From: Parahoeflea alexandrii
GTDB taxonomy: Bacteria > Pseudomonadota > Alphaproteobacteria > Rhizobiales > Rhizobiaceae
Direction of reading: 5' to 3'
DNA: 64,000 nucleotides
Assembly: GCF_027214025.1 (NCBI RefSeq)
Contig: NZ_JAPWHB010000003.1
Location: forward strand, 124,001 to 188,000
The first letter of the stretch is position 1. Each line of letters opens with the position of its first letter. A model generated the notes under the pieces. That model was given only the letters and a program-made list of their open reading frames with translations. It was not told the DNA's origin and made no database searches. The position numbers and the translations under genes were made by a program. This document shows positions 1 to 64,000 of the stretch, in pieces.

Positions 1-376
1 CGAAGGTGGCGGACGAAGTCTGGTCAAGCGTTCTGACGCCGTTCTCGTCGGGCACGGGAAAGTCGCGGTTGAAATTGACGCGGGTCCCGGTCGCAAACCG
101 GCCCATGTGCTCGCCGTACATGTGCTGGGCAGCACCGATCGGATTGGCATGGGGCACGATGGTCAGCGAACCGAGCAGGCGGCCCTCGGCTTCGGCCTTC
201 TCGAGCATCGGAATCAGGTAATGCAGCGCGGCCACGCCGGGCCGTTCGTCGGCATGCAGGGCAGCCTGGATATAGACGCGGGGCGCGGATGTATCCGACC
301 CCGAGAGCCGGTGAACGATCAGCTCATAGGCAATGCCGGGGGTTTCGCCTGCAATGGTCTCGATTTCGGTTTTCAT
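1..376 (-). CDS. Succinylglutamate desuccinylase/aspartoacylase-family protein (N-terminal part, cut by window start)
   Basis: Only the first 125 codons are present; the gene runs out of the window on its 3' side. It starts MKTEIETIAGETPG, and around residues 38-43 it has HADERPG, matching the H-x-x-E zinc-ligand motif of M14-like aspartoacylase/succinylglutamate desuccinylases. The segment VPHANPIGAAQHMYGEH followed by a region rich in N, R and D is also typical. The family removes acyl groups from N-acyl amino acids or acts on related amides, using a bound zinc ion. It is likely cotranscribed with the oxidoreductase upstream (about 40 bases apart, same strand). The true substrate cannot be told from this fragment. 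Family assignment is fairly firm, function is not. Confidence 0.75.
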   Translation of the reverse strand, partial: MKTEIETIAGETPGIAYELIVHRLSGSDTSAPRVYIQAALHADERPGVAALHYLIPMLEKAEAEGRLLGSLTIVPHANPIGAAQHMYGEHMGRFATGTRVNFNRDFPVPDENGVRTLDQTSSATF

Positions 377-417
377 CTGGATTCACCTGAAACTGGAACT
401 GCGTTGTGCGCTGACGG

Positions 418-2025
418 TTACACCCGGCGGGAGCGGATGTCGCCGAGAATTTCACGCGCCGCATTGTGTCCCGGAACGCCGGTAACGCCGCCGCCGGGAT
501 GGGTGGAGGATCCACACATGTACAGCCCCTTGAGCGGCGCGCGGTAGGCGCCGTAGCCCAGCACCGGGCGGGCGGAAAACAGCTGGTTGAGGCTGAGCTT
601 GCCATGGAAGATATCTCCGCCCACCAGCGCCAGCTTGCGCTCGAGATCGAGCGGCGAGAGCACCTGGCGGCCGATCATGCTTGCGGCAAATCCCGGTGCG
701 TGACGGTCCACGGTTCCGATCATCAGGTCGGCAACCGCTTCCTTGTGGTCATCCCAGGACGACCCACCGGCGAAATCATCCGGCAGTTTCGGCGCGACAT
801 GCTGGCAGAACAGGCTGGCGACATGCTTGCCTTCCGGCGCCAGCGTCGGATCGAGCGTTGACGGAATCAGCATCTCGACAATCGGCTGGCGCGACCAGCC
901 ATGGGCACGGGAATCGATGTAGGCGCGGTCCATGTAGCCAAGCGATGGCGCGATGATGATCCCGGCGCTCAGATGGTCGCCCGGCTCGGGCCGGGCCGTA
1001 AATGCCGGGAGCGTATCAAGCGCGACATTCATCCGGAACGTGCCGGAGCCGCTCTGCCAATAGCCGATCCGGCGGCGGAAATCCTGAGGCAGCGGGGCGT
1101 CTGCGAGCAGGTCTCCGACCAGCAATTGCGGGTGAATGTTCGAGACGACCAGATCGGCTTCGATACGCTCGCCATTGCCGGTGATAACAGCTGTGACCTG
1201 GTCCTTGCCGGTTTCGACCCGTTCGACCGGCACTCCGGTTTTCACGGTGACACCCTTTTCCTCGCAGGCCCTGCACATGGCCTGCGTAATCGCGCCCATG
1301 CCGCCGATGGCATGACCCCAGACACCCTGCTTGCCGTTTACCTCGCCGAAATAATGGTGCAGCAGCACATAGCCGGTGCCGGGGGCAAAGGGAGTGGTCC
1401 AGTTGCCGACAATGCCGTCGAAGCCGAACAGGGCCTTGACCGGATCGCTCTCGAACCAGCGATCGAGGATTTCCGCCGCCGAGCAGGTAAAGAGATCGAG
1501 CACGTCCCGCCGCGCATCAAGCGGCAGTTCGGCGAATTGCCGTCCAAGAGAAGCGGCCTTGAGCAATTCGGGTACGGCGGACAGCCAGTTGCCTTCGGTC
1601 ACGTTGGGCGGGGTGCGCAACAAGAGATCGCGCAGCACATTGGCGGCGTTTTCGAGCATCCGGTCGAAGCCGTCGAGCGCTTCGGCATCGCGGGCCGAGA
1701 ATTTTGCCACCGACGCCTTGGTTCGGCCGGGTCCGGCCTCAAGCGCGCGGCCATCCGGCAGCGGCAGGAAATTGCCCATCTTGCGTTCGACGATCTTGAG
1801 ACCGTGGCGGTGCAGATCGAGGTCCGCGATCACCTTGGGATTGAGCAGAGAGACGGTGTAGGAAGCGACGGAATTGCGAAACCCGGGATGGAACTCCTCG
1901 GTTATCGCGGCGCCGCCGACCGTCTCGTTCCTTTCGAGAATCGTGACCTTGTGACCGGCCGCAGCCAGATACCAGGCGCAGACCAAACCGTTGTGGCCGC
2001 CACCGACAATTACCGCATGCTTCAT
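418..2025 (-). CDS. CrtI-like FAD-dependent oxidoreductase (phytoene desaturase-related NAD(P)/FAD protein)
   Basis: A 535-residue protein opening with MKHAVIVGGGHNGLVCAWYL, the Rossmann dinucleotide motif GxGxxG (here GGGHNG) followed by an acidic residue after the second strand (ILERNE). The C-terminal end carries MCGSSTHPGGGVTGVPGHNA, the FAD-contact motif of the phytoene desaturase/amine oxidase superfamily. The reading frame extends 19 codons upstream, but the ATG at 2025 has AGGA eight bases before it and puts the FAD motif at the very N-terminus as expected. Such rhizobial proteins are labelled phytoene dehydrogenase-like without proven carotenoid activity. No other carotenoid genes are nearby, so a pigment role should not be assumed. 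Confidence 0.8.
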   Translation of the reverse strand: MKHAVIVGGGHNGLVCAWYLAAAGHKVTILERNETVGGAAITEEFHPGFRNSVASYTVSLLNPKVIADLDLHRHGLKIVERKMGNFLPLPDGRALEAGPGRTKASVAKFSARDAEALDGFDRMLENAANVLRDLLLRTPPNVTEGNWLSAVPELLKAASLGRQFAELPLDARRDVLDLFTCSAAEILDRWFESDPVKALFGFDGIVGNWTTPFAPGTGYVLLHHYFGEVNGKQGVWGHAIGGMGAITQAMCRACEEKGVTVKTGVPVERVETGKDQVTAVITGNGERIEADLVVSNIHPQLLVGDLLADAPLPQDFRRRIGYWQSGSGTFRMNVALDTLPAFTARPEPGDHLSAGIIIAPSLGYMDRAYIDSRAHGWSRQPIVEMLIPSTLDPTLAPEGKHVASLFCQHVAPKLPDDFAGGSSWDDHKEAVADLMIGTVDRHAPGFAASMIGRQVLSPLDLERKLALVGGDIFHGKLSLNQLFSARPVLGYGAYRAPLKGLYMCGSSTHPGGGVTGVPGHNAAREILGDIRSRRV

Positions 2026-2126
2026 GTGAAATATCCTGCTTCGTGCGGGCGCATCCTGCAACAGGAGCAAAGACGAACGCAATGGCTCACGCAGTTTACC
2101 GCCAGCGACGATTTGCCGTCTCCGGA

Positions 2127-2477
2127 CTATCTCCCGGGCCCACCCTTTTGGGCGATCCTGTCGACCAGTTCGGTTGGCAAGACGGTCATGAACTTCAGGT
2201 GCAGTCCCTCCTCCTCGCGCTCAACCACAGCACAGGGGAATTTGGCCGCCAGGCCCTTGAGCACGAAGTAGAGGAAATCCGGCACCGATTCGGGAAGAAT
2301 GTGAGCTACTTCGCAGCCGCCTTCGGAGATATTGATCATCCGGCAGGTTTGCGACGAGTATCCGCGAACCCCGTGAAGCATGTAGTGGATCGTGCCCACC
2401 AGATTGGTTTGCCGCCGCGTATATTCGCGTCGATCCTGATCCGGAAGACGCGACAGATAGTTCTTCGGCGCACTCAC
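2127..2477 (-). CDS. Small PilZ domain protein (probable c-di-GMP receptor)
   Basis: A 116-residue single-domain protein. Near residues 16-21 it has RREYTRR, matching the RxxxR c-di-GMP contact motif of PilZ domains. About 30 residues later it has INISEGGCEV, matching the D/N-x-S-x-x-G motif. The start is a GTG at 2477 preceded by GGAGGG with seven bases between. An overlapping ATG eight bases upstream is in another frame. PilZ proteins bind cyclic di-GMP and modulate motility, polysaccharide export or regulators. Nothing in the neighbourhood (divergent xseA, convergent-side oxidoreductase) tells which process. Family assignment is firm. Confidence 0.85.
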   Translation of the reverse strand: MSAPKNYLSRLPDQDRREYTRRQTNLVGTIHYMLHGVRGYSSQTCRMINISEGGCEVAHILPESVPDFLYFVLKGLAAKFPCAVVEREEEGLHLKFMTVLPTELVDRIAQKGGPGR

Positions 2478-2699
2478 ACTTCATCCCTCCGGACGAGCTT
2501 CTATTCGCTGAACATATGTTTCAAGGGTTAAGACCGTATGTGCAAACAGGATCCAGATTTCGAATGACCGCAAGCGTGCAGATGCATTGCCTTTTACGAT
2601 CAAGGCGGTCTTGCAGCCATGCCGGCGAATCCGGCTTCGTGATGCGCATTTGCCGCGCAGCAGGCTTGACGCAGGCCGCATCATGGTGCGGATTCGGGC

Positions 2700-4286
2700 A
2701 TGCCTTCTCTCCTGGATGATTCGCCCACCAATGCCGCCGAATTCACGGTCAGTGAACTGTCCGGCTCGATCCGCCGGACCGTCGAGGACGCTTTCGGCAA
2801 TGTGCGCGTGCGCGGCGAGATTTCCGGCTATCGCGGACCGCATTCGTCGGGCCACGCCTATTTCTCGCTCAAGGATGACAAGGCCCGCATCGAGGCCGTG
2901 ATCTGGAAGGGCGTATTCTCGAAACTGAAATATCGGCCCGAAGAGGGGATGGAGGTGATCGCCACCGGCAAGGTCACCACCTATGCCGGGTCGTCGAAAT
3001 ACCAGATCGTCATCGAGGCGCTGGAGCCGGCCGGGGCCGGCGCGTTGATGGCCCTGATCGAGGAACGGCGGCGGCGGCTTGCCGCCGAGGGGCTGTTCGA
3101 CGAGGCGCGCAAGCAGCTGCTGCCCTATATGCCGATGGTCATCGGCGTGGTGACCTCGCCCACGGGCGCTGTGATCCGCGATATCCTGCACCGGATCGAG
3201 GACCGGTTTCCGGTCCATGTGATCGTCTGGCCGGTGCGGGTCCAGGGTGACACATCGGGCGACGAGGTAGCCCGGGCGATTGCCGGCTTCAACGCGCTTG
3301 ATGCGAACAGTCCGATCAAGCGGCCGGACCTGATCATCGTGGCGCGCGGCGGCGGCAGCCTGGAAGATCTGTGGGGCTTCAACGACGAGGCAGTGGTGCG
3401 GGCGGCGGCCGATTCCGATATCCCGCTGATCTCGGCGGTCGGGCACGAGACCGACTGGACGCTGATCGACCACGCCAGCGACCGGCGCGCGCCGACACCG
3501 ACGGGGGCCGCCGAGATGGCCGTGCCGGTGAAGGCTGATCTCGAAGCCCATGTGGCGACCCTGGCAGCGCGGCTCAAATCCGCGCAATCGCGCACGCTGG
3601 ACCGGCGCCGCGAGGCGCTACGGGGTCTGGCGCGAGCCTTGCCGACACTCGACAGCGTGCTGGCGCTGCCACGGCAACGGCTCGACCGCTCGGCGCAATC
3701 GCTTGGCCGGGCGCTCGAACTCAACACCGCCAACCGGCGCCGGCGGTTCGAACAGCAGGCAGCACGGGTGACGCCGGTGGCGCTGGTCTCGGCAATCCGC
3801 GAGAAGCACCAGCAGGTCCGCGACAAGATCGCGCGCATGGACCGGGTGCAGGAACGCCGGATCGACGCGCTGAGATCCCGGCTGGAGCGTCATGCCCAGG
3901 TCCTTGCCTCGGTTCCGCGCAGGCTGGCGGACACCCAGGGGCGGGGAAGGGAGCGGCTGTCCGATCTTGGCCGCCGAAGCGACAGTGCGCTGACCCTGAT
4001 GCTCGACCAGCGCAAACGAGGGCTCGGCGCGCAGGCGCGGATGCTGCAGTCGCTGTCGTATCAAAGCGTGCTGGGGCGCGGCTTCGCGGTGATCCGCGAT
4101 TCGGACCGCAAGGTTCTGGCACGCGCGGCCGAGGTCGACGCCGGCAGCATGATCGCCATCGAGTTTGCCGACGGCGAGGTTTCGGCGCTGGCCAACAGTT
4201 CCGATCAGCCGATCTCCCGGCCGAAAAAGCCAACACGCGCCAAGGCCGAAAAGCCCAAGGAACCGAGCCAGGGCAACCTGTTCTAG
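2700..4286 (+). CDS. xseA: Exodeoxyribonuclease VII large subunit
   Basis: A 528-residue homologue of XseA, which with small subunits XseB forms a cytoplasmic exonuclease that degrades single-stranded DNA bidirectionally. The N-terminal OB-fold covers about residues 15-110 ([28 protein letters not shown]). The catalytic domain follows, with [15 protein letters not shown] near residues 215-229 and [20 protein letters not shown] near 248-268. The C-terminal half is a long Arg-rich coiled coil ending in a basic Lys/Pro tail and GNLF. The length is somewhat above the E. coli protein (456). The ribosome binding site before the ATG is poor. xseB is not adjacent. Confidence 0.97.
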
Positions 4287-4342
4287 GAAACCTCTCAAGA
4301 CTTGCTTAGCCGGCACAAGATATTGCGCCGGCGGATGCCTGT

Positions 4343-4816
4343 TCAGGCCACGACCGAAGCTGCAACGGCCTTCAGGGCGCGCGCGGCGTCGTTCGGGTCC
4401 AACCTGAGCTGGAGCCCGCGCTGGCCGGCATTGATGAACACATGCGGCTCGGAGAGGGCGGCCACCTCAATGGCTGTCGGCACCTGCTTCTTCTGGCCGA
4501 AAGGGCTGATGCCGCCGACATGGTAGCCGGTGAGGCGTTCGGCGTCCGCGGGCTTCATCATGGTGGCCGACTTGCCGCCCAGGGCGGCTGCGAGCTTTTT
4601 CATGCTGACTTCCCGATCGGAGGGCAGGACGACGCAGACGGGCTTACCGTCGAGTTCCGCCATCAGGGTCTTGAGCACACGCGACGGATGCTCCCCCAAG
4701 GCCTCGGCGGCCTGCAGGCCAATGCTGTCGGCGTGCGGGTCATAGTCGTAGCTATGAACGGTAAAGGCCACGCCGAGACGGGCAAGGGCCGTGGTGGCGC
4801 GGGTGGTCTTCGCCAT
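4343..4816 (-). CDS. ybaK: Cys-tRNA(Pro)/Cys-tRNA deacylase, YbaK/EbsC type
   Basis: A 157-residue protein with the YbaK fold: KTTRATTALARLGVAFTVH at the N-terminus, EALGEHPSRVLKTLM, and the conserved Lys in KLAAALGGKSATMMKPADAE. The segment TGYHVGGISPFGQKKQ is diagnostic for the bacterial YbaK trans-editing subfamily, which hydrolyses mischarged Cys-tRNA(Pro). Its length equals the E. coli protein. It is transcribed leftward immediately downstream of the ArsC-like gene (11 bases apart) and convergently with xseA. The family is clear; the exact mischarged substrate is inferred from homologues. Confidence 0.92.
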   Translation of the reverse strand: MAKTTRATTALARLGVAFTVHSYDYDPHADSIGLQAAEALGEHPSRVLKTLMAELDGKPVCVVLPSDREVSMKKLAAALGGKSATMMKPADAERLTGYHVGGISPFGQKKQVPTAIEVAALSEPHVFINAGQRGLQLRLDPNDAARALKAVAASVVA

Positions 4817-4827
4817 CTTTCTTCCCC

Positions 4828-5175
4828 TCAGGCGAAGAATTGCTCGTAGAGATCCGGCTTGAAGCCGACCAGCAGCCGGTCATCGGCTTCCAGCACCGGG
4901 CGCTTGATCATCGAGGGCTGCGCCAGCATCAGGGCGATGGCCTTTTCGGCGTCGAGACCCTGCTTCTGCTCATCCTCGAGCTTGCGGAAGGTGGTGCCGG
5001 CCCGGTTGAGCACGGTTTCCCAACCGGCTTCCCTGCACCAGCGCTCCAGATGCGTCCGGTCGATGCCCGACGCCTTGTAGTCGTGGAACTCCGCCGCGAT
5101 GGAGTGGTCGGCAAGCCAGGTCCGCGCCTTCTTCATCGTGTCGCAGTTCTTGATGCCGTAGATGGTGACACTCAT
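4828..5175 (-). CDS. ArsC-family (Spx/YffB-type) thioredoxin-fold protein
   Basis: A 115-residue protein starting MSVTIYGIKNCDTMKKARTWL. The single redox Cys followed by D-T is that of the YffB branch of the ArsC/Spx superfamily. The middle has FRKLEDEQKQGLDAEKAIALM and the end has KRPVLEADDRLLVGFKPDLYEQ, both typical of this branch. Such proteins are often labelled arsenate reductase, but the YffB group lacks demonstrated arsenate reduction and may be a glutathione-dependent thiol reductase. It forms a tight pair with the downstream YbaK gene, and guaA lies 45 bases upstream. No arsenic-resistance genes are present. Confidence 0.88.
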   Translation of the reverse strand: MSVTIYGIKNCDTMKKARTWLADHSIAAEFHDYKASGIDRTHLERWCREAGWETVLNRAGTTFRKLEDEQKQGLDAEKAIALMLAQPSMIKRPVLEADDRLLVGFKPDLYEQFFA

Positions 5176-5220
5176 GTCCGGTCTTTTCCTTCGTCGTTCC
5201 CGGAAATCAGAACTCCAGGC

Positions 5221-6792
5221 TCATTCCCACTCGATGGTGCCGGGCGGCTTTGACGTCACGTCGTAGACGACGCGGTTGATGCCCTTGACCTCGTTGATGA
5301 TCCGGGTCGCGGTCTTGCCGAGGAAATCCATGTCATAGGGGTAGAAATCGGCGGTCATGCCGTCGACCGAGGTGACGGCGCGAAGGGCGCAGACGAATTC
5401 GTAGGTGCGGCCATCGCCCATGACGCCGACTGTCTGCACCGGCAGGAGCACGGCGAAGGCCTGCCAGATGGTGTCGTAGAGGCCGGCCTTGCGGATCTCG
5501 TCGAGATAGATGGCGTCGGCCTGGCGCAGGATGTCGAGTTTCTCGCGGGTGATGCCGCCGGGGCAGCGGATGGCGAGGCCCGGTCCGGGGAACGGGTGAC
5601 GGCCGATGAAGCTGTCGGGCAGGCCAAGTTCACGGCCCAGCACCCGCACCTCGTCCTTGAACAGCTCGCGCAGGGGCTCGACCAGCTGCATGTTCATCCG
5701 TTCGGGCAGGCCGCCGACATTGTGGTGCGACTTGATCGTCACCGACGGACCGCCGGAGAAGGAGACGCTTTCGATGACGTCGGGATAGAGCGTGCCCTGA
5801 GCGAGGAAATCGGCGCCGCCGATCTTCTTGGCTTCTTCCTCGAAGACCTCGATGAACAGCCGGCCAATGGTCTTGCGCTTGGTTTCAGGGTCGGCCTCGC
5901 CCTCGAGCTGCGAGATGAAGCGATCGGATGCATCGACCAGCTTGAGCGAGAGATTGTAGTGCTCGCGGAACATGGCGACCACGTCGGCGGCCTCGTTCAT
6001 GCGCATCAGGCCGTGGTCGACGAGGATGCAGGTGAGCTGATCGCCAATCGCCTCGTGGATCAGAAGCGCCGCGACCGAAGAATCGACGCCGCCTGAAAGC
6101 GCGCAGATGACCTTGCCGGAGCCGACCTGATCACGGATCTTCTGCACCATTTCGGCGCGGTAGGCGGCCATCGACCAGTCGGATTTCAGCCCGACGATCT
6201 TGTGCACGAAGTTCGACAGCAGCTTGGCGCCATCGGGCGTGTGCACCACTTCCGGGTGGAACATGGTGGTGTAGTAGCGCCGCTTCTCGTCGACCGAGAT
6301 GGCAAAGGGGGCGTTCGGCGATGTGCCGATCACCTCGAAGCCTTCCGGAAGACGCGTGACCCGGTCCCCGTGGCTCATCCAGACGGGATATTTCTTGCCG
6401 ACTTCCCAGAAACCCTCGAACAGCGGCGAGGCTTTGAGGATCTCGACGTCGGCGCGGCCGAATTCGCGGTGATGGCCGCCTTCGACGCTGCCGCCGATCT
6501 GGGTGCAGAGCGTCTGCTGGCCGTAGCAGATGGCGAGAATGGGAACGCCTGAATCGAACACCGCCTGCGGGGCGCGCGGCGAGCCTTCGCGGGTGACCGA
6601 ATCCGGTCCGCCGGAGAAGATCACGCCCTTCGGCTGCATCCGCTCGAAGCCTTCATCGGCGAGCTGGAACGGGACGATTTCGCAATACACGCCGGCTTCG
6701 CGGACCCGGCGGGCAATGAGCTGCGTGACCTGACTGCCGAAATCGATGATCAGGATGGAATCGGGATGGGTGGTGTGAAGGATCTCGTTCAT
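5221..6792 (-). CDS. guaA: GMP synthase (glutamine-hydrolysing)
   Basis: A 523-residue enzyme that amidates XMP to GMP using glutamine and ATP, the last step of guanine nucleotide synthesis. The N-terminal class I amidotransferase has the nucleophile Cys89 in ICYGQQT, SGGPDS before it, and the catalytic His in MFHPEVVHT. The ATP pyrophosphatase domain begins with the P-loop [14 protein letters not shown]. The C-terminal dimerisation domain ends [11 protein letters not shown], identical in style to other bacterial GuaA. Length is standard. It follows the nucleosidase and thioesterase genes on the same strand with a 9-base gap, so cotranscription is likely. Confidence 0.98.
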
Positions 6793-6801
6793 GGCGAGCG
6801 A

Positions 6802-7434
6802 TTAAGCCAAAGCCGCGCCGGATGCAATCGCCTGCTCCACGCGATCCACCGCCTGGGCCAGTTTTTCGTCGATCACATGCAGATATTCGGTCCAGTCATC
6901 GATGTGGTTGAGCTCGGCCTTGCCATCCGAAATGCCGCGGAGCCCGATCACCGGCACATCGAAGCGGCTGGCGGCGCGCAAAACCGCGAAGGTTTCCATG
7001 TCGACCATGTCGGCATCGATGAGATCATAGGCAGCACCCGAAACAATATTGGCGCCGGTGGAGAGTCTTGCCGAAGGAACACCTTCGGCAATCACCGGCA
7101 GCGGCAGCACGGCCGGCAGATCCAGAAACGGAGTCCTGCCCTTCTCGAAGCCGAGCGGGCTTGCATCCATGTCGCGGTAGCTGACCGAGGAGACCTGGTA
7201 GATGCCGGTCTGCTCCAGGATGCGCGATCCGGCGGAGCCGAGACAGATGATGCAGTCAGGCCGGTCGCGGCCCGGAACTGACAGTCCGGCCGCAACCGCG
7301 CCCGCGGCCTCGACCGGGCCAACCCCGGTGATCAGCGGCTCGAAACGGGCCTTGAGATGCGGTCCGTATTCCGGCTCCGCCGCCATCACATAGAGAATCT
7401 TCCGGTCACCGACCCGTTTTATCGTGCCGCTCAT
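6802..7434 (-). CDS. MTA/SAH nucleosidase-like (phosphorylase superfamily) protein
   Basis: A 210-residue protein of the nucleoside phosphorylase/nucleosidase fold. It has ILYVMAAEPEYGPHL at the N-terminus, the purine-site segment LITGVGPVEAAGA, CLGSAGS, and the catalytic-region block IDADMVDMETFAVLRAA with the conserved M-E pair that binds the ribose. Family members cleave 5'-methylthioadenosine and S-adenosylhomocysteine to adenine plus the thioribose. It is shorter than E. coli MtnN (232). Its ATG overlaps the stop of the upstream thioesterase gene as ATGA, indicating translational coupling. Neighbouring guaA suggests a purine-recycling setting. The exact substrate is inferred only. Confidence 0.82.
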   Translation of the reverse strand: MSGTIKRVGDRKILYVMAAEPEYGPHLKARFEPLITGVGPVEAAGAVAAGLSVPGRDRPDCIICLGSAGSRILEQTGIYQVSSVSYRDMDASPLGFEKGRTPFLDLPAVLPLPVIAEGVPSARLSTGANIVSGAAYDLIDADMVDMETFAVLRAASRFDVPVIGLRGISDGKAELNHIDDWTEYLHVIDEKLAQAVDRVEQAIASGAALA

Positions 7435-7880
7435 CCGTCAATGCCCTCCCGACCGCGCACCACCATCATGGTGCCGGTCATCGATGCAATCAGCTTGGCA
7501 GGGCCATCGGAGATGGCGTAGGCGCGTCCGTCGCTGACAATGATTGTGTTGCCCGGCTTGGTGACCTCGCCGCGAAACAGGAACCGGTCGCCGCGCCCGG
7601 GCGACAGGAGATTGATCTTGAACTCAATGGTCAGCACCGCGGCATCTTCCGGCATGACCGACAGCGCCGCATAGCCGCAGGCCGAGTCAAGCGCGGTGGA
7701 AAGGATCCCGGCATGCAGAAATCCATGCTGCTGGGTCAGATCCGCGCGAAACGGCATCTCGATCTCGACAACGCCGTAGTCGACCTTGGTCAGTTCGGCG
7801 CCGATGGTGTGCATCACATCCTGACGGGCAAAGCTGCCGGTCACGCGCTCACGGAAGTTCTCGTCCGGCTTCTCATTCAT
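7431..7880 (-). CDS. PaaI-family hotdog thioesterase
   Basis: A 149-residue single hotdog-fold protein. The segment QQHGFLHAGILSTALDSACGYAA is the PaaI/YbgC-like HGG-type active-site helix (HGFLHAG, with D in the following helix), and TIEFKINLLSPGRGDRF is the following strand. Members hydrolyse acyl-CoA thioesters, often phenylacetyl- or short/medium-chain acyl-CoA. The acyl group here cannot be specified. It is the first gene of a leftward unit: its stop overlaps the start of the nucleosidase by four bases, then guaA follows. Confidence 0.85.
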   Translation of the reverse strand: MNEKPDENFRERVTGSFARQDVMHTIGAELTKVDYGVVEIEMPFRADLTQQHGFLHAGILSTALDSACGYAALSVMPEDAAVLTIEFKINLLSPGRGDRFLFRGEVTKPGNTIIVSDGRAYAISDGPAKLIASMTGTMMVVRGREGIDG

Positions 7881-7960
7881 GCGGTGTTTCCTTTCGCAGC
7901 TGCGAAGGTGCCAATCCGACAGTCAAACAGCAAGCGAAATTTCGATATCTGGCGCTGCAG

Positions 7961-8419
7961 CTAGTTCAGCCACCAGATGGCTCCGTTGAGGCAGCCCGCA
8001 AAGGCCACCCAGGCCGCATAGGGCAGGAACAGCAGGGCGGACGGGCGATCCCGGTTCCAGGCAAGTGCAATGAACGTGAGGATCACCACCAGCATGGCGA
8101 CCAGGACGATGAGCGAGAGGTCCGGCCGCTGCATCAGAAAGAAGGACGGCGACCAGGCGAGGTTCAACGCAAGCTGCAGGAACCAGAGTTTCGGTAGGGC
8201 GCCACCGCGCTCGCGGATGAACACCCGCGCGCCGGCTATGCCGATGAGCACATAGAGCAGGGTCCAGACCGGGCCGAAAATCCAGTTGGGCGGATTGAAC
8301 CACGGCTTTTCCAGCCCCGCGTACCAGGCCCCCGGAATTGACAGATACCCGACCAGATTGCCGGCGGCGACGGTCAGAATAACAAACAGGATCAGCGTCA
8401 GCGCGTGTTTCTTGGTCAT
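7961..8419 (-). CDS. tspO: TspO/MBR-family membrane protein
   Basis: A 152-residue protein with five predicted membrane helices, as in TspO. Diagnostic residues are the aromatic and proline-rich block GLEKPWFNPPNWIFGPVW near residues 35-52, the helix LWFLQLALNLAWSPSFF, and the last helix LPYAAWVAFAGCLNGAIWWLN. TspO binds tetrapyrroles and related ligands and in phototrophic alphaproteobacteria modulates pigment gene expression in response to oxygen. GGGTG lies upstream of the ATG. It stands alone between rsmB and the thioesterase gene. The presence of RegB/RegA elsewhere in the window gives a plausible but unproven redox-regulation link. Confidence 0.93.
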   Translation of the reverse strand: MTKKHALTLILFVILTVAAGNLVGYLSIPGAWYAGLEKPWFNPPNWIFGPVWTLLYVLIGIAGARVFIRERGGALPKLWFLQLALNLAWSPSFFLMQRPDLSLIVLVAMLVVILTFIALAWNRDRPSALLFLPYAAWVAFAGCLNGAIWWLN

Positions 8420-8467
8420 GATTTCACCCTTGTCATCGCGTTGCCCGCTCCTATTCCGGTTGAACTC

Positions 8468-9763
8468 TCACCCCATCTTGCGGCGGAAGCCGGCGAAGTA
8501 GAAGCCGTCGGTGCCGGTGCGCCGCGGCGACAGCACCAGTCCCAGGTTCTGATCCGCATAGGGAACCGGCGCATCCGGGTCCGTCACAACTGAGGCCCAA
8601 CGCTGCTTGAGACTGATGGTTTCAAATTCCGGATGACGCTGCAGGAATGCTTTCACCCGATCGGTGTTTTCCTCCGGCAGCAGCGAACAGGTGACATAGG
8701 CCAGTTCGCCGCCGGGGCGGACATAGTTGACCGCTTCGTCGAGCACCTTGTCCTGGTCTGCGACGCGGTCGGCGATGTTCTTTTCCGATATCCGCCACTT
8801 GGCATCCGGGCGGCGGCGCCAGGTGCCGGTTCCGGTACAGGGCGCATCAATCAATACCCGGTCCATGCGGCCTTCGAGACCGGCGAGGTTGGCGGCCCGT
8901 TCCTTGATGTAGATGATCTCGGCGCCGGCGCGGCGGATGCGCTCGACCATCGGCGCCAGCCTGCGCCGGTCAGCGTCATAGGCGTTGATGCTGCCTTCGT
9001 TGTTCATCATCGCCGCGAAGGCCAGCGACTTGCCGCCGCCACCGGCGCAGTAATCGAGCACCTTTTCGCCGGGCGCGGCGCCGGCCAGGTGAGCCGCCAG
9101 TTGCGAACCTTCGTCCTGGATCTCGAACCAGCCGCGGGCGAAGCTGACTTCGCTGGTGGCGGCGATCTGGCGCTGCGGTCCTTCGCCGGCTTCGATCCGG
9201 ATGCCGTTCGGCGCCAGCCGTGTCGGACGGGCGCCCTGTTCGGCAAAAGCTTCAAGAACCTCATCACGGTTGGTTGCAAGCGTATTGACCCTGAGATCAA
9301 GCGGCGGACGGGCGATCATGGCTCGCGCTTCCGCTTCCCATTCGCTGCCAAAGGCCCGTTCGAACGATCCGACGAGCCACTCGGGGATGTCGGCGCGAAC
9401 ATGCGGCTCGGCCTGCGACAGGTCCCGCGCCAGACAATCGGCGAGCTTCTCCACGGACGGTATTTCGGGGGCGAAACGATCCCCTTCGAGCATGCTTGCC
9501 AGCTCTCCCGGGCTGATCCGCCATTGCCGCAGCAGCGTGGCGACGGCGAGGTCGGCAGGCGTGTCTCCCCCCATCATGAAACCGTGCGACAGTTTCATTC
9601 TGAGCGCGTCATGCACCAGGTTGGAGATCGCCGCTCTGTCGCCGGACCCGGCAAAGCGGTGCGACAGGCCCCAGTCCTTCAGCGCATCGGGCACCGGCCG
9701 GTGCCGGGCGTCGATCTCGGTCAGGACTTCGATGGCTGCTTGCAGGCGTCCGCCTAGGCGCAT
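8468..9763 (-). CDS. rsmB: 16S rRNA m5C methyltransferase, RsmB/NSUN family
   Basis: A 431-residue RNA (cytosine-C5) methyltransferase. The N-terminal third is a NusB-like helical domain (AISNLVHDALR). The SAM-binding motif is VLDYCAGGGGKSLAFAAMM. The two catalytic cysteines are in DAPCTGTGTWRRRPD (motif IV) and VTCSLLPEEN (motif VI). The frame extends further upstream, but the ATG at 9763 (MRLGGRLQAAIEVL) is preceded by GGGAGA at suitable distance and matches rhizobial relatives. The target is probably C967 of 16S rRNA, inferred from family. A 179-base gap separates it from the SDR gene, and I see no strong signal in that gap. Confidence 0.92.
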   Translation of the reverse strand: MRLGGRLQAAIEVLTEIDARHRPVPDALKDWGLSHRFAGSGDRAAISNLVHDALRMKLSHGFMMGGDTPADLAVATLLRQWRISPGELASMLEGDRFAPEIPSVEKLADCLARDLSQAEPHVRADIPEWLVGSFERAFGSEWEAEARAMIARPPLDLRVNTLATNRDEVLEAFAEQGARPTRLAPNGIRIEAGEGPQRQIAATSEVSFARGWFEIQDEGSQLAAHLAGAAPGEKVLDYCAGGGGKSLAFAAMMNNEGSINAYDADRRRLAPMVERIRRAGAEIIYIKERAANLAGLEGRMDRVLIDAPCTGTGTWRRRPDAKWRISEKNIADRVADQDKVLDEAVNYVRPGGELAYVTCSLLPEENTDRVKAFLQRHPEFETISLKQRWASVVTDPDAPVPYADQNLGLVLSPRRTGTDGFYFAGFRRKMG

Positions 9764-9942
9764 GGTCTGATCTCCCAATGCATGGCGCGTCCAGATGGAC
9801 ACATTTGAACGCCAACGCACATGCATGATTGCAAAGGTTCACAGCACGACAAGCGCACCCTCCGGGGCGCGCGGCGCTGTGTGTTGGTCCTCTGCTAGCC
9901 GGTCAGATACCGCTTAGCAAGCGATTCACCTTCCAGGCGGCC

Positions 9943-10689
9943 TCAGATGCAACGGCCGCCGTCAACTTCCATGGTGACGCCGGTGATCATTGCCGCTTCA
10001 TCGGAACAGAGGAAACAGGCAGCGTTGCCCATGTCCTCGGGCGTGGAAAACCGGCCCAGCGGAATGGTCGAGAGGAACTTGGCGCGGATTTCCGGCGTGT
10101 CCTCGCCCATGAAGGACTTGAGCAGCGGCGTCTCGCCCGCCACCGGGTTGATGGCATTGACGCGCACGCCCGACGGCGCCAACTCCACCGCCATCGAGCG
10201 GGTTGCGGTGATCATCCAGCCCTTGGAGGAATTGTACCAGCTCAGCCGCGGCCGCGGGCTGACGCCGGCGGTGGAGGCGACATTGAGAATTGCGCCGGCG
10301 CGTTTTTGTTTCATGACCGGAACGAAGTGGCGAGCCGTCAGGTATACGGACTTGGTGTTGACGGCGAGGACCCGGTCGAAATCCTCCTCGCTGATGTCTT
10401 CCATCGCCGCCGGCAGATGGGTGATGCCGGCATTGTTGACGAGAATGTCGAGGCCACCGAAGCGCTCCAGGACCGTCTTGGCCATCGCCGCCACGCTGTC
10501 ATTGCGGGAGACATCCACCGCCACGGCAAAGGCCTGGTCGCCAAGCCCGGCGGCGAAGTCGTTTGCCGCATCGGCATTGATGTCGGCGATGGCGACGCGC
10601 GCACCCTCGGCCAGAAATTTACGGACGATGCCGGCGCCAAATCCGGATGCGCCGCCGGTCACCAGCGCTGTCTTGCCTTCAAGTCTCAT
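9943..10689 (-). CDS. SDR-family NAD(P)-dependent dehydrogenase
   Basis: A 248-residue classical short-chain dehydrogenase. It has the TGGASGFG cofactor motif at residues 11-18, NNAG in the middle, the catalytic Tyr and Lys in YNSSKG, and ends MTGVTMEVDGGRCI as classical SDRs do. The acidic residue after the second strand (VAIADINAD) favours NAD over NADP. It is the last gene of a seven-gene leftward operon, 22 bases after the aldehyde dehydrogenase gene, so an alcohol or hydroxy-acid oxidation step feeding or following that enzyme is likely. The substrate is unknown. Confidence 0.9.
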   Translation of the reverse strand: MRLEGKTALVTGGASGFGAGIVRKFLAEGARVAIADINADAANDFAAGLGDQAFAVAVDVSRNDSVAAMAKTVLERFGGLDILVNNAGITHLPAAMEDISEEDFDRVLAVNTKSVYLTARHFVPVMKQKRAGAILNVASTAGVSPRPRLSWYNSSKGWMITATRSMAVELAPSGVRVNAINPVAGETPLLKSFMGEDTPEIRAKFLSTIPLGRFSTPEDMGNAACFLCSDEAAMITGVTMEVDGGRCI

Positions 10690-10711
10690 CGATCTTTCCT
10701 CACTTCAAATT

Positions 10712-12178
10712 TCAACGGCCATGCCAGACGGCAACGGTCTTCAAGGCCGAGAAGCCGTAGAGCGCCTCAAAACCCTTTTCCCGGCCATGGCCGGATTTGC
10801 CGACACCGCCAAAGGGCAGCTCGACGCCGCCGCCGGCGCCGTAATTGTTGACAAAGACCTGGCCGGAGCGGATTTCGCGCGCCAGCCGCATCTGACGGCC
10901 GCCGTCCCGGGTCCAGACCCCGGCCACCAGGCCGTAATCGGTGCCGTTGGCGATCGCGATGGCCTCTTCCTCGTCGCGGAACGGGATGATCACCTGCACC
11001 GGGCCGAAGATCTCGTCGCGGGCCAGCGCATGGCCGGGATCGACGTCGCCGTAGAGTGTCGGGCGCACGTAATGGCCACCCATGGGCGCCGATTTCGGCA
11101 TCTGGCCCTCGGCCACCGGCGCCAGACCGTCCTCGTCGGCCTCGGCGAGGAAACCCTGCACGATGTTCTTCTGCCGCGCCGAGATCAGCGGACCTACCGA
11201 TTGATCCTCGATCGCTGCGCCGACGGTCAGCGCCTTGTAGCGCTCGCTCATCAGCCGGACCAGATCCTTGTGCAGCGATGCCTCGACGAGAATGCGCGAC
11301 GAGGCGGAACAGGTCTGGCCGGCATTCTGGATCCCGGCATTGACCAGGAACGGCAGGGCGCGCTCGAGGTCCGCATCGGCAAAGACGATCTGCGGCGACT
11401 TGCCGCCCAGTTCCAGCGTCACCGGGATGACGTTCTGCGCCGCAGCCTGCTGGATCTTGCGGCCGGTCTCGAGCGAACCGGTGAACGAGATGTGATTGAC
11501 GCCCGGGTGCGAGCAGAGCGCCGCCCCGGCCTCCTCGCCCAGACCCGGCACCACGTTGAGCGCGCCTGCAGGCAGGCCGCATTCCATGGCGATGCGGGCG
11601 AAGGCCAGAGCCGTCAGCGAGGCTTCCTCAGCCGGCTTCAGAACCGCGGCGTTGCCCATGGTCAGCGCGGCGCCAACCGAGCGGCCAAGGATCTGCATCG
11701 GGTAGTTCCACGGGATGATGTGGCCGGTGACTCCATGCGGCTCGCGCAGGGTGTAGACCGTGTAATCGTTGAGATAGGGAATGGTCTCGCCATGGATCTT
11801 GTCGGCGGCGCCGCCATAGAACTCCAGGTAGCGCGCCAGCGCCCGGGCATCGGCGCGGGCCTGGGTCAGCGGCTTGCCGACGTCGTGGGCCTCGAGCTTG
11901 GCCAGCCACTCGACGTTTTCCTCCACCGCGCGGCCGATCTTCGCGAGCAGGCGGCCGCGCTCGGCGGCAGGCATGCGGCCCCACTCGCCGGACATCGCGG
12001 ACTGGGCGGCATCGACGGCAGCCTCGATTTCAGCCTTTCCGCCCCGGGCAATGCTGCCGATCTCGTGGCCCGTCGACGGGTCCTCGACGGGCAATGTCCT
12101 GCCGCCTCCGCCCCCTATCCATCGGCCGCCGATCAGGCACTGGCTGGTATCAAATCCGGCGTCGAGAAGCTCGCTCAC
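10712..12178 (-). CDS. NAD-dependent aldehyde dehydrogenase
   Basis: A 488-residue ALDH superfamily enzyme that oxidises an aldehyde to its acid. The nucleophile is Cys290 in NAGQTCSASSR, the general base Glu lies in LELGGKSP, and IIPWNYPMQ and FTGSLETG complete the active and cofactor sites. GTG at 12178 is preferred as start because AAAGGA stands seven bases before it. A GTG six codons earlier, only two bases after the transporter gene's stop, lacks a ribosome binding site. It resembles betaine- or gamma-aminobutyraldehyde-type ALDHs, but these specificities cannot be separated by eye. It sits between the importer ATPase gene and the SDR gene. Confidence 0.93.
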   Translation of the reverse strand: MSELLDAGFDTSQCLIGGRWIGGGGGRTLPVEDPSTGHEIGSIARGGKAEIEAAVDAAQSAMSGEWGRMPAAERGRLLAKIGRAVEENVEWLAKLEAHDVGKPLTQARADARALARYLEFYGGAADKIHGETIPYLNDYTVYTLREPHGVTGHIIPWNYPMQILGRSVGAALTMGNAAVLKPAEEASLTALAFARIAMECGLPAGALNVVPGLGEEAGAALCSHPGVNHISFTGSLETGRKIQQAAAQNVIPVTLELGGKSPQIVFADADLERALPFLVNAGIQNAGQTCSASSRILVEASLHKDLVRLMSERYKALTVGAAIEDQSVGPLISARQKNIVQGFLAEADEDGLAPVAEGQMPKSAPMGGHYVRPTLYGDVDPGHALARDEIFGPVQVIIPFRDEEEAIAIANGTDYGLVAGVWTRDGGRQMRLAREIRSGQVFVNNYGAGGGVELPFGGVGKSGHGREKGFEALYGFSALKTVAVWHGR

Positions 12179-12198
12179 GGGTCGTCCTTTCTTCACTT

Positions 12199-13809
12199 TC
12201 AGTCTGCCGGTGCGGCAAGCGCCGCTTCCAGCGATGGCGTCGCCGCCACCAGTTTTTGCGTATAGGGGTGCTGCGGATTGCGGAAAACGGTTTCGGTTTC
12301 GCCCTGCTCGACGATCCTGCCGTCCTTCATCACCAGCACCCGGTCGGTGATGGCGCGAACCACGGACAGATCATGCGAGATGAACAGATAGGACAGGTCC
12401 AGCCGTTCCGACAAGCCGGCCAGCAGATCGAGGATCTGGGCGCGGATCGAGACATCGAGGGCCGAGACCGCCTCGTCGAGCACGATCAGCGCCGGCTCGA
12501 TGATCAGGGCGCGGGCGATGGCTATGCGCTGGCGCTGGCCGCCGGAAAACTCGTGGATGTACTTGTCGGCGTCGCTCGAGCTGAGCCCGACTTCGGTCAG
12601 CGCCCGGTCGATCCGGCGCTCCAGCTCCGCGCCCCGCGGCGGATTCTTGACGAGATGGAACGGTTCCGTAACAAGCCTTCGCACCTGGTGGCGCGGATTG
12701 AAGGAGCCATAGGGATCCTGAAACACCACCTGCATCCGCGCCCGGAGTTCGGGATGGGGTCCATCACCGGCGCTGGAAAAGACATGACCGTTCAGCCGGA
12801 TGTCGCCGCCCTGCAGTCCGTCGAGCGCCAGGATCGAGCGCGCAAGCGTCGACTTGCCGCAGCCGGATTCGCCGACCAGGCCGACATTCTCGCCGTGGCT
12901 GATCTCGAAACTGACGTGATCGACGGCACGGAATGGCGGCGGTTTGACAAACAGGTTGCGGCGCGGCTGCTGATAATCGCGAACGACGTTCTCGACCGCC
13001 AAGACCGGTATTTTGCCGGATTCGGGCTTGCGGCCGCGATCGGGCACATGGGCGGACGCGGTAAACAGCGCCCGCGTGTAGGGGTGGCGCATGGCCCGGA
13101 AGATCTCGCGGGTCGCCCCCGCCTCGACCACCGCGCCATCCTTCATGATGGCGATGGAATCGGCGAGCCCGGCGACGACGGCAAGGTCATGGGTGATCAG
13201 CATCAGCCCCATGTCCTCTTCGCGTACCAGCTGCTTGAGCAGATCGAGAATCTGGGCCTGGGTGGTGACATCGAGCGCCGTGGTCGGCTCGTCGGCGATC
13301 AGCAGCTTGGGCCGAAGCGCAATGGCCTGGGCGATGACCACGCGCTGGCGCTGGCCGCCGGACAGATCATGCGGGAAGCGGTCGAGCGGAAAACGATCCT
13401 CGGGCAGACCAACGCGGTTCAGCATCTCGCGGGCGATGGAGAAGGCCTCACGGCGGCTGGCGCCGGTGTGGATGCGGACGGTTTCGGCGACCTGGTCGCC
13501 GATGGTGCGCACCGGATTGAGCGCCGTCATCGGCTCCTGGAAGATCATGCCGACGTCGCGGCCGCGCATCCGGCAGAGCGCCGGTTCGCCCATGATGGAA
13601 AGATCGGCTCCGGCGACACGGATCGACCCGCTCCAGTTGCTGCCACTGGGCAGCAGTTGCATCACCGAGAGCGCCGTCATCGATTTGCCGGAACCGGATT
13701 CGCCGACAATGCCGAGGATGCGGCCGGGATCCAGGGTCAGGTCGATGTCGTGCAGCACGGTGTTGCCGTGGATATCGACTTTCAGATCGGAGATGGAGAG
13801 GACCGTCAT
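12199..13809 (-). CDS. ABC transporter ATPase with two fused nucleotide-binding domains (peptide/opine type)
   Basis: A 536-residue protein containing two complete ABC ATPase domains that in Dpp/Opp systems are usually separate D and F proteins. The first has Walker A GESGSGKS near residue 36 and signature LSGGQRQR. The second has GESGCGKS and FSGGQRQR. Both halves have the oligopeptide-type C-terminal region (YTRALF, HPYTQKLV). The annotated frame is open far upstream, but the real start is the ATG at 13809 (MTVLSISDLKVDIHG), whose first base is also the last base of the permease stop codon (TGATG). It powers the importer encoded by the next three upstream genes. Confidence 0.95.
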   Translation of the reverse strand: MTVLSISDLKVDIHGNTVLHDIDLTLDPGRILGIVGESGSGKSMTALSVMQLLPSGSNWSGSIRVAGADLSIMGEPALCRMRGRDVGMIFQEPMTALNPVRTIGDQVAETVRIHTGASRREAFSIAREMLNRVGLPEDRFPLDRFPHDLSGGQRQRVVIAQAIALRPKLLIADEPTTALDVTTQAQILDLLKQLVREEDMGLMLITHDLAVVAGLADSIAIMKDGAVVEAGATREIFRAMRHPYTRALFTASAHVPDRGRKPESGKIPVLAVENVVRDYQQPRRNLFVKPPPFRAVDHVSFEISHGENVGLVGESGCGKSTLARSILALDGLQGGDIRLNGHVFSSAGDGPHPELRARMQVVFQDPYGSFNPRHQVRRLVTEPFHLVKNPPRGAELERRIDRALTEVGLSSSDADKYIHEFSGGQRQRIAIARALIIEPALIVLDEAVSALDVSIRAQILDLLAGLSERLDLSYLFISHDLSVVRAITDRVLVMKDGRIVEQGETETVFRNPQHPYTQKLVAATPSLEAALAAPAD

Positions 13810-14666
13810 CAGCGCCCCCGTCTCAGCTTGGGGTCGAACAGATCCCGCAGGCCGTCGCCCATCAGGTTCAGCCCAAGCACGGTGACGATGATTGCAAAGC
13901 CGGGAAACAATGCCATGTGCGGTGCAAGCGAGATCAGCGTCTGCGCATCGGCGAGCATGCGGCCCCAGCTTGGCAGCGGCGGCTGGGCGCCGAGCCCGAC
14001 ATAAGCGAGTGCTGCTTCGGCGAGGATGGCGAGCGAGAACTGGATGGTGCCCTGGACGATCAGCAGGTTGGCTATGTTGGGCAGGATGTGTTCCGCCGAG
14101 ATCCGCGCCCGGCTCTTGCCCGCCACCCGCGCCGCAAGCACGAAATCCCGGGTCCACAGCGACAGGGCCGCACCGCGCGCCAGCCGCGCGAACACCGGCA
14201 CGTTGAAAATACCGATGGCGATGATGGCGTTGACGGCGCCAGGTCCGAAGACGGCGGTGATCATGATCGCCAGCAAGAGCGACGGGAAGGCAAACACCAA
14301 ATCGTTGCCGCGCATGATGATCTCGTCGATCAGGCTTCCCCTGCGGGCGGCGGCATAGAGCCCCAGCGGCACGCCGACGATCATACCGATGCCGACCGCG
14401 ACAAAGGCCACGGCGATCGACACGCGGGCGCCGACCATGATCATGGAAAACATATCGCGCCCGAAATGATCCGTCCCGAACCAGTGCTCGAGCGATGGTC
14501 CCTTGAGCTTTCCGGCAATGTCCATCTTCGTCGGGTCGAACGGCGTCCAGAGGAACGAGACCAGCGCAAGCGCGATGAACAGCGCGGAGAGCAGGAAGCC
14601 CAGGACAAATGCCGGATGGCCAAGCGCCATCCGCAGGAAGGACCGATCGGCGGGAGGTGTGCTCAT
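13809..14666 (-). CDS. ABC transporter permease, DppC/OppC type
   Basis: A 285-residue inner-membrane permease. The N-terminus has one helix (AFVLGFLLSALFIALALVSF), then the DppC-type segment HWFGTDHFGRDMFSMIM, and later the coupling EAA loop with AARVAGKSRARISAEHILPN. About six membrane helices are visible. The ATG at 14666 overlaps the stop of the DppB-type gene (ATGA), and its own stop overlaps the ATPase start, so the three genes are translationally coupled. It forms the membrane channel with the adjacent DppB-type protein; the substrate is set by the binding protein encoded upstream. Confidence 0.94.
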   Translation of the reverse strand: MSTPPADRSFLRMALGHPAFVLGFLLSALFIALALVSFLWTPFDPTKMDIAGKLKGPSLEHWFGTDHFGRDMFSMIMVGARVSIAVAFVAVGIGMIVGVPLGLYAAARRGSLIDEIIMRGNDLVFAFPSLLLAIMITAVFGPGAVNAIIAIGIFNVPVFARLARGAALSLWTRDFVLAARVAGKSRARISAEHILPNIANLLIVQGTIQFSLAILAEAALAYVGLGAQPPLPSWGRMLADAQTLISLAPHMALFPGFAIIVTVLGLNLMGDGLRDLFDPKLRRGR

Positions 14667-15613
14667 GACCGGCGCCTGCGCAATCGCGGGTCGGCGGCCG
14701 CATAGGCGAGATCGACCAGGAAGGTGACGACGATGACGGCGAAGACCAGCAGGATTACCACGGAGCGTACGACAATCAGATCGCGCTGGGTGATCGCCTG
14801 GAATGCCAGCCGGCCGAGGCCGGGGAGATAGAAGACATTCTCGATGATGATGCCGCCGGCGAGCAGGAAGGAAAACTGCAGGCCGATGATGGTCAGCACC
14901 GGAATCAGCGCATTGCGCAGCGCATGGCGCCAGAGCGCCTGGCCGCGGCTCAGTCCCTTGGCGCGGGCGGTGCGCATGAAATCCTCGTTGAGCGTGTCGA
15001 TCAGCGACGAGCGCATGACCCGGGCCAGGATCGAGGCCTGCGGCAAGGCGAGCGCGATCGCAGGCAGCGTCAGCGCCTTGATCGCGGGCCAGAAGCCGGC
15101 TTCCCATCCCGGGAAACCACCGGCCGAGAACCAGCGCAGATTGACCGCGAAGATCAGCACCAGGATCATCGCGAACCAGAAATTGGGGATCGCCACGCCG
15201 AGCTGGGTGGCGCCCATGACCGTCAGGTCGGCGGCCGAGTTGCGCCGCGAGGCAGCCAGAATTCCGGCAGGAAATGCGATCAGGGTCGAAAGTGCCAGCG
15301 CATAAAGCGTCAGCGGCAGCGATATCACCACCCGCTCGGCGATCAGTTCGGAAACCGGAACCCGGTAGGTGTAGGAAATGCCGAAGTCGCCCTGCAGAAG
15401 GCCCGCCACCCAGCCGATATAGCGCAGGGGCAACGGCTCATCGAGGCCAAGCTGGCTGCGCAATGCCGCCACTGCCTGCGGATCAGCATTGAGGCCCATC
15501 ATGAAGGACGCGGGATCGCCGGGCACCACTTCCATGACCAGGAAGATGACCAGACTGGCGGCAACAAGACTGAGCGACAGGGACAGGAGGCGCCGCAGGA
15601 GATAGGCGGTCAT
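14663..15613 (-). CDS. ABC transporter permease, DppB/OppB type
   Basis: A 316-residue permease. It begins MTAYLLRRLLSLSLSLVAAS, the first helix, followed by the DppB-type VVPGDPASFMMG and LGLDEPLPLRYIGWVAGLLQGDFG. The EAA loop is MRTARAKGLSRGQALWRHALRNALIPVL, split here between FMRTARAKGLSRG and the next helix. The frame could begin 19 codons earlier, but the ATG at 15613 gives the standard N-terminus. The gene ends in an ATGA overlap with the DppC-type gene. Function is peptide- or opine-like solute import, judged by family. Confidence 0.94.
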   Translation of the reverse strand: MTAYLLRRLLSLSLSLVAASLVIFLVMEVVPGDPASFMMGLNADPQAVAALRSQLGLDEPLPLRYIGWVAGLLQGDFGISYTYRVPVSELIAERVVISLPLTLYALALSTLIAFPAGILAASRRNSAADLTVMGATQLGVAIPNFWFAMILVLIFAVNLRWFSAGGFPGWEAGFWPAIKALTLPAIALALPQASILARVMRSSLIDTLNEDFMRTARAKGLSRGQALWRHALRNALIPVLTIIGLQFSFLLAGGIIIENVFYLPGLGRLAFQAITQRDLIVVRSVVILLVFAVIVVTFLVDLAYAAADPRLRRRRS

Positions 15614-15697
15614 CGGGCATGATCCAGGGGGCATGATCCACGGGCATAATGGTGCGATGGCCGGGTTCACACCCGGCCATCGCGAAGGTCAGGGGTC

Positions 15698-17188
15698 TCA
15701 CTCTTCCCAGTAGACACCGGTCATGTCGTTGGCCTGGGTCGGCGAGTTGAGCCAGATCCCTTTCAGCTTGGCGCTGATGACGCCGGCGCGGGCAAGCTGG
15801 AACAGGTAGGCATTGACGTAATCGTCAGCAATCTTCTTCTGCGCCGCCTGCATCAGCTCGGTACGCTTGGCCGGGTCGGTGGCGTTGGCGAGGTCCGCCA
15901 TGATCGCCTTGAAGTCCGGATCGCCGTACTGGAAGTAGTAGTCGTCGCGGGCATAGATGCCGATATCCATCGGTTCGGTGTGCGAAACGATGGTCAGGTC
16001 GAAGTTCTTGGCCTTGAACACGTCATCCAGCCACTGCGCCCATTCGACATTGGTGATGTCGGTGTTGATACCGACCTCACGCAGCTGCGCCGCAATGATT
16101 TCGCCGCCGCGACGTGCATAGCTCGGCGGAGGGAGCTTCAGCGACAGGGTAAGATCGCTGACGCCGGCTTCCGCAAGCAGCGCCTTGGACTTTTCGGGGT
16201 CGTAGGCCGACTGGGCGGTCAGGTCGACATAGGCCGGGTTGTGCGGGGCGAAATGGGTGCCGATCGGCGTGCCGTAGCCGAACATGGCGCCATCGATGAT
16301 CGCCTGACGGTCGATGGCATGGGCGATCGCCTCACGCACCTTGACGTTGTCGAGCGGCGGCTTCTTGTTGTTCATGGCGAGGATGGTTTCACCCTCGGAC
16401 GAGCCGGTGATCACCTTGAAACGCGGATCGGCCTCGAACTGCACCAGGTTTTCCGGAGCCGGGAAGGCCGGGTAGGCATCGAGGTCGCCGGCCATCATCG
16501 CGGCAAAGGCCGCAGTCGGGTCGGAGATGAACTTGAAGGTCACCTTGTCGAGCTTGACCGGTGTCCCCCAATAGCCGTCATAACGGCCGAGTTCGACGCG
16601 GTCGCCCTTGACCCATTCGGTGAGCGTGAACGGTCCGGTGCCGACCGGCTTGGCGGCGTTGTCGGCTGCCGTCTCCGGCGCGACGATGACTGCATCGCCC
16701 CAGGCCATGTTGAACAGGAACGAGCCGTTGGGCTTGGACAGGGTCACCTTGACTGTGGCCGGATCGACCACGTCGACCGAGGCGATGTCGGCGAACAGGG
16801 CCTTCTGGGCGTTGGTCGAGCCTTCCGCGCGGGCGCGGTCGAGCGAGAACTTGACGTCATCGGCGTTGAAATCCGAACCGTCATGGAACTTCACACCGGT
16901 ATGCAGCTTGAAGGTGTAGACAAGGCCATCGTCGGAAATTTCCCAGCTTTCGGCCAGCGCAGGCAGGATTGCACCGTCGGAGCCAAAGCGGGTGAGGCCT
17001 TCAAAAACGTTGGCATAGACCACCTCGTCGATCGCCGCGGCGGCGCCGCCGGTCGGGTCGAGGTTCGGCGGCTCAAGCTGCATGCCGATGGTCACATCCA
17101 TCTTGGCAGCCATGGCCGGCGTGACGCCGAACGCCAGGCCCAGAGCCAGTAACGAAACGGCTGTTGCCGCAATCGGATTCTTTGTCAT
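15698..17188 (-). CDS. Periplasmic solute-binding protein of the peptide/opine ABC importer (SBP family 5)
   Basis: A 496-residue family 5 binding protein. A signal peptide covers about residues 1-27 (LLALGLAFGVTPAMA then AKMDV). The mature part has LDPTGGAAAAIDEVVYANVFEGL, PALAESWEISDDGLVYTFKL and VKFHDGSDFNADDVKFSL, the hallmark block of DppA/OppA/NikA-like proteins. The ATG at 17188 has AAGGAAG upstream; a longer frame has no support. It lies 37 bases after the M20 hydrolase gene and 84 bases before the first permease gene. Family 5 proteins bind peptides, opines, nickel chelates or glutathione; the ligand is not readable here. Confidence 0.95.
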   Translation of the reverse strand: MTKNPIAATAVSLLALGLAFGVTPAMAAKMDVTIGMQLEPPNLDPTGGAAAAIDEVVYANVFEGLTRFGSDGAILPALAESWEISDDGLVYTFKLHTGVKFHDGSDFNADDVKFSLDRARAEGSTNAQKALFADIASVDVVDPATVKVTLSKPNGSFLFNMAWGDAVIVAPETAADNAAKPVGTGPFTLTEWVKGDRVELGRYDGYWGTPVKLDKVTFKFISDPTAAFAAMMAGDLDAYPAFPAPENLVQFEADPRFKVITGSSEGETILAMNNKKPPLDNVKVREAIAHAIDRQAIIDGAMFGYGTPIGTHFAPHNPAYVDLTAQSAYDPEKSKALLAEAGVSDLTLSLKLPPPSYARRGGEIIAAQLREVGINTDITNVEWAQWLDDVFKAKNFDLTIVSHTEPMDIGIYARDDYYFQYGDPDFKAIMADLANATDPAKRTELMQAAQKKIADDYVNAYLFQLARAGVISAKLKGIWLNSPTQANDMTGVYWEE

Positions 17189-17225
17189 GTCTGCTTCCTT
17201 CGCTCCCGTTGGCACGGCTTACGTC

Positions 17226-18530
17226 TTACGCGCGTCCGTGCAGAAGATCGTCCAAGGCAAAGGCCATAACCCTTGCCGAATCGACCATGTCGTCGATCCC
17301 CACATACTCGTCCGGCTGATGCGCCAGATCGAGGATGCCGGGGCCATAGGCGATACAGTCTTTCAAGCGACCAATGCGGTCAATATGTTTCTGATCGTAG
17401 GTGCCGGGCGAGACCACATGCACCGGCTCGCAGGCGAGCGCGGAGCGGATGCCGCGCTCGACCGCCTTGACCACCGGCGCCTCGACCGAGGTCATGGTGG
17501 GGCTGACCTGCCAGAGTTCCTCGAAATCGTAGCGGAAGTCTTTCCGTTCGGCCTTGACCCGCTCGAGCAGCGAAATGATCTCGCCGCGCACCTCCTCGGC
17601 CTGTTCCTCGATCAGGTAGCGCCGGTCGATGACCATGCGCGCCTCGTCGGGCACGCAGGCCGACGGGAAACCGGTGAAATCCGGATCGGGCTCTGCCTGC
17701 CCGCCGTGCAGCGAGTTGATGTTCATGGTGGATTGGCGGGCACCATCGGGCACCACCGGCATGGCGGTGTGCCTGCTGGCCAGAGCCGGAAACAGCGATG
17801 TTTCCATCTCGGCGATGACCGCGCCCATGTGACGGACAGCGCAATCGCCCAGGAACGGCATCGAGCCATGGGCGATGCGGCCGTGGGTCTTGATCTGGGC
17901 CCACATGACGCCGCGGTGACCGAGGCAGATGCGGTCCTTGTTGAGCGGCTCGGGGATGATCACGTGCTGCACGCGCTCGGGCGAGAAATAGCCCTGCTCC
18001 GCCAGCCAGGCGACACCGCCATAGCCGCCGGTTTCCTCGTCAGCCGTGCCCGAGATCTCAATGGCGCCGGGATAATCGGGAAAGAGGGCGACGAAGGCTT
18101 CGGCGGCGATGATCGATGCGGCAAGCCCGCCCTTCATGTCGCAGGCGCCGCGGCCATAGATCTTGCCGTCGGAGACGGTTCCGGCGAAGGGATCGAAGGT
18201 CCAGCCGGCGCCGGTCGACACCACATCGATATGGGAATTGAAATGAACGCAGGGGCCGGAGCGGCCGCCCTCGCGGCGGCAGATGACGTTCCAGCGCGGA
18301 TGGCGCTCGCTGTCGCCGGGCGTGCCTTCGGCGCGCAGCAACTTGATGTCGAACCCGGATTTTTCCAGACGCCGGGCGAGATACTCGCAGATGTCGCGAT
18401 AGAAATCGCCGGGCGGATTGAGCGTCGGGATGCGAATCAGATCCTGGGTCAAGGCCACCAGATCATCGCGCCGCGAGGCAATCTCCCTGGTCAGAGCCTG
18501 CTGCCGCCCCAGAATTTCCGCGCTTTCCAT
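17226..18530 (-). CDS. M20-family metallohydrolase, ArgE/DapE-like deacylase
   Basis: A 434-residue protein with the M20 di-zinc site: NSHIDVV (His and Asp ligands), IYGRGACDMKGG (bridging Asp region) and SGTADEETGGYGG (Glu-Glu). The dimerisation domain lies between, and the C-terminus has GPGILDLAHQPDEYVGIDD with the last His ligand. ATG at 18530 (MESAEILGRQQAL) is the likely start; the frame extends upstream without a better signal. It is the first gene of the seven-gene operon. A family of deacetylases, desuccinylases and amidohydrolases fits, so the imported compound may be an N-acyl amino acid or small amide. That is inference. Confidence 0.9.
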   Translation of the reverse strand: MESAEILGRQQALTREIASRRDDLVALTQDLIRIPTLNPPGDFYRDICEYLARRLEKSGFDIKLLRAEGTPGDSERHPRWNVICRREGGRSGPCVHFNSHIDVVSTGAGWTFDPFAGTVSDGKIYGRGACDMKGGLAASIIAAEAFVALFPDYPGAIEISGTADEETGGYGGVAWLAEQGYFSPERVQHVIIPEPLNKDRICLGHRGVMWAQIKTHGRIAHGSMPFLGDCAVRHMGAVIAEMETSLFPALASRHTAMPVVPDGARQSTMNINSLHGGQAEPDPDFTGFPSACVPDEARMVIDRRYLIEEQAEEVRGEIISLLERVKAERKDFRYDFEELWQVSPTMTSVEAPVVKAVERGIRSALACEPVHVVSPGTYDQKHIDRIGRLKDCIAYGPGILDLAHQPDEYVGIDDMVDSARVMAFALDDLLHGRA

Positions 18531-18612
18531 CGTTGCCCGCCCTTGCCAGCGCGGGGCGTTCGAACGGACGCACACCAGCGCTGTAACCCCTTGAAAGAAT
18601 ACATGCCTGGCT

Positions 18613-18640
18613 ACAATAGCGAGACAAACGGGGCTGGCAA
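18613..18640 (-). promoter_or_regulatory. Candidate sigma70-type promoter of the seven-gene operon
   Basis: On the minus strand TTGCCA (18640-18635) is followed after 16 bases by TATTGT (18618-18613). This lies about 80 bases upstream of the M20 hydrolase ATG and directly after the rlpA-like gene's end. It is recognised by pattern only. Confidence 0.4.
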
Positions 18641-18650
18641 GCGGATTGGA

Positions 18651-19034
18651 TCAGGAAACCACGCGATAGCAGACTTTGGCGACGCCTGACTTGATCATGC
18701 CGAGGTGGCTGGCAGCCGCCTTGGACACGTCGATGATGCGGCCCTTGACGAAAGGTCCCCGGTCATTGATGCGGACGACAACCGATTTTCCGTTGCGTGG
18801 ATTGACCACCTCGACCCTGGTTCCGAAACGAAGGCGCGGATGGGCGGCGGTCAGTTTCGACGGATCCATGCGCTCGCCAGACGCGGTGCGCGAGGTCAGG
18901 GCATACCATGAGGCGCGGCCACAGGACGGCTCGGCGGCGGAGGCCGGGCTGACGGCGGAAACAGTGGTTGCGGCAGTCATGAGGCCCGCAAGGAACAATG
19001 CGGCGGCCCGGGCGTTGAGAGTTGTTGACGTCAA
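18651..19034 (-). CDS. RlpA-like double-psi beta-barrel protein (septal ring lytic transglycosylase family)
   Basis: A 127-residue secreted protein. Residues 1-33 form a signal peptide (LFLAGLMTAATTVSAVSPASA). The rest is one RlpA-like domain: GRASWYALTSRTASGERMD, LTAAHPRLRFGTRVEVVN, and VRINDRGPFVKGRIIDVSKAAA, where the N-D-R-G-P-F motif and following Asp belong to the proposed catalytic groove. It lacks the SPOR domain of full-length RlpA, so septal targeting through denuded glycan is not evident. The family cleaves peptidoglycan glycan strands or resembles expansins. It stands just upstream of the seven-gene operon and is probably unrelated to it. Confidence 0.88.
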   Translation of the reverse strand: MTSTTLNARAAALFLAGLMTAATTVSAVSPASAAEPSCGRASWYALTSRTASGERMDPSKLTAAHPRLRFGTRVEVVNPRNGKSVVVRINDRGPFVKGRIIDVSKAAASHLGMIKSGVAKVCYRVVS

Positions 19035-19138
19035 TTTGGAATCCCTTTTGGTGATGCCGCGGGTAATGGGCAGTCAAGCAGGCCAAAAGAAGATCGCCAA
19101 GTTCACTTATTGTTGCGGTTTGTTGCAACCCGCCGACG

Positions 19139-20011
19139 CTAGCCCTTCCAGGTTCCGTCACGATACAGGGCCGCCAGCCCGGTGAAATAGTCGGGATACA
19201 GGAAACTGTATCCGGCCGCCTTGATCCTGGCGTTGGAAACGCGCTTGTTTTCGCCGTAAAACGAACGCGCCATCGGCGACAGGTCTGCGGTTTCGAAATC
19301 GATCTCGGCGGGCGGCTCGCGCCCCATGATCCGCGCCGCTTCGCTGACAACGTCCTGCGGCGGGGCCGGCATGTCGTCGGTGACATTGTAGATGCCGCCA
19401 AGCCGCTGCCTGGCGAGCAGGGCGGTGGCGCCGCCGATGTCGGCGACATGGATGCGGTTGAACACCTGTCCGGGCTTGATCAGCCGCCGGGCCTTGCCTT
19501 CATGGGCCGTCTTGAGCGCATTGCGTCCGGGACCATAGATTCCGGAAAGCCTGATGACGGCAAGCGGCACGCCGGCTCCGGCAGCCAGCCGGGTCCATCC
19601 GTCTTCAGCCGCCAGGCGGGCAACGGAGCGTTTGGAGACCGGCTTGCACGGGGTTTGCTCATCGACCCAGTCGCCGTCATGGTCACCATAGACGCCGACA
19701 GTGGAGAGATAGCCGATCCATTCGAGCTTCGGCATCGGGCGGCGCAAACCGCCGGCAAATGCGTCGAGAAGCGGGTCGCCGTCGGTGTCGGGCGCAATCG
19801 ACATGACCAGGTGGGTGACCTCGCTCAGTGCGGCGGCCAGATCATCCGATGGCATGCCGCCTTCATAGACGAACGGTGTCAGGCCGGCGCCTTGCAACGC
19901 AGCGAACCGTTCCGGGCTTCGCGTGGTGCCGCCGGAAAAATCACACTCACCGGCAAGCGTCCGGGCAATGGCAAGACCGGAAAATCCGGCGCCGAAGATC
20001 ATCAGTCTCAT
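19139..20011 (-). CDS. NAD(P)-binding SDR/epimerase-like protein (YeeZ type)
   Basis: A 290-residue protein starting MRLMIFGAGFSGLAIARTL, an atypical GxGxxG Rossmann motif as in YeeZ-like extended SDRs. It has YLSTVGVYGDHDGDWVDE, RLSGIYGPGRNALKT and FNRIHVADIGGATALL, all typical of NAD-dependent epimerase relatives, but the usual YxxxK motif is not clear. The ATG at 20011 lies four bases after the stop of queG, with AGGGGTG as ribosome binding site, so it is the third gene of a unit GST-like gene, queG, SDR. No substrate is known. Confidence 0.85.
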   Translation of the reverse strand: MRLMIFGAGFSGLAIARTLAGECDFSGGTTRSPERFAALQGAGLTPFVYEGGMPSDDLAAALSEVTHLVMSIAPDTDGDPLLDAFAGGLRRPMPKLEWIGYLSTVGVYGDHDGDWVDEQTPCKPVSKRSVARLAAEDGWTRLAAGAGVPLAVIRLSGIYGPGRNALKTAHEGKARRLIKPGQVFNRIHVADIGGATALLARQRLGGIYNVTDDMPAPPQDVVSEAARIMGREPPAEIDFETADLSPMARSFYGENKRVSNARIKAAGYSFLYPDYFTGLAALYRDGTWKG

Positions 20012-20015
20012 GGGT

Positions 20016-21236
20016 TCACCCCTGTTCCAGTGCATTTCCTGCGCCAAGCGCCATCCGCCATTCTTCCCTGACTTCCACTTCGGGCTCCTGACCAGCCTCG
20101 GCAGCAAGCCGGCGCAGCCGGTCAGGTGCAACCAATTGCGACAGGGCCCAGACGGCGGCCCCCCGCACCAGCGGCGACGCGTCGTTCAGCAAGGATTCGC
20201 AGGGCGGCACGAGATCCGGCTCGCCACTGTTGCCTGCGGCCATCAGCACATTGCGCAGGAACCTGTCGCGGCCGATACGCTTGACCGGAGAGCCTGAGAA
20301 GAAAGTCCGGAACGCCGGGTCATCCATGGCGAGAAAGCCCAAAAGCGACGGCGCGCGCAGGTCTTCGCGCGCGACCAGTTTCGCCTCGCTTGCGGCCCGG
20401 GCGTACTTGTTCCAGGGGCAAGCCGCCAGGCAATCGTCGCAGCCATAGACGCGGTTGCCGATGGCTGTGCGGAATTCGCGCGGAATCGGGCCCTTGTTCT
20501 CGATGGTCAGATAGGAAATGCAACGCCGCGCATCGATCTGGTAGGGGGCCGGGAAAGCATCCGTCGGACAGGCATCGAGACAGGCGCGGCAGGAGCCGCA
20601 ATGGTCGATTTCGGGGACATCGGCTGCCAGATCAACGGTGGTGAAGATCGAGCTGAGGAAGATCCAGGAGCCGTGGCTGCGGCTGACCAGATTGGTGTGC
20701 TTGCCGATCCAGCCCAGGCCCGCGGCCTGCGCCAGCGGTTTTTCCATCACCGGAGCGGTGTCGACAAAGACCTTGACGTCACCGCCGGCACGGGCGGCGA
20801 ACTTGCCCGCCAGTTCCTTCAGCTTACCCTTGATGATGTCATGGTAATCGCGGTTGCGGGCATAGACCGAGATCGAGGCGTTTCCGGGTTGGTCCAGGTT
20901 TTCAAGCGGGTCGCAATCGGGGCCGTAGTTCATTGCCAGCACGATCACCGAGCGCGCTTCCGGCCACAGACCCTTCGGATCGGATCGGCGATCCAACGTT
21001 TCCGCAAGCCATTGCATGGAGCCATGGCGGCCAAGCGCCACGAATTTGGTCAGGCGATCGCGCAAGCTGGCTTGCGCATCCGCGGGGGTCACGGCAAGAG
21101 CGCAAAAGCCCAGACGCTCTGCCTCGGTGTTCAGGAACGCTTTAAGCCGTTCCGCCCTTGCTTCGGAGACATTCGCGCCGCCGGGGGCTACCGCGCCGTC
21201 CGGCGTATGGGGCCGGCTATGGCTTCCGCCCGCCAT
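20016..21236 (-). CDS. queG: Epoxyqueuosine reductase
   Basis: A 406-residue cobalamin-dependent iron-sulfur enzyme that reduces epoxyqueuosine to queuosine in tRNA, the last step of queuosine synthesis. Two 4Fe-4S ferredoxin-like motifs are visible: CGSCRACLDACPTDAF and CDDCLAACPWN, with RRCISYLTIENKG between. The catalytic Asp region is FVDTAPVMEKPLAQAAGLGWIGKHTN. A HEAT-like C-terminus (VRGAAVWALSQLV) completes the family structure. The ATG at 21236 starts five bases after the preceding gene's stop. The extra roughly 20 N-terminal residues before VSEARAERL are weakly conserved, so the start could be inexact. Confidence 0.96.
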   Translation of the reverse strand: MAGGSHSRPHTPDGAVAPGGANVSEARAERLKAFLNTEAERLGFCALAVTPADAQASLRDRLTKFVALGRHGSMQWLAETLDRRSDPKGLWPEARSVIVLAMNYGPDCDPLENLDQPGNASISVYARNRDYHDIIKGKLKELAGKFAARAGGDVKVFVDTAPVMEKPLAQAAGLGWIGKHTNLVSRSHGSWIFLSSIFTTVDLAADVPEIDHCGSCRACLDACPTDAFPAPYQIDARRCISYLTIENKGPIPREFRTAIGNRVYGCDDCLAACPWNKYARAASEAKLVAREDLRAPSLLGFLAMDDPAFRTFFSGSPVKRIGRDRFLRNVLMAAGNSGEPDLVPPCESLLNDASPLVRGAAVWALSQLVAPDRLRRLAAEAGQEPEVEVREEWRMALGAGNALEQG

Positions 21237-21240
21237 CTGC

Positions 21241-21933
21241 CTAGAAGTCAAGGTCGGCGTAGTGGGCGACCGGCGGCAGGTTGCGGATCCGGTCGGCCAG
21301 CAAGGGCCGGAAGGACGGACGCGACTTGACCCGCTGGTACCATTCCTTGGCCTGCGGGTACTCGTTCCAGTCGATCTCGCCGAGATAATCCATCACCGAG
21401 AGCGAAGCCGCGGCGGCAAGATCGGCATAGCTGAGCTTGTCGCCGGCCAGCCAGGCGCGGGATCCGGCAAGCCAGGAGAGGTATTTCATGTGCTGGCGGA
21501 TATTGGCGCGGCCGGTGCGCAGCATCTTCGGATCGGGGGCGCCGCCGCCCTTGCTCGTGGGCAATTGCAGCTTGATGATCCGCTCGCGCACCAGCGGGCG
21601 CACCACGTCCTGCTCGAACTTGATCATGAACCATTCCGTCAGCCGGCGGATTTCGGCGCGGCGGAACGGGTCCTCAGCCAGAAGCCGGCGGTCGCGCTTG
21701 AACACGCCGAAGGATTCATCGAGCCATTCGGCAATGATGTGCGGCCCGCACAGGGCGTGGCCATTGTCGGTCACGCAGACAGGCAGGGTGCCGGCCGGAT
21801 TGATCTTGAGAAAATCCGGACGCTTCTCCCAGGGCAGCTCCTCCACCAGCTCCGCGGCAAAATCGACCTCGTTGAAACAGACCCTGACGAAACGGGACGC
21901 TGCGGATATGGTGTGATGATAAAGAACTGGCAT
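21241..21933 (-). CDS. fzlA: GST-fold protein, probable FtsZ-binding FzlA homologue
   Basis: A 230-residue glutathione-S-transferase-like protein: thioredoxin-fold half ([34 protein letters not shown]), then a helical half ([23 protein letters not shown]). It lacks the usual strong glutathione-site cysteine or tyrosine. The overall length, the PWEKR segment and the conserved tail HYADLDF, with Asp227 near the end, resemble the alphaproteobacterial FzlA group that binds curved FtsZ filaments and promotes septal wall synthesis. I recognise this by memory of the family, without alignment. Tight spacing to queG suggests an operon, and divergent uppP gives a cell-envelope neighbour. Confidence 0.65.
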
Positions 21934-22120
21934 CGTGAAGCTGAGCGTGTTTGCGTTGGCGCCGGTGCGCGGGACTGGTCAGATTCCGGAAAATAGAGCT
22001 ATAGGGACTGGCCCACGGCAAGACAAGCGAATCACTGATCAGGTGTCCGCGAATCCTCGTCGCCAAAAGGGGCGATCCAATGGCGCATGCCTTCAATCGT
22101 GCAGAAAGGGACACTCCGGC

Positions 22121-22924
22121 ATGAATGAAACGACAATTGTGGGGGCATTTCTCGGCCTCATCGAAGGTCTTACGGAGTTTGTCCCGGTCTCGTCGACGGC
22201 GCATCTGCTGCTGGCGGGACATTTCCTCGGCTTCCAGTCCCCGGGAAACAGCTTCGAGGTGCTGGTGCAGCTGGGCGCGATCCTGGCAATCCTGTCGGTC
22301 TATTTCGCCCGGCTCTGGACCCTTGCCATCTCACTCCCGTCGAGCGCCCGGGCGCGGCATTTTGTCGGGGCCATTCTGGTGGCTTTCCTGCCGGCAGCGT
22401 TGATCGGGGCGCTGGCGCATGGCTTCATCAAGTCGGTGCTGTTCGAATCGACAGCGCTGATCTGCTGGGTGCTGATCGGCGGCGGCATCATTCTGCTGAT
22501 CATCGACCGGATGAAGCTTACGCCGAAATACACCAATGTGATGGATTATCCGATGTCGCTGGCCTTCAAGATCGGGCTTTGCCAGTGCCTGGCGATGATT
22601 CCCGGCACCTCACGGTCGGGCGCAACCATCGCCGGCGCATTGCTGATGGGGACCGACAAGCGCTCGGCGGCAGAATTCTCGTTCTTTCTCGCCATGCCGA
22701 CCATGGTCGGAGCCTTCACGCTCGATCTCTACAAGAACTACGACAAGCTCGCCTATGACGATGTGGTTACGATCATCGTCGGATTTGTCATGGCCTTCAT
22801 CGCCGGCGTGATCGTGGTGCGCAGCCTGCTCGATTTCGTTTCACGACACGGCTTTGCCCCGTTCGCCTGGTGGCGAATCGCAGTCGGCAGTCTGGGTCTT
22901 GTCGGATTGTGGCTGCTCGGCTGA
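22121..22924 (+). CDS. uppP: Undecaprenyl-diphosphatase (UppP/BacA)
   Basis: A 267-residue integral membrane phosphatase that recycles undecaprenyl pyrophosphate, the lipid carrier for peptidoglycan and polysaccharides, and gives bacitracin tolerance. Motif one is [19 protein letters not shown] with Glu15, Glu19 and His28. Motif two is [16 protein letters not shown]. About eight membrane helices are predicted. The frame is open from 21935, but the ATG at 22121 with AGGGA upstream matches the family N-terminus. The 187 bases between it and the divergent GST-like gene presumably hold both promoters; I did not find a clear one. Confidence 0.97.
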
Positions 22925-22934
22925 GCCGGAAGGG

Positions 22935-23087
22935 CTACTCGGCGACGGCCTGAACGGCGCAGGGATCGACGCCATAGGCCGGGGTGCAGCCCTTGGAAGA
23001 ATGGGCAACGCTGCGCGGCGCAAAGGCGGATGCGGACAGAATCACCACAATTGCGAATGCGAACGCGGATACGACTGTTTTACCCAT
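22935..23087 (-). CDS. 50-residue secreted small protein, function unknown
   Basis: A short frame of 50 codons starts MGKTVVSAFAFAIVVILSA, continues SAFAPRSVAHSSKGCTPAYG and ends VDPCAVQAVAE. It has a Lys near the start, a strongly hydrophobic core and a plausible cleavage site after SAFA, so it looks like a signal peptide plus a tiny mature domain of about 27 residues with two cysteines (a likely disulfide). GGGA stands nine bases before the ATG. It is convergent with uppP, ending 10 bases beyond that gene. I do not recognise the family. It is too short for usual gene finders and could be missed. Confidence 0.6.
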   Translation of the reverse strand: MGKTVVSAFAFAIVVILSASAFAPRSVAHSSKGCTPAYGVDPCAVQAVAE

Positions 23088-23341
23088 TAACTCATGTCCC
23101 GATGGTAACTGATGCAGTGCGCTGCGTCATGCAGCCCGGCATTGATCTTTATTAACGTGTTTGAACTGTTCCGATTCCCGGCACATTGCGCAGGGGGCAT
23201 ATTTGCCGAACCGGACGAGTGAGCCCCGTCGGACGGACATTGCCCGCCGCAGAAGCAGGGGCGATTTACGCTTCTCCGCAATTTGGTTCAAGCCCGAATC
23301 CCGGACCTCCCCCAATAAAGCGGCTCTTTCTTAAATCATCG

Positions 23342-24106
23342 CTAACCATGCGCCATTCCGGCAACACTTCGCCGGATCAGATCGAGCGCCAGCACGGTCA
23401 GACAGATTTTGAAGATGAGCTGAAAGCGGCTTTCAGGCGTCTTGCGCAGGATGTGGGTTCCGACCCAGGTTCCTGCCAGTCCGGTGAGAACCATCGCGGC
23501 GATCAGTGGCAGCCAGGGCCCGAAGGCAAAGCCGGCAAGCGCGAAAGCCGCCGTCTTGACCATATGCTGAAGGCTCATCACCGCCGCCGTGGTGGCCTGA
23601 AATCGCAGCCGGTCGGGAAAGGCCTTGGACAGAACCACGGCGTTGAACGGGCCGGTGGCGCCAAAGATCATCGTCAGGAACGTGGTGATGGCTCCCGTCA
23701 CCGCGAAACCCGGCAGCCGGATGGCGGCGAGACGGGGCAGCCGCATCCAGGTGATCAGCAGGATGAACCCGCCAAGTGCGGCCTTGAGTACGGAATCAGA
23801 CAGCGCGCCCACCACGGAGCTGCCGGCCCAGGCTCCCGGAACGGCGCCGATGAAGAAGGCCGCCAGGCAGGTCCAGGCAACATGGCTGCGCAGCAGCGCG
23901 ACGCGGCCGACATTGGAGCCCAGTTGCACCACACCATGGACGGGAATGATGGCGACGACAGGCACCAGGTATCCCATCAGCGCAAGCAAGGCCACGCCGC
24001 CGCCAATGCCGACCGAGACGGTCAGTGCGGAGGTGAAGAAACTGGCGGTGATCAGGACAGCCGCCGCCCAGGCTTCAAGCCCCGGCGGCAGCAAGGCTGC
24101 TATCAA
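23342..24106 (-). CDS. TauE/SafE-family anion permease
   Basis: A 254-residue membrane protein with about eight helices in two repeats. The N-terminal SALTVSVGIGGGVALLALM and the second-half GAITTFLTMIFGATGPFNAV carry the Gly-rich signature of the TauE/SafE (DUF81) family. Members export sulfite, sulfoacetate or other organic anions. It starts nine bases after the stop of the NDUFA9-like gene upstream (24115), suggesting one transcript. The taurine genes at 58-64 kb would produce sulfite, but this gene is 35 kb away, so linkage is speculative. Confidence 0.88.
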   Translation of the reverse strand: MIAALLPPGLEAWAAAVLITASFFTSALTVSVGIGGGVALLALMGYLVPVVAIIPVHGVVQLGSNVGRVALLRSHVAWTCLAAFFIGAVPGAWAGSSVVGALSDSVLKAALGGFILLITWMRLPRLAAIRLPGFAVTGAITTFLTMIFGATGPFNAVVLSKAFPDRLRFQATTAAVMSLQHMVKTAAFALAGFAFGPWLPLIAAMVLTGLAGTWVGTHILRKTPESRFQLIFKICLTVLALDLIRRSVAGMAHG

Positions 24107-24114
24107 TGACCCGT

Positions 24115-25095
24115 TCAGGCTTCGCTTCCGGTGCCGCTGTACTGGCCGTGCGGACGGTAGCGGGTCAGGTAGCTCGGCAGGATCGCTTCCACGGTGGTCT
24201 GCGGGATACCGAGACCGGCCAGGGTGCGGTTGTCCCTGTTTGCGGCATCCGAGACGACGTTGTCGCTCTTGAGCAGAACCACCTGGTCATCGGTCAACGG
24301 CGGATCGATGAAAGGAACAAATGTCGCGATCTTGCCGATGAGCGAAGCCAGCCCCCACGGCAGCGGCAGCAGGGCGCGCTTGCGCTGGGTGACCTCAAGG
24401 ATCTCTTCGAGAACCTCCTTGAAGCTCATCACCCGCGGGCCGCCGAGTTCGTAGATCTTGCCGCCTTCCACAACGCCGTCGACGCTGCGGGCAACGGCCT
24501 CGGCAACGTCGCCGACATAGACCGGCTGGAACCTGGTTTCCCCACCGCCGATGAGCGGCAGGGCCGGCGAAAAGCGGGCCATTTCGGCAAACTTGTTAAA
24601 GAAACCGTCTTCCGGACCGAACACGATCGAGGGACGCAGGATCACCGCATCGGGCAGAACCTTGAGAACCGCAACTTCGGCCAGGCCCTTGGACCGGGCG
24701 TAGTCGGAGTCCGAATCAACATCGGCGCCGATCGCCGAGATATGGGTGAGACCGGCGCCTGCCGCCCGGGCTGCTTCCGCCACCGCGCGGGCGCCAAAGT
24801 CCTGCACCGCAGCAAAGGTGTTGCGGCCGGATTCAAACAGGATGCCGACGCAGTTGACGACGTGATCCGCGCCAATGACCGCACGGTCGACCGAGTCCCG
24901 GTTCCTGAGATTGGCCTGGACGGCAACGATCTGGCCAACACCGCCCAGGGGCTGAAGATGCCCGGCGAGATCGGGCCGGCGGACGGCCACGCGGATGCGG
25001 TACCCGCGGCGGGCGAGCGCACGCACGACGTGGCGGCCAACAAAGCCGGACCCGCCGAAGACCGTGACGAGCTTGGGTTGATTGAGCGATGTCAT
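24115..25095 (-). CDS. NDUFA9-like complex I-associated NAD(P)-binding protein
   Basis: A 326-residue atypical SDR. It starts MTSLNQPKLVTVFGGSGFVGR with the cofactor motif GGSGFVG, has VDRAVIGADHVVNCVGILFE, and FGPEDGFFNKFAEMAR, the diagnostic block of the complex I NDUFA9 subunit family. AGGGAG lies seven bases before the ATG at 25095. Alphaproteobacterial homologues of mitochondrial NDUFA9 occur widely outside the nuo operon; their place in the enzyme is not established for most. It precedes the TauE/SafE gene. Confidence 0.9.
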   Translation of the reverse strand: MTSLNQPKLVTVFGGSGFVGRHVVRALARRGYRIRVAVRRPDLAGHLQPLGGVGQIVAVQANLRNRDSVDRAVIGADHVVNCVGILFESGRNTFAAVQDFGARAVAEAARAAGAGLTHISAIGADVDSDSDYARSKGLAEVAVLKVLPDAVILRPSIVFGPEDGFFNKFAEMARFSPALPLIGGGETRFQPVYVGDVAEAVARSVDGVVEGGKIYELGGPRVMSFKEVLEEILEVTQRKRALLPLPWGLASLIGKIATFVPFIDPPLTDDQVVLLKSDNVVSDAANRDNRTLAGLGIPQTTVEAILPSYLTRYRPHGQYSGTGSEA

Positions 25096-25181
25096 CTGTG
25101 CACTCCCTGACAGGATCATTCGGGCCATATGTTTTCGCATGCGCAAAAAGATTCGGCCGCAGTCCACCCAAGCTCATAATC

Positions 25182-25225
25182 AAAAACCCCGGCGAGGTGA
25201 AGGGCTCCTCCAGCCCGTGCGGGGA
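25182..25225 (-). terminator. Rho-independent terminator after the pyrF-DUF1330 unit
   Basis: On the minus strand a CCCCG arm (25224-25220) pairs with CGGGG (near 25191-25187) and is followed by TTTTTG. A nested perfect hairpin GGGCT/AGCCC sits inside. It lies about 20 bases beyond the stop of the DUF1330 gene. Confidence 0.7.
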
Positions 25226-25247
25226 TTAATCGCAGCATGCCGTGGTT

Positions 25248-25541
25248 TCAGGCGTCATTGCCCTTGATGATCAGGAGCTCGCCGTCGGAAAACTCCTGAC
25301 GGATGGCCCTGGCCTTCTGATAGGTTTCGGAGTTGTAGCAGGCCAGCGCCGCCTCATAGCTCGGAAACTCGATGACCACATTGCGTGACCGCGCCTGGCC
25401 CTCGACCGGATCGAACTCGCCGCCGCGGACCAGGAATGTCGCGCCGAACTCCCTGTAAGCCGGCGTCGCGGTCTCGATATAGGCCTTGTATGCTTCAGGA
25501 TCGTGCACATCGATGCGGCCGATCCAGTATCCCTTTGCCAT
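25248..25541 (-). CDS. DUF1330 domain protein
   Basis: A 97-residue ferredoxin-like alpha/beta protein. It has MAKGYWIGRIDVHDPEAYKAY, FLVRGGEFDPVEG and RNVVIEFPSYEAALACYNS, the full DUF1330 pattern with conserved strand ends. The family is related to dimeric barrel enzymes but has no assigned reaction. The ATG at 25541 follows GGGAAGG. It lies 19 bases after pyrF and shares its transcript, ended by the terminator at 25182-25225. Confidence 0.9.
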   Translation of the reverse strand: MAKGYWIGRIDVHDPEAYKAYIETATPAYREFGATFLVRGGEFDPVEGQARSRNVVIEFPSYEAALACYNSETYQKARAIRQEFSDGELLIIKGNDA

Positions 25542-25560
25542 GCTAGCCTTCCCTTCTTTT

Positions 25561-26289
25561 CTAGTTGCCTGCCATCTCGGCATTGATGGCGCGGGCTGCG
25601 GCCGCCGGATCGGACACCGCGGAAATCGGCCGCCCGACCACGAGATGGGTGGCGCCGGCGGCAAGCGCATCGGCCGGCGACATGACCCGCTTCTGGTCGC
25701 CGTGATCTGCCCCCGCGGGGCGAATACCCGGTGTCACGATGGCCATGTCCGGACCAACAATCGTGCGGACGATGCCGGCTTCCGCCGCCGAACAGACGAT
25801 CCCGCCCATTCCGGCATCGCGGGCCTGCGCGGCGCGGCGCTCAACCAGTTCCCCGGCAGACAGGGCGTAACCGGCGTCGGCGACATCGGCATCGTCCATC
25901 GAGGTCAGCACCGTAACGCCGAGAAGGCAGAGATCGCTGCCGCGGGCCGCCTCGACGGCCGCGCGCATGGCCTTCGGATAGGCATGGATGGTCAGCATGT
26001 CGACGCCCATCCGGACGACATTCTCGACGCCCTTGGCAATCGTGTTGTCGATGTCGAGGAGTTTCATGTCGAGGAAGACCTTGCGCCCCGAGGACTTGAG
26101 GTCACGTGCCAGGGCCAATCCTCCGGCAAAGGCAAGCTGGTATCCGATCTTGTAGAACACCACTGCGTCGCCAGTCCGTTCGACCAGAGCCTCGGCCTCG
26201 ACCAGCGTCGGCACATCAAGCGCCACGATCAGGCGCGGATCAACATTTCCATAAGCGGGCACACCCGGTTCAAGCGCTGCATGTGGCAT
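25561..26289 (-). CDS. pyrF: Orotidine 5'-phosphate decarboxylase
   Basis: A 242-residue TIM-barrel enzyme that decarboxylates OMP to UMP, last step of pyrimidine synthesis. The catalytic tetrad lies in [17 protein letters not shown] (D-x-K-x-x-D). [17 protein letters not shown] opens the barrel, [17 protein letters not shown] is the phosphate-binding loop, and THLVVGRPI the final strand. GGAGGG stands eight bases before the ATG at 26289, which fixes the start although the frame is open to 26367. Cotranscribed with the DUF1330 gene. Confidence 0.97.
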
Positions 26290-26379
26290 TTCGCATTCCC
26301 TCCGTGTCAGCCGGTCCTCGCATGAAGACAGGGAGATCGCAAGACCATCGCGAACAGCATCGATCAAATGGGTCGGCCG

Positions 26380-26961
26380 TTACCCGTTCGACATCATGGA
26401 GCAATGCCTGATCAAAGACTTGCAGGTATTAACCAGCATCGTGTTGGCGCGCTCGTCTTTGAGCCGTCCGTCGGCCTCGAAAGCATCGGCAGCGCCGCTG
26501 ACCGCGCATTGTTCGCTGATCACCTGGGTTCCGACGTTCACCATCACCGAGCGGACATGATAGAGGCCGCGAATCCCGCCCAGCTTGCCGTTCGATGCCG
26601 ATCCGAGGGCGACGTAGCGCCCGGCCCAGGGCTTGAAAACCTTGTCACCATCCCTGGTGATCAGACTGACCCAGTCGATCATGTTCTTGAGCAGCGGCGG
26701 GATCGAGGAATTGTATTCCGGACAGCACAGAAAGACGCCATCATGCGCCGCGATCAGATGGCCGAGTTTCAGGGCATTTTCGGGAATGCCGGTCTCGTTT
26801 TTCAGGTTCTCGTCGAGGATCGGCAGCGGATAGTCGACCAGCGAGATCCGGGTGACATCGGCCCCCTGCTGCGCCAGTTCGACGGCTGCGGCGGCGGCCA
26901 GCGCGGCATTGAACGAACCGGTGCGGTTCGAACCGGGAAGAACGAGAATTCTGGGGGTCAT
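26380..26961 (-). CDS. NADPH-dependent FMN reductase-family flavoprotein
   Basis: A 193-residue flavodoxin-like protein. PRILVLPGSNRTGSFNAALA is the FMN phosphate loop and GVFLCCPEYNSSIPPLLKNMIDW is the second FMN-contact segment (PEYN-S). The family reduces quinones, azo dyes, chromate or free FMN with NAD(P)H, protecting against oxidative stress. The ATG at 26961 is preceded by CGGAG; the upstream extension of the frame has no support. It is upstream of pyrF on the same strand with a 90-base gap. Confidence 0.9.
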   Translation of the reverse strand: MTPRILVLPGSNRTGSFNAALAAAAAVELAQQGADVTRISLVDYPLPILDENLKNETGIPENALKLGHLIAAHDGVFLCCPEYNSSIPPLLKNMIDWVSLITRDGDKVFKPWAGRYVALGSASNGKLGGIRGLYHVRSVMVNVGTQVISEQCAVSGAADAFEADGRLKDERANTMLVNTCKSLIRHCSMMSNG

Positions 26962-27059
26962 GAAGTGCTCCGCTGTCTGCCGGTCCCTTTCCGGGACCGT
27001 GCTGTCCGGGGTTTCATATAATACACACAGACCACGAGGGAAGCCGATGACGGCGGATT

Positions 27060-27659
27060 TCAGGCAGTCGGGATGCCGCGGCGGTAGATCCACAGTCGCG
27101 CGGGCGGGACATTGCGCAACACGAAATCATGGTGGACCACCTGAAAACTGGTGCCCCGCGCCAGCACCGGCGACATGGCGCCGTAGGAGAACTGCACCAC
27201 CGGCCTTCCCGGCGGGATGCGATCGAGCAGGTCCTCGATCAGCGCAACCCGGCTGGCCATCGGAAAATTGAGAAGCGGAATACCCGAAACCACGCTGTCG
27301 AAGAGGCTCGTTCCAAGATCACCAAGCGTTGCATCAAGATCAAAGGCGTCGCCGCGGATAAAGCGGACTTCGGGAAAATCCAGTTGCAAGCGGGCATGAA
27401 AATCGGGAGAATACTCGATCGAGACCAGGTTCGACGGGGGCACGCCACGCGCCAGAATGGCGCGGGTGATGACGCCGGTTCCGGGTCCGAGTTCAAGCAC
27501 CGGCAGCCCCGAAGCGGGATTGACCACCGCGGCCATCGAGCGGGCGGTAACCGAAGAAGTCGGCATGATCGCGCCAACCGCTTTCGGTCCGTCCATCCAT
27601 CCCTTGAAAAAACGGATCTCGTCATCGAACCGGCGGACAAACCGCCCGGGAAAACTCAT
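27060..27659 (-). CDS. SAM-dependent methyltransferase, phosphatidylethanolamine N-methyltransferase-like
   Basis: A 199-residue class I methyltransferase with the SAM site VLELGPGTGVITRAILARGV and the next strand LVSIEYSPDF. The N-terminal FFKGWMDGPKAVGAIMPTSS is typical of the rhizobial PmtA-like family, soluble enzymes that act on membrane phosphatidylethanolamine. Activity is not certain, as rhizobia carry several such paralogues. GGAGGG lies eight bases before an in-frame GTG at 27665, so the start could be that GTG two codons upstream. It lies downstream of dnaJ, separated by about 400 bases. Confidence 0.8.
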   Translation of the reverse strand: MSFPGRFVRRFDDEIRFFKGWMDGPKAVGAIMPTSSVTARSMAAVVNPASGLPVLELGPGTGVITRAILARGVPPSNLVSIEYSPDFHARLQLDFPEVRFIRGDAFDLDATLGDLGTSLFDSVVSGIPLLNFPMASRVALIEDLLDRIPPGRPVVQFSYGAMSPVLARGTSFQVVHHDFVLRNVPPARLWIYRRGIPTA

Positions 27660-28077
27660 ACTCACGGCCTGCACCCTCCAGCGGCGCCCCTGTCCTCAGG
27701 GCAGCTTATACCCCACCAGTTGAACAGCAAACATGGTTTCTCTTGGGCGACGCCGGCCAGGGCCGATCATCTTTAGATGGAATCGTTTGAACGCAGGGAT
27801 TTCGGGATCTGGCAAGGAGCGGGAGGGGACGCGGCGCGAGCGCCGTTAACCTCACGCGACGCAGTCCAGGGCGTGAAAGACCAAGTTCAGGCGATTATGA
27901 TGCATTGATTCTGGACTAGCTTCCCGATTCACCAGGCTTGGACGTCTTTTCCGCGCCAGCGTCGTCAAAATCCTCGCACGATGCGCTGCATCGCGCTTGC
28001 GGTTTTCCTCGCTGACACGAAAAATCCTGTCCATCAAATCGCTTCCAGCCATAGATGATCGGCTCTAGCCCGGGGGC
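27660..28077. other. Gene-poor gap between the methyltransferase and dnaJ
   Basis: About 418 bases, less GC-rich than the genes around it. I see no tRNA and no convincing terminator. A minus-strand frame of 66 codons (27852-28052) has rare-looking codon use and no recognisable family. A short hairpin (CCCTG/CAGGG around 27690-27705) falls in the methyltransferase leader. Promoter of the methyltransferase is likely here, not located. Confidence 0.4.
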
Positions 28078-29211
28078 TTAATCCGACATCGTGTCAAAGA
28101 AGCCCTTCATTTTTGAAAAGAAGCCGGTGGATTCGGGGCTTGTCTCCTTGGAAGACAGTTCCTGGAACTCCATCAACAATTCACGCTGCCGCTTGGACAG
28201 CTTCTGCGGCGTTTCGATGGTGATCCGGACATAGAGATCGCCGAACTGCGCGGACCGCAGCACCGGCATGCCCTTGCCGCGCAGACGCAGTTCCTTGCCG
28301 GGCTGGGTGCCTTCGGGCACCGTCACCCGCGAGCGGGCTCCGTCCATCGTGGTGATGTCGAACTTGCCGCCAAGCGCGGCAGTGGTCATTGAAATCGGAA
28401 CCGAGCAATAGAGATCGGCGCCTTCTCGCTGAAACACGGCATGCGGACGCACCGACAGGAAAATGTAGAGATCACCCGAGGGACCTCCGCGCATGCCGGC
28501 CTCGCCTTCGCCCGACAGCCTGATGCGGGTGCCGTCCTCGATGCCGGCGGGGATGTTGACCGAGAGCGAGCGCTCCTCGGTCACCCGGCCCTGGCCGGCG
28601 CACTTGGTGCACGGATCGGTGATGGTCTGGCCACGGCCGTGGCAGGTCGGACAGGTGCGCTCAACGGAGAAGAAGCCTTGTGCCGCGCGCACCCTGCCGG
28701 CACCGCCGCAGGTGGAACAGGTGGTCGGCTGGGTGCCGGGCTTGGCTCCCGAGCCGGAACAGGCGTCACACGTTATCGAGGTGGGAACCCTGATCTGCGC
28801 GGTCTTGCCGGTATAGGCTTCCTCGAGCGAGATTTCCATGTTGTAGCGAAGATCGGCGCCGCGCTCGCGGCCACCGGACGACCGGCGACCGCCGCGGCCA
28901 CCCATCATCTCGCCGAAGATATCCTCGAAGATGTCGGAGAAACCGCCGCCGCCAAAGCCGCCGCCCATTCCGCCGGGACCACCCTGCTCGAAGGCAGCAT
29001 GGCCGAACCGGTCATAGGCCGCGCGCTTCTGCGGATCCTTCAGGGTCTCGTAAGCCTCGCTGACTTCCTTGAACTTGTGCTCGGCATCAGCGTTGCCGGG
29101 ATTCTTGTCCGGATGGTATTTCATGGCGAGCTTGCGGTAAGCGCTTTTCAGCTCTTTCTCGTCCGCGCCACGCGCCACACCAAGCGTTTCGTAATAGTCT
29201 GGCTTGGCCAT
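28078..29211 (-). CDS. dnaJ: Chaperone DnaJ (Hsp40)
   Basis: A 377-residue type I DnaJ, cochaperone that stimulates DnaK ATPase. The J domain has HPD at residues 33-35, then a Gly/Phe-rich stretch ([15 protein letters not shown]). Four zinc-finger repeats are complete: [24 protein letters not shown] and CTKCAGQG. The C-terminal substrate domains follow. ATG at 29211 is preferred over an in-frame TTG four codons earlier. It is on the same strand as dnaK but separated from it by an acyltransferase gene and a terminator, so it needs its own promoter. Confidence 0.98.
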
Positions 29212-29404
29212 AGTATTCGTCAATCTCTCTTCCGGGAGCGTCCATTACGATGCCGCAGCTCGATGGACACACAAGAACTCACACATGCTCCGCCTGAATT
29301 GCGCAAGCGGAACCCGCGCCTGAGCGCGCTCTCCTGTCATGTAGTCACTCGTCGAGAAAAATTCTAGCCCCCAAAACCCCGGATAGTCTGCGGACAAGCC
29401 GGTT

Positions 29405-30502
29405 TCAGGCCTGTTGCCGGGATGGAAAGCGACCTCCGGTGAGCCGCGTCAGCGATGTTTCGATCCACTTGCCCACCGGCCGCTCGAACCGGCGCGCAGA
29501 CACCAAAGCCACAGCGATGGTGATCACCATGGGAAGTGGCATGTAGATCCAGAACAACACGGGATCATCAATGCCAAACAGGCGTTTCCAGAACAGGGAG
29601 TAGGCGAAGAGCTCGATCACCGGATGCCAGAGATAGACGCCGAACGAGACCGCTGCCACCGGCATGAGCGGCTCGAGCCATGCGGTTTCATCCTTTCCGG
29701 TCCGGTCCGCGAGCGCAGCAAGAACGATGGCTACGCCGAACATGGCAAGGGTGAGATAGATATTTGCATCAGAGAACATGGCGGCAAACACGCAGCCGAG
29801 CATGCCCCAGGCTAGCCATTGGCAGCGCGGCGGCACCTTCAATTGCCGCGTGATCACGCACAGGAATGCCCCGAAGGTGAAATCCGCGGCTACCCTGTAG
29901 GCCGCCCACAATTTGGTGTCGAACCAGAAATCATATTGTTCGGTTGCGCCGGCATCCGCGACTTCCAGAGCAATGATGATGGTCGCCACCAACAGCGCCA
30001 ACCCCATTGCCCGGCCCCGGGCATGGGCAAAAAGCACGACCGGAAAGATCAGGTAGGCGAACCATTCCCCCGACAGCGACCAGGACACATAGTTGAAGGT
30101 CAATTCGGAATCGACGCCCCAAGCCTGGATCAGCAACAGGTTCGCAGGCAGGGCCGAAAAGGCATAGCGTGTGTCAGCACCCTGGGAATGCAGCAGTCCT
30201 AGATGCACGAGCACGCCGAACGCCACGAAAAACATGAGCGTGATCAGGTGAAGCGGATAGAGCCGCGAGAGCCGCTTGATCAGGAACAGGACGTAATTTT
30301 CGCCCGTGTTTTCCATCCGGCCGTAGTGCTCGAAAATCAGAAAGCCGGACATTATGAAGAACATGTCAAGCAACGGCAGCATGTGCTCGAACCATTTGAC
30401 AATGGGTTCCGGATTGGGTGCGAAATGCGAGAAGTGGTAGGCCATCACCAACATCGCGGCCAGAAGTCTCCATACTCCGAACAGTCTGTAGTTCTGCCGC
30501 AC
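29405..30502 (-). CDS. Acyltransferase-3 family membrane protein (OafA/YrhL type)
   Basis: A 365-residue membrane acyltransferase with about ten helices. It begins VRQNYRLFGVWRLLAAMLVMAYHFSHF; the R-x10-H motif (R in WRLLAAMLVMAYH) is the catalytic signature of family 3. Members O-acetylate or succinylate surface polysaccharides, lipopolysaccharide or periplasmic glucans. The likely start is GTG at 30502 with GGAG six to seven bases before; an in-frame TTG four codons earlier is less likely. It lies between dnaK and dnaJ, where most relatives have no gene, and codons look slightly less biased than its neighbours. Possibly inserted there by transfer. Confidence 0.88.
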   Translation of the reverse strand: MRQNYRLFGVWRLLAAMLVMAYHFSHFAPNPEPIVKWFEHMLPLLDMFFIMSGFLIFEHYGRMENTGENYVLFLIKRLSRLYPLHLITLMFFVAFGVLVHLGLLHSQGADTRYAFSALPANLLLIQAWGVDSELTFNYVSWSLSGEWFAYLIFPVVLFAHARGRAMGLALLVATIIIALEVADAGATEQYDFWFDTKLWAAYRVAADFTFGAFLCVITRQLKVPPRCQWLAWGMLGCVFAAMFSDANIYLTLAMFGVAIVLAALADRTGKDETAWLEPLMPVAAVSFGVYLWHPVIELFAYSLFWKRLFGIDDPVLFWIYMPLPMVITIAVALVSARRFERPVGKWIETSLTRLTGGRFPSRQQA

Positions 30503-30685
30503 AAAACACTCCAATCATCGAGACAGGTTTGCCCCAAACGCTGGAACAACCTTCCGCCCGTGTCTCCGTCATCCAAGTTTGTTAACCGGATACACCTTCA
30601 GATTTGGTGAAAACACCATTGTCCATAATCAACTAAAGTGTGAAACACGCACCAACAACTGGAAATTCAGATCATCGTAAACGCG

Positions 30686-30710
30686 AAAAGGGCCCCACCA
30701 AGGGGACCCT
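30686..30710 (-). terminator. Rho-independent terminator of dnaK
   Basis: On the minus strand GGGTCCCC, a short loop and GGGGCCC form a GC-rich hairpin with one bulged base, followed by TTTTCG. It lies about 32 bases beyond the dnaK stop. It isolates dnaK from the acyltransferase and dnaJ. Confidence 0.75.
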
Positions 30711-30741
30711 CCTTCATTCTCGCGTGATGTCAGATCGACAA

Positions 30742-32652
<1,911 letters not shown>

Positions 32653-32810
32653 ATTGAATTCTCCTTGAAGCGAGCTGCCGGGACCCGGTCAGGCGTTCCA
32701 TTCGACAGCCCCTAACGGGACACTATTTGAAAACAGGACAATCTGCTCATCCGTTTCCGCCGCCAAAGCCAAGACCGCGGGTGCGGCGCTCGCCGGAAGC
32801 GTTGAGCCGT

Positions 32811-32839
32811 ATATAAGAATGTCACTTCCAGACTGCAAG
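32811..32839 (-). promoter_or_regulatory. RpoH (sigma32)-type heat-shock promoter of dnaK
   Basis: The minus strand has CTTGCA (32839-32834), 16 bases, then CTTATAT (32817-32811). Alphaproteobacterial RpoH promoters commonly read CTTGAA or CTTGCA and then C-rich/TATAT. It is about 160 bases upstream of the dnaK ATG, leaving a long leader. Confidence 0.65.
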
Positions 32840-32905
32840 CGTCATGGGAAACGCAGTTTGCACGCTATTGCCTGTTTTTTCGGGCATATGTGGCCTGATT
32901 GGTTG

Positions 32906-35101
32906 TCAATTGCCCATCAGGATATCAAGCAGGGTGGTTCGCTTGCTGCCCGCCGGCTGCAACGGCGCGGAACCTATGTCGGCAGGCGGCGTCAGGAAAT
33001 TGCCGTCGGTGGCGCCGGTGGCGTCACGCGAAACCGGAACCGGGGCCAGATCGCGCACCAGACCTGCCACGGGATCGGCGCCTTCCGACCCGGGCGCACC
33101 GATTGCAACGGGCGGCATCGCCCCGCCAACAGGCAATGCAGCGGGCGGCACCCCGGAATGGGCTGCCTGCATGAACTCCTTCCAGGTTTCGGCCGGAAGA
33201 CCGCCACCGGTGACATTCTTCATCGGCTTGCCGTCGTCGTTGCCGAACCAGACGCCGGTCACCAGGTTGGCGGTGTAGCCGACAAACAGCGCATCGCGGT
33301 AGGACTGGGTGGTTCCGGTCTTGCCGGCGGCCGGCCAGCCGTCAAACTTCGCCTTGCGGCCGGTTCCCTCCTCCACCACGCGCACAAGCATCTGGTTCAT
33401 CATCGCGGCAACGGCGGGATCGATGACGCGTGGCGGATTGTCATAGGTGTTTTCGTAAAGCACCTTGCCATCATGGGTGGAGACGCGGCGGATGACATGC
33501 GGCGTGGCCTTGTAGCCGCCGTTCATGAACGGGGCATAGGCGCCGGTCAGTTCCAGAAGCGTGACTTCGGACGTGCCGAGCGCAATCGAGGCATTGGCCT
33601 TCATCGGGGCCTCGATGCCCAGCCGCCGGGCCGTCTGCACCACCGTCTTCGGGCCGACTTCCATCACCATTTGGGCCGCAACCGTGTTGAGCGAGTGTGT
33701 CAGGGCGTCGGAAAGCGTGACCTGGCCGCGGTACTTGCCGTCGTAGTTTTCGGGCGTCCACTTGCCTATCCTCACCGGCGCATCATTGCGCACCGACAAG
33801 GGCGTGCGGCCCTGCTCGAGGGCTGCGGCATAGACAAACGGCTTGAAGGCGGATCCGGGCTGGCGAAGCGCGTCGGTCGCGCGGTCGAACTGGCTGGTGG
33901 CGTATTCCCGGCCGCCGATCAGCGCCCGGACCGCGCCGGTGCCATCGATGGATACAAGCGCGCCCTGGCCGACCCTGAGCTTGGCGCCGTTTTCCTCCAG
34001 CGTTGCCCGCAACACCTTCTCAGCCTCGTGCTGAAGCTGGAAATCGATCGTGGTGTCGACCACGAGATCCTCGGTGATCTTGCCGACCAGGTCCGGCAGG
34101 CGTTCCATCACCAGATCAGCAACATAGTTCTCCGAACCGGTCCAGTAGCTCTTGGCGCGCACCTGCGGGCTGGTCAGCGCCGTGGCGATCTCGGTGTCGG
34201 AGACCACTCCCTGCTCGCGCATGGCGGCCAGCACCACCTGCGCGCGGGCTTCGGCGGCCTTGGGATCGCGGGCCGGCGAGAGCCGCGACGGCGCCTTGAG
34301 CAGGCCGGCCAGCAGTGCCGCCTCGGCCAATGACACATCGCGGGCGGGCTTGCGGAAATAGCGACGCGACGCCGCCTCAACGCCGTAGGCGCCGGATCCG
34401 AAGAACACCCGATTGAGATACATCTCGAGGATCTGGTCCTTGGTGAAGCGATGCTCGAGCCACAGCGACAGCAGCACCTCCTGCACCTTGCGTTCGAGCG
34501 TGCGCTCCGGCGACAGGAACAGGTTCTTGGCCAGCTGCTGGGTCAGCGTGGAGCCGCCCTGGACCATGCGGCCAGCCATGACATTGGACACCATGGCCCG
34601 CGCCAGTCCGATCGGATCGACGCCAAAATGCGAATAGAAGCGGCGGTCCTCAATGGCGATCACGGCTTCGGGGATGTAGGGCGACATGTCGCCCAGCAAC
34701 AAGGCTTCGCCGCCGGTGGCGCCGCGATTGGCCATGGTCTCGCCGTTGACGGAGACGATCTTGACGTTCGGGGGACGGTCGGGGATCGACCATGTTGCCG
34801 CGCTCGGCATGCGGGCGCCGTAGAATGCGACCACCCCGGCAATGGCGATGCCGCCCCAGATGCCAAGCACGCAGCACCAGTAGGCCATTGAGCGCAACGC
34901 ACCGGTGATGCGGCCGCGCGACGTGCGACCCTTCGGCTTGCGGGCCCTGGACTGCGGCTTCTTGCGGCTTTTGGCGGAGGCAGACTTGGCCGTGGTTTTG
35001 CCGGCAACACGCTCATCGGCCATGGTGCGCGAACTGCCCTGCGAACGCGAACCCTCGAACGAGGGCTCGATGCGGCTTCGGGTGGTCTTCTTGCGCGCCA
35101 T
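32906..35101 (-). CDS. Class A penicillin-binding protein (PBP1A family)
   Basis: A 731-residue bifunctional wall synthase. Residues 1-65 are a very basic cytoplasmic tail (KKPQSRARKPKGRTSRGR), then a membrane helix near 70-92. The glycosyltransferase domain has AVIAIEDRRFYSHFGVDP with the catalytic Glu and LTQQLAKNLFLSPERTLERK. The transpeptidase has the SxxK Ser in RQPGSAFKPF, SLNT and KTGTTQSYRDA. It polymerises and cross-links peptidoglycan at the inner membrane. It lies upstream of dnaK on the same strand. Confidence 0.96.
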   Translation of the reverse strand: MARKKTTRSRIEPSFEGSRSQGSSRTMADERVAGKTTAKSASAKSRKKPQSRARKPKGRTSRGRITGALRSMAYWCCVLGIWGGIAIAGVVAFYGARMPSAATWSIPDRPPNVKIVSVNGETMANRGATGGEALLLGDMSPYIPEAVIAIEDRRFYSHFGVDPIGLARAMVSNVMAGRMVQGGSTLTQQLAKNLFLSPERTLERKVQEVLLSLWLEHRFTKDQILEMYLNRVFFGSGAYGVEAASRRYFRKPARDVSLAEAALLAGLLKAPSRLSPARDPKAAEARAQVVLAAMREQGVVSDTEIATALTSPQVRAKSYWTGSENYVADLVMERLPDLVGKITEDLVVDTTIDFQLQHEAEKVLRATLEENGAKLRVGQGALVSIDGTGAVRALIGGREYATSQFDRATDALRQPGSAFKPFVYAAALEQGRTPLSVRNDAPVRIGKWTPENYDGKYRGQVTLSDALTHSLNTVAAQMVMEVGPKTVVQTARRLGIEAPMKANASIALGTSEVTLLELTGAYAPFMNGGYKATPHVIRRVSTHDGKVLYENTYDNPPRVIDPAVAAMMNQMLVRVVEEGTGRKAKFDGWPAAGKTGTTQSYRDALFVGYTANLVTGVWFGNDDGKPMKNVTGGGLPAETWKEFMQAAHSGVPPAALPVGGAMPPVAIGAPGSEGADPVAGLVRDLAPVPVSRDATGATDGNFLTPPADIGSAPLQPAGSKRTTLLDILMGN

Positions 35102-35260
35102 GAAGGGTCCGGATGCTGTCTTGTCCCGGCAGGCCGCGCAAACAGGGGAGATGCGGCAAGGATCCGGGGTTTGGTTTCACAGCAATTTCGCAACCGGGAC
35201 CTGAATTGCCCCATTCCGAAACTGCCCGGCGATGTGAAAACACCCTAAATGCGACGATTT

Positions 35261-35287
35261 AAGGGGTGGTTAAGGAAACCACCCCTT
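35261..35287 (-). terminator. Perfect 11-bp hairpin after the M20 dipeptidase gene (candidate terminator)
   Basis: AAGGGGTGGTT and AACCACCCCTT pair perfectly around a 5-base loop, 45 bases beyond the dipeptidase stop. There is almost no T-run on either strand, so it may be an mRNA-end stabiliser rather than a terminator. Confidence 0.4.
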
Positions 35288-35331
35288 CGAGAAGTTCAGC
35301 GGCCAGCGTTTTCACCGGCACCAGACGCGCA

Positions 35332-36723
35332 TCAGCGCACGGACAGGGCATCGAGAATGCGGACCCACGAGCGGATTCCCTTGGCAAAGGAAGTCAGGTC
35401 ATATTTCTCGTTGGGCGAATGGATCCGGTCATCGGTGAGGCCGTAACCGCACAGCATCGATTGCAGGCCAAGGATATTCTGGAAATCGCCGACGATGGGG
35501 ATGGAACCGCCCATGCCGATCATCACCGCGGGTTTCGGCCATTCATCGGTCAGGGCGGAGCGGGCCTTGGTCACCACCGGCGAATCAAACGGTAGCTGGA
35601 TGGCGGGCGAGCTGCCATGCGGAGCGTAGCTTGCGGTGCAATCGGCCGGCAGGCGGGCCTCGACATGGGCGCGGAACGCGGCCCGCACCTGGTCAGGGTC
35701 CTGCTTGCCGACGAGCCGGAAAGAGACCTTGGCGGACGCCTTGGCGGCGATCACGGTCTTGAAACCCTCGCCGGTGTATCCACCCCACATGCCGTTGACC
35801 TCGGCGGTGGGCCGCGCCCAGGTGAGTTCGAGCACCGAGCGGCCCTGTTCGCCGGAAGGAACCGACAGGCCGATTTCACCGAGGAAACTTTCCGATGTCC
35901 GGCCAAGGCTGTCCCAGCTTGCCAGCACCTGCGCCGGCGTCTCCTCGACACCGTCATAAAAGCCCTCAAGCGTTACCCGGCCGGTCTCGTCGTGCAGGTC
36001 GGCGAGGATCTTCGACAGGATGTGCAGCGGGTTGGCGGCCGCGCCGCCGAAAAGACCGGAATGGAGATCACGGTCGGCGGCGTGGATCGTCACCTCCTCG
36101 CCCACCAGACCGCGCAGCGCCACGGCGATCGCCGGGGTTTCGGGGTCCCACATGCCGGTGTCGCAGACGAGCGCGCACTCGGCCCTGAGCTCGTCGGCAT
36201 TGGCCTCGAGGAACGGCTTGAGCGAGGGGGAGCCGGATTCCTCCTCGCCCTCGAACAGAATGGTGATGCGGCACGGCAGCGTGCCGGATGCCGCCTTCCA
36301 GGCCCGGCAGGCCTCGACGAAGGTCATCAGCTGGCCCTTGTCGTCGGAGGAACCGCGGCCGGTGATGGCCTTGCGGCCCGGTGCGATCTCCTTGATGGCC
36401 GGCTCGAACGGCGGATCGGTCCACAGATCGAGCGGGTCGACCGGCTGCACGTCGTAATGACCGTAGAAGAGATAATGCGGCGCGTCCGGTGTGGCACCGG
36501 GATGATGGGCGACCACCATCGGATGGCCGGTGGTGTCGCGCAGGCTCGCATCGAAGCCGAGCGAATTCAGTTCGTCGACCAGCCACTGCCCGGCGCGGCG
36601 GCATTCCGGCGCATAGGCGGGATCGGTGGAGATCGACTGGATGCGCAGCAGCCCGAACAGGCGCTCGAGGCCGTCATCGAAATTGGCGTCGGCAGCGGAA
36701 AGGGCGGCGGTCAGGTCTGTCAT
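35332..36723 (-). CDS. M20-family dipeptidase (metallopeptidase)
   Basis: A 463-residue di-zinc peptidase. Metal-ligand motifs are FYGHYDVQPVDPLD (His and Asp), ITGRGSSDDKGQLM and FEGEEESGSPSL with the catalytic Glu pair. A dimerisation lid domain lies at about 200-370. The N-terminus MTDLTAALSAADANFDDGLERL begins at the ATG 36723, six bases after GGAG; the frame is open 48 codons further but without signal. Related rhizobial proteins are called dipeptidase or carnosinase-like. Substrate is open. It lies just downstream of a structured small-RNA-like region on the same strand. Confidence 0.9.
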   Translation of the reverse strand: MTDLTAALSAADANFDDGLERLFGLLRIQSISTDPAYAPECRRAGQWLVDELNSLGFDASLRDTTGHPMVVAHHPGATPDAPHYLFYGHYDVQPVDPLDLWTDPPFEPAIKEIAPGRKAITGRGSSDDKGQLMTFVEACRAWKAASGTLPCRITILFEGEEESGSPSLKPFLEANADELRAECALVCDTGMWDPETPAIAVALRGLVGEEVTIHAADRDLHSGLFGGAAANPLHILSKILADLHDETGRVTLEGFYDGVEETPAQVLASWDSLGRTSESFLGEIGLSVPSGEQGRSVLELTWARPTAEVNGMWGGYTGEGFKTVIAAKASAKVSFRLVGKQDPDQVRAAFRAHVEARLPADCTASYAPHGSSPAIQLPFDSPVVTKARSALTDEWPKPAVMIGMGGSIPIVGDFQNILGLQSMLCGYGLTDDRIHSPNEKYDLTSFAKGIRSWVRILDALSVR

Positions 36724-36776
36724 GGAATGCTCCGGAAGGGAATCAGAAGCAGAGAGACTAACGCCGGGACAAGGCA

Positions 36777-36817
36777 AAAGAAAAGCCGCCATGGCCGGAG
36801 GGGAAGGCCATGGCGGC
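36777..36817 (-). terminator. Rho-independent terminator of the polA-upstream small RNA
   Basis: Minus strand: the perfect 12-bp stem GCCGCCATGGCC/GGCCATGGCGGC (36817-36806 and 36796-36785), loop of nine bases reading TTCCCCTCC, then TTTTCTTTT. The plus strand has no T-run, which orients the transcript. Confidence 0.75.
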
Positions 36818-36928
36818 GTATTGTCAGGACAAGGGCCTATAAGGGGGGCGGGGCGGCCCTTGTCCATTGTCTGGAGGCGGCGGGGGACGAGCCGTGATTT
36901 CCAGACATCGGCTTATTCGTTCGCCGGT
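36777..36928 (-). ncRNA. Probable small RNA, alpha-r7 (Smr7C)-like, upstream of polA
   Basis: In the gap between polA and the dipeptidase, the minus strand carries three successive hairpins: TGTCTGG/CCAGACA (36907-36868), an 11-bp perfect stem GGACAAGGGCC/GGCCCTTGTCC (36865-36827) and the terminator stem (36817-36785) with a T-rich tail. A weak promoter (TTGAAA, 17 bases, CAAATG) ends at 36935, giving an RNA of roughly 150 nt. I recall the rhizobial alpha-r7 small RNA family as 134-159 nt and lying beside polA, which matches length and place; this is memory, not a search. Alternatively it is an attenuated leader of the dipeptidase gene. Confidence 0.62.
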
Positions 36929-36934
36929 GATTGA

Positions 36935-36963
36935 CATTTGGTCCGGTGAATGTGGCTTTTCAA
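36935..36963 (-). promoter_or_regulatory. Candidate promoter of the small RNA
   Basis: Minus strand TTGAAA (36963-36958), spacer of 17 bases, CAAATG (36940-36935). The -10 element is a weak match. An inverted repeat TTACA-GTTT-TGTAA (36975-36988) lies just upstream and could be a regulator site. Confidence 0.35.
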
Positions 36964-37208
36964 GGACACGAACATTACAGTTTTGTAACGAACGTGTGAT
37001 CGTGACTGCTCCGGCCATAGGGGCAACGGTTTCGGAAAACGCAAGATTACACCGCCAGTATCAAAGGTTGGGGTCACCGGCTGGTTCTCAGATTATCCCG
37101 ATCCTTCAAGGCGATTTCCCGGGGCGGGCCGGCCGTTGATCGAAATTAAGCGGCACAGCGTGGCAAACTGCATGGACGTCGGGACAGGCCCGCGCTAATC
37201 CTTTCGCC

Positions 37209-40157
37209 ATGAAAAAAGGTGATCATCTCTTCCTCGTCGACGGCTCCGGATACATTTTCCGGGCATATCACGCTCTGCCCCCGCTGACGCGCAAGTCCGA
37301 CGGCCTGCCGGTCGGCGCGGTGTCGGGTTTCTGCAACATGCTGTGGAAGCTGGTGTCGGAGGCGCGCGACACGTCCGTCGGGGTGACGCCGACGCATTTC
37401 GCGGTGATTTTCGACTATTCCTCGAAAACCTTCCGCAACGAGCTCTATCCCGAATACAAGGCCAACCGCTCGGCGCCGCCGGAAGACCTGGTGCCGCAGT
37501 TCGCCGTCATCCGCGAGGCGACGCGGGCCTTCGACCTGCCCTGCATCGAGATGGAGGGGTTCGAAGCCGACGACCTGATCGCCACCTATGCGCGGCTGGC
37601 GCGGGAAGCCGGCGCCGACGTCACGGTGATCTCGTCGGACAAGGACCTGATGCAGCTCGTCGGGCCGCAGGTGTCGATGTATGATTCGATGAAGGACCGG
37701 CAGATCGGCGTGCCGGAGGTGATCGAAAAATGGGGCGTTCCGCCCGAGAAGATGATCGACCTGCAGGCGCTGACCGGCGATTCGGTGGACAATGTGCCGG
37801 GCATTCCCGGGATCGGGCCCAAGACCGCGGCCCAGCTGATCGAGGAATTCGGCGATCTCGACACGCTGCTGGAGCGGGCCTCCGAGATCAAGCAGAACAA
37901 GCGGCGCGAAAACATCATCGAGTTTGCCGACAAGGCGCGGATTTCGCGCCAGCTGGTTCGCCTGAAGGATGACGTCGAGGTCAAGGAAAAGCTCGATGAG
38001 CTGGTGCTCAATCCGCTCGACGGACCGAAGCTCGTCGCTTTCCTCAAGGGGATGGAATTTACCTCGCTCACCCGGCGCGTGGCCGATGCCACGGAAACCG
38101 ATGCCAGCGCGGTGGATGCGGCGGAAGTGGCCGTTGACGCCGCCGCCGACATGCGTGGCCCCGATCTCGATCCCGGTCAGGCGGAAAACGCGTCGTCCTC
38201 GACCGCGGGAGCAGCAAAGGGCGATGACACACCGCAAGGCCTGGCCAAGAGGCGCGCGGAAGCCGCCGGTTCGGCAAAGATCGACACCACGGCCTATGAA
38301 ACCTTGCAAACCATCGATCAGCTCAAGACCTGGTGCGCTATGGCGCGCGAGCGCGGCCTTGTCGCTTTCGATACAGAAACCACCTCGCTCGATGCGATGC
38401 AGGCCGAACTGGTCGGCTTCTCGCTGGCGCTGCCGGAAACCGCGCCCGACACCGGTGACCTCAAGGTCCGGGCCTGCTACGTGCCGCTCATGCATTCCAA
38501 CGGCGCCGGCGACTTGCTCGGCGGCGGCGGCGCGCAGGACGGCCAGATGCCGATGCGCGAGGCGCTGGATGAACTCAAGGCGCTGCTCGAGGACCCGGCC
38601 GTCCTCAAGATCGGGCAGAACCTGAAATACGACATGCTGGTGATGGCGCGGCACGGCATCTCGATCGAAAGCTTCGACGACACGATGCTGCTTTCCTACG
38701 TGCTCGAGGCCGGCGTCGGCGGACACGGCATGGATTCGCTGTCGGATCGCTGGCTCGGTCACACGACGATCGCCTACAAGGACGTGACCGGTTCGGGCAA
38801 GAACGCGATTCCGTTCGCCGAAGTGCAGATCGACAAGGCGACGGCCTACGCGGCCGAGGACGCCGAGGTGACGCTCAGGCTCTGGCACGTGCTCAAGCCG
38901 CGGCTCGTCTCGGACGGGTTGGCATCGGTCTACGAAAGGCTCGAGCGGCCGCTGGCGCCGGTGCTGATGCGGATGGAGCAACACGGAATCCGCGTCGACC
39001 GGCAGATCCTGTCGCGGCTGTCGGGCGAACTGGCGCAGGGCGCGGCGGCGCTGGAAGCGGAAATCCAGGAACTGGCCGGCGAAAACTTCAATGTCGGATC
39101 GCCCAAGCAGCTCGGCGAGATCCTGTTTGACAAGATGAGCCTGCCGGGCGGCACGAAAACCAAGACCGGGCAATGGTCGACCACGGCGCAGGCGCTCGAG
39201 GACCTCGCCGCCGCGGGACACGAACTGCCGCGCAAGATCGTCGATTGGCGGCAGCTGACCAAACTCAAGTCGACCTACACCGACGCATTGCCCGGGTTCA
39301 TCAACCCCGAGACAAAACGGGTGCATACCTCGTTCGCGATGGCGGCGACCACCACTGGGCGGTTGTCCTCGTCGGACCCGAACATCCAGAACATTCCGGT
39401 GCGCACCGCTGAAGGCCGCAAGATCCGCACCGCCTTCATAGCAGAGCCGGGCAACGTGCTGATCTCGGCGGATTACAGCCAGATCGAGCTCAGAGTGCTG
39501 GCGCATGTTGCCCATATTCCGCAACTGACGCAGGCCTTTGCCGACGGCGTCGACATTCACGCCATGACCGCATCGGAAATGTTCGGGGTGCCGGTGGAAG
39601 GCATGCCGTCGGAGGTGCGCCGCCGCGCCAAGGCGATCAATTTCGGCATCATCTACGGCATCTCCGCCTTCGGCCTCGCCAACCAGCTCGGCATCGAACG
39701 CTCGGAAGCGGGCGAGTACATCAAGAAGTATTTCGAGCGTTTCCCGGGGATCAAGGACTACATGGAGGCCACCAAGGCCGAAGCCAAGGACCGCGGCTAC
39801 GTGACGACGATCTTCGGCCGCCGGGCGCATTATCCCGAGATCAAGTCGTCCAATCCGCAGGTCCGCGCCTTCAACGAACGCGCGGCCATCAACGCGCCGA
39901 TCCAGGGATCCGCCGCCGACGTCATCCGCCGCGCCATGGTGAGGATGGAGTCGGCACTGGAAAAGGCTGGCAAGAACGCGCGCATGCTGCTGCAGGTGCA
40001 TGACGAACTGATATTCGAGGCGGCCGAGGCCGATGCCGCATCGATCATCCCGGTGATCGTCGACGTCATGGAGAACGCCGCGATGCCGGCGGTCGACATG
40101 GCGGTGCCACTGAAGGTCGACGCGCGGGCGGCTCTGAACTGGGACGAGGCGCACTGA
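37209..40157 (+). CDS. polA: DNA polymerase I
   Basis: A 982-residue family A polymerase for Okazaki fragment maturation and repair. The 5'-3' nuclease domain spans about 1-290 (LVDGSGYIFRAYHAL, FEADDLIATYARLAREAGA). A linker follows with acidic and Ala-rich sequence. The 3'-5' exonuclease domain keeps its metal ligands (FDTETTS, Asp388 and Glu390), so proofreading is likely active. The polymerase has motif A DYSQIELRVLAH (Asp755), the O-helix RRRAKAINFGIIYG and motif C QVHDELIFE (Asp932). Longer than E. coli (928) through the linker. A long antisense frame overlaps it but is a composition artefact. Confidence 0.99.
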   Translation: MKKGDHLFLVDGSGYIFRAYHALPPLTRKSDGLPVGAVSGFCNMLWKLVSEARDTSVGVTPTHFAVIFDYSSKTFRNELYPEYKANRSAPPEDLVPQFAVIREATRAFDLPCIEMEGFEADDLIATYARLAREAGADVTVISSDKDLMQLVGPQVSMYDSMKDRQIGVPEVIEKWGVPPEKMIDLQALTGDSVDNVPGIPGIGPKTAAQLIEEFGDLDTLLERASEIKQNKRRENIIEFADKARISRQLVRLKDDVEVKEKLDELVLNPLDGPKLVAFLKGMEFTSLTRRVADATETDASAVDAAEVAVDAAADMRGPDLDPGQAENASSSTAGAAKGDDTPQGLAKRRAEAAGSAKIDTTAYETLQTIDQLKTWCAMARERGLVAFDTETTSLDAMQAELVGFSLALPETAPDTGDLKVRACYVPLMHSNGAGDLLGGGGAQDGQMPMREALDELKALLEDPAVLKIGQNLKYDMLVMARHGISIESFDDTMLLSYVLEAGVGGHGMDSLSDRWLGHTTIAYKDVTGSGKNAIPFAEVQIDKATAYAAEDAEVTLRLWHVLKPRLVSDGLASVYERLERPLAPVLMRMEQHGIRVDRQILSRLSGELAQGAAALEAEIQELAGENFNVGSPKQLGEILFDKMSLPGGTKTKTGQWSTTAQALEDLAAAGHELPRKIVDWRQLTKLKSTYTDALPGFINPETKRVHTSFAMAATTTGRLSSSDPNIQNIPVRTAEGRKIRTAFIAEPGNVLISADYSQIELRVLAHVAHIPQLTQAFADGVDIHAMTASEMFGVPVEGMPSEVRRRAKAINFGIIYGISAFGLANQLGIERSEAGEYIKKYFERFPGIKDYMEATKAEAKDRGYVTTIFGRRAHYPEIKSSNPQVRAFNERAAINAPIQGSAADVIRRAMVRMESALEKAGKNARMLLQVHDELIFEAAEADAASIIPVIVDVMENAAMPAVDMAVPLKVDARAALNWDEAH

Positions 40158-40295
40158 CGGCGCCAGGAACGGTTTCGGAGCCAGCCACTACACGTGCGAA
40201 TCACCAAATTGTGACGCCAGCGCGCGCGGGCGTTTGTTGACGCCATCATGGCCCTGTGGTGTGTGGAATGACATTTGCCGCCGAGGAGGACTGAC

Positions 40296-41528
40296 ATGTT
40301 GAAATCCCTGACCGTGCTTGCAGGCGCGCTGAGCGCAACACTTGCGCTCTCGCAAGCCGCCAAGGCCGCCGATCCGGATCCGCGCAACTGGGACGCGGTG
40401 CTGGGCGAAGCCAAGGGTCAGACGGTGTATTTCAACGCCTGGGGCGGATCCGAGAACATCAACAGCTACATCGACTGGGCCGGCGAGACGCTGAAGGAGC
40501 GCTTCGGCGTCGAAGTGGTTCACGTGAAACTCGATGACACCGCCAACGCGGTGGCCAAGGTTCTGGCCGAAAAGGCCGCGGGCAAGAACGAGGGCGGATC
40601 GGTCGATCTCATCTGGATCAATGGCGAGAACTTCGCCTCAATGAAGCGCCAGGACCTGCTGATGGCGCCCGACTGGACCACGGGCCTGCCGAACTGGGCC
40701 TATGTCGACCATGAAAACAAACCGACCATCCTGACCGATTTCACCATTCCCACCGACGGGCTCGAAAGCCCGTGGGGCGGCGCCAAGATGGTGTTCTTTC
40801 ATGACAGCACCCGCACTCCGGCGGACAGCGTTCCGCACTCCTCTGCCGAATTGCTGGAATGGACCCAGCGGAATCCCGGGCGCTTCTCCTACCCGCAGCC
40901 GCCGGATTTCATCGGCTCATCGTTCCTCAAGCAGGTGCTGATCGAAACCATCGCCGACAAGTCGAAGCTCGCTCTGCCGGTGGATGATGCAAGCTTCAGC
41001 GATGACGTGGCGCCCTTGTTTGCCTTTCTCGACAAGCTGCACCCGAACCTGTGGCGCGGCGGCAAGGCCTATCCGCAGAACTACCCCGACATGAAGCAGA
41101 AGCTCGCCGACGGCGAACTCGACATCATCTTCGCCTTCAATCCGTCGGAAGCCTCGGCCGGGATCGCGGCGGGCGAACTGCCCGACACCGTGCGGTCCTT
41201 CACCTATACCGACGGCACGCTGGGCAACACCCATTTCGTCGCCATTCCCTACAATGCTTCGGCCAAGGCGGGCGCGCTGGTGCTGGCCAACTTCCTGATT
41301 TCACCGGAAGCCCAGGCCCGCAAGCAGGATCCGGCCGTCTGGGGCGACCCGACGGTGCTGTCGATGGACAAGCTGTCGGCCGACGACCGCGCGGCGTTCG
41401 ATGCGCTCGATCTCGGCATCGCCACGCTGAAGCCCGACGAGCTCGGGCCGGCGCTGGACGAGCCGCATCCGGACTGGATGGAGCGCATCGAAGGCGAATG
41501 GCTGAAGCGCTACGGTGCCGCCAACTGA
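40296..41528 (+). CDS. ynjB: ABC transporter substrate-binding protein, YnjB-like
   Basis: A 410-residue periplasmic protein. A signal peptide covers about residues 1-24 (LTVLAGALSATLALSQAAKA). The mature chain has VYFNAWGGSENINSYIDWAG and LIWINGENFASMKRQDLL, the signature of the YnjB group of family 1-like binding proteins, distantly related to thiamine-binding TbpA. AGGAGGA stands five bases before ATG 40296, an excellent ribosome binding site. It opens a YnjB-YnjC-YnjD gene set like that of E. coli. The ligand is not established; thiamine-like or sulfonate compounds have been suggested for the group. Confidence 0.88.
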   Translation: MLKSLTVLAGALSATLALSQAAKAADPDPRNWDAVLGEAKGQTVYFNAWGGSENINSYIDWAGETLKERFGVEVVHVKLDDTANAVAKVLAEKAAGKNEGGSVDLIWINGENFASMKRQDLLMAPDWTTGLPNWAYVDHENKPTILTDFTIPTDGLESPWGGAKMVFFHDSTRTPADSVPHSSAELLEWTQRNPGRFSYPQPPDFIGSSFLKQVLIETIADKSKLALPVDDASFSDDVAPLFAFLDKLHPNLWRGGKAYPQNYPDMKQKLADGELDIIFAFNPSEASAGIAAGELPDTVRSFTYTDGTLGNTHFVAIPYNASAKAGALVLANFLISPEAQARKQDPAVWGDPTVLSMDKLSADDRAAFDALDLGIATLKPDELGPALDEPHPDWMERIEGEWLKRYGAAN

Positions 41529-41561
41529 CCGGCGTGACGGCTGACGGCGGGACCCTGTAAG

Positions 41562-43256
41562 ATGGCCAGTGGCGTGCGCCTGGCGCGAGTGGCGCCGCCG
41601 CTGACACTGGCAATCCTTCTCGGGCCACTGGCCTTCGGGCTGGCGGGGACCACGCTCCCCGCTCTGGGCTATCTTCCCGAACTTGGCGGCGAGAGTTTCA
41701 CGACAGCGCACTTCTCGGCGCTTTTCGAGGTGCCGGGCATCCTTCGCTCGGCGCTGCTTTCCATCCTTGTCGGGCTTGCGACCACGCTGATGGCGCTCGG
41801 CGCGGTGGCGGCCTTTGTCGCCAGCGACCTCGGCACCGCCGGATTTGCCCGGATGCGGCGGATGATCTCGCCGCTGCTTTCGGTGCCGCACGCGGCTGCG
41901 GCCTTCGGCCTCGCCTTCCTGATCGCGCCTTCGGGCATGCTGATGCGGCTGGTCTCTCCATGGTTGACCGGGCTCGACCGTCCCCCCGACCTGCTGATCG
42001 TCAACGACCCGATGGCGCTGTCGATGATGGCGGGCCTGATCGTCAAGGAAATCCCGTTCCTGTTCCTGGTGACGCTGGCCGCCCTGCCGCAAACCCGCCA
42101 TGTCGAGACCATGCGGCTTGGACGCTCGCTCGGCTATGGCCGCATCGCCAGCTTCACCATCCTGTTGTGGCCGCCGCTCTACCGGCAGATCCGGCTGGCG
42201 GTGTTTGCCGTGGTCGCCTATGCCAGTTCGGTGGTCGACGTGGCGCTGATCCTCGGCCCGCACCTGCCGCCGACCCTTCCCGTACGGCTGATCGACTGGA
42301 TGAACGATCCGGATCTGGAAACACGGTTCCTGGCATCCGCCGGCGCGGTTCTGCAGCTTGGCGTGACGCTGACCGCGCTGCTTGCCTGGGTCGGGTTTGA
42401 ACGCATGGGCGCGCTGCTGGTCCGCAGCAGCCGCCAGGCGGGGCGGCGCTGGCGGCGGGACATGGTTTTGCGCGTGGGCGCCCGGAGCCTCATGATGGCC
42501 TCGGCACTCATCGTGTTCGGCGGGATTGCGGTGCTGGCCCTGTGGTCGGTTTCCGGTCTCTGGCAATTTCCCGATGCGCTGCCGGCCGATTTCAGCCTTC
42601 GATCATGGATACAGGCCCTGCCGCGGATGAGCGGACCGCTGGCCACGACCCTGGCGGTGGCCGGGCTTTCGACGCTGATCGCGCTTGTGCTGACGATCCT
42701 CTGCCTCGAACGTGAATACGAGACCGGCCGGGGCCGCGGCGGCGGGGCGCTTCTCTTGATCTACCTGCCGCTGATCGTGCCGCAGATCTCGTTCATGTTC
42801 GGCCTGCAGGTGCTGTCGATCTGGCTTGGTGTCGATGCCAGCTTTTCGGCGCTGGTGCTGGCGCATCTGGTGTTCGTGCTACCTTATGTATTCCTGTCCC
42901 TGAGCGATCCCTGGCGCGCGCATGACCGCCGTCACGACCTGATCGCCGCAGGCCTTGGCATGAGCCGGACGCGGACCCTGATCCGGATCCGGCTGCCGAT
43001 GCTGACGCGGGCCATCCTGACGGCTGCGGCAGTGGGGTTCTCGGTCTCGGTCGGACAGTATCTGCCGACCGTGCTGATCGGCGCCGGGCGGCTGACCACG
43101 GTGACGACCGAGGCCGTGGCGCTGGCAGCGGGGGGCAACCGCCGGGTGATCGGCGTCTATGCCTTCATGCAGACGCTGTTGCCGTTTCTGGCTTTCAGCA
43201 TTGCAACGGGTTTGCCCGGCCTGCTATTCCGCAACCGGCGAGGCTTGCGGGTGTGA
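41562..43256 (+). CDS. ynjC: ABC transporter permease, YnjC-like (two fused permease halves)
   Basis: A 564-residue permease made of two fused half-permeases with about 12 helices, as in ThiP, FbpB and YnjC. The first half has TMRLGRSLGYGRIASFTILLWP as EAA loop; the second has LIAAGLGMSRTRTLIRIRLP. It ends with its stop overlapping the GTG start of the ATPase gene (GTGA). It follows the binding-protein gene by 33 bases. Length is slightly above E. coli YnjC. It acts in the inner membrane as the channel of the importer. Confidence 0.88.
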   Translation: MASGVRLARVAPPLTLAILLGPLAFGLAGTTLPALGYLPELGGESFTTAHFSALFEVPGILRSALLSILVGLATTLMALGAVAAFVASDLGTAGFARMRRMISPLLSVPHAAAAFGLAFLIAPSGMLMRLVSPWLTGLDRPPDLLIVNDPMALSMMAGLIVKEIPFLFLVTLAALPQTRHVETMRLGRSLGYGRIASFTILLWPPLYRQIRLAVFAVVAYASSVVDVALILGPHLPPTLPVRLIDWMNDPDLETRFLASAGAVLQLGVTLTALLAWVGFERMGALLVRSSRQAGRRWRRDMVLRVGARSLMMASALIVFGGIAVLALWSVSGLWQFPDALPADFSLRSWIQALPRMSGPLATTLAVAGLSTLIALVLTILCLEREYETGRGRGGGALLLIYLPLIVPQISFMFGLQVLSIWLGVDASFSALVLAHLVFVLPYVFLSLSDPWRAHDRRHDLIAAGLGMSRTRTLIRIRLPMLTRAILTAAAVGFSVSVGQYLPTVLIGAGRLTTVTTEAVALAAGGNRRVIGVYAFMQTLLPFLAFSIATGLPGLLFRNRRGLRV

Positions 43257-43915
43257 CAGTGGACAGCGTGACCGACAATCAGGGACTTCGTCTGGAACGG
43301 GTGCATATCTGCCTCGGCGACCGGGTGCTGGTGATGCTCGACGCCACGGTGCGGCGCGGCGAGACGCTGACCGTGATGGGGCCTTCCGGCTCCGGCAAGT
43401 CCACCCTGCTCGCCTATCTCGGCGGGTTTCTGGATCCGGCGTTCACGGCCAGCGGCCGGGTGATCGTGGACGGCGTGGACCTGACGGCGCTGGAGGCCGA
43501 AAAGCGCCATGCCGGCATCCTGTTCCAGGACCCGCTCTTGTTTCCGCATTTGAGCGTGGCCGACAATATCGCCATTGCCATTCCCGAGGACGTCAAGGGC
43601 CGCAAGCAGCGCCAGCAGGTGGCCGAAGCGGCGCTGGAAGACGCAGGCCTCGCGGAATTCGGCGACCGCGATCCCGATACGCTGTCGGGCGGGCAGAAGG
43701 CGCGGGTTGCGCTGCAGCGCGTGCTGGTCTCGCGGCCGCGATTGCTGCTGCTTGACGAGCCGTTCTCCAAGCTCGACGCCAATCTGCGCGAGCAGACAAG
43801 GCAGCTTGTGTTCGACCGGGCGCGGCGGGCCGGCCTGCCGGTGGTGCTGGTTACCCATGACGAGGACGATGCCCGCGCAGCTGGCGGGCAGGTTCATAAG
43901 GTCGACACGGCGTGA
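43253..43915 (+). CDS. ynjD: ABC transporter ATP-binding protein, YnjD-like
   Basis: A 220-residue ATPase. Walker A GPSGSGKSTLL, Q-loop ILFQDPLLFPHLSV, signature LSGGQKARVALQR, Walker B LLLLDEPFSKLDA and switch VTHDEDDA are all present. The start is a GTG in the GTGA overlap with the permease gene, and the stop itself overlaps the GTG start of hrpB. It completes the YnjBCD importer and is short like its E. coli counterpart (217 residues). Confidence 0.92.
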   Translation: MTVDSVTDNQGLRLERVHICLGDRVLVMLDATVRRGETLTVMGPSGSGKSTLLAYLGGFLDPAFTASGRVIVDGVDLTALEAEKRHAGILFQDPLLFPHLSVADNIAIAIPEDVKGRKQRQQVAEAALEDAGLAEFGDRDPDTLSGGQKARVALQRVLVSRPRLLLLDEPFSKLDANLREQTRQLVFDRARRAGLPVVLVTHDEDDARAAGGQVHKVDTA

Positions 43916-46371
43916 GCGATCTTGCCGCCCGTTACAAGGACCTGCCGGTTTCCGATGTGCTCGCGCCCTTGCGCGCAGCCCTTGCCGTCACACCGAACGC
44001 GGTTCTCGCCGCACCGCCCGGCGCGGGCAAGACCACGCTGGTGCCGCTGGTGCTTGCTGAAGAGCCCTGGCTCAAGGGCAAGATCATCCTGATTGAGCCC
44101 CGCCGGCTGGCTGCCCGCGCGGCGGCGCGCCGGATGGCGGCGATGCTCGGCGAAGAGGTCGGCGAAACCGTCGGCTACCGGATGCGGCTCGACACGAAGG
44201 TTTCGTCCAGGACCCGCATCGAGGTGGTCACCGAGGGGGTGTTCACCCGCATGGCGCTGTCGTCTCCCGATCTCGAGGGCATCGATTGCGTGATCTTCGA
44301 CGAATTCCACGAACGCGCGCTGGAGGCCGATTTCGGCCTGGCGCTGGCGCTCGACATCCAGTCCGGCCTGCGCGAGGAGCTGCGCATCCTGGTGATGTCG
44401 GCGACGCTGGACACGGCCCGGGTGGCCGGCCTGCTCGAAGATTGCCCGGTGATCGAGAGCCTGGGCCGCAGCCATCCCGTCGAGATCCGCCACCTCGACC
44501 GGCCCGCCGGTGAGCGCATCGAGGTTTCCATGACAAGCGCGATCGAGACGATCCATCGCAGCGAGAGCGGGTCGATCCTGGCGTTTCTGCCGGGCCAGGG
44601 CGAGATCCGGCAGGTGGCGTCACGGCTTGAAGGCCGGCTGGGTCCGCTCACCGACATACAGCCGCTTTATGGCGGGCTCAGTTCGCAGGAGCAGGACGCG
44701 GCGATCAAGCCGGCGCCGGAGGGCCGGCGCAAGGTGGTGCTCGCCACCCCGGTGGCGGAAAGCTCGATCACCATCGACGGCGTGCGCATCGTCATCGACA
44801 GCGGCCTGGTGCGGCAGCCGGTGTATGAACCCTCGACCGGCATCACCCGGCTCGAAACCATCCGGGCGGCGCAAGCCTCTGCCCATCAACGCGCCGGGCG
44901 CGCCGGGCGGACGGCTCCAGGGATCGCGGTGCGGCTCTGGCGGGCGGAGCAGACCAAGGCGCTGCCCGCGTTCTCGACGCCGCAGGTGCTGGCGAGCGAC
45001 CTCTCGGCCATGGTGCTCGATTGCCTGGCCTGGGGGGTGAAGGATCCGCGCGAGCTGCGGTTTATCGACACTCCACCCGAGGCCGCCATCAGCGAAGCGC
45101 GCGTGTTGCTGCAAAATCTCGGCGCAGTCGATGCCGATGGCAACCTGACGGAGCGCGGCAAGCGGATGCGCGCGCTGGCACTGCCGCCGCGGCTCGCCGC
45201 GATGGTGATTTCGGGACAGGAAGAGGGGCACGGATACGCGGCGGCGGAACTGGCGGTGCTGCTGACCGAACAGGGGCTCGGCGGGCAGGATGCGGATCTG
45301 GAAGTCCGTCTGTCGCGGTTTCGCTCCGACCGCTCGCCCAGGGGGGCCGCCGCCCGCGCCCTTGCAGCCCGGCTTTCCGGCGGCAAGGCTTCCACAGCCG
45401 ATCCCTGCCCGGCGGCGGCGTTGTTGGTCAATGCCTTTCCCGACCGGATCGCCCGGCAGCGCGGCGCCAGGGGCAAGTTCGTTCTCGCCAATGGCCGAGG
45501 CGCGATGATCGACGAGACGGACCGGCTGGCCGGATCGGACTTCCTGGTGATCGCCGACATGAGCGGCAAGGCGCAGGCCGCACGCATCCTCGCCGCGGCG
45601 GACTTGTTCGGAGAAGCGCTGGACGAGGTTCTGGAAAGCCGGACGGTACAGAGCGAGGAATGCCTGTTCGATCCGCAGTCGGGCGCCGTGCGGGCGCGGC
45701 GGATCAGCCGGCTGGGCGCCATCACGCTCGCCGAAACGCCTCTGCCGAAGCCCGACGATGCAGCCGCGATGGCGGTCATGTGTGGAGCCATCCGGAGACT
45801 CGGCTTCAAGTCGCTGCCGTTTTCCACCGCGGGCCTGCAATTGCGCGACCGGATCGGCTTTCTGCACCGGAGCCTCGGCGTGCCGTGGCCGGATGTTTCG
45901 GACGAGGCGCTGCTTGCGGATCTGGAGACCTGGTTCGCGCCCTATCAGCCGGGCGTGATGGCGCTCAAGGCGATCGACCGGGACGGCCTGAACGAGGGCC
46001 TCCTGTCGTTGTGCGGGCCAGGCGCCCGGAAGGAACTCGACCGGCTGGCGCCGACCCATTACGAGGCGCCGACCGGATCGCGGCTGCCGATCCGCTACGA
46101 CGAGGACAGTCCGGTGGTTGCCATCCGCGTGCAGGAGCTGTTCGGTGAGACCCGCCATCCGGCGATTGCCGGTGGGCGGCTGCCGCTGACGCTCGAGCTG
46201 CTGTCGCCGGCGCACCGGCCAATCCAGACCACCCGCGACCTGCCGGGTTTCTGGCGGGGCTCGTGGGCCGATGTGCGGGCCGACATGCGCGGCCGCTACC
46301 CGCGCCATCCATGGCCCGAGAACCCGGCCGAAGCAGCGCCCACCCATCGCGCCAAGCCACGCGGCACCTGA
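43912..46371 (+). CDS. hrpB: ATP-dependent RNA helicase HrpB (DEAH-box)
   Basis: An 819-residue DEAH helicase. Walker A APPGAGKTTLVPLVL starts near residue 35, the DEAH box reads DEFHERALEADFGL, and the C-terminal helicase half has HQRAGRAGRTAPG. The HrpB-specific C-terminal domain (helicase-associated and HrpB_C) continues to residue 819 with RYDEDSPVVAIRVQELFG. E. coli HrpB is about the same length; its cellular substrate is unclear. It is translationally coupled by a GTGA overlap to the ABC ATPase gene, an unusual link. Confidence 0.96.
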   Translation: MSDLAARYKDLPVSDVLAPLRAALAVTPNAVLAAPPGAGKTTLVPLVLAEEPWLKGKIILIEPRRLAARAAARRMAAMLGEEVGETVGYRMRLDTKVSSRTRIEVVTEGVFTRMALSSPDLEGIDCVIFDEFHERALEADFGLALALDIQSGLREELRILVMSATLDTARVAGLLEDCPVIESLGRSHPVEIRHLDRPAGERIEVSMTSAIETIHRSESGSILAFLPGQGEIRQVASRLEGRLGPLTDIQPLYGGLSSQEQDAAIKPAPEGRRKVVLATPVAESSITIDGVRIVIDSGLVRQPVYEPSTGITRLETIRAAQASAHQRAGRAGRTAPGIAVRLWRAEQTKALPAFSTPQVLASDLSAMVLDCLAWGVKDPRELRFIDTPPEAAISEARVLLQNLGAVDADGNLTERGKRMRALALPPRLAAMVISGQEEGHGYAAAELAVLLTEQGLGGQDADLEVRLSRFRSDRSPRGAAARALAARLSGGKASTADPCPAAALLVNAFPDRIARQRGARGKFVLANGRGAMIDETDRLAGSDFLVIADMSGKAQAARILAAADLFGEALDEVLESRTVQSEECLFDPQSGAVRARRISRLGAITLAETPLPKPDDAAAMAVMCGAIRRLGFKSLPFSTAGLQLRDRIGFLHRSLGVPWPDVSDEALLADLETWFAPYQPGVMALKAIDRDGLNEGLLSLCGPGARKELDRLAPTHYEAPTGSRLPIRYDEDSPVVAIRVQELFGETRHPAIAGGRLPLTLELLSPAHRPIQTTRDLPGFWRGSWADVRADMRGRYPRHPWPENPAEAAPTHRAKPRGT

Positions 46372-46426
46372 GCGGATCGGGCAAAACCGATTGTGATTCC
46401 TGCAGACGATGCGCTAGATCAGCACC

Positions 46427-47746
46427 ATGACGGTTCTACCATCCATTCTTGAGGATCACTCGATCCGGCACCGGCTGCGGCTGCAGACCCTGACGCGGCT
46501 GAGGTGGCTGGCGGTGAGCGGTCAGAGCCTTACCGTGCTGATCATCGCCCACGGCTATGGATTTCCGGTTCCCGAACTCTTCTGTTTCGCGCTGATTGCC
46601 TGCTCGGCCTGGCTCAACGTGTTCCTGTCCGTGCGGTTTCCCGCCGCCCACCGGTTGCCCCCGCTGGGAGCGACGGCGATCCTGTCGTTTGACGTGCTGC
46701 AGCTGTCGGGCCTGCTGTTCATGACCGGAGGGCTCGCCAATCCGTTCTCGGTGCTCTTATGCGTTCCGGTGATCATATCCTCGGCGTCACAACCGGTGCG
46801 CCATACGTTGAGCCTTGGCGCCCTGTCGGTGGCCGCCGTGACGGTTCTGGCGTTTTACTCCCTGCCGCTTCCCTGGTTTCCCGGCAGCGATTTCGAGGTC
46901 CCCTATCTTCTCATCGCCGGCGCCTGGATCGCCATCGTGTCGACCACCGCCTTTGCCGCGTTCTACTCCTTCCAGGTGTCCGCCGAGGCAAACCAGCTGG
47001 CCGATGCGCTGGCGGCGACCGAACTCGTGCTGCAGCGCGAGCAGCATATCTCGGCACTGGACGGCCTGGCGGCAGCGGCGGCACACGAGCTCGGAACCCC
47101 GCTGGCGACCATTCAGCTGGTGGCGCGGGAAATGGAGAAGGCGCTCATCGACGACCCGCGGTTTACCGATGACCTGATGCTGTTGCGCAGCCAGACCGAA
47201 CGATGCCGCGATATCCTGAGGCGCCTGACGACGCTTTCGGCGGAAGACGAAGCCCACATGGTGCGGCTGCCTCTGGGTTCACTGATCGAGGAAGTGACCG
47301 CACCACACCGCGAATTCGGCATTGCCATCGACGTGATCCACAGCCCGTCCGACATGCGCGAGACCATTGGCCGGCGCAATCCCGCGATCCTGTTCGGACT
47401 GGGCAACCTGATCGAGAACGCGGTCGATTTTGCCGACAGCCGAGTGACGGTGACGGTCGCCCATGATCGCGACCGCGTGGAGATCTCGATCGATGATGAC
47501 GGACCCGGCTTCGCGCCCGACGTGCTGGCCCAGATCGGGGTTCCCTTCATGAACCGGAAGAACCGGCAGGACCGGCAGAAGGGCGGAGGCCTGGGGCTGG
47601 GGTTGTTCATCGCCAAGACGCTGCTGGAGAGGTCCGGAGCGTCTCTTGAATTTTCCAACAGGCCGGCGCCGGCAACCGGCGCGCACGTGAAAGTCAGCTG
47701 GCCAAGGGACAAAATGGACCTGTATGGAGCGGATAAGGTGCTTTGA
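46427..47746 (+). CDS. regB: Redox sensor histidine kinase RegB/PrrB/ActS
   Basis: A 439-residue membrane kinase with about six N-terminal helices. Residues 101-107 read GGLANPF, the conserved quinone-sensing heptapeptide of RegB. The phosphoacceptor His220 lies in AAAAHELGTPLATIQLVAREM. Cys260 in SQTERCRDIL matches the redox-active Cys of RegB (Cys265 in R. capsulatus). The ATP domain has GLGNLIENAVDFAD and GGGLGLGLFIAKTLL. RegB controls respiratory, carbon-fixation and photosynthesis genes in response to redox state. regA follows by 83 bases. Confidence 0.96.
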   Translation: MTVLPSILEDHSIRHRLRLQTLTRLRWLAVSGQSLTVLIIAHGYGFPVPELFCFALIACSAWLNVFLSVRFPAAHRLPPLGATAILSFDVLQLSGLLFMTGGLANPFSVLLCVPVIISSASQPVRHTLSLGALSVAAVTVLAFYSLPLPWFPGSDFEVPYLLIAGAWIAIVSTTAFAAFYSFQVSAEANQLADALAATELVLQREQHISALDGLAAAAAHELGTPLATIQLVAREMEKALIDDPRFTDDLMLLRSQTERCRDILRRLTTLSAEDEAHMVRLPLGSLIEEVTAPHREFGIAIDVIHSPSDMRETIGRRNPAILFGLGNLIENAVDFADSRVTVTVAHDRDRVEISIDDDGPGFAPDVLAQIGVPFMNRKNRQDRQKGGGLGLGLFIAKTLLERSGASLEFSNRPAPATGAHVKVSWPRDKMDLYGADKVL

Positions 47747-47829
47747 GGTGGGTTCAGAACTGGATAATTTGTGAAAACGCATTAAATCGGGTGTGCAAAC
47801 CTGCATTGCCAGCACCGGCGAGGTGAATC

Positions 47830-48399
47830 ATGACCGGCGATATCGCCCAATCTACAGAAGAAGAGTCCATCGGACCGGACGCCACGCTTCTGCTTGTCGA
47901 CGATGACGGACCCTTCCTGCGCCGGCTCGCCCGCGCCATGGAAACGCGCGGGTTTGAGGTGGAGATTGCCGAGAGCGTGGCTGAAGGTCTTGCGAAAGCG
48001 CGAGCCAGGACGCCGAAATACGCGGTCGTGGACATGCGGCTTCAGGATGGCAACGGGCTGGATGTCATCGAGGCCATCCGCGAACGCCGTGACGACACAA
48101 GGATCATCGTGCTGACCGGCTACGGCAACATCGCCACTGCGGTGACCGCGGTAAAGCTTGGCGCGATCGACTACCTGGCCAAGCCTGCGGACGCGGACGA
48201 AGTGTTTGCAGCGCTGACCCGCAAGCCCGGCGAGCGGGCCGAGGTTCCGGAAAACCCGATGTCGGCCGACAGGGTTCGCTGGGAGCATATACAACGGGTC
48301 TACGAGATGTGCGAGCGCAATGTCTCGGAAACCGCCCGGCGTCTCAACATGCACCGCCGGACGCTGCAACGGATTCTGGCCAAGCGCGCGCCGCGCTGA
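47830..48399 (+). CDS. regA: Redox response regulator RegA/PrrA/ActR
   Basis: A 189-residue response regulator. The receiver domain has the acidic pair in LLLVDDDGPF, the phosphorylated Asp68 in VVDMRLQDGNG, and a conserved Lys in LAKPADADE. A proline-rich linker leads to the Fis-type helix-turn-helix NVSETARRLNMHRRTLQRIL. Length and C-terminus are those of the RegA/PrrA/ActR group, which is highly conserved in alphaproteobacteria. It pairs with the upstream regB. Confidence 0.97.
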   Translation: MTGDIAQSTEEESIGPDATLLLVDDDGPFLRRLARAMETRGFEVEIAESVAEGLAKARARTPKYAVVDMRLQDGNGLDVIEAIRERRDDTRIIVLTGYGNIATAVTAVKLGAIDYLAKPADADEVFAALTRKPGERAEVPENPMSADRVRWEHIQRVYEMCERNVSETARRLNMHRRTLQRILAKRAPR

Positions 48400-48432
48400 C
48401 CCTGCCTATCATCAGCTGAAAACAGTCAGACT

Positions 48433-48903
48433 TCAGCCCGCCGCCAGTTCGGCGAGCAGAAGCCGGTCGGCCGCCGCCCTGGCAAAGCGCAGCAGCATCG
48501 CCTTGCGGGTGGCCGCCGCGAGACGGTGTTCGGGGGCCTCGCGCAGCAGATGGCCGGACCATTCATCGGCGATGATCAGCCCGCAGTCCTCGGGAAACAG
48601 ATCCGCAGGCACGCCGGCATGGGTGGCGAAGAAGAGCCGGTCGCAATGCTGGCGGTATTCGGGCCATTTGCGATCGGTGCGGAAATCCTCGATCGAGGAT
48701 TTGATCTCGACGATCCAGATCTCGCCGGCTCCACTGAGCGCAACCAGATCGGCGCGGCGGCCCGACGCAAGTGGCAATTCAGGCACCATCGACAGGCGGA
48801 GATCGGAAAACAGCCGCTGCACGCCGCGTCGCACCATCATGGCGCGGTCCGACTGGCGGCCATCGACAAGCGGATTGTCGGAATGTGGAGAAACGATCGG
48901 CAT
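48433..48903 (-). CDS. mmcB: MmcB-family DNA repair nuclease-like protein
   Basis: A 156-residue member of the MmcB family (PF06319). The PD-(D/E)xK-like core appears as RRADLVALSGAGEIWIVEIKSSIEDF with D, E and K ligands; CDRLFFATHAGVPADLFPEDCG follows. In Caulobacter MmcB belongs to a pathway of error-prone, LexA-linked repair of DNA damage. It is convergent with regA and 34 bases from its stop, an arrangement conserved among Rhizobiales as I recall. No SOS box was clearly seen. Confidence 0.9.
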   Translation of the reverse strand: MPIVSPHSDNPLVDGRQSDRAMMVRRGVQRLFSDLRLSMVPELPLASGRRADLVALSGAGEIWIVEIKSSIEDFRTDRKWPEYRQHCDRLFFATHAGVPADLFPEDCGLIIADEWSGHLLREAPEHRLAAATRKAMLLRFARAAADRLLLAELAAG

Positions 48904-49020
48904 TGACTATACCTGCCACGGGTTTTGGGCTATCGCAATGTCAGGTGCCGCTGCATGTTGCAGAAAAACAATGCGCTCCGACAAAGCATGAAGAAAGCTT
49001 CAATTTTTCAGCCAAAACAG

Positions 49021-49049
49021 TTGCATAGTTAAGACTTAATTAAAATAAG
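49021..49049 (+). promoter_or_regulatory. Candidate promoter of the L,D-transpeptidase gene
   Basis: TTGCAT (49021-49026), 17 AT-rich bases, AATAAG (49044-49049), within the most AT-rich stretch between mmcB and the transpeptidase gene, about 60 bases before its ATG. Confidence 0.35.
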
Positions 49050-49111
49050 AAGCGTCACGTGGTTCGCGGTTCACAATCGGCGTTCACGCCTTGCTCTCGG
49101 AAGTTTTCAAA

Positions 49112-49768
49112 ATGACCCTTCGTATTTCCCTTACCATTGCCGGACTGGTTGCGGCGCTTGCACTCGCCGGTTGCTCTTCGAGCACCGAGGACGGCGTATC
49201 CGGCGCGACCTCGCAGATCTTCACCTCGGAATACGGCTCGGTCACCGATTCCGGCTATGCGATTCCCGCGGTTCCGATCAGCAAGATCGACAAGAAATAC
49301 CATCGCCAGATCGTTTCCTACAGCACTAGCGAGAAGCCCGGCACGATCATCGTCGATACGCCCAAGCGCTTTCTCTACCTGGTGCTGCCCGGCAAGAAGG
49401 CAGTCCGCTACGGCATCGGCGTCGGCAAGGCAGGCTTTGCCTGGGAAGGCGAAGCCTACATCGCCTGGAAGCAGGAATGGCCGACCTGGACCCCGCCGCG
49501 TGAAATGATCGACCGCAAGCCGGAACTCGCGCGTTACGGCGATGACGGCATGAAGCCCGGCCTGAAGAACCCGCTAGGCGCCCGCGCCCTCTACCTGTTC
49601 AACCAGAAGGGTGAAGACACGCTGTTCCGCCTGCACGGCACACCGGAGTGGAACTCGATCGGCACCGCCGCCTCGTCAGGCTGCATCCGCCTGATGAACC
49701 AGGACATCATCGATCTCTACAGCCGCGTCCGTCCCGGCAAGAACGCCCGCGTGATCGTCAAGCAGTAG
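49112..49768 (+). CDS. L,D-transpeptidase lipoprotein (YkuD domain)
   Basis: A 218-residue lipoprotein: signal and lipobox LALAGCSSS, with the Cys at about residue 21 lipidated. The YkuD domain has GTIIVDTPKRFLYLV and the active site HGTPEWNSIGTAASSGCIRL, with catalytic Cys191 and the His 17 residues before. Such enzymes form 3-3 cross-links or attach outer-membrane proteins to peptidoglycan; rhizobia use them heavily for polar growth. ATG at 49112, eight bases after GGAAG, fits better than an earlier frame start. A strong terminator follows. Confidence 0.95.
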   Translation: MTLRISLTIAGLVAALALAGCSSSTEDGVSGATSQIFTSEYGSVTDSGYAIPAVPISKIDKKYHRQIVSYSTSEKPGTIIVDTPKRFLYLVLPGKKAVRYGIGVGKAGFAWEGEAYIAWKQEWPTWTPPREMIDRKPELARYGDDGMKPGLKNPLGARALYLFNQKGEDTLFRLHGTPEWNSIGTAASSGCIRLMNQDIIDLYSRVRPGKNARVIVKQ

Positions 49769-49788
49769 ACCGCGCAATTCCCGAATTC

Positions 49789-49823
49789 AAAAAGCCCGCC
49801 GGGTCATCCCGGGCGGGCTTTTT
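49789..49823. terminator. Bidirectional Rho-independent terminator between ldt and glcB
   Basis: AAAAAGCCCGCC and GGGCGGGCTTTTT pair around a ten-base loop, with T-runs on both strands. It lies between the convergent L,D-transpeptidase and malate synthase genes and can end both. Confidence 0.85.
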
Positions 49824-49867
49824 CTTTGCCGACCGACAGCGTCCGCCGTCGGCCTTTTACAACGGCC

Positions 49868-52024
49868 TCAGCCGGCGGCTGCCTTGAGTTCGAGACGGCG
49901 GCGGTGCAACACGGGTTCGGTGTAGCCATTGGGCTGCGACCGGCCTTCAAGCACCAGTTCGACGGCTGCCTGGAATGCCACCGACTTGTCATAGTCGGGC
50001 GCCATCGGACGATAGGCCGGGTCGCCGGCATTCTGGCCGTCGACGACCACCGCCATGCGCTTCATGGTCTCGATTACCTGATCGCGGGTGATGACATCGT
50101 GGTGCAGCCAGTTGGCCATGTGCTGGGCGGAGATGCGCAAGGTTGCGCGGTCCTCCATCAGGCCGACATTGTTGATATCGGGAACCTTGGAGCAGCCGAC
50201 ACCCTGGTCGACCCAGCGCACCACATAGCCGAGTATGCCTTGCGCATTGTTGTCGATTTCGCGCTGGATCTCCTCGGGCGTCCAGTTGGGGTTCTTCGCC
50301 ACCGGGATCGACAGGATATCGTCGAGCTTCGCCCGCGCACGGGCGCGCAAGCCGGCCTGAACCTCAGCAACGTTGACCTTGTGGTAGTGCGTGGCATGCA
50401 GGGTTGCGGCGGTTGGCGAGGGCACCCAGGCGGTGTTGGCGCCGGCCTTCGGATGGCCGATCTTCTGCTCCAGCATCGCCGCCATCATGTCCGGCATGGC
50501 CCACATGCCCTTGCCGATCTGAGCGTGGCCTGCAAGCCCGCATTCCAGCCCGATATCGACATTCCAGTTCTCGTAGGCGGCAATCCAGGCGGCCTGCTTC
50601 ATGTCGCCCTTGCGGATCATCGGTCCGGCTTCCATCGAGGTGTGGATCTCGTCGCCGGTGCGGTCGAGGAACCCGGTGTTGATGAACACGACACGCTTGC
50701 TGGCAGCGCGGATGCATTCCTTGAGGTTGATGGTGGTGCGGCGCTCCTCGTCCATGATGCCCATCTTGATGGTGTTGGGCGCCATGCCGAGAGCGGCTTC
50801 GACACGACCGAAGATCTCGACTGCGAAAGCCACTTCTTCCGGGCCGTGCATCTTCGGCTTGACGACATACATCGAGCCAGTGGCCGAATTGGCGCGGCGA
50901 CCGTTCGGGCCGATGTCATGCAGGGCGATGAGAGCGGTGAGGAACGCATCCATGATGCCTTCGGGGATCTCGTTGCCGTCACGATCGAGGATGGCCGGGT
51001 TGGTCATCAGGTGACCGACATTGCGGATCAGCATCAGCGACCGGCCTTTCAGCGACGCAGGCTTGCCGTCCGGGGTGGTGAATTCAACGTCGGAATGGAG
51101 CTTGCGGATGAAGCTCTTGCCGCCCTTGTGGACTTCCTCGGCCAGGTCGCCCTTCATCAGGCCGAGCCAGTTGCGATAGACCAGCGTCTTGTCCTCGGCG
51201 TCGACGGCGGCGATCGAGTCCTCACAGTCCATGATGGCGGTGACCGCCGATTCGAGCCCGATATCGCCGATTCCCGCCGGATCGGTCTTGCCGATCATGC
51301 TGTCGGGATCGACAAAGACCAGCGAGTGAAGGCCGTTCTTCTGGAAATAGAGCCGGTAAGCGCTTTCGTTTTCACGCTTGAAACCAGTGTACTGAGCCTC
51401 GTCGGCAAGCGTCGTCTCGCCGCCGGCGGTGCTGATCCTCAATGTCCCGCTCTCAAAATCGAAGCCGGTGACGTCGGCCCAGTTGGCGCCCTTAAGCGGC
51501 ACGCTGTCATCGAGGAACGCCTTGGCCCAGGCGATGACGCGGTCGCCGCGCTCCTCATCATAGCCGCCGGGCTTGGGCAGGTCGCCCAGCGCATCGGTGC
51601 CGTAGAGCGCGTCGTAGAGCGAACCCCAGCGCGCGTTGGCGGCGTTGAGGGCGAAGCGGGCGTTCATCACCGGAACGACGAGCTGCGGACCGGCGATCAG
51701 GGCGATCTCGGGATCGACGTTCTCGGTCGAGACCTGCACCGGGCCGCCTTCGGGCAGCAGATAGCCGATCGAGGTCAGGAAATCCTTGTAGACCGCCATG
51801 TCTACGGGCGCGCCGTTTTCACGGTACCAGGCGTCGATCTTTTCCTGCAGCGCGTCGCGCTTGGCGAGGAGCGCGCGGTTTTTCGGCGCCAGATCGGAAA
51901 CGGCCTGGCCAAACGCCTCAAAAAACCCGTCAGCTTCCACACCGGTGCCCGGCATCGCTTCATTGACGATGAAGTCGTGCAGGTCGGCGCTGATTTTCAG
52001 GCCATTCTTTTCGATTCTTGTCAC
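49868..52024 (-). CDS. glcB: Malate synthase G
   Basis: A 718-residue enzyme condensing glyoxylate with acetyl-CoA to malate. Family motifs include [33 protein letters not shown] (here [15 protein letters not shown]) with the metal ligands, [19 protein letters not shown] and [16 protein letters not shown]. The catalytic-loop [21 protein letters not shown] is also present. The start is GTG at 52024 with GGAGAG six bases upstream; the frame extends 12 codons further without signal. Length equals other bacterial type G enzymes. It implies a glyoxylate shunt or glycolate use. Confidence 0.98.
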
Positions 52025-52129
52025 TTTGACTCTCCGTATTGCGGACGCAATCCCACGCATCCAGACTCTTGACCGACCCTGCCGGGCGGCTCATTGCCTG
52101 TCAATTCATCGATAGTGCAAATGATTTTT

Positions 52130-52142
52130 TCCAAATTGGAAC
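52130..52142. promoter_or_regulatory. Perfect palindrome upstream of glcB (candidate operator)
   Basis: TTCCAA-A-TTGGAA is a perfect 13-base odd palindrome, 106 bases before the glcB GTG and immediately after the stop of hyuA. A further TTTGCACTATCG lies next to it on the minus strand. Recognised by symmetry only. Confidence 0.35.
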
Positions 52143-52145
52143 AAA

Positions 52146-54149
52146 TCAACCTGCAGCTATGCGCGGGCGTCCGGATGCCGTGGCAATGAAACGGGCTTCG
52201 ACAAGCTTTTCCAGACCCTCGATCACCGGCATGTCGATATGATCGCTGAGTTCGACCACGGGATGATCCGCGCCACTGCGGATCGCAGCCAGGCGCGCTT
52301 CGGTGCCCGCCAGATCGCGCGCCCGGGCAAAAGCTTCGGTTCGGTCCTTGAACAGCTGATGCTCGCCCGCCCCATTGACCGCGTAGCGGCCCTCGTCGGG
52401 TTCGGTCACGAACACGGTCACCGTCTCGCGCACCTGGCCCACCACGGCGCCCACCGCATTGGCGACGCCGGCATGAACCGGCACGAAACTCTCGATATCG
52501 AGCATGTCGGCGACAGCGGGGTAATGCACCGATGCCGAAGCTCCGAGCGCCACCAGAGGCCGGTCCGGCCTGATGCCGAAGCGGATCAGGCCCGGTGCCC
52601 GGGTCAGCGCGCGATCGATGAAGGCCGACTTTGCCACGTCTATTCCGGTGATGCCCTCATCCGCCATCAGCGCGGTCAGCACCGCCTCGGCGCTCTGGCG
52701 GGTCAGGCGCGCGGAGACCCTTTCGGCAAGTTCCGCCGGCGAATCCGCAACCGGGCGGCCCGAACCGGCCTTGCGGCGGCAAAACACCTCGGCGCCAAGG
52801 CGCGCGGCCTCGGCGTTCCACTGGTCCTGACGGCCCAGCACATGCATCGCGTCGGACGGCGTGAAGCCGGATATCAACACCAGTCCACGCGCCACCAGCC
52901 GATCGAGGGTGGCGCGCTGGGAGGTGGAGGTCAGCACCGCGTCAAGCGGCTGCGGCTCGAGCGTGATTCGCTCATAAAGCGAGGCTTCCTGGGGTGTAAG
53001 GCCTGCGGCCAGAGCCTTCGGCAGGCCGGTGCGCAGAGCAAACCGGCCGTCATAACGACCGGGGAAGCCGGCCTGCGACTGGCGCTCGAGACCGGCGAGT
53101 ACCGGCTCCGGCCAGAGATGGGCCGCGAGGCTCAACGGCATCAAGCGGCGTGGCCCAAGGGTCAGCCCCGCCTCGAAGCCGCCCTCCTCCAGCCGCAGCT
53201 CGGAATCGCCGCCAAGCCCGAAGGTGTGCATGGCCACTGCCTCGACCATGGTCCGGTAGCGGCCGACGGTGGCGCCTTCGCCGTCAAGACGCGGGTGGCC
53301 GCCGTCGAGCACCGCGACATCGGTGGTGGTGCCGCCGATGTCGGAGACGACGGCATTGTCGAGCCCGGTCAGATGCCGGGCGCCGACGAGACTTGCTGCC
53401 GGGCCGGACAGAATGGTTTCGATCGGCCGTATCAGCGCTTCGGCAGCTGAAATCAGTGCGCCGTCGCCGCGCACCACCATCAACGGCGCCTCAATGCCGC
53501 GGCTTGCAAGATAGCCGCTGGTGGCGTCGATCAGGCGGGCCACCATCGAGATCAGCCGGGCGTTCAAGAGTGTCGTCAAGGCCCGGCGCGGGCCGCCAAG
53601 CCGGGAAGACAGATCATGGCTGCAGGTGACCGGCAAGGATGTTCGGCGTCGTACCAGATCGCGCACTGCGATCTCGTGGGCGGGATTGCGAACGGCGAAA
53701 TATCCGGCAATCGCCACCGCCGAGACTTCCTCGCTCAAGGCTTCAATCTGCGCTTCGAGAGGGGCGAGATCGAGCGGCGTCTCGTTGCCGTGAACATTGT
53801 GCCCGCCGGACAGATAGATCACCGGATCCGTGCCCAGGGCTTCCGCCAGCCCGTCGCGCGCCAGATCCTGCGGTCCGAAACCGATCATCACAAGTCCTGC
53901 GCGCCCGCCCTGGCCTTCAACCAGCGCATTGGTGGCGAGCGTGGTCGACAGCGAGACCAGCCGGATCCGCGAAACGGCGCCGCCGATCTCGGACAGGACG
54001 GTTTCAACAGCGCCGGAGACACCGACGGCAAGATCATGACGGGTGGTCAACGATTTAGCCGAAGCCAGAACCCCTTCGGTCTCGCTGTAGAGAACAGCGT
54101 CGGTGTAGGTGCCGCCGGTGTCGATGCCGAGAAAAAGTGCAGATGTCAT
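52146..54149 (-). CDS. Hydantoinase/oxoprolinase family protein, A-type subunit
   Basis: A 667-residue protein of the HyuA/acetone-carboxylase beta superfamily. It has the ATP-binding IDTGGTYTDAVLY near residue 9, and the second phosphate motif SDIGGTTTDVAVLDGG. Hydantoinase N and A domains are recognisable through VTEPDEGRYAVNGAGE. Normally HyuA works with HyuB, and no B-subunit gene is near. ATP-dependent ring opening of N-methylhydantoin or 5-oxoproline is the usual activity. ATG 54149 is chosen; an ATG nine codons upstream is possible. Confidence 0.88.
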   Translation of the reverse strand: MTSALFLGIDTGGTYTDAVLYSETEGVLASAKSLTTRHDLAVGVSGAVETVLSEIGGAVSRIRLVSLSTTLATNALVEGQGGRAGLVMIGFGPQDLARDGLAEALGTDPVIYLSGGHNVHGNETPLDLAPLEAQIEALSEEVSAVAIAGYFAVRNPAHEIAVRDLVRRRTSLPVTCSHDLSSRLGGPRRALTTLLNARLISMVARLIDATSGYLASRGIEAPLMVVRGDGALISAAEALIRPIETILSGPAASLVGARHLTGLDNAVVSDIGGTTTDVAVLDGGHPRLDGEGATVGRYRTMVEAVAMHTFGLGGDSELRLEEGGFEAGLTLGPRRLMPLSLAAHLWPEPVLAGLERQSQAGFPGRYDGRFALRTGLPKALAAGLTPQEASLYERITLEPQPLDAVLTSTSQRATLDRLVARGLVLISGFTPSDAMHVLGRQDQWNAEAARLGAEVFCRRKAGSGRPVADSPAELAERVSARLTRQSAEAVLTALMADEGITGIDVAKSAFIDRALTRAPGLIRFGIRPDRPLVALGASASVHYPAVADMLDIESFVPVHAGVANAVGAVVGQVRETVTVFVTEPDEGRYAVNGAGEHQLFKDRTEAFARARDLAGTEARLAAIRSGADHPVVELSDHIDMPVIEGLEKLVEARFIATASGRPRIAAG

Positions 54150-54297
54150 GATGTGCGGTCCATTTGAAAGCTCCATTCGCGCATCCCGGGCCGGATGGAA
54201 GCATGCAATCCACATAAAGCGGTTTTGGGCGGGATGCCACCACTTCCCACGCCAGCAAAAGTCGCGATCCGATCCGGCCTGACGGCTGGCCCGTGCG

Positions 54298-55692
54298 TTA
54301 CCGGCGGCTGATCCGCATCGGCAGGCCGCCTTCAGGCTGGGTGGTGAGTTTCTGCACCGGCCAGGGCCTGGTTTTTTCGGTGCAATCGAAGCGGTAATCC
54401 TTCAACAGCACGCCGAGCGCGATCACCGCCTCCTGCAGCGCGAAGGTTGCGCCTATGCAGATGCGTGGGCCGACACCGAAGGGAAGATACTGATAGCGAT
54501 CGATGCTGACCCGGTTCGCGGGCAGGAAGCGCGACGGGATAAAGGCTCCCGGCCGGTCCCACAATTTCGTATGCCGGTGCAGCGTCCACGGCATTACCAG
54601 GATCGTGGTGCCGGCTTCAATCGTGACGGTTTCGCCCTTGCCATTGTCCCAGCTGTCGTCGGCAATCGCGGCACGGTTGATCGAGGGGGCCGGAGGATAG
54701 AGCCGCATCGCCTCCTCGAAGGCCGCCCGTGTCCAGGGCATCGCATCAAGCCACTTGACCGGATCGGGTTCGCGGGCCAGCACCTCGTCGATCTCCGCCT
54801 CGACCTTCTCGCGGTCGGATGGCGAATTGGCCAGGCAATAGAGCGTCCAGCCGAGCGCCCGCGCGGTGGTTTCATGACCGGCGCCGATGAAGGTGATGAT
54901 GTTGTCCTCGATCTCGTCAAAGGTCAGGCCATCTGGGCCTTGCAGGCGGATCAGAAGCGTGAGGAAATCCTCCGGCACCGACTGCGGATCGGCGCGCATC
55001 ATGTCCTGCCGCCTGGTCATGGTCTCTTCGACAATGGCACGGAACTTGGCAAGAACCGGCTTGCCGAGCATGCGGCGGATGCGCGGCACCCAGGAGGGCG
55101 CTTTCAGCAGGTCCATCGGATCCACCCGGCCCATGGTCGACAACAGCCGGTCGATGTCGCCGGCAAACTCGGCTTCGGTGCCGGCTACCTGGCCTGAAAA
55201 CAGCGTGGCCGAGAGAATGTCGAAGGTTAGCTCGGTCATGTCGACGGCAATGTCGCGCACCTCGCCCCTCTCGGCGGCGATTTCATAGCGCCCGGTGAAG
55301 GCGCGGGATTGATCAAGCATCTGCTCCGCAAATCCCCGCGCATGGCGCGGCGTGAACACGGGAGCCATCGCCTTTCGCGAGCGCTTCCAGGTTTCGCCCT
55401 CCGCCGTCAGCAGGCCGTCGCGCAGAATGGGACGCAAGACCAGCTGCCGGATGGTCGCCATCTTGTAGTTCTGCGCATTGTCGACCAGCACGTGGCGCAC
55501 CAGCCCCGGATGATTGACGATCAACGTCCGCTCGTTGAAGAACCTGGTCTTGAGCCAGTCCAGCCGGAAGGACGGCTCGCCCCACAGTTCAAGCGGGTTG
55601 CGCATGACCGTGCGGATGATCTCGAAGCGTGAAGGCGGGGTTGTTCTTGGAACCGGTGCCGGCGGCACGAACGGGGTGTAAGTCTTAGTCAT
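54298..55692 (-). CDS. Cytochrome P450
   Basis: A 464-residue P450. The oxygen-activation helix has AGHETTARALG, the ExxR pair is in FEEAMRLYPPAPSINR, and the heme ligand is Cys412 in FGVGPRICIGATFALQEAV. The proline-rich N-terminus has no membrane anchor, so it is soluble. It would need a ferredoxin and reductase, and none is near. Class and substrate cannot be told by eye; similar alphaproteobacterial P450s hydroxylate fatty acids or terpenoids. Start ATG 55692, the frame extending 19 codons further. Confidence 0.95.
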   Translation of the reverse strand: MTKTYTPFVPPAPVPRTTPPSRFEIIRTVMRNPLELWGEPSFRLDWLKTRFFNERTLIVNHPGLVRHVLVDNAQNYKMATIRQLVLRPILRDGLLTAEGETWKRSRKAMAPVFTPRHARGFAEQMLDQSRAFTGRYEIAAERGEVRDIAVDMTELTFDILSATLFSGQVAGTEAEFAGDIDRLLSTMGRVDPMDLLKAPSWVPRIRRMLGKPVLAKFRAIVEETMTRRQDMMRADPQSVPEDFLTLLIRLQGPDGLTFDEIEDNIITFIGAGHETTARALGWTLYCLANSPSDREKVEAEIDEVLAREPDPVKWLDAMPWTRAAFEEAMRLYPPAPSINRAAIADDSWDNGKGETVTIEAGTTILVMPWTLHRHTKLWDRPGAFIPSRFLPANRVSIDRYQYLPFGVGPRICIGATFALQEAVIALGVLLKDYRFDCTEKTRPWPVQKLTTQPEGGLPMRISRR

Positions 55693-55836
55693 CAGGCTTC
55701 CTTTGTGCAGCGGCAGCTGCGCCAAACGCCGGCGCCAAGACAGCCGCATGGGGCACCGCGCTTGCCGTCATTGGGTTCCGGCGCGTTCATCCCCATATAT
55801 GCATTCCAAAACCCACAATTCCATGGCGGCGCGGAT

Positions 55837-55865
55837 TTGGTTTTCAACAGCCGCCCGCCTATACT
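55837..55865 (+). promoter_or_regulatory. Candidate sigma70 promoter of gyrB
   Basis: TTGGTT (55837-55842), exactly 17 bases, TATACT (55860-55865), a good match, about 85 bases before the gyrB ATG. Confidence 0.5.
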
Positions 55866-55938
55866 GAAAGCTCGTCTACGCGGTGATTCGTTGCCGCTTT
55901 CCCTACTTTTTCCGCCCGGCATCGCCGCTCTGGACTGA

Positions 55939-58386
<2,448 letters not shown>

Positions 58387-58408
58387 GCAGTCATTGCTCC
58401 CAACAAGC

Positions 58409-58444
58409 AAACGCCGCCGCCCCTTCCGGAGCGGCGGCGTTTTT
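58409..58444 (+). terminator. Rho-independent terminator of gyrB
   Basis: AAACGCCGCCGC and GCGGCGGCGTTT form a perfect GC-rich stem with a ten-base loop, ending in TTTTT, 22 bases after the gyrB stop. The reverse strand has only TTT, so it works mainly for gyrB, and perhaps weakly for tauC. Confidence 0.8.
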
Positions 58445-58466
58445 CATTCCAGGCATCGCGACCGGA

Positions 58467-59735
58467 TCAGCCGCGGCCCTTCCAGGGGACAAGCCATTTC
58501 TCGGCCATGCGCATCAGGATATCGATGCCGTAGCCGATGATGCCGATCAGGATTATGCCGAGGATGACGATGTCGGTAAGCTGGAACTTCGAGGCGTTGA
58601 CGATCATCATGCCGGCGCCGCGATCGGCGGCCACCAGTTCGGCGGCCACCACCGTGCCCCAGCACACGCCCATGGCGACGCGTGCGCCGGTGAATATCTC
58701 GGGCAGCGAGTTGGGCACGATCACGTGCCGCAAAATCTGCCATTTCGAGGCGCCGAGCGAATAGGCCGCGTGCACCTTGGAGATGCGCACCCCGGACACG
58801 CCGGCGCGGGCAGCGATGGTCATGATCCAGAGTGCTGCCAGGAACAGGAGGATGACCTTGCCTTCCTCACCGATGCCGAACCAGATGATGATCAGCGGAA
58901 TCAGCGCTAAGGGCGGCACCGGGCGCATGAATTCGACGATCGGATCGAACCAGCCGCGGAACCAGTTGGACAGGCCCATGGCGTATCCGAGCGGAATGCC
59001 GATGATCGAACCGATGACGAAGCCCGCGATGACCCGGCCGAGCGAATAGCCCAGATGCTCCCAGAGCGAAAAGTTCTTGTAGCCCTGGCTGGCGATCTCT
59101 CCCAGCCGGCTGAGAACGGCTTCCGGCGCCGGCAGCCAGATCGGCTCCATCTGCCAGCCCTTGTCAGGCTTGATCGACAGGCTGCCCTTGTTGGTCATGG
59201 TGATCTCGCCATCGGAGAAACGCACGGTTTCACCGGGCGCGATCGGCTGCCCGTCAATGGCGATCAGGCTGTAGCCGGGATCATCGCCGCCGATGTCATT
59301 TTCGTTGAGCCGGCTGAGAACCGATCTCCAGGCGCCGATCTTGACCGCGTCGTCGACCGCGAAGGCGTGTGGCTTGTCGGACACCTCGGGAAGCGGCACG
59401 TCTTCGCCGACGCGGTAGACCCGCAGATGCGCCACAGCATCGTCGGTTTCGCCTGCGGCGTTGCGGGCGGTATAGGTGAAGCTGGTATCGCCGACGAACG
59501 GGCCGGGAACATGCAGCGGGGTGATCACCGATCCGGTGAACGCCCCCCAGATCGCAAACAGCGCGATGATCGACACCACCGAGGCGAACCGGTTCGGCGA
59601 AACGGCGCTTTCATCGCCGAAGGTCACCGTCTTCAGGCTGGCGAAATCGTGAATGTGGTGGCGGGAACGCTCCCAGAACCGGTAGGCGACGTAAGCGAGG
59701 CCAAAGATGACCAGATAGAGCAGGAAGACAATCAT
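58467..59735 (-). CDS. tauC: Taurine ABC transporter permease, TauC-like with large N-terminal extension
   Basis: A 422-residue permease, against about 275 for E. coli TauC. The C-terminal 230 residues are a normal SsuC/TauC permease, with EAA loop SLGASKWQILRHVIVPNSLPEI split at HVIVP. The extra N-terminal part starts with two helices (LLYLVIFGLAYVAYRFW and VVSIIALFAIWGAFTGSVI). About 120 residues of periplasmic sequence with DTSFTYTARNAAGE and IDGQPIAPGETVRFSDGE follow. Its ATG overlaps tauB's stop (ATGA). Confidence 0.85.
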   Translation of the reverse strand: MIVFLLYLVIFGLAYVAYRFWERSRHHIHDFASLKTVTFGDESAVSPNRFASVVSIIALFAIWGAFTGSVITPLHVPGPFVGDTSFTYTARNAAGETDDAVAHLRVYRVGEDVPLPEVSDKPHAFAVDDAVKIGAWRSVLSRLNENDIGGDDPGYSLIAIDGQPIAPGETVRFSDGEITMTNKGSLSIKPDKGWQMEPIWLPAPEAVLSRLGEIASQGYKNFSLWEHLGYSLGRVIAGFVIGSIIGIPLGYAMGLSNWFRGWFDPIVEFMRPVPPLALIPLIIIWFGIGEEGKVILLFLAALWIMTIAARAGVSGVRISKVHAAYSLGASKWQILRHVIVPNSLPEIFTGARVAMGVCWGTVVAAELVAADRGAGMMIVNASKFQLTDIVILGIILIGIIGYGIDILMRMAEKWLVPWKGRG

Positions 59736-60538
59736 GCGGTTTCCTCCTGCCGGCCCATGATTTCCTCTTCCATGTCCCAGATCATGCCGAGGATCTCTTC
59801 CCGGCGCTGGCCGAATTCCGGCTCCTTCTTGACCAGGCGCAGATCGCGGCCGACGCCCATTTCGGCAAACGGCAGACGATACTCCTTGTGGATGCGGCCG
59901 GGCCGCGGCGCCATCACCAGCAGCCGTTCACCCAGCAGCAGCGCCTCTTCCACCGAGTGGGTGATGAGGATGATGGTCTTGCCGGTTTCCTTCCAGAGCT
60001 TGAGCACAAGGCCCTGCATCTTCTCGCGAGTCAGCGCATCAAGCGCGCCCAGCGGCTCGTCCATCAGGATGACATCGGGATCGTTGGCGAGGCAGCGGGC
60101 CAGTGCAACGCGCTGCTGCATGCCGCCGGACAACTCGTAGATCATCTTCTCGCCGAAGTCCTGCAGTCCGACCGTACGCAGCAGATTGTCGACGATGGGC
60201 CGGGTTTCGGATGCCGGCCTGCCCGCCATGTCCGGACCGAAGGAAATGTTCCGGCGGACATTCATCCACTCAAACAGCGCGCCCTGCTGAAACACCATGC
60301 CGCGCTCCGGCCCGGGTCCGGTCACCTTCCTGCCGTTGAGCGTCACCTGACCGTCGGTCGGGGCGAGAAATCCGGCAACGATGTTGAGGAGCGTGGTCTT
60401 GCCGCAGCCTGAAGGTCCAAGGACTGCGAGCAGTTCACCCTTGGCCAGCTTGAGCGAGACATTCTTCAGCGCCTGCACCGAGCTGCCATTGGGCAGATCG
60501 AACCGCATGGAGAGGGTATCGATAACCAGGTCGCCCAT
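59732..60538 (-). CDS. tauB: Taurine ABC transporter ATP-binding protein
   Basis: A 268-residue ATPase. It has Walker A GPSGCGKTTLLN, Q-loop GMVFQQGALFEWM, signature LSGGMQQRVALARC, Walker B DVILMDEPLGALD and the switch ILITHSVEEALLL. The sulfonate/nitrate-type NBD family matches its TauA and TauC partners. The frame is open further upstream, but ATG 60538 (MGDLVIDTLSMRF) is the family start. It overlaps tauC by four bases and follows tauA by 79 bases. Confidence 0.93.
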   Translation of the reverse strand: MGDLVIDTLSMRFDLPNGSSVQALKNVSLKLAKGELLAVLGPSGCGKTTLLNIVAGFLAPTDGQVTLNGRKVTGPGPERGMVFQQGALFEWMNVRRNISFGPDMAGRPASETRPIVDNLLRTVGLQDFGEKMIYELSGGMQQRVALARCLANDPDVILMDEPLGALDALTREKMQGLVLKLWKETGKTIILITHSVEEALLLGERLLVMAPRPGRIHKEYRLPFAEMGVGRDLRLVKKEPEFGQRREEILGMIWDMEEEIMGRQEETA

Positions 60539-60617
60539 GGCTACTCCAATCTTGGGGAACAGTGTGCCGTGAACGAGCGGCCGGATAGATCCGGCCGCTC
60601 GCCATCGTCTTCCTGGC

Positions 60618-61610
60618 TTACATCTTGGCCGCGGCTGCGAGCGGACCGGTGTTGACCGCGCCGTCATAGGTGTCGCGCGAGGCCGGGATGTTGCCCTGTT
60701 CCTTGAAGAAGTCACCCACGCCCTTGAGGAATTCCGGGGTGGCCTTGCCGAGCCACTTGTCGGAAAGCTGCGCCTCGACGGTGGGGAACTGGAAACCCTT
60801 CAGCGTGTCGACCGCATCGGCTTCGCTCATGCCGGCGTCCTTGGCGATGACCGGCAGCATTTCCGCCGAATCGGTCAGCCACTTGGCGTTCATGTCGGCT
60901 GTCACCTTGAGGAACTTGGCGAGAACCTCAGACTGCTCCGCAGCAAACGAGGCCGGAACCGAAGTGACGTCATAGACCGAAATGCCGATCTCGTCCTTTT
61001 CGGCGCCAGTCAGCAGCACGTTGCCGTGTTCCATTGCGCGGCGCAGCGAACCGCCCCAACCGCAGAACATGTCGAGGCTGCCCTGCGCGAATGCGGCAGC
61101 ACCGTCCGGCGGAGCCATGTCGACCACTTCCATGGTCGAGACGTCGACCCCGAAATGCTCCATCTGCTTGAGGAAGCCGTAATGCGCGGCGGTGCCGATC
61201 GGCACGCCGACCTTCTTGCCTTCGAGTTCCTTGGCGCTGTTCTTGTCGATCTCGAGCGCGGTCTTGACCACGCAGTTGTCGTTGTCGTTGTAGACCACGG
61301 CGATGTCGGCGACCTGGAGGTCCTGCCCGGCGGATGTCGCCACCACGAAGGGCGGCACGCCCTGGCTCACCGAAATCTGGACATCGCCCGAGGCCATCGC
61401 CGCCGACATGGCGGTTCCGGCATCAAACGATTTCCAGTTGACCTTCATGCCCAGGGCCTCGTCGTACAGACCCTTGACCTTGGCGTACTGGAACGGCATC
61501 GGCCACTCCAGGAAGTAGGCAACCGTGATTTCTTCGGCCTTGGCGACCGATGCAGTGGCGACCATGGCGATGCCGGCCAGCAATGCGGAAATTCTTGATG
61601 CAGCTTTCAT
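60618..61610 (-). CDS. tauA: Taurine-binding periplasmic protein
   Basis: A 330-residue binding protein of the SsuA/TauA family. A signal peptide spans residues 1-25 (LLAGIAMVATASVAKA, then EEITV). The mature chain has VAYFLEWPMPFQYAKV and VQISVSQGVPPFVVATSAG, typical of TauA. GGGAG stands seven bases before ATG 61610. It delivers taurine to the TauBC importer. The gene is divergent from tpa. Confidence 0.93.
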   Translation of the reverse strand: MKAASRISALLAGIAMVATASVAKAEEITVAYFLEWPMPFQYAKVKGLYDEALGMKVNWKSFDAGTAMSAAMASGDVQISVSQGVPPFVVATSAGQDLQVADIAVVYNDNDNCVVKTALEIDKNSAKELEGKKVGVPIGTAAHYGFLKQMEHFGVDVSTMEVVDMAPPDGAAAFAQGSLDMFCGWGGSLRRAMEHGNVLLTGAEKDEIGISVYDVTSVPASFAAEQSEVLAKFLKVTADMNAKWLTDSAEMLPVIAKDAGMSEADAVDTLKGFQFPTVEAQLSDKWLGKATPEFLKGVGDFFKEQGNIPASRDTYDGAVNTGPLAAAAKM

Positions 61611-61954
61611 GTGATGCTCCCTGTCCGGGCCGGCATGACGCCAGCCTTTCGATTGCAATTCATTGCCGGGTGATCCTGCGGTCTCCGGCGCCGTTCCCGT
61701 TTTCTTGGCGTTCTTTTGCAGTCATCTTGCGCCAACAGGGCCAAGTCGATCAAGTCGGTGTTGAAAGCCATAGCGCCAATTTGTCCGCGAGCATTGTACC
61801 AGTTTGATTTTCGCGATGCAGGCCATTGGTTTTGTTCGGCTTTTTCTGGCCATATGGCAAACGACCCTCTGGCCCTATTCTCTTGCCGAGGACTTCGGCG
61901 ATGGTTTTCGTGCCGGACAACCGGCCATCACCATTTTCCCGGGAGTGACCGCTC
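61611..61954. promoter_or_regulatory. Divergent tauA-tpa control region with paired direct repeat
   Basis: This 344-base gap separates the two taurine transcripts. It contains two direct repeats, CTGGCCATAT (61846-61855) and CTGGCCCTAT (61869-61878), 23 bases apart start to start, about 77-110 bases before the tpa ATG. GCCATATGGC (61849-61858) is also a palindrome. MocR-type regulators such as TauR generally bind paired direct repeats, so this is a candidate TauR operator. No clear promoter could be assigned. Confidence 0.45.
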
Positions 61955-63337
61955 ATGAACCTGCCTATCCAGACCAACGACATCCAGGCGGTTATCGAGG
62001 CCGATCGTGCCCATGTCTGGCATCACCTGATCCAGCACAAGCCGTTTGAAACCATCGATCCGCGGATCATGGTCGAAGGCCGCGGCATGCGGGTCTGGGA
62101 TGCGACCGGAAAGGAACATCTCGACGCCGTTTCGGGCGGCGTATGGACGGTCAATGTCGGCTACGGGCGCGAAAGCATCGCCAACGCGGTGCGCGACCAG
62201 CTGGTCAAGATGAACTATTTCGCCAACAGCGCCGGGTCGATACCGGGGGCGCTGTTCGCGCAGAAGCTAATCGAGAAAATGCCGGGGATGAGCCGGGTCT
62301 ACTATTCGAACTCGGGATCGGAGGCCAACGAGAAGGCCTTCAAGATGATCCGGCAGATCTCGCACCGGCATCATGGCGGCCGCAAGTACAAGATCCTTTA
62401 CAGGGACCGCGACTATCACGGCACGACGCTCGCCACCCTGTCGGCCGGCGGCCAGCCGCAGCGGGCCGAGCAGTACGGGCCGATGGCGCCGGGCTTCGTC
62501 ATGGTGCCGCATTGCCTCGAGTACCGCAGCCAGTATCCGGATGCGGAAAGCTACGGTCTTGCCGCCGCCAACGCGATCGAGGAGGTGATCCTGCGCGAAG
62601 GGCCGGATACCGTCGGCGGGCTCTGCCTCGAACCGATCACCGCGGGCGGCGGCGTGATCACCCCGCCGCCGGGCTACTGGGAGCGCGTTCAGGAGATCTG
62701 CAAGAAGTACGATATCCTGCTGCATATCGACGAGGTCGTTTGCGGCGTCGGCCGCACCGGCGCCTGGTTCGGCTACCAGCACTACGGGATCAAGCCCGAT
62801 TTCGTCACCATGGCCAAGGGCGTGGCCTCCGGCTATGCGGCGATTTCCTGCACGGTGACCACCGAAGCCGTGTTCGAGCAGTTCAAGGACGATGCGTCCG
62901 ACCCGATGTCCTATTTCCGCGATATCTCGACCTTCGGCGGATGCGCCGCCGGACCGGCTGCGGCGCTTGAGAACATGCGGATCATCGAGGACGAGAACCT
63001 GATCGCCAATACCGAGGCAATGGGCGAACGGATGATCAACAATCTGCGCGCGCTGCAGGACAAGCACACTGTCATCGGCGACGTGCGCGGCAAGGGCCTG
63101 TTCCTCGGCGCGGAACTCGTGAGCGACCGGGCCTCGCGCGAGCCGATGGACGAGAAACGGGTTCAAGCCGTGGTGGCCGACTGCATGGCCCAGGGCGTGA
63201 TTATCGGGGCGACCAACCGGTCGCTGCCGGGCTTCAACAACACGCTGTGCTTCAGCCCGGCGCTAATCGCCACCGCGGACGATATCGACCGGATCACCGA
63301 CAGCGTCGACCAGGCGCTGACGCGGGTGTTTGCATAA
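61955..63337 (+). CDS. tpa: Taurine-pyruvate aminotransferase
   Basis: A 460-residue class III PLP aminotransferase. It converts taurine plus pyruvate to sulfoacetaldehyde plus alanine, the first step of taurine catabolism. The PLP lysine is Lys288 in VTMAKGVASGYAAI. YYSNSGSEANEKAFKMIRQ and ILLHIDEVVCGVGRTGAWFG are class III signatures. The N-terminus HVWHHLIQHKPFE is the omega-transaminase type seen in Tpa. Together with tauABC and the TauR-like gene the assignment is strong. The xsc and pta genes would be needed to complete the pathway and are not in the window. Confidence 0.93.
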   Translation: MNLPIQTNDIQAVIEADRAHVWHHLIQHKPFETIDPRIMVEGRGMRVWDATGKEHLDAVSGGVWTVNVGYGRESIANAVRDQLVKMNYFANSAGSIPGALFAQKLIEKMPGMSRVYYSNSGSEANEKAFKMIRQISHRHHGGRKYKILYRDRDYHGTTLATLSAGGQPQRAEQYGPMAPGFVMVPHCLEYRSQYPDAESYGLAAANAIEEVILREGPDTVGGLCLEPITAGGGVITPPPGYWERVQEICKKYDILLHIDEVVCGVGRTGAWFGYQHYGIKPDFVTMAKGVASGYAAISCTVTTEAVFEQFKDDASDPMSYFRDISTFGGCAAGPAAALENMRIIEDENLIANTEAMGERMINNLRALQDKHTVIGDVRGKGLFLGAELVSDRASREPMDEKRVQAVVADCMAQGVIIGATNRSLPGFNNTLCFSPALIATADDIDRITDSVDQALTRVFA

Positions 63338-63369
63338 CCTCGCCACGGTGGCGGAAAATCATGATCGAG

Positions 63370-63403
63370 GGAAGGGCGGGACAATCGTGCACCCGCCCCT
63401 TCC
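63370..63403 (+). other. Intercistronic hairpin between tpa and tauR
   Basis: GGAAGGGCGGG (63370-63380) pairs with CCCGCCCCTTCC (63392-63403) with one bulge. No T-run follows, so it is not a standard terminator. It may limit expression of the regulator or stabilise tpa mRNA. Confidence 0.4.
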
Positions 63404-63452
63404 GCTTGGCTAAGTCTGTCGATATGCTGGCAAAAACCGGCTGGGCGATCGA

Positions 63453-64000
63453 ATGTCGATTCCGATAGACACGTTTTTTCTCGACCCGAAATTCGAGGGA
63501 ACACTGCAACAGAAAATCCAGAGAATGATCAGCGAGGGCGTCCTGTCCGGCCGCTTCATTCCTGGCGCAAAGCTTCCCTCCAGCCGCAAGCTGGCGACCC
63601 ATCTGGGGATCAGCCGGATCACCGTGACGCTGGCCTACAGCGAACTGGTGTCCGACGACTACCTGATCGCCAAGGGCCGCTCGGGATACTACGTCTCGCC
63701 GACAGCTCCGCAGCGTACCCGCTTCGACGCCCCGAAAGGCGTGGTCACCGACGCGGTGGACTGGAACCGGGCCATCGGCCAGCGCTACACCGGCCAGGTG
63801 CTGGTGGAAAAGCCGGTCGACTGGCGCAGCTACCCCTACCCGTTCATCTACGGGCAGGCGGACGAGAAGATCTTCGATCACAGCAACTGGCGGCAATGCG
63901 CGCTGCAGGCGCTCGGCAAGCGGGAGTTCTCCACCGTCACCGCCGACAGCTACGAGCGGGATGATCCCGAACTGGTCAAGTACATCGCGCTCAACACCCT
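63453..64000 (+). CDS. tauR: MocR-type GntR-family PLP-fold regulator, TauR-like (cut by window end)
   Basis: The first 182 codons are present. It starts MSIPIDTFFLDPKFEGTLQQ with a winged helix GntR domain: GVLSGRFIPGAKLPSSRKLA, then HLGISRITVTLAYSELVSDD. The sequence after residue 90 (WRSYPYPFIYGQADEKIFDH) begins the aminotransferase-fold effector domain of MocR regulators. Located right after tpa, it fits TauR, the taurine-activated regulator of taurine genes in R. capsulatus. The rest of the protein and its stop lie beyond the window. Confidence 0.88.
   Translation, partial: MSIPIDTFFLDPKFEGTLQQKIQRMISEGVLSGRFIPGAKLPSSRKLATHLGISRITVTLAYSELVSDDYLIAKGRSGYYVSPTAPQRTRFDAPKGVVTDAVDWNRAIGQRYTGQVLVEKPVDWRSYPYPFIYGQADEKIFDHSNWRQCALQALGKREFSTVTADSYERDDPELVKYIALNT

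Follow-up and report, generated by a model that had tools for sequence, protein, structure and literature searches.

The 64,000-nucleotide stretch of DNA analyzed here (the window) carries three consecutive minus-strand hairpins in the gap between polA and a dipeptidase gene, and the locus raises the question of whether these hairpins form a small regulatory RNA and, if so, which RNA it is and how it might act. We conclude, with a probability of roughly 0.88 for the explanation as a whole, that Hoeflea encodes, in this three-hairpin RNA, its orthologue of ar7, a trans-acting small RNA; taken by itself, the identification of the RNA beside polA as ar7 is nearly certain. Papers are cited by PMC number. 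The features of the locus are:

35332..36723, minus strand: dipeptidase of the peptidase M20 family, downstream neighbor (PF01546, 112.9 bits)
36776..36784, minus strand: U-run UUUUCUUUU after terminator hairpin SL3
36780..36922, minus strand: match to ar7 (RF02342), covariance search
36781..36928, minus strand: predicted primary transcript of about 148 nt, start at 36927-36929, from projected SmrC7 RACE ends
36785..36817, minus strand: stem-loop 3 (SL3), terminator hairpin, with loop UUCCCCUCC at 36797-36805
36827..36865, minus strand: stem-loop 2 (SL2), from fold and covariation
36838..36854, minus strand: loop 2, GCCCCGCCCCCCUUAUA, replacing the family's CCCCUCUCCGGG
36869..36906, minus strand: stem-loop 1 (SL1), from fold and covariation
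36879..36888, minus strand: loop 1 motif GUCCCCCGCC, near-invariant in the family
36886, minus strand: putative processing point within loop 1, from which the 106-nt product would run to 36781
36936..36941, minus strand: -10 box CCAAAT, 17 bases past the -35 box (putative sigma assignment)
36959..36964, minus strand: -35 box CTTGAA (RpoH-like), conserved in relatives
36974..36989, minus strand: palindrome GTTACAAAACTGTAAT, probable binding site of a regulator
37209..40157, plus strand: polA, DNA polymerase I, upstream divergent neighbor (PF00476, 526.3 bits)

The ar7 covariance model (Rfam RF02342; SmrC7, sra03 or SmelC023 of Sinorhizobium meliloti) matches the minus strand at 36780-36922 with 86.3 bits against a cut-off of 60 (E 3.9e-15), covers model positions 1-145 of 145, and is the single Rfam family above its cut-off within the 64-kb window. 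This search bears out the earlier note, which had proposed the alpha-r7 family. The next-best ar7 match in the rest of this genome reaches 16 bits, leaving the match in the window as the sole copy above the cut-off. The family is already known from root-nodule bacteria, and Hoeflea ar7 is securely its expected orthologue. The anatomy that had been described also holds: three minus-strand stem-loops are followed by the T-run TTTTCTTTT at 36784-36776, which is present but interrupted by one C, and they lie in a gene-free gap at 36724-37208, taking the dipeptidase to start at 36723. Alignments with most M20 dipeptidase relatives begin at residue 1 or 4 when the protein is given this start (the exceptions are L010, L016, and L104), and the longer open reading frame at 35332-36867 is probably an over-extension. 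The suggestion that the sequence is divergent was partly right: the 18 Hoeflea members (the window's genome and 17 of the same genus, comprising G014, G004, and 15 others) score 67.5-101.6 bits versus up to 139 for the best in the family, and an altered loop 2 is their plainest divergence from the rest of the family. Short plus-strand open reading frames run antisense to ar7 in the window (36867-37139 and 36626-36934), and PMC3927594 mentions, for Brucellaceae, a small peptide predicted on the strand opposite ar7.

The minimum free energy of region 36770-37010 is -95 kcal/mol versus -60.6 (sd 4.62) in 200 dinucleotide shuffles (z -7.45), none of which is as stable; a long-range helix of this first fold needs bases above the RNA start and is thus probably absent from the RNA. 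Among relatives, 20 of the 31 stem pairs have at least one sequence changed on both sides and 98.8% of cells are paired, with SL3 paired in 100% of cells and changed on both sides in 8 of its 11 pairs. The covariation score of 0.403, which is favored by the derivation of the consensus structure from the same alignment, exceeds that of shuffled alignments (0.191, sd 0.010; 0 of 500 as high) and that of the structure slid along the alignment (0.054-0.116); further pair types do not clearly exceed shuffles (38 versus 35.5; 60 of 500 as high). This comparison of the polA gap across relatives, which the earlier note had proposed, indicates that all three stems of RF02342 are kept by compensatory change at the same position beside polA. 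The loops between these variable stems are near-fixed, a pattern that would be expected of a pairing RNA. Neither a terminator-like nor a sigma-70-like site emerged from a simple scan of 36500-37400, probably because the scan limited loops to 3-8 bases (SL3 has 9) and sought sigma-70 hexamers only.

Of 394 genomes sampled from the family, 352 have ar7 at E <= 0.001 (297 above the cut-off; 91 of 106 genera), and the 14 genomes above the cut-off among 297 sampled across the order all belong to it. Two weak hits from other families (30.8 and 35.1 bits) were rejected as ar7: L122 is just a loop-1-like stretch ahead of a terminator, and L123, from a genome of another family of the order, is a CCUCCUCCC-type RNA, with an array of at least five CCUCC segments, probably hairpin loops, on the reverse strand of L123 at 1476-1724. 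With a model built from 34 members, ar7 is found upstream of the gene in 75 of the 80 named polA loci (65.9-145 bits); some of these loci, including L029 and L030, come from genomes on which the model was built. The window's polA protein is 88-89% identical to those of two named Hoeflea and at most 76% identical to those of the other 78 loci. polA lies within 300 bases of ar7 in 64 of the 75 loci, and adjoins every SmrC7/SmelC023 family member but one according to PMC3927594.

The named polA loci without ar7 are L063, L068, L086, L095 (which has just 409 bases above polA), and L101; Rfam matches elsewhere in these genomes are above the cut-off for L068, L101, and L095 and below it for L063 and L086 (55.0 and 52.9 bits). 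The genomes of L095 and L063 each hold two ar7-like RNAs away from polA, L127 and L128 having both loops and L130 and L131 keeping loop 1 with the loop 2 motif lost; the genome of L086 has the ar7-like L129 plus a second match of 46.8 bits, and five g199 genomes among the matches listed have two ar7 matches each. A worn ar7-like RNA is divergent from polA in two genomes of 1.0-1.1 Mb from the same family (L028/L192:1501-1627 and L191; G023 and G501), with promoter letters and loops 2 and 3 recognizable and the loop 1 C-run and palindrome lost; since its scores are weak (27.1 bits with Rfam in G023; 17.6 and 23.3 bits with model R1), its designation as ar7-like rests on its position beside polA. 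G433 and G556, of the same genus, have no ar7 match. Separately, a three-hairpin RNA with CCUCCUCCC loops, probably of the SmelA075 type, occurs about 3 kb above polA on the opposite strand and scores 27-32 bits with the ar7 model (L104:797-923, L051:166-310, L070:712-844, L048:612-739, L039:521-676, L042:491-646, L066:480-622, and L106:643-776).

A text search found CTTGAA in 114 of 117 rows, in one of which (L131) it lies away from the promoter, and the -10 region is mostly C-initial (CCAAAT, ACAAAT, and similar); within this set, L029, L030, L124, and L092 duplicate L017, L014, L107, and L115. RpoH1 of S. meliloti prefers CTTGAA as its -35 box, whereas its -10 sequence, CCTATAT, differs from the CCAAAT of Hoeflea ar7 (PMC4843759). 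A review table gives both RpoD and RpoH1/2 for SmelC023 (PMC7143759), and many predicted RpoH promoters are considered likely to be false, with motifs resembling those of RpoD (PMC3616915).

When one mismatch is allowed, the palindrome GTTAC-N6-GTAAY lies above the -35 box in 134 of 141 distinct sequences, 108 of them matching exactly, versus 7 of 2,820 shuffled upstream stretches. Its distance to the -35 box is 9-10 bases in 79 of the 134 sequences, 19-21 in 48, and 11-18 in none, with seven outliers at 24, 40, 53, and 54 (ties were resolved towards a gap of 11); the two positions are one helical turn apart, and both occur within Hoeflea. The palindrome together with CTTGA occurs once per genome in 11 Hoeflea, always at ar7, and not at all in six genomes of other families, and the backward control pattern occurs seven times in 5 of 17 genomes. 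The strict palindrome alone has three sites in this genome, one of them matching in both directions, and a single site in G001, in each case fewer than its backward control (13 and 20, respectively). It accompanies ar7 even far from polA (e.g., 2,719 bases in L102); under a stricter text pattern, 51 of the 75 loci have the palindrome and 63 have loop 1.

As to the protein that may bind this site, a UlaR site, which may or may not be this palindrome, has been proposed in the SmrC7 promoter (PMC2780559), and a MarR-type gene lies on the far side of ar7 in its 14 Rhizobiaceae members in PMC3927594. The latter gene sits between ar7 and the dipeptidase gene in Ensifer (L107); the window lacks this trait, the dipeptidase adjoining ar7 instead, and the nearest relative of the Ensifer MarR in this genome is on another contig and 46% identical. 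Because the dipeptidase is the direct neighbor in 30 of 70 loci, a MarR gene on that side is not a defining trait of ar7. Identity to the best MarR match is 61-100% for Ensifer, Shinella, and Agrobacterium, falls to 40-51% for five Hoeflea and Aminobacter, and is 27-28% for M. ciceri, Brucella, and G024; given that the last three retain the palindrome, the MarR neighbor is unlikely to own it.

The ends of the RNA were projected from S. meliloti, where RACE placed the starts of SmrC7 at 201679 and 201681 and a processed end at 201723, and where Northern blots and RACE gave an independent RNA of 148-150 nt, accompanied by a 106-nt product and about 13-fold more abundant in nodules (PMC2780559); a duplet of about 140 and 90 nt was reported in strain 2011 (PMC2573895). 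The exact SmrC7 primer sequence has no match in the 394 family genomes, and we therefore registered the RACE ends on relatives, L164 and L165, both of which carry the published SmrC7 reverse primer site. In these near relatives, the positions 150 and 148 nt back from the last U are both G, with the published spacing of two bases, and the position 106 nt back falls at UGUC|CCCC inside loop 1; L178, which also has the primer site, has the same processing point, with C and A at the two starts. Projected onto the window, the starts are the seventh and ninth bases past the -10 box and the end, 36781, is the last U of the first U stretch, giving a length of about 148 nt versus the published 148-150 nt, in keeping with the approximately 150 nt first estimated. 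We infer from spacing that the ends and processing site of Hoeflea ar7 agree with those of SmrC7, and an independent small RNA is very probably made in Hoeflea. The strand of ar7 in PMC2573895, PMC2780559, and PMC2873474 agrees with the window and opposes that in PMC2245857, in which sra03 has the orientation of polA and its terminator is in what is here the 5' hairpin.

The two middle loops differ in conservation. All 20 Hoeflea rows (18 genomes) and 85 of the 97 others carry the loop 1 motif unchanged, the remaining 12 being off by 1-2 bases, and ten of its letters, GTCCCCCGCC, are invariant across the 34-sequence alignment. The loop 2 motif, CCCCUCUCCG[GA]G after loop 1, is present in 93 of the 97 non-Hoeflea rows, the others being L023 (whose loop 2, CCCCCTCTCCGGAC, is a near match outside the search pattern), L052, and the second copies L130 and L131. 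PMC3927594 describes highly conserved sequences in both middle loops of the SmrC7/SmelC023 family; in Hoeflea loop 1 is kept and the family loop 2 motif is found in 0 of 20 rows, all 18 genomes being rewritten. In its place, CCCCGCC follows loop 1 in 20 of 20 Hoeflea rows versus 1 of 97 others (L096, apparently in the terminator loop). Loop 1 itself ends in the same seven letters, so that loops 1 and 2 have CCCCGCC in common in Hoeflea. Some Hoeflea species retain CCCCCUCU after CCCCGCC, and the change may therefore be an insertion with loss of CCGG rather than a copying of loop 1.

We considered whether the hairpins could be only cis elements, such as a dipeptidase 5' leader or back-to-back terminators. 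The dipeptidase starts on the same strand at 36723, 57 bases below the predicted 3' end at 36781, and a relative of this gene, found in 70 of the 75 ar7 loci, is less than 200 bases away in 30 of them; however, it is 400-1,000 bases off in 34 and more than 2 kb off in six, the loops and promoter are kept in the >2 kb loci among the rows listed, and the S. meliloti RNA is an independent transcript (PMC2780559), so that we regard this explanation as very improbable. Still less credible, to the point of being negligible, is that the RNA is another rhizobial small RNA, since ar7 alone reached its Rfam cut-off in the window. EcpR1 and PmaR likewise have GC-rich or C-rich loops (PMC4414408, PMC6234868). 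EcpR1 resembles ar7 as a stress-induced, processed, trans-acting RNA with a fixed GC-rich binding loop, but it is SmelC291 at divK-pleD (PMC4414408) and differs in locus, loop sequence, and family; we rejected it because the window's neighbors and sequence differ, neither its loop motif UCCGCCGCAUCU nor the divK-pleD neighborhood being found at the window RNA. PmaR of Agrobacterium has a C-rich single-stranded loop that binds mRNAs, but it is spoon-like with one long stem, regulates mostly positively, and was rejected as restricted to Agrobacterium and one Rhizobium strain (PMC6234868). SmelA075-type RNAs share three hairpins with C-rich loops (PMC3927594), yet unlike ar7 they have the anti-Shine-Dalgarno CCUCCUCCC in each loop and several copies per genome; the loops of the window RNA are UCGUCCCCC, GCCCCGCCCCCCUUAUA, and UUCCCCUCC, and CCUCCUCCC is not in each of them. 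With SmrC7/sra03/SmelC023, judged on Sinorhizobium-type relatives, Hoeflea ar7 shares the hairpins, loop 1 motif, terminator, divergent polA position, length of about 148 nt, CTTGAA promoter, and palindrome, the differences being loop 2 (CCCCUCUCCGGG versus GCCCCGCCCCCCUUAUA) and the neighbor (MarR versus dipeptidase).

A different question, within the ar7 reading, is whether loop 1 is fixed as a processing or protein-binding site, with regulation through loops 2 and 3 only and ar7 being partly a protein or nuclease decoy. The projected start of the 106-nt form falls within loop 1 in L164, L165, and L178, and the second copies L130 and L131 keep loop 1 and lose loop 2, both as this proposal would have it; against it, the reduced genomes L191 and L192 have family-like loops 2 and 3 but not loop 1, and a C-run is, to our knowledge, not a usual RNase E site. 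We consider this proposal unlikely and prefer pairing by the loops, loop 1 included.

The targets of such pairing are approached here from two sides. The S. meliloti 15-nt loop has been predicted to pair with the smc03977-smc03976/zapA leader (PMC2245857). In 18 zapA-operon leaders (11 outside Hoeflea; taken from 30 loci around 6S RNA, with zapA seen in 18 and not in 12, and bounded in 17 of 18 by hand-picked protein starts), neither GGAGAGGGG nor its complement occurs within 200 bases (0 of 18 each), and this target is not kept. One leader, L256, comes within one mismatch of GGAGAGGGG and includes a perfect GGGGGAC, complementary to GUCCCCC of loop 1; it belongs to the gene before zapA in the genome of L037 (Allorhizobium undicola) and reads AGCCGGGGGACTGGATG, with GGGGGAC, absent from the other 17 leaders, immediately preceding the start codon. 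The pattern GGAGAGGGG-N2-9-ATG occurs at 40 places in eight genomes versus 10 for a backward control; loci were available for 30 of the 40, and among the 16 frames of at least 50 residues that were compared no target gene recurs save one 25%-identical permease pair. The earlier description of ar7 as a regulator of unknown targets thus still stands, these two partial tests for conserved targets having given none.

We posit that ar7 would be transcribed alone, away from polA, from the heat-shock-sigma-type promoter CTTGAA-N17-CCAAAT, with a protein on the GTTAC-N6-GTAAY palindrome aiding or repressing transcription, which would end at SL3 to yield an RNA some 148 nt long, a fraction of which would be cut inside loop 1 to give the 106-nt form. 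The C-rich single-stranded loops would pair with G-rich mRNA stretches at or near ribosome binding sites, and this pairing would lower mRNA translation or stability under stress. As no target was found, we offer this mechanism by analogy with EcpR1 and PmaR, in which loop pairing has been shown (PMC4414408, PMC6234868). On that analogy, action through loop pairing with mRNAs is a reasonable expectation, and we are cautious in speculating further that ar7 is mostly a repressor at ribosome binding sites, which we rate at somewhat below even odds. More doubtful is the proposal that loop 2 was rewritten at the root of the genus to give a doubled seed, CCCCGCC, and a new target set, with expression under a private helix-phased operator and a heat-shock promoter; if true, a two-seed regulator turned into a doubled-seed regulator at the root of Hoeflea.

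The altered loop 2, together with the predicted helix-phased operator and the predicted cutting inside loop 1, adds modestly to what is known of ar7: in the open-licence literature, as excerpted, we found no description of the Hoeflea loop 2 rewriting, of a two-position palindrome above CTTGAA, or of the published processing site lying inside loop 1. ar7 was reported in 2007, and these same excerpts yielded no confirmed target. The palindrome provides a handle for fishing out the regulator of ar7, and the change of loop 2 in one genus amounts to a natural experiment separating the targets of loop 1 from those of loop 2: a response to ar7 that is seen in Sinorhizobium and missing from Hoeflea should mark an mRNA as a target of loop 2, and responses common to both should mark the targets of loop 1.
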